Notes under the pieces: model-generated
What the model saw: the letters and a program-made list of their open reading frames with translations, nothing else
Databases searched by the model: none
What the model was told of the DNA's origin: nothing
Shown: piece after piece, positions 1 to 64,000 of the stretch
How positions within the stretch are numbered: position 1 is the first letter of the stretch
Layout of the letters: each line of letters begins with the position of its first letter
Made by a program: the position numbers and the translations under genes
Origin: Spirochaetota bacterium
Lineage (GTDB): Bacteria; Spirochaetota; GWB1-36-13; JAKPDD01
Direction of reading: 5' to 3'
NCBI GenBank assembly: GCA_029552945.1
Contig: JAKPDD010000032.1
Coordinates: forward strand, 62,001-126,000
DNA length: 64,000 nt

Positions 1-135
1 GGAAAAGACTTTATAAAAGAGATAGAAGAGGTTTATTCAAGAAGAATACCATTATATAAAGAAGTTGCAAACTTTATAATTGATGCCAATAGATCATTAG
101 ATGAGATTGTCGGAGATATAATAAAAATCATTTAA
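1..135 (+). CDS. Shikimate kinase-like protein, C-terminal fragment
   Basis: Frame 1 is open from the window edge to a TAA at 133-135 and encodes 44 residues. The stretch YSRRIPLYKEVANFIIDA followed by a short helix matches the end of shikimate kinases, which read R-x-PLYxEVADxxIDT and then SxEExV. That enzyme phosphorylates shikimate with ATP in the chorismate pathway. The nucleotide-binding part lies outside the window, so the family call rests on the tail alone; another P-loop kinase of the same fold is possible. Confidence 0.65.
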   Translation, partial: GKDFIKEIEEVYSRRIPLYKEVANFIIDANRSLDEIVGDIIKII

Positions 136-216
136 AAACTTTTGTTTTTAAATCAGTTTATGTTATTCTTAATAATAAACAATAAAAAAATGCAAAATAA
201 GACCAGGAGGATTGAG

Positions 217-1188
217 ATGAAAAAAATAATAGTATTTATAATGTTAATAGTTTACTCAGGGTTGAGTGCACAGGATATTATAGGAAAAGTAATATTTAAA
301 GTTGGTAGTTGTAAACTAGAAAAAGGTCAAAATCTTAATGTAAATAATAAAATAAAAGAAGGAGATGTTATAATCACAGGTAAGTCATCAATATTAAAAA
401 TTGAGTTGAATAATGGTTCTGTTATCAAAATAATGCCAAACTCAAAAATAATTGTTAATATAATAAAAACAAACAAGGAAAACAGGTATGCATTTGGTGT
501 AATAAATGGTGCTATAGACTCAGGAGTTGAGAAAATTAATGAAAAAGGATATTATAGAGTATACACCCCAACAGCAGTAGCAGGTGTAAGAGGTACATCA
601 TTTACAGTTATGGTTGTAAATGGAAAGTCAAGTATAATAGTAAAAAGTGGAAAAGTTATTGTTGATAACGATAAAAAACAAATAGAAGTTACTCCTAATA
701 TAAAAGTCACAATAGAAATAAATGGTGAATTAGAAAAAGACAAAGAAGAAAAAATAGATGAAGAAAAAGACTATGAAGAATTTACTAAAAAAACAGAAGA
801 TGTTAAGGCAGAAAATATAGAAGATACATATTCAAAACTATCAGAAATAGAAAAAAAGAACAATCAGAGATTAGAACAACTTAAAGCAAAAGATAAGTTA
901 ACAGAGGAAGAATTAGATGAAATTGAATACCTTTATCAGAAAACAGTAAGTCAATCAAAAGGTTTATATACACTATCAGAAACAATATTTAAAAAATACA
1001 AAGATAATCCTTTAGTCAAAAGAAACTTTTATCAGGTTCAATCAACATTAAAAACAATAGAAGATCAAATAAAAGATATGGATGAGTTTATAGAAAAGAT
1101 GTCAAAAGAGATAGAAGAGTTTACAGAAAAAACATCACAGGATATAGATGACCTTGAAAAAAACTTTATAAAAAAGAAAAATAAATAA
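217..1188 (+). CDS. Secreted FecR-domain protein with C-terminal coiled coil
   Basis: The start is ATG 217, because GACCAGGAGG lies just upstream and the residues that follow (MKKIIVFIMLIVYSGLSA) form a signal peptide; an ATG at 142 in the same frame has neither. The product is 323 residues. Residues 20-140 resemble the FecR domain, with paired beta repeats and the hallmark TPTAVAGVRGT at 117-127. Residues about 175-320 are Lys/Glu-rich and probably coiled coil. FecR-type domains in spirochaetes often occur in periplasmic or surface proteins that are not iron regulators; no sigma-factor or TonB receptor gene is next to it, so an iron role is not supported. A terminator follows directly. Confidence 0.8.
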   Translation: MKKIIVFIMLIVYSGLSAQDIIGKVIFKVGSCKLEKGQNLNVNNKIKEGDVIITGKSSILKIELNNGSVIKIMPNSKIIVNIIKTNKENRYAFGVINGAIDSGVEKINEKGYYRVYTPTAVAGVRGTSFTVMVVNGKSSIIVKSGKVIVDNDKKQIEVTPNIKVTIEINGELEKDKEEKIDEEKDYEEFTKKTEDVKAENIEDTYSKLSEIEKKNNQRLEQLKAKDKLTEEELDEIEYLYQKTVSQSKGLYTLSETIFKKYKDNPLVKRNFYQVQSTLKTIEDQIKDMDEFIEKMSKEIEEFTEKTSQDIDDLEKNFIKKKNK

Positions 1189-1192
1189 AACT

Positions 1193-1219
1193 AAAAAGGG
1201 GGAGGACCCCTTTCTTTTT
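1193..1219 (+). terminator. Rho-independent terminator after the FecR-domain gene
   Basis: AAAGGGG (1195-1201) pairs with CCCCTTT (1207-1213) around a GAGGA loop, followed by a CTTTTT tract. It begins a few bases after the stop codon. Confidence 0.8.
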
Positions 1220-1368
1220 AGATTATTAGGTTAATAATAAAATTTTATTACAAAATTTAAATCTATAATTAAATGACATTAAGACTCAGATTTTAAATCA
1301 AAAAATATTATCCATATTGTAATATTTTTTGTTATTATTATAATATAATTATACATTTATAGGAAGTG

Positions 1369-4095
1369 ATGAAACTGAAAAAAGAAAAATTATTAACTTA
1401 CCTTATTTTATTATTTATTATAACAATAAACAATTGTCAATCAAAAAATCCATTTTACGGAATAGATGGTGAAGATAAGAGTGGGCCAGACATATATGTG
1501 GATTATCCCCCACCCGGGTCTCTTATTACAAGTACATTCACAATTATAGGAAGAGCAAAGGATAAGGGTGGGGATAACACAGTATTAAAAATTGAAATAA
1601 GTCTTGATAATGGTAATACATGGAATCTGGCAGGTGGAACAACAAACTGGTCTTATACTATAGATCCATTCTCAAGCTGGGGAATACTATCAAATCAAAT
1701 AAGGAACATATTAATCAAAGCAACAGATACAGATTACAAAAGAAATACAAATACAATAACAGTAAGTTACATTGTAAATAACACAAATCCAGATCTTTTA
1801 GGAAGTATAAAGGATTCAAATGATACTATAAAATATGATGGAACAGCAGGTTATGATGGATATCACAATAGTGCTGAAGGCAATACTATAAAATATGTAT
1901 GGGACAATATTCCAGGTGCACAAGGATATGAGATGACACTTTACAACATAACTGACAATCTATCTGCTATTGTCTCAATAGACACCCCAACACCAGGATC
2001 TCCCATTGATTGTAGTGCTGCTCTTGCTCCAACAGGTGTTAGCAATGCATCATTTGATTTTGATGGAACAAAACTTAGCCTTCAATTTGAAGGAGTAAAT
2101 GGAAAAAAATATTACCTTGCAGTAAAGCCTTACGATATAAGCTTACAAAGAGGGCCTGTGCAAATATCAATATCTGAAACAATTGACACAGTCCCCCCTA
2201 ATCCTGTTACAAACCTTAGAGTAAATGGTGAAATAGATACTGACCCAAATTACTTCAATACACGTAATATAACATTTTCGTGGAATCATGCCTCTGACCT
2301 CCATACAGGCATAAGATACTATAAAATAGATGTAAATAATGATGGGACATACGATATTACTGTTGACGGAAGTGTTAACAACTATACTTATACTTATAGT
2401 TCTGATGGTGCTTATACAGCAAGGGTAATATCTATTGATATGGCTGGCAATGTATCAGTACCCACAACAATAAGTTTTACTATAGACACAGCTAATCCCC
2501 CAGTAATAGCTGCAATAAATGATAACGGAACCATATATCTTACAAGAAAAGTAATACGAAATAACCATCAACCTGATGGCTTAAAAGTTGTAAAATATAC
2601 ATGGGCTGATATTGCTGATGCAAGGTACTATATTGTAAGAGTAAATGAAACTGTAAACGGTAAATATGACGAATATACAATAGACAAAAACTTAGGTTCA
2701 GGCACACTTGCAAACGGAACAAACACTGGAATAACCTCTGTAAACTGGTCATTATCAGGGGGGGCACTAACATTTTATTTTACAGGAACTGATGGAAGAA
2801 AATACTATATAGGGGTTAAACCTGTAGATAATGCAAACAATGTAGGTAATGAGACAACAAGTAATCTTGTGTGGGTTGACACAGTACTACCTACTGCAGG
2901 ATCTGTAACAGACCCCGGAAATTATATAAACTCAACAAGTATTACATTTTCATGGTCAGGTTTTATTGATGGAGAAACTGGAATTGAAAAATACTATGTT
3001 GCAAGCAGTGATGATGGAACAAATTGGTCTGCTGACCAGGACCTTGGTTTAGCAACATCAGTAACTACATCAGGATATGGAACCGAAACATTTGACAATG
3101 GTGAAAATGCAAGACTTAGAGGCAAAGCAATAGATTACGTAGGAAATGAAAGTTCATGGGCAATTTCCAACGGTATAATAGTAGATACAACTCCTCCTAC
3201 TTTTACAATAATCAATACACCAGTAACCGATACATATACAAATACAGGGCCAGTAAGTTTTACTGGATTTAACGGCTCTGATACTAATTTCAGGTATTAC
3301 GAGTATATGATAATAGACAATGGTGTTGCAGGTGCAATACAAACTACAGCTTTAGGAAATACAAATCCAACAATAATAATAGGAGTGCCTGTTACAAACC
3401 ATACATACAAAATAATAGCAAGGGCTATAGATCTGGCAGGTAATACATCTGGCTGGGTAACAAGTAATAGTATAACATATGATACTACACTACCCCCTGC
3501 CCCAACAAGTATTTTAGTAGATAATTCATCAACAACATTATACTATAACACTTCAAAAAATATTAATATAAGCTGGAGCTCAGTCACCGACTTTTCAGGA
3601 ATACAATACTATCAAATAGATATAAATAATGATGGAGTCCCAGATGGGGGTAATGAAACAGGAACATCAGCAACAAGAAATCTTGCTGTAGAAAATATAT
3701 ACCAGATAAGAGTAAGAGCAGTCGATAATGCTTCAAATATAGGTAATTGGTCAATCCCTATAACTGTACAAATTGATATGACTCAACCTAATGATATAAC
3801 AGGTCTTTCAGGTTCTTATACTGCCCCAAACGTAAACTTCACATGGGATGTTGGATCAGACAATACTGGTGGATCAGGAATTAAACAATATGTTATCCAA
3901 TACAACATTTCACCAGATGGTGGGACAAATTGGTTAGGATGGAGCCCTGATATAATAACTACAGTAACAAATTATAGTTTTGATGCAAGTGGTCTATCAA
4001 CTGGATATTCTGTTAAGATAAAAGTTAAAGTAGAAGATAATGCAGGGAACAGGTCTGTAAACTGGGTTGAGAGCTTGCAAGTTGATATCCCATAA
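1369..4095 (+). CDS. Large lipoprotein with tandem Ig/fibronectin-like domains
   Basis: The start is ATG 1369, with AGGA four bases upstream; a GTG at 1366 is too close to that site. The 908-residue product has a hydrophobic leader ending INNC, with Cys23 the likely lipidated residue, a loose lipobox of the spirochaetal kind. The rest is a chain of beta-sandwich repeats of about 90-110 residues, marked by recurring linkers such as IDTVPPNPVTNL, VDTTPPTFTI and YDTTLPPAPT and by YYKIDVNNDG-like strands. Such domains occur in exported adhesins and carbohydrate-binding proteins. No catalytic domain is visible, so it is probably a surface or periplasmic binding or spacer protein. Confidence 0.8.
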   Translation: MKLKKEKLLTYLILLFIITINNCQSKNPFYGIDGEDKSGPDIYVDYPPPGSLITSTFTIIGRAKDKGGDNTVLKIEISLDNGNTWNLAGGTTNWSYTIDPFSSWGILSNQIRNILIKATDTDYKRNTNTITVSYIVNNTNPDLLGSIKDSNDTIKYDGTAGYDGYHNSAEGNTIKYVWDNIPGAQGYEMTLYNITDNLSAIVSIDTPTPGSPIDCSAALAPTGVSNASFDFDGTKLSLQFEGVNGKKYYLAVKPYDISLQRGPVQISISETIDTVPPNPVTNLRVNGEIDTDPNYFNTRNITFSWNHASDLHTGIRYYKIDVNNDGTYDITVDGSVNNYTYTYSSDGAYTARVISIDMAGNVSVPTTISFTIDTANPPVIAAINDNGTIYLTRKVIRNNHQPDGLKVVKYTWADIADARYYIVRVNETVNGKYDEYTIDKNLGSGTLANGTNTGITSVNWSLSGGALTFYFTGTDGRKYYIGVKPVDNANNVGNETTSNLVWVDTVLPTAGSVTDPGNYINSTSITFSWSGFIDGETGIEKYYVASSDDGTNWSADQDLGLATSVTTSGYGTETFDNGENARLRGKAIDYVGNESSWAISNGIIVDTTPPTFTIINTPVTDTYTNTGPVSFTGFNGSDTNFRYYEYMIIDNGVAGAIQTTALGNTNPTIIIGVPVTNHTYKIIARAIDLAGNTSGWVTSNSITYDTTLPPAPTSILVDNSSTTLYYNTSKNINISWSSVTDFSGIQYYQIDINNDGVPDGGNETGTSATRNLAVENIYQIRVRAVDNASNIGNWSIPITVQIDMTQPNDITGLSGSYTAPNVNFTWDVGSDNTGGSGIKQYVIQYNISPDGGTNWLGWSPDIITTVTNYSFDASGLSTGYSVKIKVKVEDNAGNRSVNWVESLQVDIP

Positions 4096-4155
4096 TTTTT
4101 TGTTAAAATTTTTGGCTAAAATTTTTAATTTTAAAAATCTTCAAGGATAATAAAA

Positions 4156-5484
4156 ATAACAAATAAAATATTATTAATACAACCGCCAATTGAGGACTTT
4201 TATATAACATCAATAAGAAGACAACCATTAGGGCTTTTATATATTGCATCTGCTATAAAAAAAGCAGGATTTGAGCCTATTCTTCTTAATTGCCACTCTA
4301 ATAAAAGAAAAATAATAGAGATACCACAGGAGTTTTCTTATTTAAAAAAATATATAGAAAAAAAAATATTTCCCTTTCAATATTATTCACACTGGGGTCT
4401 AAGCTGGGAAGAAATAGAGAGAAGAATAAAAAATATTAACGTAGATGCGTTTGCAATATCATCAAACTTTACTACATACTATCAAGAAACAGACAAAATA
4501 ATAGAGATAATAAGAAAGTATCACAGTAAACCAATAATAATAGGTGGGCATCACAGCTCTTTATACCCTGAATACTACATAAATAAAAAAATAGACTTTA
4601 TAGTAAAAGGGGAAGGAGAAGAGCCAATAATAAGGGTAGTTTCATACCTTAAAACTGGAAATAAAGCATTCCTCTACACCAAAAAAATAATATCAGACCA
4701 CAAAGACAAAGACGAAGATATAAAGATTAATAATATTAATACAGATAATATACTTCCTGATAGAAACCTACTAAAAGAAAAAGATATAAAGTTTTATAAG
4801 AAAAAAGGGGCTTCAATAATTTTTTCTCGAGGATGCCCAAATAGATGCAATTTTTGTACATCAAAAGTAGTTTTTAACAATTACCAGGAAGGTAAGATAG
4901 AAAATATTGTTACTGAGATTGAAGACTGTTTAAATAGAGGAATAAGTGTATTTAATTTTGAAGATGATAATCTATTCGCAACACAAGAGATTGCTATAAA
5001 ATTACTTTTTGCCTTAAAAGAACTAAAAGAGAAATATCCTTACATAGAGTTTACAGCAATGAATGGGATCTCAATAGAAAAGATAAATGAAGATATTATA
5101 GATATTATGAAAGAATGTGGATTTAATGAGATAAATATCTCTTTGGTAACTTTATATGAAAAGACTCAAAAAACTTGCAACAGGCCATTTTATTCAGATA
5201 AATTTGAAAAAATAGCTTTATATTCTAAAAAAAGAGGATTAAACGTTAGAGGATACTTTATATTAGGGCTTCCTACGCAAACCAGAGAAGAAATTATAGA
5301 AATAAAAAAATTGAGTGAAACACTTAAGATAAAAATATTCCCTTCTGTGTATTACAATATTTTTAATAAAAAGCCAGATGAGTGGAAAATACAAAGATCA
5401 AGTGTCTTCCCTAATGAAACTGAATATTTATCAAGAGAATCATTAATCAATCTTTTCAATTTATTCGTAAAAGACCTAGGATAA
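4156..5484 (+). CDS. B12-binding-domain radical SAM protein lacking a canonical start codon
   Basis: The frame is open from the stop at 4132-4134 to 5484, but the first ATG is at 5059 and no GTG, TTG or CTG occurs earlier. Translation from the ATA at 4156 gives ITNKILLIQPP, exactly how cobalamin-domain radical SAM proteins begin, with AAGGA eight bases upstream. Read this way the protein has 442 residues: a Rossmann-like B12-binding region (about 4-140, with PIIIGGHHSSLYPEYY) and a radical SAM barrel with the cluster motif CPNRCNFC (Cys 227, 231, 234) and later GYFILGLPTQT. It probably performs a radical methylation or rearrangement; the substrate is unknown. A start at 5059 would delete the cluster. 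Either an ATA start is used or the start has been lost. Confidence 0.75.
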   Translation: MTNKILLIQPPIEDFYITSIRRQPLGLLYIASAIKKAGFEPILLNCHSNKRKIIEIPQEFSYLKKYIEKKIFPFQYYSHWGLSWEEIERRIKNINVDAFAISSNFTTYYQETDKIIEIIRKYHSKPIIIGGHHSSLYPEYYINKKIDFIVKGEGEEPIIRVVSYLKTGNKAFLYTKKIISDHKDKDEDIKINNINTDNILPDRNLLKEKDIKFYKKKGASIIFSRGCPNRCNFCTSKVVFNNYQEGKIENIVTEIEDCLNRGISVFNFEDDNLFATQEIAIKLLFALKELKEKYPYIEFTAMNGISIEKINEDIIDIMKECGFNEINISLVTLYEKTQKTCNRPFYSDKFEKIALYSKKRGLNVRGYFILGLPTQTREEIIEIKKLSETLKIKIFPSVYYNIFNKKPDEWKIQRSSVFPNETEYLSRESLINLFNLFVKDLG

Positions 5485-5503
5485 CTATGGTTTGAAAAAA
5501 TAT

Positions 5504-8014
5504 TTATTTTGACTTAATTTTTTTTAGTTCTTCTTGAATCTTATTTAGAAAAACCAATGCCTGTAAAGGTGTGGTATGATTAATATCAATTGCTTTTATT
5601 TTAGAGATTATAGGTTCATAATAAGATAAATTATCTTGCTCAAACAAGTTTAATTCATATTTCTTTTTAATAATTTTCTCTTCTTTATCCATTATCATCT
5701 GTATAGATGAGAGGATTTCAGTTGCTCTTTTAATTATTTTATCCGGTAAACCTGCAATTTGTGCAACATGTATTCCATAGCTTTTATCAGCTGCTCCTTC
5801 TTCAACTTTATGAAGAAAAACAACATCATTCTCAAACTCTTTTACAGCCATTCTATAATTTCTTACAACAGTTATTGTATCAAGTTTTGTAAGTTCATGA
5901 TAGTGTGTTGCAAAAAGGGTAAGGCCTCTATTCTCTTCTGTCAAATACTCAACAATTGACCATGCAATAGAAAGCCCATCATAAGTACTTGTCCCTCTAC
6001 CAACTTCATCCATTATAATAAGTGTACGTTCTGTTGCATTCCTTAAAATAGTTGCTGCTTCAGTCATTTCAACCAAAAAAGTACTTTCTCCTTCAGCAAT
6101 ATTATCAGAGGCACCAATACGGGTAAATATCTGGTCAAAAATTCCAATTCTTGCATAGCTTGCAGGTACAAAAGAACCAATATGAGACAAAAGTACAATT
6201 AAAGCTGCTTGTCTTATATAAGTAGACTTTCCAGCCATATTAGGGCCAGTAAGTATTATAAATCTTTTCTCCTCATCCATATATAAAGAGTTTGAGCAAA
6301 AATTATCAACAAACATTTCTACTACAGGATGTCTTCCATCTCTTATATCAATTACAATCTTATCATCTATTATTGGCCTCACATAGTTTCTTTCAATAGC
6401 AAGTAATGCTAAACTTGTGTAAAGATCAAGTTCTTTTATAAACTCAATATTACTCTTTATCACCTCATAATTCGAAATTAAATAATCAAGTAAATCATCA
6501 AATATCTTTTTTTCTATCTCCTCTATTTTGCTATTAGCCTCCTCTATCTTTGTTTCATATTCTATAAGTTCTGGTATAGTAAATCTCTCAGCATTAACTA
6601 AACTATGTTTTCTTATATAGTTTTTAGGAACTTTATCAAGATTAACTTTAGTCACTTCTATATAATAACCAATAATTTTGTTATAACCTATTTTAAGAGT
6701 ATTTATACCTGTCCTTTTTCTTTCCTCATCTTCAATCTTAAGTATATACCTCATGCTGTTTCTTGCAATATCCTTATATTCATCAAGCTCTTTATTAACT
6801 CCTTTTTTTATTACACCTTCATTATCTGCATTATCTGAAATAGTTGAGTTTATTCTATCTATTATTGGCAAAAGAGTTCCTACTTCTATATCAGGTTTAT
6901 AATAAGACTTTATATTTTCAATAACAGAAAAGCCTTCTGAAAGTTTAATTATATCCATATTTTTTACTTTTTTTAACATAACCCTACCAAATAATCTTTC
7001 AAGATCAAACCTTAACATAACAGATCTGATCTTATTAAGAATATCCTTATGATTCACAAAAAACTCTACTTTGTCAAGCCTTTCTTCAATTTTTTTCTTA
7101 TCCTTTAATGGATATGTCAGATAATTTCGTAGTAACCTTCCTCCCATTGGGCTTAGAGTAAGATTTATATTCGAAAACAAACTTGTATCTTTGGAAGTAG
7201 TAAACTGGGGTTCAAATATCTCAAGGTTATTTATTGTAGAATCGTTAAGATAAAGATAGTCACCATCTTTAATAATTTTAAAGTCTTTAATATAAGAAAT
7301 ATCTTTAGCCAGATTATTTTTAAGATATTTTAAAGCAGCAGCAACAGGTCCAAGTAAAAACTCTTTATCAAGGCCAAGCCCCTTAAGTGTTCCTGCATTA
7401 AAGTGATTTAATAAAAAAACCTCATTTAAAGATGGATTAAAATAGTAATCTGGCACAATTGTATAATAATAATCATCAATTATTTTATCTAGAGTTTCAT
7501 ATCTGGTATGTAATATTATTTCAGCAGGAGAAATAAGTCTTAGAGTCGATTTTAAAGATTCTGGATTATTTTTAGTATCTATAACAAAAAACTTGCCACT
7601 TGTAGCATCTATACAACATATACCAGCATTATCTTCAATTATCGAAATTGCAACTAAAAATGAATCTTTCCTGCTATTTATTTTTGTTTCATCAAAAAAA
7701 GTTGAGGGAGTTATTATTTCAACCACTTTTCTTTCAACTATTTTATTTCTCGAGGGCTCCTCAATCTGTTCACAAATAGCAATCTTTTTACCAGCCTTTA
7801 TAAGTTTATGTATATATGAATCTGCTGCATGAAAAGGTATACCGCACATTTTCTCATTATTTCTTTTAGTAAGTGCTATTTCAAGAATAGATGAGGCAAT
7901 CTCTGCATCTTCTCCAAACATCTCATAGAAATCACCTAGCCTAAAAAACAATATACAATCAGGATATTTTGACTTTATTCTTTTATACTGAAGCATCATA
8001 GGTGTTTCTTTCAT
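5504..8014 (-). CDS. mutS: DNA mismatch repair protein MutS
   Basis: The 836-residue product is full length for MutS, which binds mispairs and recruits MutL. The mismatch-wedging motif is FYE at 29-31, within FFRLGDFYEMFGEDA. Connector, lever and clamp domains occupy roughly 120-560. The ABC-type ATPase has Walker A GPNMAGKST at 590-598, Walker B LIIMDEVGRGTS near 665 and the ATHYHEL switch. The C-terminus ends in a short Lys-rich helix. It starts at ATG 8014 in MKETPMMLQY, the usual MutS N-terminus. It stands alone: mutL is not adjacent, and the convergent radical SAM gene ends 19 bases away. Confidence 0.97.
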   Translation of the reverse strand: MKETPMMLQYKRIKSKYPDCILFFRLGDFYEMFGEDAEIASSILEIALTKRNNEKMCGIPFHAADSYIHKLIKAGKKIAICEQIEEPSRNKIVERKVVEIITPSTFFDETKINSRKDSFLVAISIIEDNAGICCIDATSGKFFVIDTKNNPESLKSTLRLISPAEIILHTRYETLDKIIDDYYYTIVPDYYFNPSLNEVFLLNHFNAGTLKGLGLDKEFLLGPVAAALKYLKNNLAKDISYIKDFKIIKDGDYLYLNDSTINNLEIFEPQFTTSKDTSLFSNINLTLSPMGGRLLRNYLTYPLKDKKKIEERLDKVEFFVNHKDILNKIRSVMLRFDLERLFGRVMLKKVKNMDIIKLSEGFSVIENIKSYYKPDIEVGTLLPIIDRINSTISDNADNEGVIKKGVNKELDEYKDIARNSMRYILKIEDEERKRTGINTLKIGYNKIIGYYIEVTKVNLDKVPKNYIRKHSLVNAERFTIPELIEYETKIEEANSKIEEIEKKIFDDLLDYLISNYEVIKSNIEFIKELDLYTSLALLAIERNYVRPIIDDKIVIDIRDGRHPVVEMFVDNFCSNSLYMDEEKRFIILTGPNMAGKSTYIRQAALIVLLSHIGSFVPASYARIGIFDQIFTRIGASDNIAEGESTFLVEMTEAATILRNATERTLIIMDEVGRGTSTYDGLSIAWSIVEYLTEENRGLTLFATHYHELTKLDTITVVRNYRMAVKEFENDVVFLHKVEEGAADKSYGIHVAQIAGLPDKIIKRATEILSSIQMIMDKEEKIIKKKYELNLFEQDNLSYYEPIISKIKAIDINHTTPLQALVFLNKIQEELKKIKSK

Positions 8015-8146
8015 ATAACTAAACCTTGCAAAAAAATTAAGTTTAACAAAATAAAAATAGTTAAAGATAAATAAAGTAAAAAATATTAAAATTGTGGATT
8101 CTGGTGTTTTATATCAAGACCCTTCAATATGATTTTACAAAACCAA

Positions 8147-8220
8147 TGGGACTAGGAGGAATTGAACCTCCGGCACGCAGTTTAGGAAACTGCTGCTCTA
8201 TCCTACTGAGCTATAGCCCC
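8147..8220 (-). tRNA. tRNA-Arg (anticodon CCT)
   Basis: The reverse complement folds as a 74-nt cloverleaf. The acceptor pairs GGGGCTA with TAGTCCC and has discriminator A; the D arm contains AGCTCAGTAGGATAGAGC. The anticodon stem GCAGT/ACTGC closes the loop TTCCTAA with anticodon CCT, and the T arm is GGAGGTTCAATTCCTCC. The 3' CCA is not encoded. Confidence 0.93.
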
Positions 8221-8300
8221 ATACAATATTATATTAAAATTTAAAAAATAAAATTTTAAAATATAAATTTTATAAGTTAATATTAAGGCTTATTATTTTT

Positions 8301-8384
8301 GCCCGAGTGGTGGAACTGGCAGACACCCATGACTCAGGATCATGGAGGATTATTCCTGTAAGGGTTCAAGTCCCTTCTCGGGCA
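8301..8384 (+). tRNA. tRNA-Leu (anticodon CAG)
   Basis: An 84-nt type II tRNA. The acceptor pairs GCCCGAG with CTCGGGC and has discriminator A. The anticodon stem CATGA/TCATG holds the loop CTCAGGA with anticodon CAG. A long variable arm (GAGGATTATTCCT region) precedes the T arm AGGGTTCAAGTCCCT. The long variable arm and A73 fit leucine. CCA is not encoded. The convergent hydrolase gene ends ten bases downstream. Confidence 0.93.
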
Positions 8385-8393
8385 TTAGATTTA

Positions 8394-9485
8394 TTATAGA
8401 ACCATTTTTATAAAATTTCTTATTTTATCAGCTAAAAAACCAACTTCCCTAAGGCATCCAATATGCCCCCATATAGATGGTACAGTAAAAAATGTTGCCT
8501 GATCCTTAGTATTTGAGTTCAAAATATCAACAACCTCTTTCCCCCAATAAGGTGGAAACTCAGAATCAGTATCAATATTCATAATTAAAGCCTTTGCTTT
8601 AATTCTTCTTACACCTTCCTCATAATTTCCGTTAAAAAGATTTGTCCCAAGATTATATGTATTAATAGCATTAAGGAGCGTAATATAACAATTAGGATCT
8701 TTATCTTGCACCTGTTGTTCTATCATAAAAGTAAGATAATTTCTTATAGCTTCACTCCTCTTTTTTTGAACATCAGGACCTTCAGGCATATCCCATATTT
8801 TTTTAAGTGTCTCCTCATGAGTATAGTAAATTCTTGCCATCTCATGAACTATCTTTAGGGATAAAGTAGGCTTTATTCCTGTATAAATATAGTTGCCATT
8901 ATTAAAATCAGGATCCTTTTTTAAAGTACTTATTATAAACTCATGAATAGTCATAGCCCCCGGTGTAATCCTACCTGCTGTAGCTACCGATATCACATTT
9001 TTAATTGTATCTGGGAATAATGCTGCCATTAAAAGAGACTGCATTGACCCCATTGAGGGCCCTGCCATTATAAAAACCTCTTTTATGCCCAATTCATCCA
9101 AAAACAACTTATAAAACCTAACCATATCAACCATTGTAATAAATGGGAAATTAGGCCCATAGGGTTTTGCTGTATCAGGATTTATGCTAAGAGGACTTGT
9201 TGAACCATACATGCTGCCAAGAGAATTTACTGATATTACTCTAAAAATATTGGTATCAAACGGTTTACCTTGCCCTATTAAAGCATCCCAAAAACCAGGT
9301 TCTTCATTAACATTCTCTGAATACCTACCAGCAGCATGGTGACTTGAAAGTCCGCCGTGTGTTATCAAAATAACAGGTCCTTTTTCACTATATTGTTCAA
9401 AAGCAACCTCAGGATTTTTTAAAATAAAACCATTTTCAGTTGTTAAGTTTCTAGAAAGAATTATCTTTTGACTCTTTACAATCAT
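8394..9485 (-). CDS. MetX-like alpha/beta-hydrolase acyltransferase
   Basis: The start is ATG 9485, with GGAGGAATT directly before it; an in-frame ATG 27 codons upstream would add a non-homologous hydrophobic tail. The 363-residue product resembles homoserine O-acetyltransferase (MetX), which acylates homoserine for methionine synthesis. The oxyanion region is ILITHGGLSSHH, the nucleophile elbow is GPSMGSMQ with Ser144, the acid is probably in NIDTDSEF and the base His in WGHIGCL. The VNSLGSMYGSTSP segment is typical of the family. The elbow has GPSMGS where MetX usually has GGSMGG, so the acyl acceptor or donor may differ. No methionine gene or SAM riboswitch is next to it. Confidence 0.72.
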   Translation of the reverse strand: MIVKSQKIILSRNLTTENGFILKNPEVAFEQYSEKGPVILITHGGLSSHHAAGRYSENVNEEPGFWDALIGQGKPFDTNIFRVISVNSLGSMYGSTSPLSINPDTAKPYGPNFPFITMVDMVRFYKLFLDELGIKEVFIMAGPSMGSMQSLLMAALFPDTIKNVISVATAGRITPGAMTIHEFIISTLKKDPDFNNGNYIYTGIKPTLSLKIVHEMARIYYTHEETLKKIWDMPEGPDVQKKRSEAIRNYLTFMIEQQVQDKDPNCYITLLNAINTYNLGTNLFNGNYEEGVRRIKAKALIMNIDTDSEFPPYWGKEVVDILNSNTKDQATFFTVPSIWGHIGCLREVGFLADKIRNFIKMVL

Positions 9486-9585
9486 AATTCCTCCTATATT
9501 TTTAATTAATATATAATTTAATTTAAAAAGAAGTAAAAAGAAAGGAAGCTGAAAGATCTTTACCAATTCATAAGAGATGATTTTA

Positions 9586-10098
9586 CTAAATATTTAAAGA
9601 ATAATCAATATTAAAATAAAAACCATTACCATTTATCTTACTATACTTTGAGTTTGTCAAAAGCAGTTCTATCTTAAGCCATATATCAGAAGAATCAAGT
9701 TTTAAAACTTTAGATCCACCTACAAAAGATAAAGTATAAACTGTGTTAAGTTTTTGATCCTCAAGATAGATATTATTATACCATCTTAAATCAACTCTCA
9801 GCCCCAAAAAAGGCATATAATCTGGATGAATAAGATAATTAAACTCTAGACCTAATTTAGGATATTTTATAAGATTAGAATAATTATAACCGAAAATACC
9901 AGCAAATATTATTCTCTGAAATCTTACTGGTATTTTCAAATTTAATGATGATATAAAACTATTTATCTCATAATAAGAAGAGTTTTTCTGCCAGGTTTCA
10001 TACCCTAATCCAATATCAAAACTAATATCAAATGCATAAGTATTCAGGGATATAACAAAAAAGTAAAAAATAAGTTTATTTTTTGTTAGCAGTTTCAA
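9586..10098 (-). CDS. Small outer-membrane barrel-like protein
   Basis: A 170-residue product with a signal peptide (LIFYFFVISLNTYAF), then alternating polar/aromatic strands such as ISFDIGLGYETW and ending FYFNIDYSLNI. This is the pattern of a small 8-strand beta barrel. The apparent start is a TTG at 10098, which overlaps the end of the upstream gene by 23 bases, implying translational coupling. No specific family is recognised. Confidence 0.5.
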   Translation of the reverse strand: MKLLTKNKLIFYFFVISLNTYAFDISFDIGLGYETWQKNSSYYEINSFISSLNLKIPVRFQRIIFAGIFGYNYSNLIKYPKLGLEFNYLIHPDYMPFLGLRVDLRWYNNIYLEDQKLNTVYTLSFVGGSKVLKLDSSDIWLKIELLLTNSKYSKINGNGFYFNIDYSLNI

Positions 10099-10315
10099 GG
10101 AATTTTTCTATTATCTTATTAGTCGCATCAATCAACGTTTTATATAAATTGGTTAGAGCTACATTACCACTTAGTTCAGCAAAATATTTCATACTTTCAA
10201 AATAACTCTTTGTTGATTTTAAGAATCTTTCCTGCCCCTCATTATATAACTCATTAATTTCTTTTAAAGTAGATTCCCATGTTTGAATTATTTTATCAAA
10301 GTTATCTGTATACAT
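10076..10315 (-). CDS. Hypothetical all-helical small protein
   Basis: A 79-residue acidic/basic helical protein beginning MYTDNFDKIIQTWESTL and ending in a Lys-rich tail. It has no signal peptide, membrane segment or cysteine. The amphipathic heptads recall phasin-like or coiled-coil proteins, but the likeness is only in composition. A purine-rich site lies before the ATG. It overlaps the next gene (a small barrel protein), so the two are cotranscribed and probably coupled. Confidence 0.5.
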   Translation of the reverse strand: MYTDNFDKIIQTWESTLKEINELYNEGQERFLKSTKSYFESMKYFAELSGNVALTNLYKTLIDATNKIIEKFLETANKK

Positions 10316-10440
10316 ATTAACCCCCTATTTAATCATAGCTTTTTTAAATAATTAAATAAAAAATTTATAAAAAAAATACTTTTATTTAAAAAATTAGTTA
10401 ATTTAGTTATAATAATTAATTTTAAAAAAGGAGTTATAAA

Positions 10441-11244
10441 ATGAGAAGATTTTTTTCATTACTCTTAATATGTATTATAATGGTAATAGTATCGACTGAC
10501 CTTACTGCAAAAAGAGGTGGGGGTGGGGGCGGATTTTTTGGAAGAAGTAGTGGTAGTTCTGGTTCATTTGGCAGTTCAAGTACTTCATCATGGTCATCAT
10601 CTACTACTCCAAGTTTTATATATATAGGTAGCGGTGCAGGAGGTGGGTCTGTATTAGTTTTTATAATAATTATGGTAATAGCTTTTGGAATTTTAAAAAG
10701 TGCTATAAAAAAGAAACAAAAATCAAGTTTAGTAAACATTCAATTAGGATTCTACCTTAGAAAAGGTGAACTTGTTGAAAAAGTTAAAGCAATTTTAAAA
10801 GGTATGAACCCCGATGATATGAACTCATGCTATATTGCTTTAAGAGAAATAGGTGTTCTAATGTTAAGGAATACAGATCAAATAAGGTGGTACAATTTTG
10901 ATATTAAAACTTTTAGCAGTGACTCTGCACTCGAATCTGAGTTTAATAGACTAACAAACGAAGAAAGAACAAAATATGATGAAGAAGAGTTAGTAAATAT
11001 AAAAGGTGTAAAGAGAGAAAGTCAGGAAAATAAAGAAAATCTTGAAGAAGTGTTTGTAATAAGTATTGTAGCAGGATTATTTACAACATTTAAAAATAGA
11101 GAAAAAACAATTGAAGAAACACTAAAACTATTACAAGAAACATCAAGTATTGCACTCGATAATTTTGGTGGTGTCAGTATTTGGTACAATATAATGGACA
11201 AAGATGATCTTATAACAACGTACCCTGAAATAAGAGTTATATAA
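10441..11244 (+). CDS. DUF1517-family membrane-anchored protein
   Basis: AAAGGAG precedes ATG 10441. The 267-residue protein has a signal peptide or anchor (residues 1-23), a Gly/Ser-rich low-complexity segment at about 24-60 (KRGGGGGGFFGRSSGSSG), a second transmembrane helix near 68-84 and a cytosolic-type domain of about 180 residues containing IALREIGVLMLRN. This order, a Gly/Ser stretch then a membrane helix then an alpha/beta domain, is that of DUF1517 proteins, whose function is unknown. The Gly/Ser-rich reverse strand also gives a Pro-rich open frame, which is not a gene. A terminator follows. Confidence 0.7.
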   Translation: MRRFFSLLLICIIMVIVSTDLTAKRGGGGGGFFGRSSGSSGSFGSSSTSSWSSSTTPSFIYIGSGAGGGSVLVFIIIMVIAFGILKSAIKKKQKSSLVNIQLGFYLRKGELVEKVKAILKGMNPDDMNSCYIALREIGVLMLRNTDQIRWYNFDIKTFSSDSALESEFNRLTNEERTKYDEEELVNIKGVKRESQENKENLEEVFVISIVAGLFTTFKNREKTIEETLKLLQETSSIALDNFGGVSIWYNIMDKDDLITTYPEIRVI

Positions 11245-11256
11245 AAAACACACTAC

Positions 11257-11292
11257 AAAGAGGCCTTTTTAAAAAAATAAAGGCCCCTTTTA
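11257..11292 (+). terminator. Terminator after the DUF1517 gene
   Basis: AAAGAGGCCTTT pairs with AAAGGCCCCTTT across an A/T loop with one mismatch, ending in a short T tract. Confidence 0.7.
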
Positions 11293-11353
11293 TAAAGTTA
11301 AATACAAAAACTATGCTTTAAGTTTTATTTTAATTTTTGTTATATTTATAACT

Positions 11354-12193
11354 ATGGAAAAAAGAGGACCTTTATATTTTACTATTTTATCATTGTTTTT
11401 TTATAATCTCCTATTTTCAAAGATAATAATATCAGATAATCAAATTAGTATAAATGATATTTTTAAAAAACTTAAATCCATAGAAAAAGAGAAAAAAGAT
11501 AATGAATATAAACTTGTTGAGGTCTTTATAGAAGACAAGAAAAAAGAAAATACATTAAATCTTGCTCAAAAAGAAAGTAGAAAAGGCGGGAAAAAAATAG
11601 AAGATAAAGAATATAGCTATTACAATAATGTAAGATTTATTGGAAAAATATCAGAAAATATTGAAAGATATACCAAAGAAGAATCAGAAAAAATTAAAGA
11701 AAGTATTAATGATAAAAATAATAATACAGAGAAAACATCTTCAAAAATGGTTGATATATTGCCTAACTTATATAGACACGAAAAAATAACAATAAATATA
11801 GACACTGAAAATAATATTTCTATTGATGCTGAAAAGTTTGAGCATACCGACTATCTTATAAAGATAGCCAATGATATCTTTTATAAAGTAATAGAGTTCA
11901 TACCAGCATTTCAGATAAGTAAAGGTTTTATATCTTCAGAAGGAGGGATTATATCAGGTTCCATAGGAATATATTTTAAAGATAATACATTTGATATAAT
12001 ATTTATCACGCCTTTTAAGTCGCCTAACATGAATGCTATTATGATAAGAGCATTTTCATATATAAATATACAAAAGGCTCCTGATGACCTTAAATTAAAC
12101 TTTCTTATTTTTTCTCTAAAAGTTTATACATCAAATCTTAAAGTAGAAGGCAGTTTTAAATTTGATTTACATTATAAAGGTAAAAGATATTAA
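11354..12193 (+). CDS. Hypothetical secreted protein, Lys/Glu-rich linker
   Basis: A 279-residue product with an N-terminal hydrophobic leader (YFTILSLFFYNLLFS). A charged, low-complexity region follows (about 45-140) and then a folded C-terminal domain from about 150. The C-terminal part (IPAFQISKGFISSEGGIISGSIGIYFKD) vaguely recalls the TonB C-terminal layout of a strand followed by a glycine-rich strand, but too weakly for a call. There is no clear ribosome-binding site before the ATG. Unrecognised otherwise; likely envelope-located. Confidence 0.5.
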   Translation: MEKRGPLYFTILSLFFYNLLFSKIIISDNQISINDIFKKLKSIEKEKKDNEYKLVEVFIEDKKKENTLNLAQKESRKGGKKIEDKEYSYYNNVRFIGKISENIERYTKEESEKIKESINDKNNNTEKTSSKMVDILPNLYRHEKITINIDTENNISIDAEKFEHTDYLIKIANDIFYKVIEFIPAFQISKGFISSEGGIISGSIGIYFKDNTFDIIFITPFKSPNMNAIMIRAFSYINIQKAPDDLKLNFLIFSLKVYTSNLKVEGSFKFDLHYKGKRY

Positions 12194-12305
12194 AACTTTA
12201 TACTTGACAAAAATACTTATTTTATTTTTCTTTATATTAGTTTTTTAAATTTTTTGCTAAATTGCTTAAATTATATAAAATAATAAAATTAAAGGAGTAA
12301 CGAAA

Positions 12306-12842
12306 ATGAAAAAAATAGCTTATTTTATATTTATAATAAGTTTTTTAGTAAGTTGCGGAAAGTCCTATAAATTAGATGATAAACCTGTAATATTATTAGT
12401 AACAAACCTTGGTGAAATAAAAATTAAGCTTTATAAGAACTCTGCTCCAAAAGCATCTTCTCTATTTATAGATTTTGTTAAAAAAGGAAAATACAATAAT
12501 ACTCAGATAGATGAAGTAATGTTTTTTGAACAATTTATAAATATAGGATTTAATAGTAAAACATTTGATCCAGCAATAAAAGAAGACTTTAATTCAGAAA
12601 TAAATCCAGAAAATAAGAAACTAAGTTATGGTGAATTGTTATTTAATCCCAAAAATGAAGGTTTTGGTGCTTTTTCAATATATACAGGAAAAGAAGATAT
12701 AAAACTTGAGGAACCACAGGTAATATTTGCAAAAGTGGTTGAAGGTAATGATGTAATAACAAAAATAATGGAAGCTAGGGTAGATAATCTTAATAGACCA
12801 CTTGAAAAAATAGAAATAAAAGAAGCAAAAGTAATAGAGTAA
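12306..12842 (+). CDS. Cyclophilin-like peptidyl-prolyl isomerase lipoprotein
   Basis: AAAGGAG precedes the ATG. The signal peptide ends LVSC, making Cys17 the probable lipidated residue. The remaining 160 residues follow the cyclophilin fold: ILLVTNLGEIKIKLY then APKASSLFIDFVKKGKY (family: T..G.i.i.L....AP.tv.NF...v..G.Y) and PQVIFAKVVEGNDVITKI at the end. Cyclophilins isomerise X-Pro bonds. The usual active-site motif FHRVI...FMIQGG is replaced by QIDEVMFFEQFINIGF, so the catalytic Arg is absent. It may be a non-catalytic chaperone in the periplasm. Confidence 0.72.
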   Translation: MKKIAYFIFIISFLVSCGKSYKLDDKPVILLVTNLGEIKIKLYKNSAPKASSLFIDFVKKGKYNNTQIDEVMFFEQFINIGFNSKTFDPAIKEDFNSEINPENKKLSYGELLFNPKNEGFGAFSIYTGKEDIKLEEPQVIFAKVVEGNDVITKIMEARVDNLNRPLEKIEIKEAKVIE

Positions 12843-12854
12843 TAAAAACTAATT

Positions 12855-12891
12855 AAAATAGGATAGTCAAAAAAAGGCTATCCTTATTTTA
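12855..12891. terminator. Bidirectional terminator between convergent genes
   Basis: AGGATAG (12860-12866) pairs with CTATCCT (12878-12884). Flanking AAAAT/ATTTT extends the stem and supplies U tracts in both directions. It lies between the cyclophilin-like gene (+) and the thioesterase gene (-). Confidence 0.75.
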
Positions 12892-12915
12892 ATAAAATTT
12901 TATTTATAAAATTTT

Positions 12916-13281
12916 TTATATTTTCTTCCTATAAACAATCCCATTAAATAATGCTATTAGTGTATTATCTTGAAATATATTTATAGTATATGAACCAATC
13001 TTATCTGTTATAAAATTTTCTTTTGCCTCCCCTATAAGTATCCCATTTTTTACAGGTTTAAAGAACTGTATATTAGCCTCAAGAGCAACAGCCCTTATAT
13101 CAGAATAAGAGTTTGATGCAGCAGCAAAAATAGAATCAGCAAAACTGAATATAGCTCCACCATGACATGTATTATGCAAGTTAAAATGATAATCTTTAAT
13201 TTCCATATGACCCTTAGCATACCCTTCTCTAACTTCAACTATTTTTATACCTAGATGGGAAGTAAAATTGTCAAGAATCAT
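12916..13281 (-). CDS. PaaI-type hotdog thioesterase
   Basis: Start ATG 13281 has GGAGG six bases upstream; an ATG seven codons earlier lacks a site. The 121-residue product is the size of single hotdog-fold acyl-CoA thioesterases. It has the helix motif NTCHGGAIFSFADSIFAAA (family HGG.i..laD.a...A) and strands ANIQFFKPVKNGILIGEA. These enzymes hydrolyse acyl- or aryl-CoA thioesters. There is no linked catabolic operon, so the substrate is unknown. Confidence 0.82.
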   Translation of the reverse strand: MILDNFTSHLGIKIVEVREGYAKGHMEIKDYHFNLHNTCHGGAIFSFADSIFAAASNSYSDIRAVALEANIQFFKPVKNGILIGEAKENFITDKIGSYTINIFQDNTLIALFNGIVYRKKI

Positions 13282-13392
13282 TAAACCCTCCTTTAAACTC
13301 AATCTTTCCTAAAATAATAAAAAAATCTAAAAATATATTATAATTTATTATATTTATATTTCTAAAAAGATAAATTTTTAGGAGATTAATTG

Positions 13393-14514
13393 ATGAAATT
13401 AAATAAGAAAGAAAAAATGATAATTATATTAAGTCTTTTAGGTTTTATACTTTCCGTATTATTATTAATTGTTGATATAAATTTAAAAAACAATATATCA
13501 AATAATATATGTAATATATCAGATTATATAAACTGTGATAAAATAGCAGCCTCCTCATATTCACATATTGGTCCAATACCAATCTCTTTAATAGGAATAA
13601 TTTTTTATCTTTTCATACCTATATACATTATATTCATTAAAAACCATGATATTATAGAAGAAGGTTTTAAAGTACTTGGTATACTCTCTTTAATTGCAGT
13701 AGCATTCTCAATATTTCTATTTTTAATTTCTATTATAAAAATAAAAGCACTTTGTATATTCTGTACTGGAACATATATTGTAAATATAATATTACTAGTA
13801 CTTACATATTCTTATTTAAAGAAAAGTTTACACATTTTTATTAAAGAGAATCTGTTATCATTTATATATGCTGGGGTACTGTCTGTATTAGTATCTTTTA
13901 TAGGATTTCTCCTGGTAAAAAGTATAATTAAAGTTAATGAATCATCCTTAATACAGGAATATAATAATTCAACAATATATTCTGTAAACTCTATATTTTC
14001 CCCATATATAGGGGCAAGTGACCCAAAAATTGTCATAGTTATATATTCAGACCTATTTTGTCCTGCATGTAAAGATCTTATGAATAATATAGAGTTATTG
14101 ATGAAAGACGAAGAAATTAAGAATATACTTAGAGTATATTTTAAACACTACCCAATAGATAAAGAATGTAACCCGCAAATAGGCTATAACCTTCACCCTG
14201 GTAGCTGTACTGCATCCCTAATAGGTTTTGAACTTATGAAAAGAGGATTGTTCTGGGAATATGAGAAAGAAATAAGAGAATTGCCTATAAAAGATGAAGA
14301 AAATGTTATAGATGTTGCTAAGAATTTTATAAAAGACAAAATAGAAATAAAAAAGATCAAAGAAGAAAATTTAAAGTATTTAACTACAAACATACTGGAA
14401 GCAAAAGCACTTGGAATAAATGCAACTCCAACATGGTTTATAAACAATAGAAAGATTGTAGGTGCATTCCCTGCAGAAGAGATAAAAAAGCTTATAAAAT
14501 ATATACTAAATTAA
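13393..14514 (+). CDS. VKOR-DsbA fusion: disulfide-forming membrane enzyme
   Basis: AGGAG eight bases before ATG 13393. Residues 1-175 form a bundle of membrane helices with the vitamin K epoxide reductase pattern: loop cysteines Cys40 and Cys48 (ICNISDYINCDKIAASSYS) and the active pair CIFC at 121-124. Residues about 200-373 form a thioredoxin-fold DsbA-like domain with CPAC at 223-226 and the cis-Pro loop NATPTWF. Such fusions oxidise periplasmic thiols and pass electrons to quinones, replacing the DsbA/DsbB pair. The gene ends five bases before truB and is probably cotranscribed with it. Confidence 0.88.
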   Translation: MKLNKKEKMIIILSLLGFILSVLLLIVDINLKNNISNNICNISDYINCDKIAASSYSHIGPIPISLIGIIFYLFIPIYIIFIKNHDIIEEGFKVLGILSLIAVAFSIFLFLISIIKIKALCIFCTGTYIVNIILLVLTYSYLKKSLHIFIKENLLSFIYAGVLSVLVSFIGFLLVKSIIKVNESSLIQEYNNSTIYSVNSIFSPYIGASDPKIVIVIYSDLFCPACKDLMNNIELLMKDEEIKNILRVYFKHYPIDKECNPQIGYNLHPGSCTASLIGFELMKRGLFWEYEKEIRELPIKDEENVIDVAKNFIKDKIEIKKIKEENLKYLTTNILEAKALGINATPTWFINNRKIVGAFPAEEIKKLIKYILN

Positions 14515-14519
14515 AACCC

Positions 14520-15389
14520 ATGGATGGGATTTTACTTATAGACAAGAATGAAGGGATTAGTTCTTTTGAAACAATAGAAAAAGTTAAACTAAAACTTGGC
14601 TTAAAAAAGATCGGACATGCAGGGACATTAGACCCTTTTGCTACAGGACTACTTATAGCATGTACAGATAGAGCAACTCCTTTAACTCAAATATTTCTAG
14701 AATGTGATAAACTTTATGAAACAGATATTGTATTTGGAGAAAAGAGAGAAACTGATGATATTACTTCAGAGGTTAAAGAAAAATCACCTTATATACCCTC
14801 TTTAGAAGAAGTAGAAACAGCATTAAAAGACTTTATAGGAGAAATATTACAGACCCCTCCAAAATACTCTGCTATAAAAATCAATGGGCAAAGAGCATAT
14901 AAAATAGCAAGAGAAGGTAAAGACCCCATATTAAAACCAAGAAAAGTAACTCTATATTCTGCAAAAATTATAGACTATAAAAAACCTGTATTAAAGTTAC
15001 TGATTCACTGTTCAAGTGGTTTTTATATAAGAAGCCTTGCAAGAGACCTAGGAGAAAAATTAAAAACTTTTGGATATGTCGCAAGTTTAAAAAGAAAAAA
15101 AATTGGAAAATTTGAATTATCAAATGCAAAAAAAATAGAGGAAATAACAATAAATAATATAATAAAAGTTGAAAATGCAACAGACTTTTTACCAGAATAC
15201 AAAATAACTGAAAAAGAAAAAAATTTTTTAATAAAAAACAATAAAATTAATTTGAATGATAAAACAATTAATAATTATCAGAGAGTTTATGATTTAGATA
15301 TCTTTTTAGGAATAATAAATAAAGAAGGAAGTTTTATTTATCGTGATCCTAATTTTTTAGAAAAATTAAAAAAGCAGGGTATTAATTAA
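14520..15389 (+). CDS. truB: tRNA pseudouridine-55 synthase TruB
   Basis: The 289-residue protein starts MDGILLIDKNEGISSFE, the typical TruB opening. The catalytic Asp38 lies in HAGTLDPFATGLL. Further family motifs are QTPPKYSAIKINGQRAY and CSSGFYIRSLARDLGE. It isomerises U55 in the tRNA T loop. It begins five bases after the VKOR-DsbA stop with no strong ribosome-binding site, so coupling is likely. Its last codons lie in the loop of the terminator used by the opposite fab operon. Confidence 0.95.
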   Translation: MDGILLIDKNEGISSFETIEKVKLKLGLKKIGHAGTLDPFATGLLIACTDRATPLTQIFLECDKLYETDIVFGEKRETDDITSEVKEKSPYIPSLEEVETALKDFIGEILQTPPKYSAIKINGQRAYKIAREGKDPILKPRKVTLYSAKIIDYKKPVLKLLIHCSSGFYIRSLARDLGEKLKTFGYVASLKRKKIGKFELSNAKKIEEITINNIIKVENATDFLPEYKITEKEKNFLIKNNKINLNDKTINNYQRVYDLDIFLGIINKEGSFIYRDPNFLEKLKKQGIN

Positions 15390-15399
15390 AAAACCCTGC
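15365..15399 (-). terminator. Terminator of the fab operon, overlapping the truB stop
   Basis: On the minus strand GCAGGGT (15393-15399) pairs with ACCCTGC (15374-15380), followed by TTTTTTAATTTTT. The truB stop codon sits in the loop. The U tract is present only on the minus strand, so it serves the fab operon. Confidence 0.8.
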
Positions 15400-15428
15400 G
15401 TCTTAAAATAGAATAAATATGATTATTA

Positions 15429-16670
15429 CTAATCTGAATATCTTCCAAACACTAAAGAACAGTTATGCCCACCAAAACCAAAACCATTTGATAAAGCATA
15501 CTTTACATCATAATCAATAGCCTTGTTTGGCACATAATCAAGATCACATGCAGGATCCTGTTCATCAAGGTTAATAGTTGGATGGACTTTACCAGTAATA
15601 AGTGTCATTACACATGCAACAGCTTCAGCAGCACCAGCTGCCCCTAAAAGGTGCCCTATCATGGATTTTGTAGAATTAACTTTTAGAGAATAAGCATGCT
15701 TACCAAAAGCCACCTTTATAGCATTTGTTTCTGCAATATCACCCAATTCAGTACTTGTACCATGAGCATTTACGTACTGTATATCCTCTGGTTTAAGCCC
15801 TGCTGATTTTAAAGCAGCTGTCATACATAAAGCAGCACCCTTCCCTTCTGGATGCGGAGCAGTCATATGATAAGCATCAGCACTCATTCCGCCACCCAGT
15901 ATTTCAGCCAATATTTTTGCACCCCTCTTCTTTGCTGATTCCTCTGACTCTATTACAAAAATACCTGCTCCTTCTCCCATTACAAAACCATCCCTATTTT
16001 TATCCCATGGTCTTGATGCTTTAGTAGGTTCATCATTTCTTCTTGAAAGTGCCTGAGCAACTGAGAAACCAGAAATTGCTAAATCCATTATAGCAGCTTC
16101 AGCACCACCAGTTATCATTATATCAACATCACCTCTTTTTATAGCATAATACGCTTCAAGAATTGAGTGATTACTTGTAGCACAGGCAGTAGATATTGAA
16201 AGGTTAGGTCCCATAAAACCATACTTTATAGATATTAACCCAGCTGCCATATCTGTTATTACCATTGGTATAAAAAATGGTGAAACTCTTCCTTTTGTAT
16301 GAAAATTAATAGCATTTTCTTGAAAAGACTGAATCCCACCAATACCTGAACCAACCATTACTCCAACTCTCTCTTTATCAACATTTGATTCTTCAAGACC
16401 TGCCTGTTTTATAGCCTGACTTGCAGCTGCCATAGCATATTGGGAAAATAGGTCCATTCTCCTTATCTCTTTTTTGTCTATATACTCTTCTGGATTAAAG
16501 TTTTTAACTTCTGCTGCTATTTTTACAGATATACCTTTTTCCTCTGGATTAAACTTTGTAATATACCCTACTCCACTCTTTCCATTTATCAAATTTTCCC
16601 AATATTCGTTTATATTATTCCCTAAAGGTGATATTATTCCCATCCCTGTTATAACAACTCTTTTATTCAT
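15429..16670 (-). CDS. fabF: 3-oxoacyl-ACP synthase II FabF
   Basis: The 413-residue condensing enzyme elongates acyl-ACP with malonyl-ACP. The nucleophile Cys163 is in SISTACATSNHS, the first His in YVNAHGTSTELGD and the second in STKSMIGHLLGAAGA. It starts MNKRVVITGMGIISPLG at ATG 16670, with an AGGAGG-type site upstream. It is the last gene of the rpmF-plsX-fabHDG-fabF operon, 24 bases after fabG, leaving no room for acpP between them. Confidence 0.97.
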   Translation of the reverse strand: MNKRVVITGMGIISPLGNNINEYWENLINGKSGVGYITKFNPEEKGISVKIAAEVKNFNPEEYIDKKEIRRMDLFSQYAMAAASQAIKQAGLEESNVDKERVGVMVGSGIGGIQSFQENAINFHTKGRVSPFFIPMVITDMAAGLISIKYGFMGPNLSISTACATSNHSILEAYYAIKRGDVDIMITGGAEAAIMDLAISGFSVAQALSRRNDEPTKASRPWDKNRDGFVMGEGAGIFVIESEESAKKRGAKILAEILGGGMSADAYHMTAPHPEGKGAALCMTAALKSAGLKPEDIQYVNAHGTSTELGDIAETNAIKVAFGKHAYSLKVNSTKSMIGHLLGAAGAAEAVACVMTLITGKVHPTINLDEQDPACDLDYVPNKAIDYDVKYALSNGFGFGGHNCSLVFGRYSD

Positions 16671-16694
16671 TGTATCCTCCTAATCATTTATTAA

Positions 16695-17438
16695 CTAACC
16701 TATCATACCACCATCAACAACTAAAACTTGACTTGTTATATAACTTGCAAGGTCAGATGCAAGGAAAAGTGCTGCATTTGCTACATCTTCTGGTTGGCCA
16801 GCTCTTTTTAATGGTATTGATGCAGCCCAAGCCTCTCTCTCTTTTTCTGGAATTGCTTTAGTCATTTCAGTTTCAATAAATCCTGGGGCAATAGCATTAA
16901 CTCTTATATTTCTTCCTGCATACTCTTTTGCAAGACTCTTTGTCATAGCAATTACGCCACCTTTTGTTGCTGCATAATTAACTTGCCCCGCATTACCTGT
17001 AATACCCACAACAGATGCTATATTTATTATGACTCCAGACTTTGCTTTCATCATATATTTTATAGCATGTTTACTACAATTAAAAACTCCCTTCAAATTA
17101 ACAGCTATTACTTTATCCCACTCATCTTCGCCCATTCTTATTATAAGATTATCTTTTGTTATGCCAGCATTGTTGATAAGAACATCTATTTTACCATATT
17201 TTTCTACTGTTTTATCTATAAGATTTTGAGAATCTTCAAATGAAGAAACATCACATTTTATTCCAAAAGCCTCATATCCTTTGGACTTAAACTCTGCTAC
17301 AGTAGATTGAGTTACCTCATCATTAATATCGCTAATAACAACCTTTGCCCCAGCTTCTGCAAACTTTAAAGCTATTGCTTTACCAATACCCCTTGCAGAA
17401 CCAGTTACCACTACCACTTTATCCTTTAAGTTAATCAT
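16695..17438 (-). CDS. fabG: 3-oxoacyl-ACP reductase FabG
   Basis: A 247-residue short-chain dehydrogenase that reduces 3-oxoacyl-ACP with NADPH. The cofactor motif is TGSARGIGKA (12-21), NNAG lies at 89-92, and the catalytic Ser142, Tyr155 and Lys159 lie in NIASVVGITGNAGQVNYAATK. AGGAGG precedes the start. It is followed by fabF and preceded by fabD in the operon. Confidence 0.95.
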   Translation of the reverse strand: MINLKDKVVVVTGSARGIGKAIALKFAEAGAKVVISDINDEVTQSTVAEFKSKGYEAFGIKCDVSSFEDSQNLIDKTVEKYGKIDVLINNAGITKDNLIIRMGEDEWDKVIAVNLKGVFNCSKHAIKYMMKAKSGVIINIASVVGITGNAGQVNYAATKGGVIAMTKSLAKEYAGRNIRVNAIAPGFIETEMTKAIPEKEREAWAASIPLKRAGQPEDVANAALFLASDLASYITSQVLVVDGGMIG

Positions 17439-17491
17439 TTTAAATTCCTCCTAATTTCATAATTTTATTCAAAAATTTATAATAAAAAATT

Positions 17492-18397
17492 TTATAACTT
17501 AAAACTATTTAAAGATGCAATGTCTGAAATATTAAAAACAGTTACATCTTTATTAATTTTTTTAATGAGCCCTGTTAAGACTTTACCAGGCCCAACCTCT
17601 ATAAAAGTCGTAAAACCATCCTTAATCATATTATTTATTGTTTGAGTCCATCTGACAGAACTATATATTTGTTTTTCTAATAATTCTCTTTCTTCCCCAT
17701 CTTTTACCGGAAGAGCATTTACATTGGAATATAAAGATATATCTGATTTATTAAAATTAACCAAATTAAGAGCTTCTCTAAATTTTTTTGCTGCATCTTT
17801 CATTAATGGTGAGTGGAAAGCACCACTTACACTAAGAGGTATTGCTCTGCCACCCTTCTCTTTTATTTTTTCAATAACTTCATCCATTTGTTTTTTATCA
17901 CCAGAAATTACAATTTGCCCTGGGCAATTATAGTTTGCAGGAACAACCTTATCATAATTACTACAAATTTTCTCAACTTCCTCATCATCAATTCTCATAA
18001 CAGCAGCCATTCCACCTTTACCTGGTTCAACTTCACTCATAAGATGCCCTCTTTCTTTAACAAGTTTAATACCATCTTCAAAACTTAATCTACCTGATGC
18101 AATATATGCTGAGTATTCACCAAGGGAGTGTCCTGCAACACCTTCAAATTTTAAATCAACTTTTTCTTTTAAAAGATAAAAAAGTGCTATTGACAATGTA
18201 ACTATTGCAGGTTGTGCATTTCTTGTATCTGTAAGTTTTTCTTCAGGCCCATTAAACATTAAAGACTTTATATCAAAACCTAAAATTTCATTACTTCTAT
18301 CTATTATTTGTTTGGCTGTGGCTATTTCATAAATATCTTTTCCCATTCCAACATATTGAGAACCTTGGCCAGGGAAAACAAGAGCAATTTTATTCAT
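17492..18397 (-). CDS. fabD: Malonyl-CoA-ACP transacylase FabD
   Basis: The 301-residue enzyme moves malonate from CoA to ACP. It has the opening VFPGQGSQYVGMG, the nucleophile Ser91 in VAGHSLGEYSAY, the substrate-binding Arg in KERGHLM and the catalytic His in SGAFHSPLM. Length and order are standard. It lies 44 bases after fabH and 53 bases before fabG. Confidence 0.95.
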   Translation of the reverse strand: MNKIALVFPGQGSQYVGMGKDIYEIATAKQIIDRSNEILGFDIKSLMFNGPEEKLTDTRNAQPAIVTLSIALFYLLKEKVDLKFEGVAGHSLGEYSAYIASGRLSFEDGIKLVKERGHLMSEVEPGKGGMAAVMRIDDEEVEKICSNYDKVVPANYNCPGQIVISGDKKQMDEVIEKIKEKGGRAIPLSVSGAFHSPLMKDAAKKFREALNLVNFNKSDISLYSNVNALPVKDGEERELLEKQIYSSVRWTQTINNMIKDGFTTFIEVGPGKVLTGLIKKINKDVTVFNISDIASLNSFKL

Positions 18398-18441
18398 TTT
18401 AAACTCTCCTTAAAATTTTAATTTTATTTTTAGAGATTTTA

Positions 18442-19419
18442 TTAAAACTCAACAACAGCCCCACCCCAGGAAAGCCCTGCACCAAACACAGTCATTCCAA
18501 TAAGATTACCCCTCTTTATCTTTCCATCTCTTACAAACTTATCAAAAGCTATTCCTATAGTAGATGCTGATGTATTACCATGTTCTGCTAAAGTATTTAC
18601 AAGTTTATCTTCATCAAGCTTTGCAAATTTCCTTACCGCATCCATTATCCTAAGGTTTGCCTGGTGTGGTATAATATAATCTAATTTAGAAGGTTCAATA
18701 CCAGCCATATCACAGGCACTTTTTAATGCTTCTATCATTCTTTCTACAGCTATTTTAAATACTGATTGCCCTTCCATTTTTATATAATGCAACCTGTTTT
18801 TTACAGATTCTTCAGTAGCAGGAATCTTTGAACCACCCCCTGGCATATACAATATTTTATCCTGACTGCCATCAGCACCAAGACTAAATCCAAGCAATTT
18901 GTTTTTATCTGATGAAGTTAATATAACAGCAGAAGCAGCATCACCAAATAAAACACAGGTATTTCTATCAGTATAATCAGTAATAGTTGTAAGAGCATCG
19001 GCTGCTATCATCAACACATTCTTATAAAGTCCAGAGGTAATAAAACTATAACCCATGGCGAGACCATAAATAAACCCTGAACAGCCTATTTCAAAATCAA
19101 ACCCAGGAATATTTCTACAACCCAATTTATGTTGAACAAGAGCCCCAGTTGCTGGGAAAAGCATATCTGGAGTAACTGTCCCAACCATTATTAAATCAAT
19201 ATCTTCCGGTTTCATACCAGCCATATCAAGAGCATTTTTTGCAGCCTCAACACACATATCAGACGTAGCTTCACCAGGAGCAACTCTATGCCTTTTTACC
19301 ATACCAGTCCTTGTCCTTATCCATTCATCCGATGTATCAACAATCTTTTCAAAATATTCATTGGTAAGCACTTCTTTTGGAAGATAATGCCCAGTACCAA
19401 CTATTTGAACTCCCTTCAT
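18442..19419 (-). CDS. fabH: 3-oxoacyl-ACP synthase III FabH
   Basis: The 325-residue enzyme starts fatty-acid synthesis by condensing an acyl-CoA with malonyl-ACP. Its triad is Cys113 (FEIGCSGFIYG), His in IPHQANLRIMDA and Asn in EHGNTSASTIG. The DEWIRTRTGMVKRH segment near residue 31 is the CoA-binding region. It begins 13 bases after plsX, with GGAGGG before its ATG. Confidence 0.96.
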   Translation of the reverse strand: MKGVQIVGTGHYLPKEVLTNEYFEKIVDTSDEWIRTRTGMVKRHRVAPGEATSDMCVEAAKNALDMAGMKPEDIDLIMVGTVTPDMLFPATGALVQHKLGCRNIPGFDFEIGCSGFIYGLAMGYSFITSGLYKNVLMIAADALTTITDYTDRNTCVLFGDAASAVILTSSDKNKLLGFSLGADGSQDKILYMPGGGSKIPATEESVKNRLHYIKMEGQSVFKIAVERMIEALKSACDMAGIEPSKLDYIIPHQANLRIMDAVRKFAKLDEDKLVNTLAEHGNTSASTIGIAFDKFVRDGKIKRGNLIGMTVFGAGLSWGGAVVEF

Positions 19420-19432
19420 ATACCCTCCTTTT

Positions 19433-20419
19433 TTATTTTTTAATTAATTTTATCTTTCTAATTAAATGACCTACTATTATTTCAGAAGCTATCTCTTTTA
19501 TATCAATATTCAAAGAATAAAACTTTTTAATAAACTTGATAGCATTATAAACAGCATATTTATCAGTAACACCATGCCCAATAAAAACAGGTTTATTAAA
19601 TCCCAATATTATCCCACAACCAGTGCTAGAATATTCCAGTTTTAAATTTTTTAATGCCTCAATCAATTCAATAGACATTATATTCTTTTTTATATAATAA
19701 AAAACACTCTCTATACCTTTTAACAAAATATTCCCAGTATAGCCATCAGTCACAAATATATTACAATCTGATGTAAGAAGGTCATTCCCTTCAACAAAAC
19801 CATAAAACTCCGACTTTTTTATTCTAGATATTGTTTTGGCAACTTTTTTAACCCACTTAGGCCCTTTATAACTTTCTTTACCTATATTAAGAATCCCTAT
19901 TTTAGATTTTTTATTTGTGAATTTTTCATACAAAAAGGAAATAAGCAATATATGATTTACAAAAGTATCATCATCAACAAGATAATTTGCCCCAGCATCA
20001 AGAAGAATAACTTCACCATAAACATTTGGCACAAAAACAGATATTGCAGAATGTTCAAAATGTTTTAATTTACCAATAATTTTATCTGATGCTGTGATAA
20101 GTGCACCAGTATTACCAGGGGAGAAAAAAGCATCAATTTTATTCTCTTCCAAATACTTAATACCTTTAACCATTGAGGAGTCTTTCTTGTTTTTTATAAC
20201 AACTGATGGTTTATCTTCCATAAGAACTTTATCTTTTGATATAACATAATTTAAATCTTTGTATAACTTAAAATAGTCTAAATTGTTATTATAGAACTCT
20301 TCATCTACAAATATAGAAATATCGTCATCTTTATTTTCTTTTTTGTAAAGAAGAACCCCCTCAAATATCTCTAGAGGGCTCCTTTCACCACTTGATATAT
20401 CAATGCCTATTCTAAGCAT
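19433..20419 (-). CDS. plsX: Phosphate acyltransferase PlsX
   Basis: The 328-residue protein turns acyl-ACP into acyl-phosphate for phospholipid synthesis. Family marks are the opening IGIDISSGERSPLEIFEG (usually D.mGGD..P...v.G), FFSPGNTGALITAS, VILLDAGANY, FVTDGYTGNILLKG and the end VFIGHGVTDKYAVYNAI. The opening is more divergent than usual (SSGERS for MGGDxA). It lies between rpmF and fabH, the common bacterial arrangement that couples ribosome and lipid synthesis. Confidence 0.93.
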   Translation of the reverse strand: MLRIGIDISSGERSPLEIFEGVLLYKKENKDDDISIFVDEEFYNNNLDYFKLYKDLNYVISKDKVLMEDKPSVVIKNKKDSSMVKGIKYLEENKIDAFFSPGNTGALITASDKIIGKLKHFEHSAISVFVPNVYGEVILLDAGANYLVDDDTFVNHILLISFLYEKFTNKKSKIGILNIGKESYKGPKWVKKVAKTISRIKKSEFYGFVEGNDLLTSDCNIFVTDGYTGNILLKGIESVFYYIKKNIMSIELIEALKNLKLEYSSTGCGIILGFNKPVFIGHGVTDKYAVYNAIKFIKKFYSLNIDIKEIASEIIVGHLIRKIKLIKK

Positions 20420-20438
20420 TTAACTATAACTATAATAA

Positions 20439-20645
20439 TTATAGATATTTAAACCTATGTTCGAACTTTTCTACATCGATAACAACTCTACCCTTGTAAT
20501 ACCCACACTTTAAACAAACCCTGTGGGGTAATTTTTTAGTGCCACAATTAGGACATATAGAAAGTTCTGGAAGAGTTATTTTATTATTCGCTGCTCTTCT
20601 TATTCTACTTTTTGATTTAGGTTTTCTTCTATATGGAACAGCCAT
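20439..20645 (-). CDS. rpmF: 50S ribosomal protein L32
   Basis: A 68-residue basic protein opening MAVPYRRKPKSKSRIRRA, with the zinc-binding pattern CPNCG...CLKCGYYKGR, so this is the zinc-coordinating form of L32. GGAGG precedes the ATG. It is the first gene of the lipid operon. The frequently associated upstream DUF177 gene is absent: the plus-strand chemoreceptor starts 173 bases away. Confidence 0.95.
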   Translation of the reverse strand: MAVPYRRKPKSKSRIRRAANNKITLPELSICPNCGTKKLPHRVCLKCGYYKGRVVIDVEKFEHRFKYL

Positions 20646-20818
20646 TTTTCCTCCCTAGAAATATTAACAAACTTTAAGATAAAAAATTTAAGAAAATATT
20701 ATACCAAAACAAAAAAAAGTTAAAATTTTTTATTTAAATTTTACATACTAAATAAAATATATATTAATTTTTATATTAAATTAATAATAAAATTAAAAAT
20801 TATAATAAGGGCAATTAC

Positions 20819-22873
20819 ATGTTAAACTCTTTAAAAGTAAAGATAAGTCTATTTTTTATAGTAATAATAGTATTAGTGATGTTAATTTTAGGGATAATAA
20901 ATAGAATAATAGTAACAAATTCCTTGGAAGATACTTCTCTTGAACAGATCCAAGATACTCTTGATGGTGGTTATTCTCTGGTAAACTATTATTACAATGA
21001 AGTTGAAAAAGGTAAAATAACAAAAGAAAAAGCTTTTTCTGAAATAAGAAGGATACTAGGTGGCCCTGTTAACAAGATAATAGTCCCGAAATCAAAACTT
21101 GATGACTTTTTAAAAACAATTGGTTCTAACAAGGAAATAAAAGATGAGAATGAAAATATAACAATATCAGACAGTGAAATTATAGAACAATTTCTTATTT
21201 ATTATGAGTCACTTAATATAGAAAATCAGTATGAATTTGTAAATAATTATGGAATAAAGATAATAAGAAACTTTAACCAAGCAGTAATAAAAATGAGGAA
21301 ATCCTCCTATGTATGGGCAATAACAGGAAATCCTCAAAATAGTTATGAAGGAAAAGTATATGAAGCATTCCACCCATCATTAGAAGGTGTAAATATCTGG
21401 GCAGCAAAAAATTATCTTGGAGAAAAAGTTGGCAAAAATATATCTGAAATGAATGGTAAAATAGATTCTATAAAAGAAGGGGAAATTATAAGGTATGATT
21501 ACTGGTGGAAAAATCCAACAGACAAAGATCCAAGAAAAAAAATAGTTTTAATGAGATATTTCAAACCATGGAACCTTGTCATTTGCTCAGGTCTTTATGA
21601 AGATGAGTTTTTTGGAATACTAGATAGATTAAGAATAACAACAGTAATAATAATAATTTTTTCATCTATTTTAACATTTATACTGATTTACTTAACGATA
21701 TCCAAAATTATTGTAACACCATTAAAAAAACTTGAAATACAGTTTGACAAATTATCAAAAGAAGAAGGTGATTTAACAAAAGAAATAATAATAAAAACAA
21801 AAGATGAAATAGGTAAAATAGGAGAAAAGTTCAATATTTTTATAAAATCACTAAGATTAATGGTAGAAAAACTTAAAAATATGGCATCAAATCTTACAGC
21901 CATATCAACTGAACTTGCAACAAACTCTGAAGAAACAGCAGCAATAGTAAATGAAGTTACAGCATCAAATGACTCAGTAGTAAATACAATAAGCAAACAA
22001 AACACAATGATAAATAATATAATATCTGAAATAGATATAATAAAAAATGGAATAAATTCTATAACACAATCAGTTGATGATACACTACTTGAAGTTGAAT
22101 CCTCCTCATCAGCAATAGAAGAGATGTCCTCAAATATAAACAGTATAAGCGATATAACAAAAAAAGCTGACTCTTTAACATCTGATTTGAAAGATATTAC
22201 AGAAAAATCTCAATCATTTGTAGAAAAACTTGTTAAGTCAATTGATCTTGTATCAGAAAGTTCTGAAAAAATATTTGATATGGTACAGTTAATAATGGAT
22301 ATATCTGAACAAACAAACTTGCTTGCAATGAATGCAGCAATTGAGGCAGCTCATGCAGGTGAATATGGAAAAGGATTTGCTGTTGTTGCCGAAGAGATAA
22401 GAAAACTTGCTGATAAAAGTGCAACAGGTGCAAAAGAAATACAAACTGTTGTAAAAGAGATCACAAATCAAATTAAAGAAAATAAAAAAATAGCAGGGGA
22501 TACAATATCTTCATATAAAACAATAACAAACAGTGTTGAAAAAGTAAAGACAATAAATCACGAAATATCAATATCAATGCAAGAACAGAAAAATGCTACC
22601 AGAGCAATATTGGATTCAACAATAAAACTTAAAAGTTCTGGCTTAAAAATCAAAGAAAAAACAGAAGAAGAAATTAAAAAAACTGAAAATGTAGTAAACT
22701 ACGTAAAAAAAATTGGATCATTAAGTCAAGAAATAGATATAGCAACAAAAGAGCAAAATATAGCTATGGAGGAAGCCTTAAAAGCAATAGAAAACTTAAG
22801 AAATATGTCAATAAAGATAAAAGACTATTCACTAGAAATAAAAAAAGATTTTGATAGATTTAAAACAAACTAA
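20819..22873 (+). CDS. Methyl-accepting chemotaxis protein with Cache sensor
   Basis: A 684-residue transmembrane receptor. TM1 is at about 8-30. A periplasmic Cache-like sensor (about 35-270) contains [19 protein letters not shown] and [16 protein letters not shown] with [15 protein letters not shown], typical of single-Cache receptors. TM2 is at about 278-298, HAMP at about 300-352 ([11 protein letters not shown]) and a long coiled coil follows. The signalling tip [19 protein letters not shown] lies near 496-514. It would feed CheA/CheW to control the periplasmic flagella. No CheB/CheR docking pentapeptide is seen at the C-terminus. Confidence 0.94.
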
Positions 22874-22962
22874 ATTTTTATTCCTACCAATTGCATAACA
22901 AAAAGTAATTTTTTGTTATAGTAAAAAAATATTAATAAAAATTTTAATGATTTTAAAATTTT

Positions 22963-24042
22963 TTATCCAATATTCATACATATTAAACATATATCATCTT
23001 CAAAATTATAATCACCTCTATGAAAAAGCAATTCATAATAAATATTTTGTATAAATTGATCAGGAAATAATTCAGAATTTTTTAACAAAATATTTCTAAA
23101 TTTTTCCTCAAAATTTATACCACTACTATCTACAGACTCAATCACTCCATCAGTATAAAATATTAATTTATCACCATTTTTTAATTTAATACTTTTTTCT
23201 TCAAACTCTACATCATCAAATACACCTATAAATTTCCCCTTCCCTTTTAGTTCAATTAAATGTTTATCCCTTATCAATAAAGGGAAATTGTGTGAGGAGT
23301 TTGAATACCTTAATATTTTATTTTCTGAATCATAGACCCCGTAAAAAGCTGTTATAAAATTACCCCCCATTAGAGGAATAAGATTTTTATTTAAGTATTT
23401 CAATAATAGAGGTGGACTTATTTTATTTTCTCCTGATGTTTCAATAAATACTTTTAACATAGTTGTTATAAATGCAGCCGGTACTCCATGCCCTGAAACA
23501 TCTGATATAAATATTCCTATAACATCAGGGTCCTTAACCATAATAAAGTCAAAAAAGTCACCACCTACTCTCTCCATAGGTTTATAAAAACAGGATATCT
23601 TCGTGCCTTTTAAATCAGGTGGTATTCCAAGAAGACTCTTCTGAATTTTTGAAGCTAACTTAATTTCTTCTTGAATCTGTTTATCTCTATTCACTAACAA
23701 CTTATTTATTTTTTCAATTCTATTGTATAATTCAGAATTTCTTATTATTGATGGTACAAAAGATACAATATTTTCAATCATTCTTATCTCTTCCTCATCC
23801 AAAGACACAACATTCTCATCGAAAGAAAAAAGTTCTAAAACACCTATAGCCTCATCCTTATCAACAATAGGAACATGCAAAATAGTTCTAATTTCCCTAT
23901 TAATTATTTTCAAAGATAATCTATCTTTTGGAAGTAAAGGCATATTATCCAGATTATTTTCCCAGACAGAAAAGGGCATAAAACTTTCCGCGTCGTCAAT
24001 TTTAACAGTTCTTTTATTTATATAGGCATAACAGAGCATCAT
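22963..24042 (-). CDS. SpoIIE-type PP2C phosphatase with a partial GAF domain (3' piece of a broken gene)
   Basis: The intact 359-residue frame starts in the middle of a GAF domain (ILHVPIVDKDEAIGVLELF). A helix (IQEEIKLASKIQKSLLG) and a PPM/SpoIIE phosphatase domain follow, with GGDFFDFI, GIFISDVSGHGVPAA, YSNSSHNFPLL and FYTDGVIE, which carry the metal-binding aspartates. Such phosphatases dephosphorylate anti-sigma antagonists. The missing first half of the GAF domain is encoded just upstream in another frame, so the frame begins artificially. See the spanning pseudogene entry. Confidence 0.75.
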   Translation of the reverse strand: MMLCYAYINKRTVKIDDAESFMPFSVWENNLDNMPLLPKDRLSLKIINREIRTILHVPIVDKDEAIGVLELFSFDENVVSLDEEEIRMIENIVSFVPSIIRNSELYNRIEKINKLLVNRDKQIQEEIKLASKIQKSLLGIPPDLKGTKISCFYKPMERVGGDFFDFIMVKDPDVIGIFISDVSGHGVPAAFITTMLKVFIETSGENKISPPLLLKYLNKNLIPLMGGNFITAFYGVYDSENKILRYSNSSHNFPLLIRDKHLIELKGKGKFIGVFDDVEFEEKSIKLKNGDKLIFYTDGVIESVDSSGINFEEKFRNILLKNSELFPDQFIQNIYYELLFHRGDYNFEDDICLICMNIG

Positions 24043-24295
24043 TTCAGTTTTTTGAGGATCTATTTTATTTTCCTCTTTTGAAAAAAATCATAGAGTTCCT
24101 CCATTATTTTTTCATATTCATCTTTTGAGACAACACCTCTTATTATCTCAAGTTTATCTACTCTTTTTATAAGAAAATACCCCATATCAAAATTAAAAAG
24201 TTTAAGTACTTCTTTTATTAAAGATTGATAGGGATTAGGATTAAATTGATTAAGTCTTTTTATTGTATCATTATATTATTTTAATCTCTTTAAAA

Positions 24296-24853
24296 TTATG
24301 TCAGTAGTCTGCTCCTTTTTTTTATATCATTAATATATATAGCTGCTAAAATTAAAGGGATAAAATTCCTTGACTTTTCTAAAAATAATTTATTAGCTCT
24401 TTCCAATTTTTTATTTTTAACATTAAAATAAGATCTAAATCCTAAACAGGCACCATTATTAAAAAAAGGAACAATAAAGGAATTTCTAAGTTCTTTTATT
24501 ATTTTTAAAGGCCCATACTGATTGTCTTTAAGTCTTATATTGTCCTCAGAGGAAGTAAAGACATATTCTCCTTTTAAGATCGGCTTTAATACATGATCAG
24601 GATTTTTATTTAAATCAAACCTAAAAATACCCTCATCTATTTTTATATCTATTTTTTTTGGCCAGACTGCTTTAAAACATTGAAAGACATTCTCTTCTTT
24701 AATAAATATTATATAGCCTTCATTTCTTATAAGATATTTGAAATTTTTATCAATAATTTCTATACAATCTTTTATATTAAGTGGAATAAAGAAATGTTTA
24801 AATAACTTATTTTTTAAATAGTCTTTTGTTTTTTCAAAAAAAATTTTGAACAT
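24296..24853 (-). CDS. GAF-domain protein (5' piece of a broken phosphatase gene)
   Basis: The frame encodes 185 residues with a GAF-like layout: helix, then LIRNEGYIIFIKEENVFQC, then YGPLKIIKELRNSFIVPFF and a final helix PLILAAIYINDIK. The last residues KRSRLLT arise after an A8 run where the frame is probably lost. It has no catalytic domain of its own and is best read as the sensor part of the downstream phosphatase. Confidence 0.55.
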   Translation of the reverse strand: MFKIFFEKTKDYLKNKLFKHFFIPLNIKDCIEIIDKNFKYLIRNEGYIIFIKEENVFQCFKAVWPKKIDIKIDEGIFRFDLNKNPDHVLKPILKGEYVFTSSEDNIRLKDNQYGPLKIIKELRNSFIVPFFNNGACLGFRSYFNVKNKKLERANKLFLEKSRNFIPLILAAIYINDIKKRSRLLT

Positions 24854-24952
24854 ATATTTACTTCTTACATAATTTAAATTTTAAATTAACAAGAATTTTT
24901 AAAAAACAAATTTCTAAAAAAAAAATATATAATTAAGAAATATAGTAAAAAT

Positions 24953-24977
24953 AAAAAAAGGGGCTAATTAAGCCCCC
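24953..24977 (-). terminator. Terminator after the coiled-coil barrel gene
   Basis: On the minus strand GGGGCTTAATTAGCCCC forms a stem followed by T7 (plus-strand A7 at 24953-24959). It closes the transcript of the 25048-26652 gene. Confidence 0.8.
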
Positions 24978-25047
24978 ATTTTCAAAAAATTAAAAATACA
25001 ATAAAACTTACTTTTTCAGAGAAATTGAAGTAATACTTCTATCTAAA

Positions 25048-26652
25048 CTAGAACAAATCAAATAGGTGCCCAAAACTCATCTTAAAACCAGCAAATATCA
25101 TATAACCATTCTGTTTTTGCTCTGGCACATATACATCATTATATCCCAATCTACTTAAAGGAACTGTATAGCCACTTATTCCACTGCTTGCCCCCAGACT
25201 CATTCTAAACTCAAGAGTTGCAGTACCAATCCCTAATATATTAAGTTCTCCACCTAATGACCAGACAAAGCCTACATTAAAACCTTTAGTGTCAAAAAGG
25301 TAAGGCCCCCCTGGAATATTATTAGGCTCAAAATTCGACGTAAGTCTAAGATAAGGGTCAACGCCTATTCCTATAAAAGGAGTTAATGTCCCAAATCCTA
25401 ATGGTATATTTGCAGGCCATTTACCCTTTGCAAAAACAGGAATATTTATATAATCACTATTTATTTTACCTTCTTCGATAACAACCGGTTTTTGAATATA
25501 GTTTATATTCATTTCTATAGAACCTTCAAATGCAATCTCACTAATATCCATAATAGTGTATTCAGTAACTAACCCAAATCCAGGTGCAGCTTCAGCAGAC
25601 TTAGCCTCACTTCCTGTCGAATAATTAACTCCAGTTTTTAACCCTATCCAGAAATTATACCAAAAACCACCTTTACTATTCTTTTTTGCTATCTCCTTTG
25701 CAAGTTTTTCATCATATTCCTTTGCTATCTCTGCCTCAGATTCATTAATCTCATCAATTTTTCTTTTTATCATCTCTATTGTTTGTTTTTGTAATTGATA
25801 ATCCCTTTCTATAGCCTCAAGTTTTTCTTTATAATCTTTTCTAAGTTTCTCAGCAGATTCAAGAACCTTTGGTCTTTTAACAAAATAATCTATACTATTA
25901 AAGTCTTTAGCAAGATAATCGTTAAGTGTAATATTTTCACCTATCTGTTTTATAGCAGTAGCCCCAAGACTTTTTCTCATATCCTGTTTAAAACTTTTTT
26001 CCAATTTATCAAGATCCTTAATTTTTAAACCATCTAATTCATTAATTCTATCCTGAAGGTAAGATGATGGTGTAATTTTACTATACTTTTCATTTATACT
26101 ATTTATTTTTTCTTGATATTTTTTTTGGATCTCAACTATTGATTGAAGTATTTTTGGCCTTTTAGCAAAATATTCAACACCAGAAAAATCCTTATTTAAA
26201 AAATCAGGAAATACAAACATATCTTTAAACTGATTAACCCTGGATGCTCCTACTTTAGAGTTTAATTCTTTCATAAGTTCAGGTGGTATTTTTTCAAGTT
26301 CATCCTTTTTTTCTTTCTCTATTTTCATACTTATAGTATTTGGATATCTTTTCTCTATATCTTCTTTTAACGAATTATACTCATTTTTTATAACTACTAA
26401 ATTATTATAGGTACTTATATTTGTTTTTTCAAGAGAAGAAAAATCAATCTTATTTATATTAATAGACCAGATATTGTTATAATCTGATGGATAATCCTTT
26501 GATAACTTAAGATTAAGTAACTTTTCATTAATAATTCTATATAACTTTTTATATTCCTCAACTTTCTTAGAGTCATCATTTAATACCTGGCTAAAAGACA
26601 ATATGCATATATTTAAAACTATAATTGTAAGAACTTTATTTAAAATTTTCAT
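25048..26652 (-). CDS. Outer-membrane protein: two helical repeats plus C-terminal beta barrel
   Basis: A 534-residue protein with a signal peptide (ILNKVLTIIVLNICILSFSQ). Residues about 120-300 hold two related helical modules: FLNKDFSGVEYFAKRPKIL and YLAKDFNSIDYFVKRPKVL each precede a long charged helix. Residues about 320-534 are a barrel opening GGFWYNFWIGLKTGVNY, with LTPFIGIGVDPYLRL, and ending IFAGFKMSFGHLFDLF, with the C-terminal Phe usual for barrel-assembly substrates. The helical part probably lies in the periplasm. No named family. Confidence 0.65.
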   Translation of the reverse strand: MKILNKVLTIIVLNICILSFSQVLNDDSKKVEEYKKLYRIINEKLLNLKLSKDYPSDYNNIWSININKIDFSSLEKTNISTYNNLVVIKNEYNSLKEDIEKRYPNTISMKIEKEKKDELEKIPPELMKELNSKVGASRVNQFKDMFVFPDFLNKDFSGVEYFAKRPKILQSIVEIQKKYQEKINSINEKYSKITPSSYLQDRINELDGLKIKDLDKLEKSFKQDMRKSLGATAIKQIGENITLNDYLAKDFNSIDYFVKRPKVLESAEKLRKDYKEKLEAIERDYQLQKQTIEMIKRKIDEINESEAEIAKEYDEKLAKEIAKKNSKGGFWYNFWIGLKTGVNYSTGSEAKSAEAAPGFGLVTEYTIMDISEIAFEGSIEMNINYIQKPVVIEEGKINSDYINIPVFAKGKWPANIPLGFGTLTPFIGIGVDPYLRLTSNFEPNNIPGGPYLFDTKGFNVGFVWSLGGELNILGIGTATLEFRMSLGASSGISGYTVPLSRLGYNDVYVPEQKQNGYMIFAGFKMSFGHLFDLF

Positions 26653-26712
26653 TTCAAATCTCCTTATCTTTTGTTTAATTATATTATAATTATTTAAAAT
26701 AAAATTTCAATA

Positions 26713-28233
26713 TTAAAATCCCCAATAATTTAACATCTCTGTGGTAGCATCTATAGTAGTTATATAAACATAACTACTCTTACCTGTACCATTTGTAACA
26801 GGTACTGCATGTCCCATTCCCGATATACAATAAGTCTTAACTTTTGTTCCGTAAGTATATGTACCCGGTGTACTACAAGGATCTGAAGGGCTTCTTGTAG
26901 TTATTCCATTAATTTCTGTCCATTGTTCCATAAGTTCTTGTAGATTTTTTTTGTCAACTATAGTATCATTAACTCCCTGAAATCCTATAAAATTAGAATA
27001 TGAACCTGAATAACCTTGATATCCTTCCCTAATAAGATTAGCAAGTTCAGAAGGCAGTTTATCAATCTGTCCATCCATTGCCCAACCAGCAGAAGATACA
27101 TCACTTGCTACTTTATAAGGTATACCAGCTATAGAACCTATACCCTTTATAATATCAGGATATGTAGCCCCAATAACATTAGCCATACACCCACCTGCTG
27201 AAAAACCAACTATATAAATCTTATTACTATCAATATTATAACTTGCCCTCATTTTTTCTATCATCTGTTTTATAGATTCTGGTTCACCATATCCCCTCAT
27301 TTGATGAGCAGGTGTAAACCAATTAAAACAGACATTTACATGATTTTCAGTCTTCTGTTGAGGATAAACAACATAAAACTTTTTAGCTTCAGCTTTTTCG
27401 TTCCATTCCATATCTTTAGCCATATTTACAGCATCCTGAGAACATCCATGCAAAACAAGAATTAATCCCCTTGGATTATTATCCATAGATGAAGGTACAT
27501 AGAAAAACATTCTTAAATTACCAGGATTTGAACCAAAATAAGTCATTTCATACATGGACTTAATAGTAGGATTAGCATAACCTACCCTATTGTTCACATT
27601 AACCGGGATAGAATATTCTGTAACCTTAGTACTATTATTATATAGTTCAGCCTTTATTGTATAAGTACCATTTGTAACAGTTGTTGTATTCCACCTTATA
27701 CTTATACCATCAGAAAGATTATTATCCTCACCTATTAAATCAGAATTATAATAAAACTTAACACTTGTACTAACTAGTGAGGAAGACTTATAACATGATA
27801 TTAAAAGATAGTTACCAAAAACATCTTCATTATTTTTAAACCCTAAAATATAAAAAAAGTTGTTAACAGTAACATTTATTATCTTTTCACTCTTATTTCC
27901 TGACATATCATAAGCAATAATTTTTATAGTATGTATACCGTCTAGACTATCAGTGTTCCATAAATACTTAGGATTTTGGTTGTAAAAAACCTCTGAAACA
28001 CGAGAATTATCAATATAAAACTCAACTTTTTCAATACCACTTTTATTATCTACAGCTTGAACAACTATTTCAACATACCCAGAAACAAAACTATCAGCTT
28101 CAGGAGATACTATAGAGATTGTAGGTGGGGTTGTATCAGCTTCGCCAAACAATTTATCTGTGCTACTATTCTTTGGGGATGAACAACCTAAAAAAATTAT
28201 TATTAAGAATATGTAAAAATAAAATTTTTTCAT
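26713..28233 (-). CDS. Lipoprotein esterase of the PHB-depolymerase/CE1 family with Ig-like domains
   Basis: The leader FYIFLIIIFLGC ends in a lipobox Cys. Residues about 30-215 are two bacterial Ig-like domains (DTTPPTISIVSPEADSF; IEKVEFYIDNSRV). Residues about 235-506 are an alpha/beta hydrolase of the poly(3-hydroxybutyrate) depolymerase/feruloyl esterase type: GLILVLHGCSQDAVNMA, the nucleophile in IVGFSAGGCMANVI, the acid probably in GVNDTIVD and His in ISGMGHAVPV. It would hydrolyse an extracellular ester. It follows the NHL lipoprotein gene by nine bases. Confidence 0.83.
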   Translation of the reverse strand: MKKFYFYIFLIIIFLGCSSPKNSSTDKLFGEADTTPPTISIVSPEADSFVSGYVEIVVQAVDNKSGIEKVEFYIDNSRVSEVFYNQNPKYLWNTDSLDGIHTIKIIAYDMSGNKSEKIINVTVNNFFYILGFKNNEDVFGNYLLISCYKSSSLVSTSVKFYYNSDLIGEDNNLSDGISIRWNTTTVTNGTYTIKAELYNNSTKVTEYSIPVNVNNRVGYANPTIKSMYEMTYFGSNPGNLRMFFYVPSSMDNNPRGLILVLHGCSQDAVNMAKDMEWNEKAEAKKFYVVYPQQKTENHVNVCFNWFTPAHQMRGYGEPESIKQMIEKMRASYNIDSNKIYIVGFSAGGCMANVIGATYPDIIKGIGSIAGIPYKVASDVSSAGWAMDGQIDKLPSELANLIREGYQGYSGSYSNFIGFQGVNDTIVDKKNLQELMEQWTEINGITTRSPSDPCSTPGTYTYGTKVKTYCISGMGHAVPVTNGTGKSSYVYITTIDATTEMLNYWGF

Positions 28234-28242
28234 ACCACCCTC

Positions 28243-30399
28243 CTAAAAATCGTATCTATAAACCATATTAGTAGATGGAACTGAGATATAAATCTTTTTT
28301 GAAACACCATCAACAGCAATACCAAAAGGCATAACACTTGTCCCATAATATTTGATACTTGATACAATAGGTGTCTGCCCTGCTGAACCTGTTATATCTA
28401 TTCTATAAACTTTTGTAGCATACTCATCAGTAAAATAGGCATATTTACCACAATTAGTTATAAACCTCGGATACGAAATCGGCGTTGAGCTATAATAAAG
28501 ATCATAAGGCCCTAAAAAGTCCCAATCTATTTTTACAATATTTGGTATTATATCAGATCTTGCTGTCCCAGATATCTGGAATCTTGACACACTCCACTTT
28601 GTAACATCAAGGACTGAACTACCTGTGTGAACTGCTGTTGTAAGAAGAAACTCAGAACCATCAGAAGGATCTCTATAATACGTTATACCAAGTGGGAAAT
28701 ACCCTGTTTTGCGTAAGAAAATAGGTGGATTTGAGGTATCACTATAATTTGCTTTTATAGTATCATCTTCATATTTAAGAGGCATCCTATAAATAACACC
28801 TTCATTAAGATGCCTACTTGTAACATAAAGAACTGTTGCCCTCTCATTTAAAGTCATACTACCCATAAACTTTCCAAGGTCAACTATAGGCCCATAAAGA
28901 ACCTTATAACCCCCTTTTACAAGGTCATATACACTTACCCTACCCTGATATGTCTGTTTATTTGTCTCAAGAAGTAATAAAAACCTATCTCTTGTCTCAT
29001 ATTGGTTCTGTTCTCTTATAACCTTAACATCCCATATTGCCCACAAATATGAACCAATAGGCAATATAGATGTATTACCAGTCTCATTATCAATTTTTTT
29101 TACCTTATAGTTTGATGAATCTGCGATATAAACAAATCTACCATTAGGCGAAACTGTAAGTCCCCTTGGTTCAAACAAAAATGCAGGGCTTGTTGTTTCA
29201 ACAGGTATCTTTGAAATAGTATTAATATCTGTTGTTTCAGCATACTTTATATTATTATTAATATTATCAGTAATATAGATTACATTATTACCAGTATCAA
29301 CCGATATACCAAAAGGTGCATTAAACCTTGCATCAGTAAGCCTATTTCCTATCATATCACCACTTTCTGTCTCCTTACCTGCAAATATCTCTATAGTTGA
29401 AGGACTAGAAGAAAGATTATAAACCTTATAAATTACGTGTTTGTACGTATCTGTTATATAAAGGGCATCATTATAAAAATCAATATCTTTAAAATAAGAG
29501 GCATCAGATGACTCAAAAATATTCTTTGCAGTAGTCTCATCTAAATTTACAACACCTGAACTTGAACCATCAGTAGTAACCCATCCAATCGTATTCCCCT
29601 TAATATAATATAGCCTACTATTTGAAGTATTATAAGTTATCCCATGGAGGTATTCACCTGTATTTAAAGTAACTGTTTTAATAAGTGTTGATGTCCCTGT
29701 TGTATATGGATATGTTGGTGTAATTTTATATATTTTCCCATTTTTTGTTGTAACATAAAGCTTGTTAGCAAGTGTATCGCCATCTCTTGTTATAGAAACA
29801 GGGTTATCTTCTGCTGAAAATTGACAATAATTAAAGGGAGTTGAAACTTTATATCCTGTAAAAACTCCCGATGTATATAAAGTTATAAGAAACATTTTTA
29901 TTTTACTATTACCAGAATCTGTGATATATAAAAAATCAGCTGTATAGTCTCCATAAGAATCACTTAATGATATTGTTCCCATTTTTTCAATATCATACGG
30001 TTCTCTCATCCAACTAGAAAGACCAACAATTCCATCAGAACCTATATCAGGAGTACCGCCTATCTTCATTAAATACCAATTTCCCAAAACATTATAAAAC
30101 AACCAAGCAGTGTGTCTATCTTTTTCAACAAAAGCAAAAGTTTTATATGAATTCCATCCATTATATCCTTTTATACCACCTATACCTGATATATTAAAAA
30201 ACCCAGGTAATCCAGAAGCCAGAATATTTGTATCAATAGTAGAAGAAATATCAATACCACCTGAAACATTATCACCAAAATAAAACCCAATATTTGTCTG
30301 GTCAAACGAAGTATCAAGTTGGAAATTATCAGCACTTTTTGATGAAGAGCATGATATTGTAAAAATTATAAATAAACATAGTATTATCTTTTTTTTCAT
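28243..30399 (-). CDS. NHL-repeat beta-propeller lipoprotein
   Basis: A 718-residue protein with the leader LCLFIIFTISC (lipobox Cys at about 17). The body is built of NHL/six-bladed propeller repeats, seen in FNAPFGISVDTGNNVIYIT and EPRGLTVSPNGRFVYIADS and again near the C-terminus in PFGIAVDGVSKKIYISVP. No catalytic motif is seen; it is likely a binding scaffold on the cell surface. It shares an operon with the downstream esterase lipoprotein and lies after the terminator of the giant lipoprotein gene. Confidence 0.8.
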   Translation of the reverse strand: MKKKIILCLFIIFTISCSSSKSADNFQLDTSFDQTNIGFYFGDNVSGGIDISSTIDTNILASGLPGFFNISGIGGIKGYNGWNSYKTFAFVEKDRHTAWLFYNVLGNWYLMKIGGTPDIGSDGIVGLSSWMREPYDIEKMGTISLSDSYGDYTADFLYITDSGNSKIKMFLITLYTSGVFTGYKVSTPFNYCQFSAEDNPVSITRDGDTLANKLYVTTKNGKIYKITPTYPYTTGTSTLIKTVTLNTGEYLHGITYNTSNSRLYYIKGNTIGWVTTDGSSSGVVNLDETTAKNIFESSDASYFKDIDFYNDALYITDTYKHVIYKVYNLSSSPSTIEIFAGKETESGDMIGNRLTDARFNAPFGISVDTGNNVIYITDNINNNIKYAETTDINTISKIPVETTSPAFLFEPRGLTVSPNGRFVYIADSSNYKVKKIDNETGNTSILPIGSYLWAIWDVKVIREQNQYETRDRFLLLLETNKQTYQGRVSVYDLVKGGYKVLYGPIVDLGKFMGSMTLNERATVLYVTSRHLNEGVIYRMPLKYEDDTIKANYSDTSNPPIFLRKTGYFPLGITYYRDPSDGSEFLLTTAVHTGSSVLDVTKWSVSRFQISGTARSDIIPNIVKIDWDFLGPYDLYYSSTPISYPRFITNCGKYAYFTDEYATKVYRIDITGSAGQTPIVSSIKYYGTSVMPFGIAVDGVSKKIYISVPSTNMVYRYDF

Positions 30400-30434
30400 A
30401 TCAATTCCTCTCTTTAAAATTTTTTAAGAAAAAT

Positions 30435-30460
30435 TTAAAAAAGGGGCATAAAGCCCCCCT
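30435..30460 (-). terminator. Terminator after the giant repeat lipoprotein gene
   Basis: On the minus strand GGGGC (RC of 30453-30457) and GCCCC (RC of 30443-30447) close a TTTAT loop, followed by T6. It separates the 1800-residue gene from the NHL-esterase pair. Confidence 0.8.
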
Positions 30461-30474
30461 TATATACTAACTTC

Positions 30475-33400
30475 TTATTTTGTTGCACCCTTTAGGTCTT
30501 TAGATATAATATCTGAAACAGAACCAGATCTTACACCGTCTGATGTTGTATAGTTATATATAGGTCTTGGTTGATTAATTACTGTAACTGTATAATTCTT
30601 ATTAGCATCAATATTTAATTCTAATGCTTTCCATCCACTTGCTGACCATCCACTATTAGGTTCAATTGAAACCTGAGCAAGTATTCCTCTATAATCGTAA
30701 GCAGTTACAACAGCATTAGAGTATGTAGATAACCAGTTGTTTTGAGTATAATAAGCATTCCAGTTATGTACTGTATAAGCATAAGTTCCAGCAGCTCTTA
30801 CAGGAACATTTGTCTTTATAGTTATTGTTTCACCGTTTCTTGTACAATAAACAGTATCATCTATATCCTGCCATGCCTCATATGGATGGCTCATTGTTGT
30901 ACCATTTGATAAAGAACCATCACTTACACCATCAGCATTCTTATCATTCCAGAATACATGGAAATAACCACCTTCAACCTTAGGTCCAACAAGGTGTCCA
31001 TCAAGGTCTCTTGTGTATCCAGCAATAGTTGAATTAGTTACAGTATTATTGAGGTAATCGTAACCATCTGACATCCATTTTAATGTTATTCTTATTTCAC
31101 CAGGGTCAACCATTGGTGATAAAGCAAGGACTCCAACATCTGTATTACCGTTTACAACTATATTTTCATAGCTTGAATTTATATAACCATTTGCCTTAAT
31201 AACAACAACTGTATATATTCCACCTGTAATTGTTGTGGTCTGGAAAGTACCAGTTGAGGTTGTTGTTGTACTAGTAACTACAGGGCCGTTAGCACCACCA
31301 ATCCTTACCTCAACAGTAGCATTTGCAATCGGATACCTTGAACCATAAACCGCATCTATTACTTTACCTTTTACATAACCACTAGTCCAGTTACCTTGTA
31401 TAGGCATATATATTTTACCTAAGTCTGTAACTGAACCTGCTGTGACTCTTATTCCACTCTTAGAAGTAGTAGCATAACTTATACTATTATATGTTATAGG
31501 ATCTATCCTTACACTCATATTATCGCCAGCTGGTGCACTCATATTAAAAATACCGTTTACACCAGTTACAGTCGAAGAGACTCTATTGCCATTAGCATCA
31601 TAAAGAGTTACGTTGGCCCCAACTATTCCAAGGTTCATATTTGTCCATGATACTACCTGCCCTGTTACACTACCTAATGCATTTATTGTTATACTACCAA
31701 GTGAAACACTACTACCAGACACTACTATTGTTCCAGTAACTGTCTGATAATTAGTTGCTGATATCTGATAATTATATGTTCCAGCATCTAATGTTACTTC
31801 AAAATAACCACTTGAGTTTGTGTAAACTGTAGCTGAAATTGATCCCATAAATTTTACTTCTGCACCATTTACAGGTATTCCAGTATTAGATACAATAGTG
31901 CCACTTACTTTTGTTATTTGAGTCAAAGTAAAATTAAAAGATGTTGTTATACTTTCTGGAACAGACTTTGTCTGTTCTGCTGTTTTATAACCATCACTTA
32001 ATGCAACAACCCTATACGTATTAGGATTAATATTGTAAGTTCCAGCAGAATATGTTACAACAAGATTGTTTGAAGGGTCATAAACTTTAAAAGTTGTTGC
32101 TGGTGCATTTGAAGATAAACCTATCTTTGTAGCAACAAGATTAAAGTTAACTGAAGTTGTTTTATTTACTATTGTAACACTTTGAGTCTTATTTGTATAT
32201 CCAACAGGTAAATTAGATATAGCAATATTATAATTTGCTCCCTTGTTTACTATGAAAGATATATTACCGCTTGTGTTTGTAGTTCCACTTGTTGTTCCGA
32301 TATTAACAGTAATATTTGGTAAACCGACTCCATCTCCTTTTACAGAAACATTCAATGTATAAGGTTGTAAATAATCACCTGAACCTATGTCTGATCCACC
32401 ATTATCTTCAGGATCAAAGTCTGTATTAAGGTTATAAATCTGGCCAGCAGAAAGTGTAAAAGTATCTTGTAAGTCTTCATAACCTGAACCAAGGTTACTT
32501 ATCTTTAATGTATAAGAACCTGGAGCAACCCTCACTTCAACATAACCTTGAGAATTAACACCTGTTGTTAAACTAGTTGGGCCTGTTATTGTTAATATAG
32601 CATTAGTAAATACAGTTGTACTATTCTTAACATATCCTTTTATTGTTGCATAAGCATCTATAGAAACATTTATATTTTTATTCTCTCCTGCTGTTACACT
32701 AAAAGAACTATTCTTTGATACAAAATTCTGTTTTGAAACAGAATAATTATAACTACCAGCTTTAACTCTTAAACTTACCTTACCAGTCGAATCAGCTGTA
32801 TAACTACTTGTTCCAATCGATAAAATTGCTCCTGCTGTACTAAAACCAGTAGGATTTGAAACAACATTTATATTAACATTAGCATAGTTTGGTTCAAGTG
32901 TTATAGAACCAGCACTTGATGTACCTGAAACACTTACTACCTTTGTTACTGTTATGTAATTAGTATAAGTTACTGTTATATTATACTGTCCTTCGTATAT
33001 GTTTGTAAAACTGAAGTTCCCAGAAGGAGCAGAAATTACCTGATTACTACTAGAAGGCCCTGATATAGAAATATTTATATTACCAGTCTCACCTGTTGCA
33101 TCCTGTAATAATACACTACCAGATAAACTTCCTTTCTTTCTACTACCTGGAGAACTACCATCCCCTATATCATTAAAAGATACATTATAATTAACATCAG
33201 AACCACTTACAGCAATATTTGTCTGAATAGGATTAAAATATTGTTTTTCAAAAACAAGAGTATATGTAATACCATTTGGTAAGTCAGTTACTTCATAAGT
33301 ATTTCCAGTAGCAACTACTGTTTTGACAATCTGTGTGCCATTTTTGACTGTAATATCTGTTATTATTCCAGAACCACCATCTATATTACCGTATATTCTA

Positions 33401-35877
33401 TATTTTGAAGCAGTATCTGGATATAATCCTATTGTCTTAGTAACACTTGTATCATTGACCCTTATAGAGTCAGAAGCATTTATATATCCACCTGTTGTTA
33501 CTGTAAAAGTATAATCATCATAATCTATATTTGAAAAAACAGCTTTTCCATCAGTACCTGTTGTCTTTACCACACCATTTAATACAACAGTTGCTCCAAC
33601 ACCAAGTTCAAGATAGTTACCTGCCTGATCCAACTTGTTAACAATTACAACTGCCGTACCCTTCTTTCTTTCTATTGTTACTGTACTCTCTTTTATGACA
33701 TTAACAAGATTAGCTGAAACAGTTGAAGTTAAAGAGTTATACTTCCAATCTAATGAGTTCTCGTTAACAATAATATTATAATTTCCTAAAGCTAATGAAA
33801 GTCCAGTATTAACCACACCACTCTCATCAGTAGTGTAAACACTTGTTCCTATTTTAACTTTTATGCCACTTAAAACCTGATTATTATTATTCTTTACTAT
33901 AATCTTTATTCCAGCCTTAGCATTTGAAGAAGGTGTAAATACAAGAGTTTGACCTGATAAATCAACTGTAGATGATGAAATTGTGACATTATTAATTACA
34001 ATAGGGTTATAATCATCGCTATATGCTAAAGTTATTGTATAACCAGAGCCATAAGGTAAATTGCCACTATTAAAACCACCATCACTTATAGATACTGTAA
34101 TATCAATGCCTAATCCAGGGTTAACTATCCTTACAAAACCAGCACTAGCAGATGTATTCGAATCACCCAATTTTATATTTGAAGCAATTATAGATCCCTC
34201 TTTTCTTGCAAGGTTTATTGTTGATTCCAATACTTGATTTGTATTTAAAACAGAAGTTGTAAACTGTGCATCTTTATAAAGCGAAGAACCTGCAATAATA
34301 ACTTCATAAGTTTTATGTGAAGCAAGGTCTTCGAAAACAACAATACCACTTGAGTTTGTTGTTCCAGTTTTACCATCAACAGTTACAATAAGCCCTGAAA
34401 TAGGATTTCCTGTTATAGAGTCTTTGAATACTAACTTCAGGTCTCCTACTGCTTTATTAAATATAATAGGATTGCTATCACTTCCTATATTAGTATAGGA
34501 ACCAATTGAAACAGAATAACCAGAGCCACCATTATTTAATACTATAGAATCATAACCATCCTTTATTATCTCTACTGTGTATCCATTACCTGGAGCAACA
34601 TTATCAAAAGAGAAATTACCTTTAAGATCACTTGTTGTTGTTGAAACAACATTGCCTGAACTATCTTTTAATACAACTGTTGCACCACTGACTGGAACAC
34701 CATCCTGATCTTTTAATGTACCTTTAACACCTGATTTAGCCGATGTTGTTAATGTTCCAAGGTCTGATATCTTTCCTGCTACAATTTGAACATTTTCTAC
34801 TATTATAGGTTGAATAGCAGGGCTCTCTATTACAAGTGTATAAATACCAACAGGTATATTTTCAAGTATAAAAATACCATTTCCCATTAAAGGTGTAACA
34901 GTAGTTCCAACAATAAGGTCTCCATTCTTTAATGTAATTAAAGCACCATCTTGTGGAACACCATTAGCAATAACCTTGCCTTTTAAACCACCAGTAGGCT
35001 CAGACATAGATGCCAATACAATTGTTGGTAAAATATAATTATTTGTTGTTATTTTCTGATTATATAAAACAAAATTATAATATCCTGGTTTACTGAATTT
35101 AATTGTATATGTATCTGGTATTATGTTTGTTGAAAAACTTCCACCAACACCAGTTTCTATTTTTTTAACAGTATTATAAGTTGTAGCACTTTGAAACTCA
35201 ACGTTTACTCCACTTAATGCAACACCATTAGAATCAAGAACATTTCCAGTTACAGTAACCAAAGATGAATTCGTTGCAACAGCAACAACAGTTCCTAAAC
35301 TTATTGTAGAATTAGGAGAAACAACAACATTCGGGATTGTAACAGACAAATTTCCATTAGTAGAAGTTATAATTATTGTATATGTACCTTCTGGTATATC
35401 ATTAAGATTTATATTTCCTGCACTATCGGCAAAACCTTCATATATTATTCTACCCTGAGAATCAACAAGCTGTATCCTAGCACCAGCAACAGGATTATTA
35501 TTTTCATCAACAACCCTGCCCACAACAGAACCAACACCCTTTAATACTATTTTGCCCACATCTATTGTTTTATTGGCAATAACTCTAACTGAAACAGGGG
35601 CTGCACTCCTGAAACTGCTTGTTACACCTATTATTTGATAGGTCTTACCTGCACCAAGTTTTAATGCAAAATTACCATTACTATCAGTAGTTGATGTTAC
35701 TACCTCTTGACCAGAAATTATTCTTACAGTAGCATTAACAACAGGGGTAACACCATCTGATTGCACCATCTGTCCTTTAATACCACCAGTATCAGCAATT
35801 TCTGATCCTTTGTAACAGCCATTAAATATATAGGCTATGCCAACTATTAACATTAAAATTTTAAGTAACTTTTTCAT
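30475..35877 (-). CDS. Giant lipoprotein with many carboxypeptidase-regulatory-like repeats
   Basis: The start is ATG 35877 with AAGGAGG upstream; a frame extension of 26 codons has no site. The 1800-residue protein has the leader ILMLIVGIAYIFNGC and then well over a dozen CarboxypepD_reg/Cna-B-like beta-sandwich repeats of about 85-100 residues, each with the pattern G.V.D.NG.pv.gA.V.....G....T..dG.F....ip.G.Y.v.v. Clear examples are GVKGTLKDQDGVPVSGATVV and GRVVDENNNPVAGARIQLV. The last 200 residues differ and contain RDLDGHLVGPKVEGGYFHVFW, like the DUF2135/YfaP type domain. It is probably a long surface stalk or adhesin. Confidence 0.85.
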   Translation of the reverse strand: MKKLLKILMLIVGIAYIFNGCYKGSEIADTGGIKGQMVQSDGVTPVVNATVRIISGQEVVTSTTDSNGNFALKLGAGKTYQIIGVTSSFRSAAPVSVRVIANKTIDVGKIVLKGVGSVVGRVVDENNNPVAGARIQLVDSQGRIIYEGFADSAGNINLNDIPEGTYTIIITSTNGNLSVTIPNVVVSPNSTISLGTVVAVATNSSLVTVTGNVLDSNGVALSGVNVEFQSATTYNTVKKIETGVGGSFSTNIIPDTYTIKFSKPGYYNFVLYNQKITTNNYILPTIVLASMSEPTGGLKGKVIANGVPQDGALITLKNGDLIVGTTVTPLMGNGIFILENIPVGIYTLVIESPAIQPIIVENVQIVAGKISDLGTLTTSAKSGVKGTLKDQDGVPVSGATVVLKDSSGNVVSTTTSDLKGNFSFDNVAPGNGYTVEIIKDGYDSIVLNNGGSGYSVSIGSYTNIGSDSNPIIFNKAVGDLKLVFKDSITGNPISGLIVTVDGKTGTTNSSGIVVFEDLASHKTYEVIIAGSSLYKDAQFTTSVLNTNQVLESTINLARKEGSIIASNIKLGDSNTSASAGFVRIVNPGLGIDITVSISDGGFNSGNLPYGSGYTITLAYSDDYNPIVINNVTISSSTVDLSGQTLVFTPSSNAKAGIKIIVKNNNNQVLSGIKVKIGTSVYTTDESGVVNTGLSLALGNYNIIVNENSLDWKYNSLTSTVSANLVNVIKESTVTIERKKGTAVVIVNKLDQAGNYLELGVGATVVLNGVVKTTGTDGKAVFSNIDYDDYTFTVTTGGYINASDSIRVNDTSVTKTIGLYPDTASKYRIYGNIDGGSGIITDITVKNGTQIVKTVVATGNTYEVTDLPNGITYTLVFEKQYFNPIQTNIAVSGSDVNYNVSFNDIGDGSSPGSRKKGSLSGSVLLQDATGETGNINISISGPSSSNQVISAPSGNFSFTNIYEGQYNITVTYTNYITVTKVVSVSGTSSAGSITLEPNYANVNINVVSNPTGFSTAGAILSIGTSSYTADSTGKVSLRVKAGSYNYSVSKQNFVSKNSSFSVTAGENKNINVSIDAYATIKGYVKNSTTVFTNAILTITGPTSLTTGVNSQGYVEVRVAPGSYTLKISNLGSGYEDLQDTFTLSAGQIYNLNTDFDPEDNGGSDIGSGDYLQPYTLNVSVKGDGVGLPNITVNIGTTSGTTNTSGNISFIVNKGANYNIAISNLPVGYTNKTQSVTIVNKTTSVNFNLVATKIGLSSNAPATTFKVYDPSNNLVVTYSAGTYNINPNTYRVVALSDGYKTAEQTKSVPESITTSFNFTLTQITKVSGTIVSNTGIPVNGAEVKFMGSISATVYTNSSGYFEVTLDAGTYNYQISATNYQTVTGTIVVSGSSVSLGSITINALGSVTGQVVSWTNMNLGIVGANVTLYDANGNRVSSTVTGVNGIFNMSAPAGDNMSVRIDPITYNSISYATTSKSGIRVTAGSVTDLGKIYMPIQGNWTSGYVKGKVIDAVYGSRYPIANATVEVRIGGANGPVVTSTTTTSTGTFQTTTITGGIYTVVVIKANGYINSSYENIVVNGNTDVGVLALSPMVDPGEIRITLKWMSDGYDYLNNTVTNSTIAGYTRDLDGHLVGPKVEGGYFHVFWNDKNADGVSDGSLSNGTTMSHPYEAWQDIDDTVYCTRNGETITIKTNVPVRAAGTYAYTVHNWNAYYTQNNWLSTYSNAVVTAYDYRGILAQVSIEPNSGWSASGWKALELNIDANKNYTVTVINQPRPIYNYTTSDGVRSGSVSDIISKDLKGATK

Positions 35878-36108
35878 AAAGTCCTCCTTGATAAATTTTA
35901 AACCGAAATCTTTAGTCAAAATCAATGCCATATAGATAAAAGTATTTATAATCAATATTTTAACAAAATTTAGAATAAAAATTTATTAAAAATTTGTATA
36001 TTTTTACCTACATTATTTGACAAAATTTTAGGATATTATGTCATATATAATTTTTTTTAAATTTGTATTGTTAACTAAAATTTTTAAATTCCAGGAGTAA
36101 AAACAATA

Positions 36109-36831
36109 ATGATAAAAAATAAAAAAGAGATAAAAAATCAGTTTAATATATATCACCCAATAGAAAACATTATAATACTTAAAGATGAAAATGCTAAGAA
36201 ACTTATAAAAGTACTAAGGATAAAAGAGAGTGAATATTTTAAAGCACTGGATGGTAAAGGTAAAGAGGGTATATATATAGTAAAAAAAATAGATAAAAAA
36301 ACAATAATAGGTGAGTTAACAGAAATAAACAATAGGTCAGAAAATAAAAAAATAACACTGGTTTGTGGGATTGTAAAAAGAAAAGCATTAGAAACACTTA
36401 TAAACTTTATTACTCAGGTTGGCCATACAGATATTATAATAGTGCAAACTGAAAATAGTATTAGAATAGATAATAATGAAAAAGAAAAGATAATTGAAAG
36501 ATTAAAAAGAATAAGCATAGAGGCAATAAAACAGTCAGAAGGTTTTTCCCCAGAAATAGAGTACAAAAGTAGTATTAAAGATATAAGTTATACAGAAGAA
36601 AATACATACTTATTACTCGATAAAGAAGGAACCAAAAATATAAAAGAGATTTATAAAGATATAAAAAATAGAGTCTTTATATTTTTAGGTCCTGAAGGTG
36701 ACTTTTCAAAAAAAGAAAAAGAGTTTATACAAACCAACTTTAAAGCAATCCCTGTTAAACTATCAGAAAATATTTTAAGAGTAGAGACAGCTGGCATCGT
36801 TGCAATATCACAATTATTACTTTTTATTTAG
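36109..36831 (+). CDS. rsmE: 16S rRNA m3U1498 methyltransferase RsmE
   Basis: GGAG lies before ATG 36109. The 240-residue protein has the N-terminal PUA-like domain (ENAKKLIKVLRIKE, family H...VLR) and the SPOUT trefoil-knot methyltransferase with IFLGPEGDFSKKEKEF and KLSENILRVETAGIVA, the SAM-binding knot motifs of RsmE. It methylates U1498 in the 30S subunit. The convergent nadE gene ends three bases away. Confidence 0.93.
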   Translation: MIKNKKEIKNQFNIYHPIENIIILKDENAKKLIKVLRIKESEYFKALDGKGKEGIYIVKKIDKKTIIGELTEINNRSENKKITLVCGIVKRKALETLINFITQVGHTDIIIVQTENSIRIDNNEKEKIIERLKRISIEAIKQSEGFSPEIEYKSSIKDISYTEENTYLLLDKEGTKNIKEIYKDIKNRVFIFLGPEGDFSKKEKEFIQTNFKAIPVKLSENILRVETAGIVAISQLLLFI

Positions 36832-36834
36832 TTT

Positions 36835-38424
36835 TTATAAATTATAAAAAAACTTACTTGCAATTGGGTACCTTCTGCCACTACCGCCAGATTTTTTCTT
36901 TATTTTAAGTATTATAGGTGCTTGTCTCCTCTTATATTCTGAGTTATAAAGCCTTTTTAGTACATAATTTATTATAGAGGTATTGATATTATGTTTTTTA
37001 GATATTTCTAATGGTTCAATTCCTTCTTCAATATACTCTTTAAGTATTTTATCAAGTACCGGATATGGCGGCAATGTATCCTCATCCTTCTGTTCAGGCC
37101 TAAGTTCAGCTGAAGGTGGTTTATTAAAAATATTAACAGGTATTATCTCTTTTTCTCTATTTATATATTCAGCGACTCTATATACCTCGGTTTTAAAAAG
37201 GTCTCCTATTACAGAGAGAGCACCAATACTATCACCATACAAGGTTGAATACCCGGAAAATATCTCACTCTTATTCCCAGTGTTTAACACAAGGCAATCA
37301 AACTTATTTGAATAAGCCAATATTATATTAGCTCTTATTCTTGCTTGAAGATTCTCTTCAGTAATGTCAAAGTTTTTACTCTTAAAAATAGGTTCAAGTT
37401 TGCTATTATACAAATTATATATCTCAGTTATACTTACAATAGATGGTTCTAGGCCAAGGTTTTTACACAAAACAATTGAATCATCAATGCTTGATTGGGA
37501 AGAAAAAGGCCCAGGCAATAATATGGGTTTAACATTTTCACTACCTAAAGCCATAACTCCCAGTGTAGCAACAAGTGCTGAATCCATTCCACCACTTAAG
37601 CCCAATACTGCTTTTTTAAATCCTGTTTTTTTAAAATAATCCTTTATACCAAGAACTAATGCAGAAATAATCTCCTTTTCATTATCATCTATATTAGGTT
37701 TTATTGGCTTTGATTCGTCAAGATCAAAAAAATATAGCCCTTCTTCAAACCTTGGTGCCATAAAAATAGTATCTCCATTTTCATTAACAGCAAAAGAGGA
37801 ACCATCAAATATAAGTTCATCGTTAGCACCAACATAATTTACATATATGCCTTTACAATTTTTTGATACCGCAATATTTTTCATAAGAGAAACTCTCTTT
37901 TTAAGTTTTCCTATTTCATAGGGACTTGCTGATATGTTTATAATAAGATTAAATCCACTTAGATTATCATAAGGAGAATAATTATAATTATCCCATATAT
38001 CTTCACATATACTAAGAATAATTCTTTTGCCTTTAAAGTCTATAATTCTCCATTTATCTGCAGGCCAAAAATACCTTGACTCATCAAAAACATCATAAGT
38101 AGGTAGTAAAGTCTTATCCTGATAATCAATATTCCCATTATAAATAAAAAAAGCTGTATTATACAATCCTTCTCTTAAACCACCTATTACTATAGCAATA
38201 TTTTGAGAATGTTGTTTTAATCCTTCAATAAAATCGTAAGATTTAACTAAAAAATAATCTCTCTCTAAAAGGTCTAATGGGGGATACCCTGTTATATATA
38301 ACTCTGGAAATATTATAATATCTGCTTTCTCAATTTTAGCTCTATTTATATTTTCTACAGCTTTATTGTAATTATTTTCAAAATCACCAATTACACTATT
38401 TAATTGAGCAATAGCAATTTTCAT
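36835..38424 (-). CDS. nadE: Glutamine-dependent NAD+ synthetase
   Basis: The 529-residue protein fuses a nitrilase-type glutaminase (residues 1-250: catalytic Glu in FPELYITGYPP, Lys in QDKTLLPTYDVFDE, Cys in SICEDIWDN) to a NAD synthase ATP-pyrophosphatase (about 260-529: GLSGGMDSALVATLG, TGNKSEIFSGYSTLYGD). It amidates nicotinate adenine dinucleotide with glutamine and ATP. It starts MKIAIAQLNSVIGDFE, the standard N-terminus. Confidence 0.96.
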   Translation of the reverse strand: MKIAIAQLNSVIGDFENNYNKAVENINRAKIEKADIIIFPELYITGYPPLDLLERDYFLVKSYDFIEGLKQHSQNIAIVIGGLREGLYNTAFFIYNGNIDYQDKTLLPTYDVFDESRYFWPADKWRIIDFKGKRIILSICEDIWDNYNYSPYDNLSGFNLIINISASPYEIGKLKKRVSLMKNIAVSKNCKGIYVNYVGANDELIFDGSSFAVNENGDTIFMAPRFEEGLYFFDLDESKPIKPNIDDNEKEIISALVLGIKDYFKKTGFKKAVLGLSGGMDSALVATLGVMALGSENVKPILLPGPFSSQSSIDDSIVLCKNLGLEPSIVSITEIYNLYNSKLEPIFKSKNFDITEENLQARIRANIILAYSNKFDCLVLNTGNKSEIFSGYSTLYGDSIGALSVIGDLFKTEVYRVAEYINREKEIIPVNIFNKPPSAELRPEQKDEDTLPPYPVLDKILKEYIEEGIEPLEISKKHNINTSIINYVLKRLYNSEYKRRQAPIILKIKKKSGGSGRRYPIASKFFYNL

Positions 38425-38596
38425 TTTATAAACCTCTTAAAAAATATAAAATAGATAAATAAAATATAACACAGCCCTCAATATTTAATTAGTCTAATTA
38501 TATATACTCACAATTTTATTTTAGGATTTTATAAAAATCAGATTTTATTAATTAATTTTAATTAATTTTAAAATAATTAAAAACAAGGATAATCAA

Positions 38597-41458
38597 ATGG
38601 GCTTTAAAAAATATACCAGAAACTTTTTTCCAGTATATTTAAGACTTATTCAGAAACATTACATTGTTACACTAATTATGTATATAATACTTACACTTTT
38701 TTTAGGCTACCATGCAAGTCAAATTGAAATAAAAACAAGATTCATAGACCTATTGCCAGAAAAACAGGATAGTGTAAAAGACCTAAAAAAAATAATAGAC
38801 TATTATGGTGGTGAAGGATATTTAATAGGAGTTGTAGAATGGTCATATATATACAAAGAACCTTTGGACCTAATTAAAAATATCAAAAGCAAAACAGAAG
38901 AGTTCAAAAATGAATTAAAACTTATAATAGATAGAGATGATCAAAAATATTTTGCAGAGTGGTTAGAAAATGAAGGTAATAAAAAAATAAGAGACCTTAT
39001 TATTATATATGAAGATGTTAAAGAAAAAATTATTAATATTAATAAAAACAAAAATGACAGATATTTTAATCTATTTACAGAAGAACTTGAAAAAAATATA
39101 ATTAAAGATACAAAAGAAAAATGGGAAAGAATAGAAAAAGATTCATCCAATCTATACAAAGCAGATGAATTACTATACACTTTTGAAGAAAATATAAGAG
39201 CTTTTGACTTATATAAAGAGACAATAATAAAAGATAAAGGCGGTTCAGAATATCTTAAAAAATTTGCTGATGAAATCTCAAAAGAACTTGAAAAAGAAAA
39301 AGATTTTATAAAATATGTTGAATACAAGTTCAGAACAAATTATATTAAAGATCATATACTATATTTTATAGATATACCAGACTTAGTTGACATAAAAGAT
39401 AGAATAAAGAAAAAAATAGATTATGAAAGAAGAAAAAAAATACTTTCATCCTCAATATTTGTGGAAGAACCAGTTTCACTTGACTTTTCTGATATTCAGA
39501 AAAAATATGAAAAAACAACAAAAGTTATAAAAATAACAAAAAAAACAGACTTTTTTGAAAAAGCAAATGAAACATATGAATATTATATAAATGATGATGG
39601 TGATAGACTCTTACTATTAATTAAACCATCAAAAGAATCAACAGATGTAGGTTTTGCTGAACAACTTGTGGACAAAGCAAGAGAAATTGCACAAAAAATA
39701 AAGAAAAATTACCCAGAAGAGTTATTCATAGATTATACTGGTAGGTATGTAAAAAAAATAGAAGATGCCAAAATAATAAACAGAGACTTAAAAATAATAA
39801 CACCACTTGCATTTTTCCTGATAATGCTCTCTGTATTAATATATTTCAAAAGGCTAAGATCTATACTTGTAGTAGGTATACCATTAGCATCTGGTCTAGT
39901 TTGGGCAACAGGAGTAGTAAAGTTAACTATCGGTTATTTCAACATAGTAACAGGTTTCCTTATTGGAATTCTCTCTGGATTGGGGGTTAACTTTGCTGTA
40001 AATCTTTTTTCAAGGTATGTAGAAGAGAGAAATAGGGGAAAAGACATACTTGAAGCCTTAAAAACAACTTTTGAAACAACATTTATGTCTAATTTGACAG
40101 CAACAACAACAACAGCAGCAGCATTTTTAACTTTAACTATATCTGGATTTAAAGGTTTTTCTCAGTTCGGCGTTACAGCAGGACTTGGTATGCTCCTAAT
40201 GTTATTAGGAATATTATTTGCATTTTCAGCAATAGTAATAATATCTGATAAAATAAATCCTATGAAACAACAAAAACTATTCAAAAATGTAGATCTTCAT
40301 AAAAATAAAAGAATTAAAGGATACAAAATAATTGTGGGATTTGGTCTAATATTTACATTTATATCTTTTATAGGAATATTCAAAGTTCACTTTAATGCAG
40401 ACTTTTATAAACTTGCTGCAGAAAACACTATAGGTAAAAAACTTGAAAAGAAAGCAGAAGAACTTATAAAAATGAGCTTGTGGCCTGTTACAATATACAC
40501 AAAGAACTGGGAAACAATGAAAGAATTATCAAATTACATAAATGAATTAAAGGATGAGTATAAGATAACCACTCTTGACAAGATAGATTCACTTGCAAAC
40601 TATGAACCAGAAAACCAGGAAGAAAAAAGAAAGGTAATGTTAGAAATAAAAGACTTATTAAGAGATTCTGTTCTGAATAAACTTAAAGGTGAAGAAAAAA
40701 ATAAAGTCGAAAGATTAAGAGAGATGGTAGATGCTGATTTTGTAAGACTTTCAAATGTACCTTATGAAATAAAAAGGCAGTTCGAAGGCAATGTGCCAGG
40801 TTATTTTCTATTCTACTATCCAAAGTCTAACCTTAGCATGTCCAAAATATCAACAATAAAAATGTTTGTAAAAGACCTTAACCTTATTAAAGAAAAGTTT
40901 AAAGACAAAGAAATAATAATAGCATCAGATGCAATAATGTTTGACGATGTATTAACCCTTATAAACAAAGAGGCCCCATACATTATAACACTTGTTATTT
41001 TATCTTTATTAATATTACTATGGCTTGACTTCAAGTCAATAAAAGAGGTCCTAACATCCTTATTCCCACTCACATGTGGAATATTATGGATATTTGGGTG
41101 GGCATATATATTTAATTTAGAGTTTAATTATTTTAATGTAGTTATGTTCCCTGTAATAATGGGTATCGGAATAGATTACGGAGTACACCTGCTACATAGA
41201 TATAAAGAGGAAGGAAAACACAATATATTATTTATTTTAAGAACAACAGGTATTGCTATAGCAATAGGAGGTATAACAGATATTTTTGGCTTCGGCACAC
41301 TCCTTTTTGCTAAATATAAAGGTCTTGCTACAATGGGACAAATAGCAATAGCGGGTATAACCAGCTGCCTTAGTGCAGGAACATTATTTTTATCATCATT
41401 ATTAGAATTAAGAAAAGACTTTAACAAAAGTAAAACAATAGAAAATAATAATACTTAA
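38597..41458 (+). CDS. RND/MMPL-superfamily exporter
   Basis: The 953-residue protein has the duplicated plan of a RND transporter. TM1 is near 25-43, a large charged coiled-coil-rich periplasmic insert follows (about 60-385), then a five-helix block (about 395-560) with FLIGILSGLGVNFAVNLFSRY. A second periplasmic part runs about 585-790, and the last block (about 795-940) has FPVIMGIGIDYGVHLLHRYKE. The repeated G.G.d...h/n...RY...R motif belongs to the MMPL/HpnN-like group, which moves lipids or hopanoids. No membrane-fusion partner is nearby. Substrate unknown. Confidence 0.87.
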   Translation: MGFKKYTRNFFPVYLRLIQKHYIVTLIMYIILTLFLGYHASQIEIKTRFIDLLPEKQDSVKDLKKIIDYYGGEGYLIGVVEWSYIYKEPLDLIKNIKSKTEEFKNELKLIIDRDDQKYFAEWLENEGNKKIRDLIIIYEDVKEKIININKNKNDRYFNLFTEELEKNIIKDTKEKWERIEKDSSNLYKADELLYTFEENIRAFDLYKETIIKDKGGSEYLKKFADEISKELEKEKDFIKYVEYKFRTNYIKDHILYFIDIPDLVDIKDRIKKKIDYERRKKILSSSIFVEEPVSLDFSDIQKKYEKTTKVIKITKKTDFFEKANETYEYYINDDGDRLLLLIKPSKESTDVGFAEQLVDKAREIAQKIKKNYPEELFIDYTGRYVKKIEDAKIINRDLKIITPLAFFLIMLSVLIYFKRLRSILVVGIPLASGLVWATGVVKLTIGYFNIVTGFLIGILSGLGVNFAVNLFSRYVEERNRGKDILEALKTTFETTFMSNLTATTTTAAAFLTLTISGFKGFSQFGVTAGLGMLLMLLGILFAFSAIVIISDKINPMKQQKLFKNVDLHKNKRIKGYKIIVGFGLIFTFISFIGIFKVHFNADFYKLAAENTIGKKLEKKAEELIKMSLWPVTIYTKNWETMKELSNYINELKDEYKITTLDKIDSLANYEPENQEEKRKVMLEIKDLLRDSVLNKLKGEEKNKVERLREMVDADFVRLSNVPYEIKRQFEGNVPGYFLFYYPKSNLSMSKISTIKMFVKDLNLIKEKFKDKEIIIASDAIMFDDVLTLINKEAPYIITLVILSLLILLWLDFKSIKEVLTSLFPLTCGILWIFGWAYIFNLEFNYFNVVMFPVIMGIGIDYGVHLLHRYKEEGKHNILFILRTTGIAIAIGGITDIFGFGTLLFAKYKGLATMGQIAIAGITSCLSAGTLFLSSLLELRKDFNKSKTIENNNT

Positions 41459-41480
41459 AAAATATTTTCATAAGTGTTAC

Positions 41481-41531
41481 TTATAACAAAAAAGGAGGCA
41501 AATCCTCTGTTGTTAAATATATTTTTTTATT
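41481..41531 (+). terminator. Possible terminator after the exporter gene
   Basis: TAACAA (from 41490) can pair with TTGTTA, with an inner GAGG/CCTC stem, followed by an AT-rich tract ending in TTTTTTT. The stem has internal loops, so this is uncertain. Confidence 0.4.
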
Positions 41532-41648
41532 AATTAATATTCCTAATTTTATCTGGCAAAAGTTCAATTTATCAAATAGAATACCATTGCTATTATTTTG
41601 TGTTATATTTAATTTAGAAAAGAAAATACAAATAAAAAGAGTAAAAAA

Positions 41649-42848
41649 GTGAAAATATTCAAAAAGATCAGTAAAGAAAAAAAAATAGAAAAACTTATTT
41701 TAGAACTTCTTAAAGCATACCATGAAGATAAAAACGTTGATAAAGCAATAAGTTTTTTTTCTGATAAAGTAAAAGTCATTGGAATAAAGTCAAACCAGAT
41801 AGCGGAAACAAAAGAACAGGTTTACAATTTAATTAAAAGAGATATACAACAGGTGCCATTACCATTAAAATACAAGATAATATCCTTAAAAATAGATAAA
41901 ATAGATAAAAATGTTTTTTCCGTCAATATTATCTATGAATTAGAATTAACTACAACCAGTATAAAAATAAAAACTGAAATCAGGGCCACACTACTCATAG
42001 TTTCTTATAAAATTGTAAACTTACATATCTCATCTCCTTATCTTACCCCAGAAACCTCTGATTCCCATATATATGAAAGAATAAAACAACAAAAAGAAAC
42101 ACTGGAAAAAATAATAGAAGAAAAAACTTATGAATTAAATAAGACAATAGAAAAATTAAAAGAAGTTGATAATATAAAAAATACATTATTTGCCATACTC
42201 TCACATGACCTTAGAGCACCCTTTGCAACAGCAATAACACTTATAGAACTTCTGGAAAAAAAAGAGAGAGTAGATGTATTAGAAAGTGAAGCAATACTTA
42301 CAGCAATAAAAGTAAACTTTAAGAATGTATTTCAATTACTTGAAAATCTTATAATATGGGCAAAGGACCAGATAGAGGAAAAGTCTTCAATAAAAGAAGA
42401 GATAGATATAAACACAGTTTTAAACGAAATAAAAGATATATACGAAAATGAAATAAAAAACAAAAAAATAGATATAGTATTAGACATAAAACCAATATCA
42501 ATAACCATCAATAAAAATATAATATCAATGATATTAAGAAACCTTATATACAATTCAATAAAATATGCAAGTCTTGGGGGGATTATAAAAATAAAAAATA
42601 GAAAGTTCAAAAATAATTATCTAATATCTATAAAAGACAATGGGATCGGTATAAGTCACGACAAGATAGAAAAAATATTAGAACTGAACAAAAATAAAAC
42701 AACATTAGGGACCTTAAAAGAGAAAGGTTGTGGTTTAGGACTTTTTTTGATCAATCAGATACTAAATAAAAATAATGGTAAAATAAAAATAAAGAGTATT
42801 GAAAATAAAGGAACAATAGCAGCAATATTTATAAAATTGGAAAAGTAA
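41649..42848 (+). CDS. Sensor histidine kinase with NTF2/SnoaL-like N-terminus
   Basis: The frame starts at GTG 41649 (399 residues). There is no membrane segment. Residues 10-140 look like a SnoaL/DUF4440 (NTF2-like) domain: LLKAYHEDKNVDKAISFFSD followed by strands SVNIIYELELTTTS. A coiled-coil linker joins it to a HisKA domain with the phosphoacceptor in LFAILSHDLRAPF and a HATPase domain with NLIYNSIKYA (N box), IKDNGIGI (G1) and GCGLGLFLINQIL (G2). All catalytic motifs are intact. No response regulator is adjacent. Confidence 0.88.
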   Translation: MKIFKKISKEKKIEKLILELLKAYHEDKNVDKAISFFSDKVKVIGIKSNQIAETKEQVYNLIKRDIQQVPLPLKYKIISLKIDKIDKNVFSVNIIYELELTTTSIKIKTEIRATLLIVSYKIVNLHISSPYLTPETSDSHIYERIKQQKETLEKIIEEKTYELNKTIEKLKEVDNIKNTLFAILSHDLRAPFATAITLIELLEKKERVDVLESEAILTAIKVNFKNVFQLLENLIIWAKDQIEEKSSIKEEIDINTVLNEIKDIYENEIKNKKIDIVLDIKPISITINKNIISMILRNLIYNSIKYASLGGIIKIKNRKFKNNYLISIKDNGIGISHDKIEKILELNKNKTTLGTLKEKGCGLGLFLINQILNKNNGKIKIKSIENKGTIAAIFIKLEK

Positions 42849-42918
42849 GATTCTTACTAAACATTTTTTAGAAAATCTATAAATTTTAACTTTTAAAATT
42901 CTTTTTTAAATCTAGGAA

Positions 42919-44052
42919 ATGAATAAAATTATGTTAAAGAAAAGAGGATTTAATTTTTTTCTATTCGCAGGTATTGGATCAATATTACCATTAATTGGAG
43001 TATACCTTAAAAACGAACTTAATTTTTCAGGTTACAAAATTGGCATTATAATATCTACTCAGCCTCTATTCTCATTTTTTGCTCAAATATTAACAGGTTA
43101 TATTATAGACAAAACAAAGGTAATAAGATATTTAATGTTTTTATATTCTGTATTGACAATACTATTTTCTTTTTTACTATATCATATTAATGAATTTACA
43201 ACATTTTTAGTCATTTATGGCTTATATTCTTTAAGTACATCTTCATTAATACTTATAAACAATATTGGTATAATAGAAAGTGATGATATTAAAAACTTTG
43301 GTAAAATAAGAGTATTTGGAAGTATAGGCTTTTTAATAAGTGCCGGAATAACTCCATTAATTATAAAAGATTTAAGAAATAACATATTTTTGCTTTCAGC
43401 TATTTTCTCTTGTATTGTTATATTTTTTATAAACAGTTATCCTAAATACAAGCCTATTAAAGAAAAACCAAAAATACTTTTAAAAGAACTTATTGTCCCT
43501 GATTTTTGGGTAATATTAGGTATAACATTTATTTTTCAGATATCATATGCCTCACTTGATACCTTTCTATCTATCTTGATAAACAGCCTAGGATATTCTG
43601 ATAGGTATATAGGAATTGCATGGGTAATTGGTGTAGTTTCTGAACTACCTGTAATGTATTTTACTGATAAAATAATAAAAAAGATAGGAATATTATGGTT
43701 TATAATGATAGGAATAATTTCAGGTTTAATAAGATGGACAGGCTATTATCTTTCTAATAATATCACTCCTATATTTATATTGCAGACACTGCACTCCTTT
43801 ACTTTTTCAGCTCTCTATAACGGAGGAATATACCTGTCTCATAAACTGTTTTCAGAAAAACTGGTTGCTATTGGGCAATCTCTCTATGATTCATTTTCAA
43901 GAATATTAGGATATTTTCTTGGTATAATAATCATGGGAATAATATATGAAAAAAGTGGTGTAAAACAAGTTTTTTTACTTTCCTCTATATTATCATTTAT
44001 ATCTCTATCACTATTGACAATATATATGTATAAAAGAAAGAAGAGAACTTAA
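42919..44052 (+). CDS. Major facilitator superfamily transporter
   Basis: A 377-residue protein with about 12 hydrophobic helices. The A-like loop between TM2 and TM3 is GYIIDKTKVIRYL (family G...Dr.g.r) and a matching loop follows TM8 (YFTDKIIKKIGIL). FGKIRVFGSIGFLISA after TM4 and the overall helix spacing resemble the LacY/nucleoside-symporter-like MFS branch. The substrate cannot be inferred. It follows the histidine kinase by 70 bases. Confidence 0.8.
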   Translation: MNKIMLKKRGFNFFLFAGIGSILPLIGVYLKNELNFSGYKIGIIISTQPLFSFFAQILTGYIIDKTKVIRYLMFLYSVLTILFSFLLYHINEFTTFLVIYGLYSLSTSSLILINNIGIIESDDIKNFGKIRVFGSIGFLISAGITPLIIKDLRNNIFLLSAIFSCIVIFFINSYPKYKPIKEKPKILLKELIVPDFWVILGITFIFQISYASLDTFLSILINSLGYSDRYIGIAWVIGVVSELPVMYFTDKIIKKIGILWFIMIGIISGLIRWTGYYLSNNITPIFILQTLHSFTFSALYNGGIYLSHKLFSEKLVAIGQSLYDSFSRILGYFLGIIIMGIIYEKSGVKQVFLLSSILSFISLSLLTIYMYKRKKRT

Positions 44053-44191
44053 GAGTATAAAATTTGATTTTGGGGAAATTTTTTATTAAAATTTAATATG
44101 TTTCTTTTATGATTGTTTATTTAAAAAATCAAAAAATATAATTTTTTCACATAAACTAGTTAACAATCAAAAATAAAATATAAGGAGTTGA

Positions 44192-45829
<1,638 letters not shown>

Positions 45830-45848
45830 AATATATTTTATCAACTTC

Positions 45849-45878
45849 CTTCCCGCCATTTTTGGTGGGAAGTTTTTT
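45849..45878 (+). terminator. Terminator after groL
   Basis: CTTCCCGCC (45849-45857) pairs with GGTGGGAAG (45864-45872) around ATTTTT, with one G:T pair, followed by T6. About 220 bases of AT-rich DNA with no recognisable feature separate it from the next gene. Confidence 0.92.
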
Positions 45879-46096
45879 CAATATTTCAATCATAGCAAAC
45901 CTTCAATATAATCCTTTAGATTTAAATTAAAAGATACTTTTATAATATTTGCTTATAATATTTGAAAGACTCTTATAATATTTTTATGAAACTAACTTCA
46001 TGAAAAAAATCTAAAAAATAAAAACTTACTACCGTAATTATTGAACAATTTAAAATAAATTAAAAAATAATTTTAATGTTATAACATTATAAACAA

Positions 46097-46885
46097 TTAT
46101 AAATAAAAACCAAAAGAGAAATTCATTAAAAAAGTCCTTGGACTATAATCTTTTATATGAATATGATACATATTCATTATTTCCTGAGGCTTATAAACCC
46201 TTGTTAAACTAAAATAGTAATTTACGAAAAACTCAAAAAAAAATGACTCACCTTTTGGCCAATTAAGCCCTGCTTCAAGAAAAAAACCCTCATCATTACT
46301 TAAACCTGAATCAGAACCTTTATAAATATCTGACACATCTTTTCTGGCCATTGAAAGAACATTAAATAACATTATTTTTGCAAACCATGAGTCATTAACA
46401 CTTATATCTTTAACTTCTATCTCCATATTACCTCTTGAAAAAGCATAGTAAACTCCACCACCAAAAAAAACCTCACCACCAAATAAGAACTCTTTATAAG
46501 TATAATACCTTGTACCCAAAGAAAAAGTCAAAAACTTTGATAAAAGAGTATATTCCCTATAGTCAGTCCAATCCTCTTTTGTATTATAGGAATCTGGTTT
46601 TTCATATAAGACTTTAAATCTTTTAGTACTCCATTTTGTAGAAAAAGTAAAAATAAAATTACCAAATATATCCTCGTTTTTATAGTAAAAACCAAACCCA
46701 TAATCATAAGAATAAGCAGTATCACCATAAGGGCCTTTATATGTAGGGTATATCTGGGATCCCTCATAAGCATTAAAAACTCCTCCACCCCATCCAAGGC
46801 CCCCTGAAAAAACTATTCCTATATTATAAGAATAAATAATATTAGTTAAGATTATTAAAAAAATTAATATCATTATTTTTCTCAT
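46097..46885 (-). CDS. Outer-membrane beta-barrel protein, family unknown
   Basis: The start is ATG 46885 with AGGAG upstream, giving MRKIMILIFLIILTNIIYS as signal peptide; an ATG nine codons upstream sits inside the end of the preceding barrel gene. The 262-residue body alternates aromatic strands and Gly-rich turns (GIVFSGGLGWGGGV; FLFGGEVFFGGGVYYAF) and ends NFSFGFYL, the pattern of a barrel protein. It overlaps the tail region of the frameshifted barrel gene upstream, with which it probably shares a transcript. Confidence 0.62.
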   Translation of the reverse strand: MRKIMILIFLIILTNIIYSYNIGIVFSGGLGWGGGVFNAYEGSQIYPTYKGPYGDTAYSYDYGFGFYYKNEDIFGNFIFTFSTKWSTKRFKVLYEKPDSYNTKEDWTDYREYTLLSKFLTFSLGTRYYTYKEFLFGGEVFFGGGVYYAFSRGNMEIEVKDISVNDSWFAKIMLFNVLSMARKDVSDIYKGSDSGLSNDEGFFLEAGLNWPKGESFFFEFFVNYYFSLTRVYKPQEIMNMYHIHIKDYSPRTFLMNFSFGFYL

Positions 46886-46898
46886 AAACTCTCCTTTT

Positions 46899-48235
46899 TT
46901 AAAAAAATACATCTAACTTACCATAAAAAAATATATCAGACCATTTACTATTTCTTTCTACATAACCTGGATTACGTACAAGAGTCTCTCTATCATTGTA
47001 ATGTGCACCAAAACTAAATTGACACCATACAGCAGCATCTTTCCATACATCTCTTTCCCACTCTTCCAATATCTTCGATCAGTGCTCCTTCCATTGACAC
47101 TGTTATTCTTGTAAAATAAAACTCCCAATTAATTCCCAAAAAAAGTCCTAGTATATACAAAGGAATATCAGTAAAAACAGCTGCTAATGTTAAAAATCCT
47201 CCTCCAATCAAGAAAGAGCTATCAAGGAATATCATAAAAGGAATCTGTGAAGTTACACCTGCACCAAAGGTATAAGGAAAGTCACTTTTTTCTGTAAAAT
47301 TATACTCTATAGAAGGGTCCTTAGTAGCATCATAATACCCACCAAATACATAAAAACCAATCCCCCACGCATATTTTTTAGAAAAATAGGCAGTTTCACC
47401 TTTTGCATCCCCTCTTATTAAGAATAGGTGTTCAATACCAAAAGTGCTATAATAAAAACTTTTATCTCTTGTAAAATATTCAGTTTCTATATTAAACCAT
47501 CCTAAAATACCTCTCGTATAAAGTTTTACATTATAATATTTATCGTATTTTTCGAACATTAATTCTAAATAATCAATAACACCCTTTTTCCCAGGATAAG
47601 TTATACCAAAACCTGGAATATCTTTTTTATCTTTAAAAACTTTATAGTATGAACTTAAATTCAAAAAAGGGATATTAAGCTCATAATAAAACCTATCATT
47701 TTTAGAACTCAAGGCATCTGAAGTAGCTGTCCTACTTAAAGGAGAATAAAATAAAAAAGGTGAATAGAAAGAAGATAATATATAACCAAACCCAAACTCA
47801 ACATAAGTATCTCCAACTACTGCTGGGGCATCATTCTTTTCATAGTACTCCCAAATACCGAAACTAACCTTACCACCAACCATTATAGTAGAACTTGAAT
47901 CTACAGAAGATGGCTTTGAATGAAGATAAAATATATTTACTTGAGAATAAGTATTTTCAAGCATTTTATTAGGAAAAATTGGAAATATTAATCCAGCTTG
48001 AAAAAGAGGATTTGAAGCCGGGTCATGTTTATAATCAAAAAATAGGTGAGTAACAGAATTATCCCTTCCCTCAAACCTATACTCGTCACCATCATGATAC
48101 CATATGCTACTTACAAGATAGGTATCTCTTACCTTTTCTCTGAAAAGATCAATTATATCCCATGAATACGAAAATAAGTTAGAATAAACAAAGACACTAA
48201 ATAAAAAAAAACAGAGAATAATAAGTTTTCTTCAA
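46899..48235 (-). pseudogene. Frameshifted outer-membrane barrel gene
   Basis: An uninterrupted 316-codon frame covers 47014-47964, but both ends continue in other frames. Upstream, TTG 48235 begins LKKTYYSL; after one base is removed from the T9 run (plus-strand A9, 48203-48211) it reads on as a signal peptide (FLFSVFVYSNLFSYSW) and then VRDTYLVSSIWYHDGDEY into the main frame, in which no ATG, GTG or TTG precedes 47964. Downstream, near 47070, the frame shifts by one base. The shifted frame gives KILEEWERDVWKDAAVWCQF and ends KWSDIFFYGKLDVFF at 46899, a proper barrel C-terminus with terminal Phe. The intact frame instead ends in the unlikely GKRCMERCCCMVSI. So one barrel gene of about 440 codons carries two frameshifts. 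Confidence 0.75.
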
Positions 48236-48314
48236 AAAGCCCCCCTTTATTTTAAAGATAAATAATATAATAACAAAAAAAATATTTAAAGTCAAAATAA
48301 AAAATATAAATCTT

Positions 48315-49106
48315 CTAAAGATTAATTATTATCTCCACAGCAAGATTAGCCTGTTTTGCAGCTGCAATCATTACTCTTGGAGCCATAAGTCCCATACCTA
48401 TCCCAGCCTCTTTTTCAAAGTCACCAACTATATAAAGTTTATCATTTATTTTTCTTGTAATAATAGCATCATTATCCCCATAACCTGCAACTCCCGAAGC
48501 TGCAATAACTATTTTATCAGGGACCAAACTTTTTATAAGCATAGTTTTTTCCTCTGCTTTATCAAAACATTCGATAACAATAAAGGAGTTTTTAAACACT
48601 TCTCTTATATTTGAAGAATCAAGTTTAACATTATAAGTTTCAATATTTATATAAGGGTTTACCATTTTTAAACTATCTTTTAATGCTTCAACTTTAGGTC
48701 TTCCTATATCTTTTATAAAATATTGTTGCCTGTTTAAATTCGAAGGCTCAACAACATCAAAGTCTGCAATAATAATATTACCTACCCCAATCCTTGCTAG
48801 TGCAAAAGCAACATTAGACCCTAGTCCTCCAACACCTGCTATCCCAACACAAGCTTTTTTTAACTTATTGTATATATTTGGAGTATGCCTTGCAATCATA
48901 AGGTATTCAAGTTCATCCTTATCTGGTAAAACACCCTTTTTTATAAAGAAAAGATTATCTCCTTCATTAAGTAATACTTTAAAGTCTGTTATCGGGTATC
49001 CATTATATATAACAATATCATATTCTTTAGCATATTTATCAATAATATCCTCAATAATTGCCCCCTGTTTAACAATAGTTTCTCTACCATTTACAATTAT
49101 TTTCAC
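48315..49106 (-). CDS. thiF: ThiF-family adenylyltransferase with fused ThiS-like N-terminus
   Basis: The 263-residue protein begins with a ubiquitin-fold ThiS-like segment of about 60 residues (MKIIVNGRETIV; LNEGDNLFFIKKG) that lacks the C-terminal Gly-Gly. An E1-like domain follows: GIAGVGGLGSNVAFALAR (ATP loop), ADFDVVEPSNLNRQQYF and KVEALKDSLK. This is the ThiF family-2 layout known from anaerobes, which activates the sulfur carrier ThiS for thiazole synthesis. There is no catalytic-type CxxC zinc site. No other thiamine gene is near, so the carrier partner is unknown. Confidence 0.8.
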   Translation of the reverse strand: MKIIVNGRETIVKQGAIIEDIIDKYAKEYDIVIYNGYPITDFKVLLNEGDNLFFIKKGVLPDKDELEYLMIARHTPNIYNKLKKACVGIAGVGGLGSNVAFALARIGVGNIIIADFDVVEPSNLNRQQYFIKDIGRPKVEALKDSLKMVNPYINIETYNVKLDSSNIREVFKNSFIVIECFDKAEEKTMLIKSLVPDKIVIAASGVAGYGDNDAIITRKINDKLYIVGDFEKEAGIGMGLMAPRVMIAAAKQANLAVEIIINL

Positions 49107-49175
49107 AGTTATACCTTAAAATTTTATTTTCAAATTTTATTTTTAAATTTAAAATAAACTAAAGGACTTATTATA

Positions 49176-50225
49176 ATGAAAATAACCAATCTCATATTTT
49201 TATTAACAGTTATTATAATTTACTCAGGACTAAATTACTTTTTAATATATAAAACTACTTCATTGTTACCTGCAACTTTAAAACCCCTATTTTATACTCT
49301 GGTAGTAATACTATTTTTTTTACCTTTTATAACAATATTTCTGTTAAAAATAGGTTTATATCATCTTTCAAAATCAATTATTTTTATATCACATTTATAT
49401 TTAATATTTTTATTCTTATTCCTATCTTTTAGTATCTTGCTATCCCTCATAAATATATTTTTAAACTTGAACAACAGAACTTTTACATATTTTCTGACCT
49501 TAATAACGACTTTAATATTTATAATATACGGCTATTTTGAAACAGATAGGATAAAGGAAAAAACAATAGAAATTAAAACATCAAAAATAAAAAAACATAA
49601 CATAAAAATAATGCATATATCAGACCTCCACTTCAGTATAATAAGAGGTAAAGACCTTGCTTTTAAAATAAAAAAAACCTATGATAAAATAAAACCAGAC
49701 ATAGTTCTATTTACAGGTGATTTAATAGACAGTTATAACCATGAGATTAATGAGATAATAGATATATTAAAAAATATAAATCCACCTCTTGGGAAATACA
49801 GTGTATTAGGAAATCATGAATACTATTATGGTATAGACAAGAGCATAGAACTCCATAAAAAAGCTGGATTTGAAATACTTAGAAACAAATCAATTGAATT
49901 AGAAGAATTAGAAATTATCGGAATTGATGAGATCAATAGCCATAATATAATTTTTAAAAACTCTAATAAATATACTATATTACTTAAACACAGGCCATAT
50001 CCTGAAAATACAGAATTTGATTTACAACTTTCAGGGCATACACATGGGGGGCAAATATTTCCTTTTACACTATTAGTCTCATTATATTATAAATACCCGT
50101 CAGGCTTACATAAAATTAGTAGTAACAAACTTATATATGTTCACAAAGGAACTGGGACATGGGGACCTATAAGAATATTTGCAACACCAGAGATAGTAAT
50201 AATAAAAATAATAAAAAATGATTAA
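49176..50225 (+). CDS. Membrane-anchored metallophosphoesterase
   Basis: The 349-residue protein has four N-terminal hydrophobic helices (about 5-125) and then a calcineurin-like phosphoesterase domain with every metal-binding block: KIMHISDLHFS, VLFTGDLIDS, YSVLGNHEYYYG, LLKHRPYP and LSGHTHGGQIFPF. It resembles the YaeI/YkuE group, which act on lipid or nucleotide phosphates. The end overlaps the convergent histidine kinase gene by four bases. Confidence 0.88.
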   Translation: MKITNLIFLLTVIIIYSGLNYFLIYKTTSLLPATLKPLFYTLVVILFFLPFITIFLLKIGLYHLSKSIIFISHLYLIFLFLFLSFSILLSLINIFLNLNNRTFTYFLTLITTLIFIIYGYFETDRIKEKTIEIKTSKIKKHNIKIMHISDLHFSIIRGKDLAFKIKKTYDKIKPDIVLFTGDLIDSYNHEINEIIDILKNINPPLGKYSVLGNHEYYYGIDKSIELHKKAGFEILRNKSIELEELEIIGIDEINSHNIIFKNSNKYTILLKHRPYPENTEFDLQLSGHTHGGQIFPFTLLVSLYYKYPSGLHKISSNKLIYVHKGTGTWGPIRIFATPEIVIIKIIKND

Positions 50226-51667
50226 TTGTCTATAAAAATAGTAACTTCAGTTCCAACATTAATTTTACTTTCTATTACAAAATTAATATTACTTATTTTA
50301 GAAACCTCATAAGCAAGAGAAAAACCTATTCCTAACCCGCCTACCTTTCTTGTCATTATGTTCGTATTCACATGATAAAACTCTTTAAAATAATTTTCAA
50401 TTTTAGAAGCATCAAATCCTGGCCCACTATCTTTTATTTTTATCAATACCCTATTATTATCTCTTAAAGATTCTATTAAAACTCCACCAATTAACGTAAA
50501 CTTTATAGCATTTTCAATAAATATAAAAAGGACATGATAAAAAAGATTCTGGTCTGTATTTAATTCAAAATTATTAATTTTCATATTAAACTCTATATTC
50601 TTTTTTTTATCTATTAAATATTTTAAATCTCTTAAAACTTTATCTAAAACATCTTTTAAATTAAATATTTGCCTTTTTACAGAATATGAAGAAAATTTAA
50701 GCTCCTGAAGTAGTATCATCCTCTCAATTTTAACTAATATATCTTTACCAGCATTATGTATCTCATTAAGTCCATCAATGATTTCTGGATTATCAGTAAA
50801 AGATGAGAGCAATTGTGCATAACCTAAAACTGAGTTCAAGGGAGTCCTAAGTTCATGATTAAGAAGTATAATAAAATTAGTCTTAAGATTCTCAGCTTTA
50901 TATACAGCATATATATTTCTAAAATATATAATGTATATTTCATAAATTTTATAAAAGTCCGCTATCTTTTGCTGAGATTCTATTATTGAATCCCTCTCTT
51001 TAGTACTAAAAATAAACAGATGGATATCAAAACTTTTATTTACCGGTAAAAGTATGTAAAAAAAACCATCTATATTAATATTTTTTTCCTTAAAAAAATT
51101 AGGGTTTATGTTTGGTGCTAAAAAATCAAAGTCCTTTATATCCAGAAAAGAATTTTGTGTAATATTTTTCTTTAATATCTTTAAAGCTTCTACTTCAATA
51201 AGACTTAAACTTTGAAAAGATGATATATCTATAAGTTGATTGTCAATTATTTTATCATTTTTTTCTATAATTACCTGAGCACAGGAAAATCCAAACTCTT
51301 TTATAAAATCCTTTATAATATTTAATAATATTTGAGTAAAAGGTTTTGCAGTATTTTCAATATTAAAATATTTATTGAAAAAATTTTTAATCTTATTAGT
51401 AAAACTAATTTCCTCTTTTTTACCAATAAATATTTTATAATTATAAAATAAAATACTATTCCAATTAATTTTTATAATCTTATTATTATAAGTTATTAAA
51501 GTTACTTTATCTTTATTCGATTCTAATTCAATCAGCAATTCTCTTAATTTATGAGAATCAATAATATTAGAGTTTGAGAATATTATATTATCTTCTTCAG
51601 ATATTACTATTATATCACTCACTAAAGATAATATATTACCTAATTGACTTATAATATCCAAAAACAA
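50222..51667 (-). CDS. Cytoplasmic sensor histidine kinase
   Basis: The 481-residue protein has no clear membrane segment. Residues 1-240 are two poorly conserved sensor regions, the second GAF-like (about 105-235). HisKA contains the phosphoacceptor in FIILLNHELRTPLNSVLGYAQLL and HATPase contains FIFIENAIKFTLIGG (N box), IKDSGPGFDASKIE (G1) and GGLGIGFSLAYEVSKI (G2). It lies just upstream of the flagellin genes but is read separately and has no response regulator beside it. Confidence 0.87.
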   Translation of the reverse strand: MFLDIISQLGNILSLVSDIIVISEEDNIIFSNSNIIDSHKLRELLIELESNKDKVTLITYNNKIIKINWNSILFYNYKIFIGKKEEISFTNKIKNFFNKYFNIENTAKPFTQILLNIIKDFIKEFGFSCAQVIIEKNDKIIDNQLIDISSFQSLSLIEVEALKILKKNITQNSFLDIKDFDFLAPNINPNFFKEKNINIDGFFYILLPVNKSFDIHLFIFSTKERDSIIESQQKIADFYKIYEIYIIYFRNIYAVYKAENLKTNFIILLNHELRTPLNSVLGYAQLLSSFTDNPEIIDGLNEIHNAGKDILVKIERMILLQELKFSSYSVKRQIFNLKDVLDKVLRDLKYLIDKKKNIEFNMKINNFELNTDQNLFYHVLFIFIENAIKFTLIGGVLIESLRDNNRVLIKIKDSGPGFDASKIENYFKEFYHVNTNIMTRKVGGLGIGFSLAYEVSKISNINFVIESKINVGTEVTIFIDN

Positions 51668-51689
51668 ACCTTAAACAAATATTATAATT

Positions 51690-51720
51690 ATAAAAGGGGC
51701 TATAAAAAGCCCCATTTTTA
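51690..51720 (-). terminator. Terminator after the second flagellin gene
   Basis: On the minus strand GGGGCT (RC 51708-51713) and AGCCCC (RC 51696-51701) enclose TTTTAT, followed by TTTTATAAT. The preceding AAAAAT would also give a weak U tract on the other strand. Confidence 0.75.
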
Positions 51721-51729
51721 ATTAAAAAA

Positions 51730-52620
51730 TTATCTTAATAATTGTAGTACTGCCTGAGACTTTAAATTAGCTTGTGCAAGCATTGAGGTAGTAGATTGCA
51801 TTAATATCTGATTTTTAACAAAATCTGCCATTTCATTAGCCATATCTGTATCTCTTATTCTTGATTCTGCTGCCTGGATATTTTCTTCAGCTATCCATAT
51901 TCCCTTTAATGTCTTTTCAAGTCTGTTTTGATAAGCACCAAGGTCTGCTCTCTGTTTATTTACTATCTTTAATGCCTCATCAAGTTTTCCTATAGATGTG
52001 TTAGCCATCTCTGGTGTTGATAAAGAAACTAAAAGCTGTCTCTCCCCACCCTCTTTTCTTGATGCAAGCTTTAAAGCATCAGCACTCATATCACCTATGA
52101 ATACTCTTATTCTTTGGTCCATATTAGCACCTACATGGAAAAACATTCCACTTAATGTTGCAACTCCGCCCTGTGCAGTATTTGTTGCTGCAGGCCTTGA
52201 GAATCTTCCTGTAAGTATATTGAATCCATTAAACTGAGCTTGAGATGCTATCCTGTTTACCTCATCAACCAATTGAGATACTTCAACCTGGATCTGCATT
52301 CTGTCTTCATTTGAATATATACCGTTTGCTGCCTGGATCGCAAGTTCTCTTATTCTCTGGATTATCTCCTGAGTTTGAGCAAGGAAGCCTTCAGTTGTCT
52401 GAATAAAAGATATAGCATTCTGAACATTTTTTCCAGCTTGATTAAGTCCTCTTATTTGCGTCCTCATTTTTTCAGATACAGCAAGACCAGATGCATCATC
52501 TGATGCCCTTGTTATCCTCTCACCTGAAGATAATTTTTCAATATTCTTTGTTATTGAGGTTTCATTTGACTTTAGAAACCTGCTCGCAAAAATAGATGAC
52601 ATATTGTGGTTAATAATCAT
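51730..52620 (-). CDS. flaB: Flagellar filament core protein FlaB (second copy)
   Basis: The start is ATG 52620 with GGGGGGAGGGAA before it and the invariant [12 protein letters not shown] opening; an in-frame TTG 14 codons upstream lies in a hairpin and is not used. The 296-residue protein has the D0/D1 helices [20 protein letters not shown] and [20 protein letters not shown], a short variable part ([18 protein letters not shown]) and the C-terminal helix ending [14 protein letters not shown]. It builds the periplasmic flagellar core. Copy 1 is immediately upstream and differs mostly between residues 145 and 215. Confidence 0.96.
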
Positions 52621-52654
52621 TTCCCTCCCCCCTTGTAGAGATTTATTTTTATCT

Positions 52655-52680
52655 AAAAGCAAGGGGATTAAACCCTTGCC
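52655..52680 (-). terminator. Weak terminator or attenuator between the two flaB genes
   Basis: On the minus strand GCAAGGG (RC 52673-52679) pairs with CCCTTGC inside the RC of 52659-52666, with loop TTTAAT, followed by TTTTAGAT. The U tract is short, so partial read-through from copy 1 into copy 2 is likely. Confidence 0.65.
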
Positions 52681-52732
52681 TTTATCTACATCTGCCTGTC
52701 TAGTTTAAACCCAAGGAGTACCAAGGAGGTGC

Positions 52733-53602
52733 CTATCTTAAAAGCTGCAAAACAGATTGGCTCTTTTGATTAGCCTGAGATAGCATAGCAACAGTTGACT
52801 GAGTAAGAACCTGGTTCTTGACAAAGTCAGCCATCTCAGAAGCCATATCTGTGTCTCTTATTCTTGATTCTGCTGCTTGTAAGTTTTCTGCACCTACCTG
52901 TATTCCTTTTATCGCAAATTCCATTCTATTCTGGTATGCACCAAGGTCTGCTCTCTGTTTATTTACTTTTTGTAAAGCCGCATCCAATTTGCCAATTGCT
53001 GTATTAGCTAATTCTGGAGTAGAAAGGCTTATTATTTCAGATGCACCACCACTTTTTAAAGTCTTTATACCTAAACCTAATGCTGTCATTGTCCCTATAT
53101 AAACTTTTTCTCTCTGATCCATATTTGCACCTATGTGGAACCACATACTTGCACCTGGTGTTCCTCCCAATTGTGGATTAGCAAATCTTCCAGTAAGCAT
53201 ATTAAGACCATTAAATTGTGCATGTGATGCTATTCTATCAACCTCATCAACTAATTGAGATACTTCAACCTGAATCTGCATTCTATCTTCTGTTGTATAT
53301 ATACCGTTTGCTGCTTGGATTGCAAGTTCTCTTATTCTTTGAATAATATCCTGAGTGCTGGCAAGATATCCTTCAGTTGTCTGAATAAAAGATATAGCAT
53401 CAAGTGCATTTTTTGCTGCCTTATTAAGACCTCTTATCTGGCTTCTCATCTTTTCAGATACAGCAAGACCAGATGCATCATCTGATGCCCTTGTTATCCT
53501 CTCACCTGAAGATAATTTTGATATGTTTTTGTCTAAATTAATTGTATTGTTTGCAAGCTGCCTGTTAGCATAAATTGCAGACATGTTGTGATTAATAATC
53601 AT
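52733..53602 (-). CDS. flaB: Flagellar filament core protein FlaB (first copy)
   Basis: GGAGG seven bases before ATG 53602. The 289-residue protein opens [19 protein letters not shown] and has [49 protein letters not shown] and the C-terminus [14 protein letters not shown]. All are marks of spirochaete FlaB, which lacks the exposed D2/D3 domains because the filament is periplasmic. It is the promoter-proximal copy. Its start codon overlaps the stop of a 13-codon leader ORF. Confidence 0.97.
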
Positions 53603-53640
53603 TTTACACCCTCCATGTGTTTTTTATTCTCCCCGTCCAT
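53599..53640 (-). CDS. flaB leader micro-ORF 3, overlapping the flaB start
   Basis: ATG 53640 opens a 13-codon frame ([13 protein letters not shown]) whose TGA overlaps the flaB ATG in the ATGA arrangement typical of translational coupling. The nearest purine-rich site (GGGAAG) is about 11 bases upstream. The flaB ribosome-binding site lies inside it, so ribosomes reading it would change access to that site. There is no sign that the peptide itself matters. Confidence 0.35.
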
Positions 53641-53675
53641 TAAGGAAAGAACTTCCCAAGTGAAAGGAAGGTAGA

Positions 53676-53696
53676 CTAATAAAATCCTTTCAACAT
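53676..53696 (-). CDS. flaB leader micro-ORF 2
   Basis: ATG 53696 begins MLKGFY and a TAG stop. Its ribosome-binding site AGGAGG is formed by the last two Arg codons of micro-ORF 1, so the two overlap functionally. Too short to judge by composition; the call rests on the strong site and tandem layout. Confidence 0.35.
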   Translation of the reverse strand: MLKGFY

Positions 53697-53699
53697 CTC

Positions 53700-53720
53700 C
53701 TACCTCCTTGAATTTTTCAT
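53700..53720 (-). CDS. flaB leader micro-ORF 1
   Basis: AAGGAGGGTT precedes ATG 53720, which encodes MKNSRR and a TAG stop. The two terminal AGG codons, rare in AT-rich genomes, form the next ribosome-binding site. It could act as a regulatory leader peptide or simply be chance in a purine-rich leader. Confidence 0.38.
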   Translation of the reverse strand: MKNSRR

Positions 53721-53754
53721 AACCCTCCTTGGGTTAAAAAAGCATTTAAGTTTT

Positions 53755-53789
53755 CTAATAGAACACCCGATAATTAAATGTTCTATTAG
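53755..53789. repeat. Perfect 11-bp inverted repeat upstream of flaB
   Basis: CTAATAGAACA (53755-53765) and TGTTCTATTAG (53779-53789) are exact reverse complements separated by 13 bases. On the plus strand TAAG at 53747-53750, 15 bases, then CCCGATAA at 53766-53773 comes close to the sigma-28 consensus TAAA-N15-GCCGATAA. That promoter would point away from flaB. The dyad could be a protein operator. Confidence 0.6.
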
Positions 53790-53912
53790 TTATTAAATAT
53801 AATAATTTTTTTTTAAAAAAAATCAAGTTTTTTTTATTTTTTATTTTAAAAAATAAAAAATTATTGATAAATAAAATTAAGATTAATTAGAAAATTGTAA
53901 GTAGATGTATTA

Positions 53913-54839
53913 TTAATCAACTATTTTAAAAAAAGTATTATTGTTAATATTTTCCTCAGATATATTATATTTTCCCCTTAAACTATATAAAATATCATAT
54001 ATCTGTTTTGGTAAAAGACCAGTCATTACTTTCATATCTTCAATTGTTAAGGGTCTTCTTTTGATAGTTTCAATTAATAATTTTACATTATTTTCATTAT
54101 TATTAAAAAATTCACCTTCATCTCTGCGTGAAACAATAACAGTATTTCTATGCCCCAAAAACTCTTTAATCTTTTCTAAAGTTTTATAAGGTGCCTTTTT
54201 TATACTTTTATCAATCCCTGGTCTATCAAGAGTATTTAACTGGATTTGGTCTGGTTCTATTTTTTTTATATATTCTTTAAACAATGAAAGCTCTTCATCA
54301 GAAGTATTTATACCTTCTATAATAAATATTTCTAATGCTAAAAATCCCTTATACCTTTTTCTAAGTTTCACAAGCCCTAAAATAACATCATTCAACTTTA
54401 TATTTTTAATAGGTCTATTTATTATATTAAAAGTCTCTTCTTTTGCTGCATCAAGTGATGGTATAATAATATTAGCTTCAATAACATTTTCTATAACTTC
54501 ATCTCTGTAAAAAAGAGAACCATTAGTTAAAACTGCTATATTATTGATATCCCTTCTATTCAAATATTTGATTATATCTTTTATATTTTTAGCAAGCGTT
54601 GGTTCTCCTGATCCAGAAAAAGTAAAATAATCAATTTTATAAACACCTTTTTCTAAAAAAGACTCAAGTTCTTTAATAACATCATCTGTTGATACATATT
54701 CTTTTACAACATCAGTAATAAGTGTGGTTGAACCACACTCACAATATATACAGTTATAAGAACATGTCTTATAAGGAACAAGGTCTATACCTAAAGAAAA
54801 ACCAAGTCTCCTTGAGTTTACTGGACCAAAAATATACAT
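53913..54839 (-). CDS. Radical SAM protein with winged-helix tail
   Basis: The 308-residue protein opens MYIFGPVNSRRLGFSLGID and has the cluster motif CSYNCIYCECG (near residues 27-37), the SAM-binding TFSGSGEPTLA and NGSLFYRDEV. This is the COG0731 group of Fe-S oxidoreductases. Residues about 240-308 (IKRRPLTIEDMKVMTGL) look like a small winged helix. Substrate unknown. It starts eight bases after a small NrdD-tail-like gene, so the two are surely one operon. Confidence 0.87.
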   Translation of the reverse strand: MYIFGPVNSRRLGFSLGIDLVPYKTCSYNCIYCECGSTTLITDVVKEYVSTDDVIKELESFLEKGVYKIDYFTFSGSGEPTLAKNIKDIIKYLNRRDINNIAVLTNGSLFYRDEVIENVIEANIIIPSLDAAKEETFNIINRPIKNIKLNDVILGLVKLRKRYKGFLALEIFIIEGINTSDEELSLFKEYIKKIEPDQIQLNTLDRPGIDKSIKKAPYKTLEKIKEFLGHRNTVIVSRRDEGEFFNNNENNVKLLIETIKRRPLTIEDMKVMTGLLPKQIYDILYSLRGKYNISEENINNNTFFKIVD

Positions 54840-54847
54840 AATATATT

Positions 54848-55021
54848 TTAGACAACCTTTTTTTCACTTTTTTTTACTGAATCTAATTTAGAAATTTTCT
54901 CAAGACCAAATGTTTTTCTCTCTTTAAACTCTTCTTTTTTACCTTTATTCCATAATTTAGTTGGTCTATAAAAACCAACAACCCTACTATATACTTCAGT
55001 TTCTTTTCCACATTTAGACAT
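54848..55021 (-). CDS. Small NrdD-C-terminus-like protein
   Basis: ATG 55021 is preceded by ACAGGAGGTAAGT, a near-perfect ribosome-binding site. The 57-residue product reads MSKCGKETEVYSRVVGFY, then RPTKLWNKGKKEEFKERKTF and a Lys-rich tail. This matches the C-terminal tail of anaerobic ribonucleotide reductase NrdD, which has a CG..tEVYSRVVGY.RP...WN.GK..EF.dRK.F pattern near its glycyl radical, but no radical site or catalytic domain is present. Such stand-alone tails are known from anaerobes, without a proven role. It directly precedes a radical SAM gene. Confidence 0.8.
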   Translation of the reverse strand: MSKCGKETEVYSRVVGFYRPTKLWNKGKKEEFKERKTFGLEKISKLDSVKKSEKKVV

Positions 55022-55180
55022 ACTTACCTCCTGTCATTACTAATTAAAATATAATAATTTTTTAGAATAAATCCAAAAAATTAGTTAAAAATAAACCAAT
55101 TATATAATAATATATAATTTCGTAATATATTTATTATAAAATAAATTTTAAAAATTAAAATTTAAAGTGTAAAAAATTTA

Positions 55181-56035
55181 ATGATAACAATACTAAAAGC
55201 ACTAAGATTACCATTTGTAATAATATCTGGCATATCAACAGTTATAATATGGTATTATTTAAACCTTGATTTTGATAATACATTTATAACAGTATTAACA
55301 GGTATACTAACTGCTCACTTATCAGGAAACTTATGGAACGACTTTTTTGACTTTAAAGCCGATACTCTAAACCTATCACCGACTCCATTCTCAGGGGGTA
55401 GCAGAGTATTACAGGAGAAAAAATTATCAAAAACAACCTTCTTATTAATATGTATAATCTTTAGTACAATAGCAACAGGTATAGCTATATTTTTATTGAT
55501 AAAGTTTTTCAGTTTTAATATCTTATTAATAGTATTAATTGGAAGTTTATTGACCCTATTCTATACATCAGCCCCTTTTAGGCTTTCTTATAATTATCTT
55601 GGAGAAATTACAATATTTCTACTTTTTGGGCCATTTATCTATTTAGGCATTAAACAACTATTTAGACTTAGCTTCGATTACAAAATCTTTTTTATCTCTT
55701 TAATTTTAGGAATACTTACAACTAAAATACTATTAGTCAATCAAATGCCAGACTACAAATATGATATAGAAGCGGGCAAAAGAACAATAACAACTGCTTT
55801 AAAAGAAAAACTATTTTACCTACTGATAATTTTAGATATAATTATTTTTTTTATCGCTTACACAATAGGACTTAAAACAGTTTCAATAATTCTGTGTATT
55901 TTTTTAATAACTTGTGACAGGATTATAAAAACTTTATGGAAAAAAGAAAAATTTCCAACAGCATCTTTTATTACTATTCTAATGTTTATAATGATCAATT
56001 TTCTATTTTTTATAATAAAATTTTACAATATTTAA
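55181..56035 (+). CDS. UbiA-family prenyltransferase (MenA-like)
   Basis: The 284-residue protein has about eight membrane helices and both Asp-rich metal/diphosphate motifs: NLWNDFFDFKADT (N-D-x-x-D) near 48-60 and QMPDYKYDIEAGKRT near 187-201. The second motif form is that of 1,4-dihydroxy-2-naphthoate prenyltransferase MenA, which makes demethylmenaquinone. Without other men genes nearby the acceptor is uncertain. A quinone would fit the VKOR protein encoded at 13.4 kb, which needs one. Confidence 0.78.
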   Translation: MITILKALRLPFVIISGISTVIIWYYLNLDFDNTFITVLTGILTAHLSGNLWNDFFDFKADTLNLSPTPFSGGSRVLQEKKLSKTTFLLICIIFSTIATGIAIFLLIKFFSFNILLIVLIGSLLTLFYTSAPFRLSYNYLGEITIFLLFGPFIYLGIKQLFRLSFDYKIFFISLILGILTTKILLVNQMPDYKYDIEAGKRTITTALKEKLFYLLIILDIIIFFIAYTIGLKTVSIILCIFLITCDRIIKTLWKKEKFPTASFITILMFIMINFLFFIIKFYNI

Positions 56036-56156
56036 ATTCTTAAATTAAATACCATGATTTAAAGAATTTTATTTAAAAAAATATTGATTTTTTTGATATT
56101 ATTTATATTTATTTAGACTAACCATTTATAAACAAATAATAATTAGGAGGGCTAAA

Positions 56157-56375
56157 ATGACTGAAGAGCAAATAAAATATCTTGAAAAACATGATGCTAT
56201 GATCCATAATGGGAAAATAATATTTGAAGAGTTAACAATAGGAGATCTTGGCAACATACAGTATGCACTTGCTTTTGTAATTGATAAGTTTGAAAAAAAC
56301 TCTCATAAAACACTGGAAAGCTTTAGAAAAACACTAAAAAAAATTGATGATATACTTTTACAATATGAAGACTAA
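56157..56375 (+). CDS. Hypothetical small protein
   Basis: AGGAGG precedes ATG 56157. The 72-residue protein is probably helical, opening MTEEQIKYLEKHDAMIHNG and ending KIDDILLQYED, with no cysteine, signal or membrane segment. It lies 14 bases before the flavoprotein gene and is likely cotranscribed. I recognise no family. Confidence 0.6.
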   Translation: MTEEQIKYLEKHDAMIHNGKIIFEELTIGDLGNIQYALAFVIDKFEKNSHKTLESFRKTLKKIDDILLQYED

Positions 56376-56389
56376 ATAACAAACAAATA

Positions 56390-57193
56390 ATGAGTGTAAA
56401 TAAGATAATAGGTTTATATTTTTCTCCAAGAATAAGAGGCAATTCTTTTCTAATATTAAAACATATAGAAAGAAATACAAACAGAGATATTGAAATCATA
56501 AACATAAACGATAAAGATATAAAAGAATGCAAAGCGTGTTATGTATGTCTGGAGGCGGATTGCAGTATAAATGACGAGTTTAACAAAATAATAGAAAAAA
56601 TTATAAACGCAGATCTTATTATTATAGCTACACCGGTATATATCCTTGGCCCCAATTCAGTTTTCAAAAAATTCACTGATAGGTTTATATCACTTTTTAA
56701 TAAAGTAGAAAAAATATATAACAAGCCTGTTATTCTTATATCTATTGCTGGTGTAAAAGATGTTGGTGAAGGTTATTCTCCTCTTGCATTAATAGCCCCG
56801 TTTGAGGCCACAGGCTTTAAAATAAAAGAAAGTATTGTCCTTTATGGTGCACTGCCAGGGGAAATATTAATAGAAAAAGATAATCTAGATAAAATAGAGT
56901 ATATAATAAACTTAATAAAAAACAATGAAAATAAAAAAGATATAAAAGAAAATATCTGTCAGTACTGCTCAAGCAGATACTTCGAAATAAAAAATGATTC
57001 TTTAAAATGTCTAATATGTAAAAGCGAATACAAATTAAAAGAGGGAGAATTATTACCTATTAAAAAGTCAGAAATCTTTTTTGGTTCAATTGAAAAATTA
57101 AAAGAGCATAAAAGATGGTTAATCGGTATGAAAGAAAAATATCTGGAAAAAAGAAAAGAAATAAAAGAAATAATAAAAAAATATACTGAATAA
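56390..57193 (+). CDS. FMN-binding iron-sulfur-flavoprotein-like reductase with zinc ribbon
   Basis: The 267-residue protein has a flavodoxin-like fold: the FMN-binding loop FSPRIRGNSFLIL, the two-cysteine segment IKECKACYVCLEADC (about 45-60, as in NADPH-dependent FMN reductase/Isf proteins) and DLIIIATPVYILGP. At about 185-215 a zinc-ribbon-like part has CQYCSSRYFEI then CLICKSEYKL. It may be an electron carrier or reductase. The zinc ribbon is an unusual addition. It ends two bases from convergent pepA. Confidence 0.78.
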   Translation: MSVNKIIGLYFSPRIRGNSFLILKHIERNTNRDIEIININDKDIKECKACYVCLEADCSINDEFNKIIEKIINADLIIIATPVYILGPNSVFKKFTDRFISLFNKVEKIYNKPVILISIAGVKDVGEGYSPLALIAPFEATGFKIKESIVLYGALPGEILIEKDNLDKIEYIINLIKNNENKKDIKENICQYCSSRYFEIKNDSLKCLICKSEYKLKEGELLPIKKSEIFFGSIEKLKEHKRWLIGMKEKYLEKRKEIKEIIKKYTE

Positions 57194-57195
57194 TT

Positions 57196-58566
57196 TTATA
57201 TAAAATATTTAGATAAAAACATATACAAAGATTCAACTGGTATTCCGGTTGCCATCTTATCCATAATCCCAATTCCATCATCATAAAAAGGCCCTGCAAT
57301 ATCAAGATGGATAAATTTTTTGTTTTCAACAAACTCTTTAAGAAATAGGGCAGCATTTATTGCCCCACCCCACCTGCTACTACTTGCATTTTTAATATCT
57401 GCTATTTTTGACTTTAAGTTTTCTTTATAAGGTTCAAAAAGAGGTAAAAGCCAGGCTTTCTCTGAAGTTTTTTTATTAACAAAGTCAACCAAAACTTTCC
57501 CAGTTTCAACATCAGAAGAAAAAACTCCGTATATATGTGTTCCAAGTGCCACCATACAGGCTCCTGTTAAGGTTGCAACAACAAAAGTAATCGAACTATC
57601 GTCTTTATTAGCCTCAATTATTGCATCAGCTAGAATAAGTCTTCCCTCAGCATCTGTGTTTGTTATTTCTACACTCTTACCGTTTCTATAAGTTATAATA
57701 TCTCCTATTTTATATGAATGCCCTGATATCATATTTTCAGCTATTGGGACATAAGCATTTACTTTTATACCTATATTGTTTTTAGAAAGAATTTCGATAA
57801 TCCCAACAACAGTTGCAGCACCAGCCATATCACCTTTCATATCAAGCATTGACTCTGTGGGTTTAAGAGAGAGCCCACCTGAATCAAAAACAATCCCTTT
57901 ACCTATAAGAGATATAGTCTTATTGTATGATTTAGGTTCATACTTTATCTTAACAAAAAATGGAGGATTCAATGAGCCTTTCCCAACAGCAATAAGTCCA
58001 GCAAAGTTTTCTTTAATAAGCTGATCATAATCAAGAACCTTAATATCAATATTATTAAGATTTTTAAGTCTATTCTCTATATAATTAACAAACTCATTAG
58101 TCGTTAACATATTAGAGGGCATATCAACAAGCTTTCTTACAAAGTTCCTTGCTTCAGCTATTTTGTAAGCTTCTTCTACATAATTTTTATAAACAGAATC
58201 AAAAATAAAAACTATTGTCCTGTTTTTTTCATCTTTTTTCATTGAAAATGAAAATCTTGCCACAAATAAAGCTTCAATAACGAATAGAATATCATTTTTA
58301 TCAACACTATTAAGTATTATATTGACCTTTTCAAAACTAAAGTCTTTTATTGACCTAAAACCATTGACAGTGGCTTTAAAAAGTATCATTTTATCATTAT
58401 TTCTTTTACCAAGTCCTATATAAAGCACCTTCATTTTAGCATCAAAATATGATTGAGATTCTTTACCCTCGAAGACTTTTATATCTTTTAAAAACGATGG
58501 TATTTTTGATGTTTCATAAAAAAACTTTATACTGATATCATAATTTTTATCATTAAAAATAAACAT
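57196..58566 (-). CDS. pepA: Leucyl aminopeptidase (M17 family)
   Basis: The 456-residue protein has a divergent N-terminal macro-like domain and the M17 catalytic domain: LIGKGIVFDSGGLSLKP, MKGDMAGAATVVGI, and the signature NTDAEGRLILADAI, containing two-metal ligands and the catalytic Arg. It releases N-terminal residues from peptides in the cytosol. The N-terminal half is shorter than in E. coli PepA (about 503 residues). Confidence 0.93.
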   Translation of the reverse strand: MFIFNDKNYDISIKFFYETSKIPSFLKDIKVFEGKESQSYFDAKMKVLYIGLGKRNNDKMILFKATVNGFRSIKDFSFEKVNIILNSVDKNDILFVIEALFVARFSFSMKKDEKNRTIVFIFDSVYKNYVEEAYKIAEARNFVRKLVDMPSNMLTTNEFVNYIENRLKNLNNIDIKVLDYDQLIKENFAGLIAVGKGSLNPPFFVKIKYEPKSYNKTISLIGKGIVFDSGGLSLKPTESMLDMKGDMAGAATVVGIIEILSKNNIGIKVNAYVPIAENMISGHSYKIGDIITYRNGKSVEITNTDAEGRLILADAIIEANKDDSSITFVVATLTGACMVALGTHIYGVFSSDVETGKVLVDFVNKKTSEKAWLLPLFEPYKENLKSKIADIKNASSSRWGGAINAALFLKEFVENKKFIHLDIAGPFYDDGIGIMDKMATGIPVESLYMFLSKYFI

Positions 58567-58770
58567 TATAAACTCCTTAAAAAATTATTTAAAAAATAAG
58601 ATAGAATTTAATTAAAAAAGATTAAAAAAAGTATTAAATTATAATTTGATATTTATATATAATTTTTTTAAAAATTTACTTCATTTTTTGATTTTTACAA
58701 TAATAAAATAATAATTAACCATTTTCAGTCAATTTATACATTTAAACTTTTTATATTTCTAAAATTTAAG

Positions 58771-60288
58771 CTAATTGATTGGAAACTTTATACTAAGAGA
58801 ACAAGAGTTATCACCCTTAATAACTTTATAATCATCTCTTAATTGTTTTAACATAAGTTGAAACATTTTAGAAGAGATCATATCATTTAAAAACTTATCA
58901 ATTATGATATCACAGGAGCCACTATATTCAAATATTATTATAATTTCATTAATCTCTTTTTTCATATAAAAAGAAAGATAATTTTCTGTATTAATATCAA
59001 TATTATTTTTAAGAAACAATAATATCTCCCCTATTATTATCCCTATTTTAATAGCTTTTTCTATATCAACCTCAAAATCATCAATTTTAATATCTAATTT
59101 TAGGGCAATATTAAGATTCATAACCTTTTTTACAAATAATTCAAAAAGAGGAAGTGCCTTAACAGTTTCAAATCCTTCATTATCATACAATATCTTGTGA
59201 AACTCCCCAAAATACTCTATTCTGTTATAAAGCATTTCAATATCCTTAGATGAATCTGAAGAGATAGGGTTTATCATCTGTAAAAAAGTCATACTCTTTA
59301 TTATTTGAAGGTTATTTTTTATCCTATGATGAAGTTCTTTTATAAGAATATCTTTTTCTTTAACAAGATTCTGCAATATAGCAGTCTGTCTTTTTACCTT
59401 TTTGTTAAGTATAAACCCAATAATAAAAGAAATAATTAATAGAGAAAACAAAGATATAATTACGTAAAATACATATTTAATCAGTGTGGAATTAAAAAAT
59501 ATATGTTTATCAGGGACTATGTATTTTGCCAATATGCTATTATGAAAATAATTTGTTTTTTTAATTTCTCGCAATTTATCATCTATAAGCTCTATAATAT
59601 GTTTATCAAACTCTTTTCTAAAACCAAACTTAAGTTCAACAGGTCTTATAAATATAGATAAAGGTTCAATATTTTGGTATAAAGCTCTATTCATAAAACC
59701 AAAAAAGCGGCCAACTATACCTATATCAACTATCTTTTTTTCAAGAGAAGATAAAACCTCAGCATAATCTCTAAAATAAACATAAACAGGCTCAATATTA
59801 AGTAGTTTTTTTGTTAATAAATCAAATTCTTTAAAATATATATCTTCTTTTACAACACCAATAGTATATTTTCTAGATTTAGTATAATTCTTATCAAATA
59901 GTTCTTTTTTATCCTTATGAACAAACAGTTCCCCCCAATTTATAATAACTGATTCATTTGAGAAGTCTATAAACTTTTCCCTTTCCTTAGAATAGGCTAT
60001 AGCAGTAATAATATCAATCTCACCTTTTTTACATAGTTCAAGAAGATTAACAAACTCATCAACATAGAATTCAATTTTTAAATTTAAATTATTATCATTT
60101 ACAAATTCCTTTATTATATCTACATATATACCTTTTGGTTGACCGTTCTCAGTATAAACAAGTGGTTTATTCTCATATATTCCAATAACTAAACTCTCCC
60201 TATTAGACCTTGAATACAAATAGGGTGAGTTTAATATTATAAAAAAAACAATTAACAGAATAAATAAAAAATTATATAAATATCTCAC
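58771..60288 (-). CDS. Sensor histidine kinase with solute-binding sensor and decayed ATPase domain
   Basis: The 505-residue protein has a signal/anchor at 1-27, a periplasmic SBP_bac_3-type sensor (about 32-265; GIYENKPLVYTENGQPKGIY), a membrane helix near 275-300 and a HisKA_2 helix with the phosphoacceptor in ELHHRIKNNLQIIKS. In the following domain the N box, usually GLILNELVTNALKHA, is KIGIIIGEILLFLKNNI and the G1 Asp region is FEYSGSCDI, so ATP binding is doubtful. It may sense without kinase activity or pair with another kinase. The gap 58567-58770 holds nothing recognisable. Confidence 0.8.
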   Translation of the reverse strand: MRYLYNFLFILLIVFFIILNSPYLYSRSNRESLVIGIYENKPLVYTENGQPKGIYVDIIKEFVNDNNLNLKIEFYVDEFVNLLELCKKGEIDIITAIAYSKEREKFIDFSNESVIINWGELFVHKDKKELFDKNYTKSRKYTIGVVKEDIYFKEFDLLTKKLLNIEPVYVYFRDYAEVLSSLEKKIVDIGIVGRFFGFMNRALYQNIEPLSIFIRPVELKFGFRKEFDKHIIELIDDKLREIKKTNYFHNSILAKYIVPDKHIFFNSTLIKYVFYVIISLFSLLIISFIIGFILNKKVKRQTAILQNLVKEKDILIKELHHRIKNNLQIIKSMTFLQMINPISSDSSKDIEMLYNRIEYFGEFHKILYDNEGFETVKALPLFELFVKKVMNLNIALKLDIKIDDFEVDIEKAIKIGIIIGEILLFLKNNIDINTENYLSFYMKKEINEIIIIFEYSGSCDIIIDKFLNDMISSKMFQLMLKQLRDDYKVIKGDNSCSLSIKFPIN

Positions 60289-60310
60289 CCTTAAACCACT
60301 TTTACTTTAT

Positions 60311-60751
60311 TTATATAACAGCCTGTACTATTATAGCCACTCCTATATAGAATCCAGCCTGAAGCCAACCAGCTGCTTGATTTTTATCCTCTTCTATCTC
60401 TTTATCAAGTTTAAAAGGAGTTATAAGATCAAGAAAAAACTTTCCTATAGTAAGACATATAAGCCCAAATATGCTATAAAGGAAAGATATTACAAGATCT
60501 ATCTCTAAATGTATATCACCTCTATCCTGTTTTATTGAACCCCATATTATTATTGCAAGAGCAATTAAAAAGCCAAACTCAGCAATACCAGCTGATATAT
60601 TATCTTTATCTCCTATCTCCCTATTAGAATCATATCTTGTTATTAAATTCCATATAAGTCTACCCAACAACATTACAATAAGACCTAAGAGAAAGTATAT
60701 AGCCCCCTCTCCCATTCTTGTCAGCATAATATTTAAGTTTTGACCCCACAT
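60311..60751 (-). CDS. DUF350-family membrane protein
   Basis: A 146-residue protein of four helices in two repeats. Each repeat contains the DUF350 pattern: REIGDKDNISAGIAEFGF...ALAIIIWG and KEIEEDKNQAAGWLQAGFYIGVAIIV. DUF350 proteins are inner-membrane proteins of unknown role, often near glutathionylspermidine-synthase-like ATP-grasp genes, which are absent here. It is 22 bases upstream of the sensor kinase gene, so probably one operon. Confidence 0.85.
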   Translation of the reverse strand: MWGQNLNIMLTRMGEGAIYFLLGLIVMLLGRLIWNLITRYDSNREIGDKDNISAGIAEFGFLIALAIIIWGSIKQDRGDIHLEIDLVISFLYSIFGLICLTIGKFFLDLITPFKLDKEIEEDKNQAAGWLQAGFYIGVAIIVQAVI

Positions 60752-60971
60752 AAAAAACCTCCTATTTTATAATTTATTTCTTAACTTACTAAAAAAGATA
60801 AACATTATAAAAATATTTTAAATATAACTTAATTAAATAATAACATCTAATAAACAAAAATCAATAATTATTTTTATGGATTTAAGAAATAATTAACATA
60901 AGCTTAACAAAAATTAAAAATAATCTAATTTAATTTTAATCCAATAAAAATAAGATATAAAGGAGTAAAAA

Positions 60972-61211
60972 ATGTTTAATAAACCTATAGAAATAGAATA
61001 TGATGAAATACTCCAAAGATATAAAATAAAAAATACAAGATTAACTTTAGAGTTTGTATCTAACTTGATTGAAAACGGCTGGAGTATAAAAGATATTATA
61101 AAAAACTACCCCCAACTAGATGAAGAAAAAATAATAGGCGTTCTTAAATACAAAAATAAAAATAGAAAAAAAGGTATAAAAGAGGTCATAGATGAGATTA
61201 TTGGCCGATGA
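60972..61211 (+). CDS. DUF433 antitoxin-like protein
   Basis: AAAGGAG precedes the ATG. The 79-residue protein has the DUF433 helix-turn-helix pattern: YKIKNTRLTLEFVSNLIENG, WSIKDIIKNYPQLDEEKI and VLKYK (family: i.gTRi.v..iv..l..G.s..eI...yP.L....i..al.y). DUF433 proteins are the antitoxin half of pairs with PIN-like DUF5615 proteins, and the next gene is exactly that, overlapping by 20 bases. Confidence 0.8.
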   Translation: MFNKPIEIEYDEILQRYKIKNTRLTLEFVSNLIENGWSIKDIIKNYPQLDEEKIIGVLKYKNKNRKKGIKEVIDEIIGR

Positions 61212-61530
61212 AAACATACCTTTAGAAATTGTAGAGAGTATTAAAGAAAATGGCATTAAAATAGCTAGAGTCGATGAAATAAAAAATGGACTTGATAATG
61301 AAAATATTATAAAAATATGTTTAAATTATGAGTGTATTTTAATTACATTTAATAAACAGATCGCAGAAAATGCTTTAAAAAACAAAATAAAAGGGATAGT
61401 ACTGCTTGATTTTAAACCTTATTCTCTGGATTTTATAGAAAAGAGAATAAAAAAAATATTCAAAATTGATCTTGAGAAAAAAATGATAATAATAAAAGAA
61501 GATAGAATTATAAAATATGATATACTATAA
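61192..61530 (+). CDS. DUF5615 PIN-like toxin-like protein
   Basis: The 112-residue protein begins MRLLADENIPLEIVESIKENG and has IIKICLNYECILITFNKQIAE, matching the DUF5615 group of PIN-like nucleases (LlDenip..v...L...G.dv...; d..il..A...g.vliT.D.df). The acidic active-site series is partly altered: FNKQ stands where TxDxDF is usual, so activity is open. It overlaps the antitoxin-like gene upstream and the convergent PHP gene by six bases. Confidence 0.77.
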   Translation: MRLLADENIPLEIVESIKENGIKIARVDEIKNGLDNENIIKICLNYECILITFNKQIAENALKNKIKGIVLLDFKPYSLDFIEKRIKKIFKIDLEKKMIIIKEDRIIKYDIL

Positions 61531-62193
61531 TATTTTGATACTCTCTATTTTCCCCATTACTTTTTTATAATAGAAATCAAACTCTTTATCATCAAGGCCT
61601 GAACCTAAAAATATAGACTTATATTCTTCAAAAGATGAATAAATATCTGAATATGTGTGGCTATCTGACCCAACTATTAAAGGAGCTGAATACTTTTGAG
61701 CAAGTCTTGCAACATGTCCATTTGTAAGAGAGTGACCTTTTCTTTTTGTAAGTTCTAAAAAAACATTATTTTTAGACGCAAGTTTAACATCCTCATCACT
61801 TATAAACCCTGGATGAGCTAATATATCAACACACGAGTCTATTGCTGCCCTATTTGTACCTTTTTCCACAGGTTCAATTATTGTCTCCCCATGAACTATT
61901 ACATATTCAGCACCTTTTTCTCTAATTTTATAAACTAACTTCTCAATAAGTGATGGTTTAACATGCGTTATCTCAACACCAATAAAAACATTTATATCAT
62001 CATATGAGTTTAAAAACTCCTTTGCTCCCAATAGCTTATTAAGGATCTCATCATAATTTGTAAAGTCAACATGGTCTGATATACCAACAACAGAGTAACC
62101 TTTAAATCTTGCTGACTGAACAAGTTCATTTGGTATAAGTTCACCATCACTAAAAAATGTATGATTATGCAAATCTATTATACGTCTTTCCAT
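61525..62193 (-). CDS. PHP-domain phosphoesterase
   Basis: The 222-residue protein has the metal-binding motifs of PHP phosphatases: IIDLHNHTFFSDGEL, GISDHVDFTNY, VFIGVEITHV, VHGETI, DILAHPGF and VGSDSHTYSD. It resembles histidinol-phosphatase/YcdX-type enzymes. It starts inside the last codons of the transglycosylase gene (16-base overlap), which suggests coupled expression rather than a histidine-pathway role. Confidence 0.85.
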   Translation of the reverse strand: MERRIIDLHNHTFFSDGELIPNELVQSARFKGYSVVGISDHVDFTNYDEILNKLLGAKEFLNSYDDINVFIGVEITHVKPSLIEKLVYKIREKGAEYVIVHGETIIEPVEKGTNRAAIDSCVDILAHPGFISDEDVKLASKNNVFLELTKRKGHSLTNGHVARLAQKYSAPLIVGSDSHTYSDIYSSFEEYKSIFLGSGLDDKEFDFYYKKVMGKIESIKIL

Positions 62194-62759
62194 TTTTCAA
62201 CTCTCTTTAATATATCATTAACATACCTATAATTTCTTCTTCCATTAAAATACATACTTACCGAAAGATTATATATATGTAAAGCTTTTTCCCAATTCTG
62301 TCCCATAAAGTCATACATTGCTTTAAGGTGCATTACCCCAAGATTTATATTCACTTTTTGATCATAGAGATAAAATGAATTATTTCTTAAAATCTTATAA
62401 AGATCTTTATCAACTCTCTCCGTGATATAATATGCTGTAACAGGCATAAGCTGCATAAGCCCTGTTGCACCTAGATAAGATTTAGCAAACTTATATCCTG
62501 AAGATTCAGAAATTATTACTGAAGTAACTATAAGTGGGTCAATATTTTCTTTCTTCGATATCTTTAAAACAGTACTTGCTATACTATAAGAGTTCAAAAC
62601 TTTGTATACTATAATATCATTTTTATCTAGTAAATATCCATTTAAAAACATAGGTGAAATAAAAAATAGGATAAGAACTCTTATTTTTTTGATATTTAAA
62701 ATATTTACTATAATACTTAAAAGTGATTTAAAATAAAAAGAAAAATTCTTTCTTAACAT
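62178..62759 (-). CDS. Lytic murein transglycosylase (SLT domain)
   Basis: The 193-residue protein has an N-terminal hydrophobic segment (about 28-45) as signal or anchor and an SLT domain: the catalytic Glu in VTSVIISESSGYKFAKS, GATGLMQLMPVTAYYI and the helix INLGVMHLKAMYD with EKALHIYNLS. These enzymes cleave peptidoglycan glycan strands to anhydro ends, and in spirochaetes also make room for flagella. It is likely cotranscribed with the downstream PHP gene. Confidence 0.87.
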   Translation of the reverse strand: MLRKNFSFYFKSLLSIIVNILNIKKIRVLILFFISPMFLNGYLLDKNDIIVYKVLNSYSIASTVLKISKKENIDPLIVTSVIISESSGYKFAKSYLGATGLMQLMPVTAYYITERVDKDLYKILRNNSFYLYDQKVNINLGVMHLKAMYDFMGQNWEKALHIYNLSVSMYFNGRRNYRYVNDILKRVEKWKDV

Positions 62760-62830
62760 AAAAGTACCCTAAAAAATTATAATAATAAGTATTAAAAGTA
62801 AAAAATATATAGCAAATAAAATACCAAATT

Positions 62831-64000
62831 TTACTTTATTGCATTCTCAAAACCATTTTCATAAATATTTTTTAATTCATCTAAATTGAAAAACTCTCTA
62901 TTCTCATTATTTTCATTAACCAGGCATATTTCTATTTTTTTATCCTCTGATATATTGCCAATAATTTCAAAATCAACCCCATTTTTTATTGCAAGTCTTT
63001 TTATCTTTTCCACTTTATTAGCTTTAGCACCAACAATAAAACAGCTTTGAGTTTCACCAAAAAGTGTAGCTATATTTCCCTTCAGTCTTAACTTACCACC
63101 TACATTCCCTCTTATACAACCTTTTATAAAACTTATCCCTACCCCACCAAGGTTTACACTATCAACTGATGTTACAAAACCTTTATTTATAATCTCTAAA
63201 ACTAATTCTTGAACTTTTTTCTCATAATCAAGATCAATATCAGGACATTTATTCCCCAGTTTATTAAAAAAAAGTTTAGCAAACTCACTCCCGTCTATTC
63301 TCTCTGTTTTTTTACCTAAAAGAATTATTATTGTATCTTTTTTAAAGTCTGGTTTTACAACCTTTGAAACATCTTTTATCAGTCCAACCATACCTATAAC
63401 AGGTGTAGGATAAATTGAACCTAATTCCCCTTCATTATAAAGCGAAGCATTTCCTCCAGTAACAGGAGTATTTAGTACTGTACATGCTTTTTTCATCCCC
63501 TCAATAGTATAATAAAGCTGGTAATAGACATCAAGGTCTTCTGGATTACCAAAATTAAGACAGTTTGTTATTGCTACAGGCTCTGCCCCAACAGAAATAA
63601 CATCTCTTGCAGCCTCCGCTACTGCTATCATAGCACCTTTTTCAGGGTCAAGGTAACAATATCTTGGATTAGCTGTAGTAGTGAGTGCAATACCTTTTTC
63701 GCCTTTACAAAAAATTTTATTTATAAAATTTTTAAACTTACTGCCACTAAAAACCCTTATAACACCTACTCCTTCACCTGGCTTAACCACAGTAGAATCA
63801 CCTATCATATGGTCATACTGTTGATATATCCATTTCTTAGAGGCAATATTAGGAGAAGAAAGCATTTTAATTAAAGCATCCTTAATACTGATTGAATAAA
63901 AATTATCCGGAAGAGGTTCCAGTTTAGAAAAATATGAAGGTTTAGGTAAAACCTCTCTTTTATATAATGGGACCTTTTCAACTATTGAATCTAATGGGAG
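62831..64000 (-). CDS. purL: Phosphoribosylformylglycinamidine synthase II PurL, C-terminal part
   Basis: The frame is open to the window edge; 390 codons are visible and the N-terminus is missing. The first in-window ATG at 63865 is internal: upstream codons give YKREVLPKPSYFSKLEPLP and KDALIKMLSSPNIASKKW, standard PurL sequence. Then come TTANPRYCYLDPEKGAMIAV, AVTNCLNFGNPEDLDVYYQL-like residues, TPVTGGNASLYNEGE and VGMVGLIKDVS. PurL makes FGAM from FGAR in purine synthesis. The end at NIYENGFENAIK is natural. Confidence 0.95.
   Translation of the reverse strand, partial: LPLDSIVEKVPLYKREVLPKPSYFSKLEPLPDNFYSISIKDALIKMLSSPNIASKKWIYQQYDHMIGDSTVVKPGEGVGVIRVFSGSKFKNFINKIFCKGEKGIALTTTANPRYCYLDPEKGAMIAVAEAARDVISVGAEPVAITNCLNFGNPEDLDVYYQLYYTIEGMKKACTVLNTPVTGGNASLYNEGELGSIYPTPVIGMVGLIKDVSKVVKPDFKKDTIIILLGKKTERIDGSEFAKLFFNKLGNKCPDIDLDYEKKVQELVLEIINKGFVTSVDSVNLGGVGISFIKGCIRGNVGGKLRLKGNIATLFGETQSCFIVGAKANKVEKIKRLAIKNGVDFEIIGNISEDKKIEICLVNENNENREFFNLDELKNIYENGFENAIK

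Follow-up and report, generated by a model that had tools for sequence, protein, structure and literature searches.

A probable ATA start codon for a B12-binding radical SAM gene in a Spirochaetota bacterium

We describe a gene for a B12-binding radical SAM protein in a Spirochaetota bacterium that is probably intact and translated from an ATA codon at position 4156, a real but weak start. Positions without a contig name are those of the window, by which we mean the whole stretch of 64,000 nucleotides that was analysed; all others are given with their contig in the same genome (G000). The initial annotation of this DNA had left two alternatives for the gene, namely a rare ATA start, which would then be regulatory, and loss of the start through mutation or a fault in the assembly. 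Of these, the ATA start is now best supported, because the N-termini of the orthologues lie near 4156, because infC and probably a Fur/PerR-like gene of the same genome also start at ATA, and because the protein shows no clear decay; a regulatory role for ATA 4156 is unproven. The mechanism, initiation at a weak AUA codon, is already known, and the radical SAM gene is most likely a new case of it.

The forward-strand frame at 4135-5484 contains 449 codons without a stop, from behind the TAA at 4132-4134, which is the last in-frame stop ahead of the gene (further in-frame TAA codons lie at 4093, 4117 and 4126), to the TAA at 5482-5484. The usual start codons within it are an ATG at codon 308, a TTG at codon 336 and a GTG at codon 404, with no CTG listed among the start codons of this frame. 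This first in-frame ATG (5059-5061) stands 301 codons past 4156, too far into the frame for a functional enzyme to begin there, and the Pfam matches to the B12-binding and radical SAM domains both begin upstream of it. The frame listing and the Pfam matches together bear out the earlier description of an open, homologous frame whose first usual start, ATG 5059, falls beyond the CPNRCNFC motif. Annotation software limited to ATG, GTG and TTG starts would either overlook the enzyme or report no more than its final 141 residues.

The missing start sets this frame apart from its surroundings. On contig C3 (290,227 bases), it is the sole one among 209 non-overlapping frames, each of at least 180 codons, to have at least 100 codons before the first ATG, GTG or TTG. 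Its gap before a usual start is also the largest among 776 frames of at least 80 codons in a sample of 824,318 bases, or 44% of the 1,869,830-base genome, and is followed by one of 170 codons at C12:60915-62342. With a codon model built from C3, the codons between ATA 4156 and ATG 5059 score +63.5 bits as coding; the gene as a whole reaches 0.18 per codon, which places it at the 10th percentile of the C3 genes (mean 0.28). Sixty nucleotides upstream lies a 909-codon open reading frame in the same frame, with four in-frame TAA codons between the two, and a mutS-like gene on the opposite strand (5504-8014, named from its translation) faces the radical SAM gene from the other side.

Read from ATA 4156, the gene extends over 4156-5484 and comprises 442 codons plus the stop. 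Its likeness to the B12-binding radical SAM superfamily consists of two domains that both score over cut-off, the B12-binding domain at residues 61-158 (4336-4629; PF02310, 1.7e-17) and the radical SAM domain at residues 221-385 (4816-5310; PF04055, 1.5e-21), together with the CxxxCxxC iron-sulphur cluster motif, present as CPNRCNFC at 4834-4857, of which the CPN and the three cysteines are found in all six sequences displayed. No named B12-binding radical SAM equivalog was found among the 25 of 27 NCBIfam models listed, all of which score below cut-off; the best score among those listed, for NF038361, is 99 of 575 bits. The nearest chains among solved structures are only weak matches to the protein (6fd2_B, 1.7e-5). 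Judging by the superfamily, we presume that the reaction is likely to be a methyl transfer or a rearrangement. A paralogue in the same genome (C29:899-2224) starts at ATG.

Matches to the protein at 1e-30 occur in 35 of the 392 genomes of the phylum, and start regions were compared across 29 loci, including 15 with at least 41% identity to the window protein. In these 15 close orthologues, the family start column is occupied by ATG in 13 cases, TTG in one (L050) and ATA in one (L057), and this methionine column corresponds to window position 4162, an AAT two codons after ATA 4156. The window protein should therefore begin no more than a few codons away from 4162. The same alignment of start regions agrees with the earlier placing of the family N-terminus near 4156, the N-termini of the orthologues falling within two codons of that position. 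The sister genome from the same order (L002) has ATG at the start, and the ATA is unconserved at that distance. The order consists of two genomes, including that of the window; no relatives of the same genus or family were found, and searches for nearer relatives yielded two distant loci only among genome contigs and none among viral contigs. Conservation of ATA across the family is unsupported, since the sole other instance is ambiguous. In that orthologue, L057 (G138, of the same phylum), an ATA stands exactly at the family start column; the ambiguity arises because an in-frame ATG lies 28 codons upstream and there is no good Shine-Dalgarno sequence.

Near the start, the window contains four in-frame ATA codons, at 4147, 4150, 4156 and 4168, and only the one at 4156-4158 has a 5-nt Shine-Dalgarno match at the usual spacing. 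The match is the AAGGA at 4143-4147, with 8 nt between it and the ATA, just as the initial annotation had suggested. When matches of at least 5 nt at a spacing of 5-10 are counted as background in the 824 kb sample, they accompany 1214 of 78,820 ATA trinucleotides (1.54%), and the chance of such a match over four in-frame ATAs is about 6% (4 x 1.54%). We would regard the AAGGA as support for a start at 4156, not as proof. Taken with the nearby family methionine column and the ATA starts elsewhere in the genome, the Shine-Dalgarno spacing makes ATA 4156 the most likely start codon. Folding of the leader revealed no unusual stability (z -0.73; 41 of 200 shuffles fold equally well), the promoter scan returned 11 sites against 9.6 expected, and no terminator-like site was found.

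Other genes of the same genome appear to start in the same manner. The infC gene (L072, C23:5950-6456), identified by TIGR00168 (1.4e-66), lacks a nearby ATG; an AAGGAGG is followed by two ATA codons (C23:5950/5953) at spacings of 5 and 8, and the first ATG lies 58-59 codons downstream. Across the phylum, 15 of 30 genomes have no ATG, GTG or TTG around the aligned infC start (a manual count, spanning roughly 25 codons upstream and 7 downstream of that start). In both infC and the radical SAM gene, an ATA follows a Shine-Dalgarno sequence and ATG is absent from the vicinity; they differ in that infC possesses a full 7-nt Shine-Dalgarno match and belongs to a gene whose non-AUG starts are widespread in the phylum, whereas the match in the radical SAM leader is 5 nt and the orthologues mostly carry ATG.

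A scan of the 824,318 bases for ATA, ATT, ATC or CTG with a Shine-Dalgarno match of at least 5 nt, where coding sequence also had to precede the first usual start codon, yielded five genes, namely the radical SAM gene, infC, a Fur-family gene, C2:62371-63351 and C12:60915-62342. By reading, three of the five (radical SAM, infC and the Fur-family gene at C35:6604) have no upstream frame that continues the protein. The remaining two were set aside as apparent frameshifts, C12:60915-62342 on reading alone. The other, C2:62371-63351, belongs to a NuoF-like gene (L131:2371-3680, reverse strand) in which an upstream 116-residue open reading frame and the downstream frame are split at a short AT repeat, with the downstream half matching NuoF from profile position 117. 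Both of these frameshift-like genes reach the threshold of ATA or ATT plus a Shine-Dalgarno match, so that such matches do arise coincidentally. Adjoining the split NuoF-like gene is a 585-residue iron-hydrogenase-like open reading frame, named from its translation.

The Fur/PerR-like gene (L073:6604-7083, on contig C35; Pfam FUR, 3.1e-24) probably starts at the ATA at C35:6604, its first ATG lying 117 codons on with neither GTG nor TTG in between, and the ATA follows an AAGGA at a spacing of 7. Its same-order relative carries an AAAGGAG, with ATGs 1 and 5 codons beyond the aligned position as extrapolated without gaps. In the alignment with the NCBIfam PerR model, which scores below cut-off, residue 9 of the protein meets profile position 2, placing ATA 6604 about seven codons ahead of the start of the model. 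A general code of ATA starts in this genome is ruled out, given that 717 of the 776 long frames have a usual start within 20 codons; ATA after AAGGA is not enriched (ratio 1.01, compared with 1.82 for ATG). A reverse-strand frame that resembles ispE by eye (C7:16480-17349) runs for 76 codons without ATG, GTG or TTG and overlaps the end of an upstream frame; it may use an ATT start.

Under the proposed mechanism, the 30S subunit would bind the AAGGA at 4143-4147, and the initiator tRNA would pair with AUA at two of the three bases, a pairing that IF3 would disfavour. Initiation would then occur at ATA 4156, in the manner of the genome's own infC, with only part of the yield that an ATG would give, and the product would be a 442-residue cobalamin-binding radical SAM enzyme held at a low level. 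Three points are inferred here: ribosomes use codon 4156, the ATG of the sister genome represents the ancestral state, and output has been lowered.

Several bacterial precedents resemble this arrangement. In Staphylococcus aureus, infC, ccpN and citZ have AUA starts (PMC13009471), and the output of the ccpN and citZ starts is given as about 10% of that of AUG reporters in poor medium, and that of ccpN as up to 30% in rich medium. The ccpN and citZ genes share with the radical SAM gene an AUA start behind a Shine-Dalgarno sequence in an ordinary gene. Their starts were demonstrated with reporters and ribosome profiling, and their Shine-Dalgarno sequences are extended (PMC13009471), whereas the radical SAM start is predicted from sequence. 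The AUA of citZ is described there as limited to one strain lineage (PMC13009471), and the ATA of the radical SAM gene may be likewise restricted. In Listeria, ATG-to-ATA changes in rsbW reduce translation, in the order ATG > ATA > ATT (PMC13068326). The ATA and ATT changes in rsbW are of the same kind in a gene otherwise intact, but they arose in laboratory acid-selected mutants and affect a regulator (PMC13068326), whereas the gene in the window encodes an enzyme and belongs to a natural genome. For ralp3 of Streptococcus emm4, which has ATA where another lineage carries ATG, the authors suggest that little protein is made (PMC11238559).

If ATA 4156 is used, the short list of bacterial genes limited by a weak start would gain a metabolic enzyme and, probably, a regulator of the Fur family, and infC of the same lineage would serve as a built-in control. 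If it is unused, the gene would be a case of start loss preceding the decay of the protein. The latter is the strongest competing explanation, although we consider it unlikely: the start would have been lost recently by a G-to-A change, leaving a nearly silent gene, a pseudogene that is as yet undecayed. It accords with the ATG of the sister L002, which 12 more of the close orthologues share, with the several apparently frameshifted genes in this genome of 28% GC, and with the slightly larger numbers of departures and gaps in the window protein than in most orthologues. Of 92 columns that do not vary among the other 14 sequences, the window protein departs at 6, as does L054, compared with 0 to 4 for the other 13, and it contains 18 internal gaps, compared with 5 to 9 in the others. 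Against such a loss stand the 442 codons without a stop at 28% GC and the retention of the motifs; CPNRCNFC is kept, and the departures leave the cluster cysteines untouched. A 15-sequence tree pairs the window protein with that of the same-order genome (97/97), and the end branch of the window protein (0.74) is no longer than that of the sister (0.91). ATA starts, moreover, seem to be used elsewhere in the genome. We see no clear decay in the radical SAM protein, and these comparisons are compatible with a working enzyme.

A sequence or assembly error that hides a true ATG is less probable still. The assembly contains several apparent frameshifts at simple repeats, perhaps sequencing errors, which lends this explanation some weight; yet those faults look like changes of length in short repeats, whereas a substitution is needed here, and the Fur-family gene would require a like error at its own start. 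It is very improbable that translation begins elsewhere, at ATA 4147, 4150 or 4168, at AAT 4162, or in the 16-codon TTG-started frame at 4100-4150 followed by a change of frame: that frame does lie just upstream, other in-frame ATAs are present, and the orthologue L057 has an in-frame ATG 28 codons before its own ATA, but of these codons only 4156 is preceded, at a usual distance, by a 5-nt Shine-Dalgarno match, the orthologues have no matching extension, which rules out the change of frame, and the four in-frame TAA codons rule out read-through from the same-frame upstream gene.

With the start at ATA 4156 as the preferred reading, we also considered whether infC, the Fur/PerR-like regulator and the radical SAM enzyme could form a group of ATA-started genes whose translation follows the level of IF3. 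This would tie a cobalamin and iron-sulphur enzyme, together with a regulator of metal or peroxide responses, to the state of the initiation machinery. The 12-mer CTTCAAGGATAA could be a common control site in such a scheme, which we regard as a long shot. It occurs at two sites only in the genome, both on the forward strand (C3:66139-66150 and C35:6588-6599) and both just ahead of presumed ATA starts, those of the radical SAM and Fur-family genes; reversed controls gave counts of 0 and 1. The 12-mer is a weak lead only, because at least 12 nt are common to both members in 1.0% of the 13,695 AAGGA-leader pairs and because it was noticed post hoc. A gene for CsrA is present in the genome, and CTTCAAGGATAA may resemble the consensus of a CsrA site.

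Several further frames in this assembly are broken or lack a start. A reverse-strand frame at 47016-48231 of the window has a signal-peptide-like beginning and no start for 89 codons, and beside it a TTG-started frame enters a run of nine T, so that the locus looks frameshifted or variable. Apparent frameshifts also affect genes that, named from their translations, resemble a class II glutamine amidotransferase (C3:210284-211378, reverse strand), a patatin (C3:215575-216588, forward strand) and a CheA-like kinase (C35:2415-4463, reverse strand). The frameshifts at simple repeats may represent sequencing errors, real decay or slippage.
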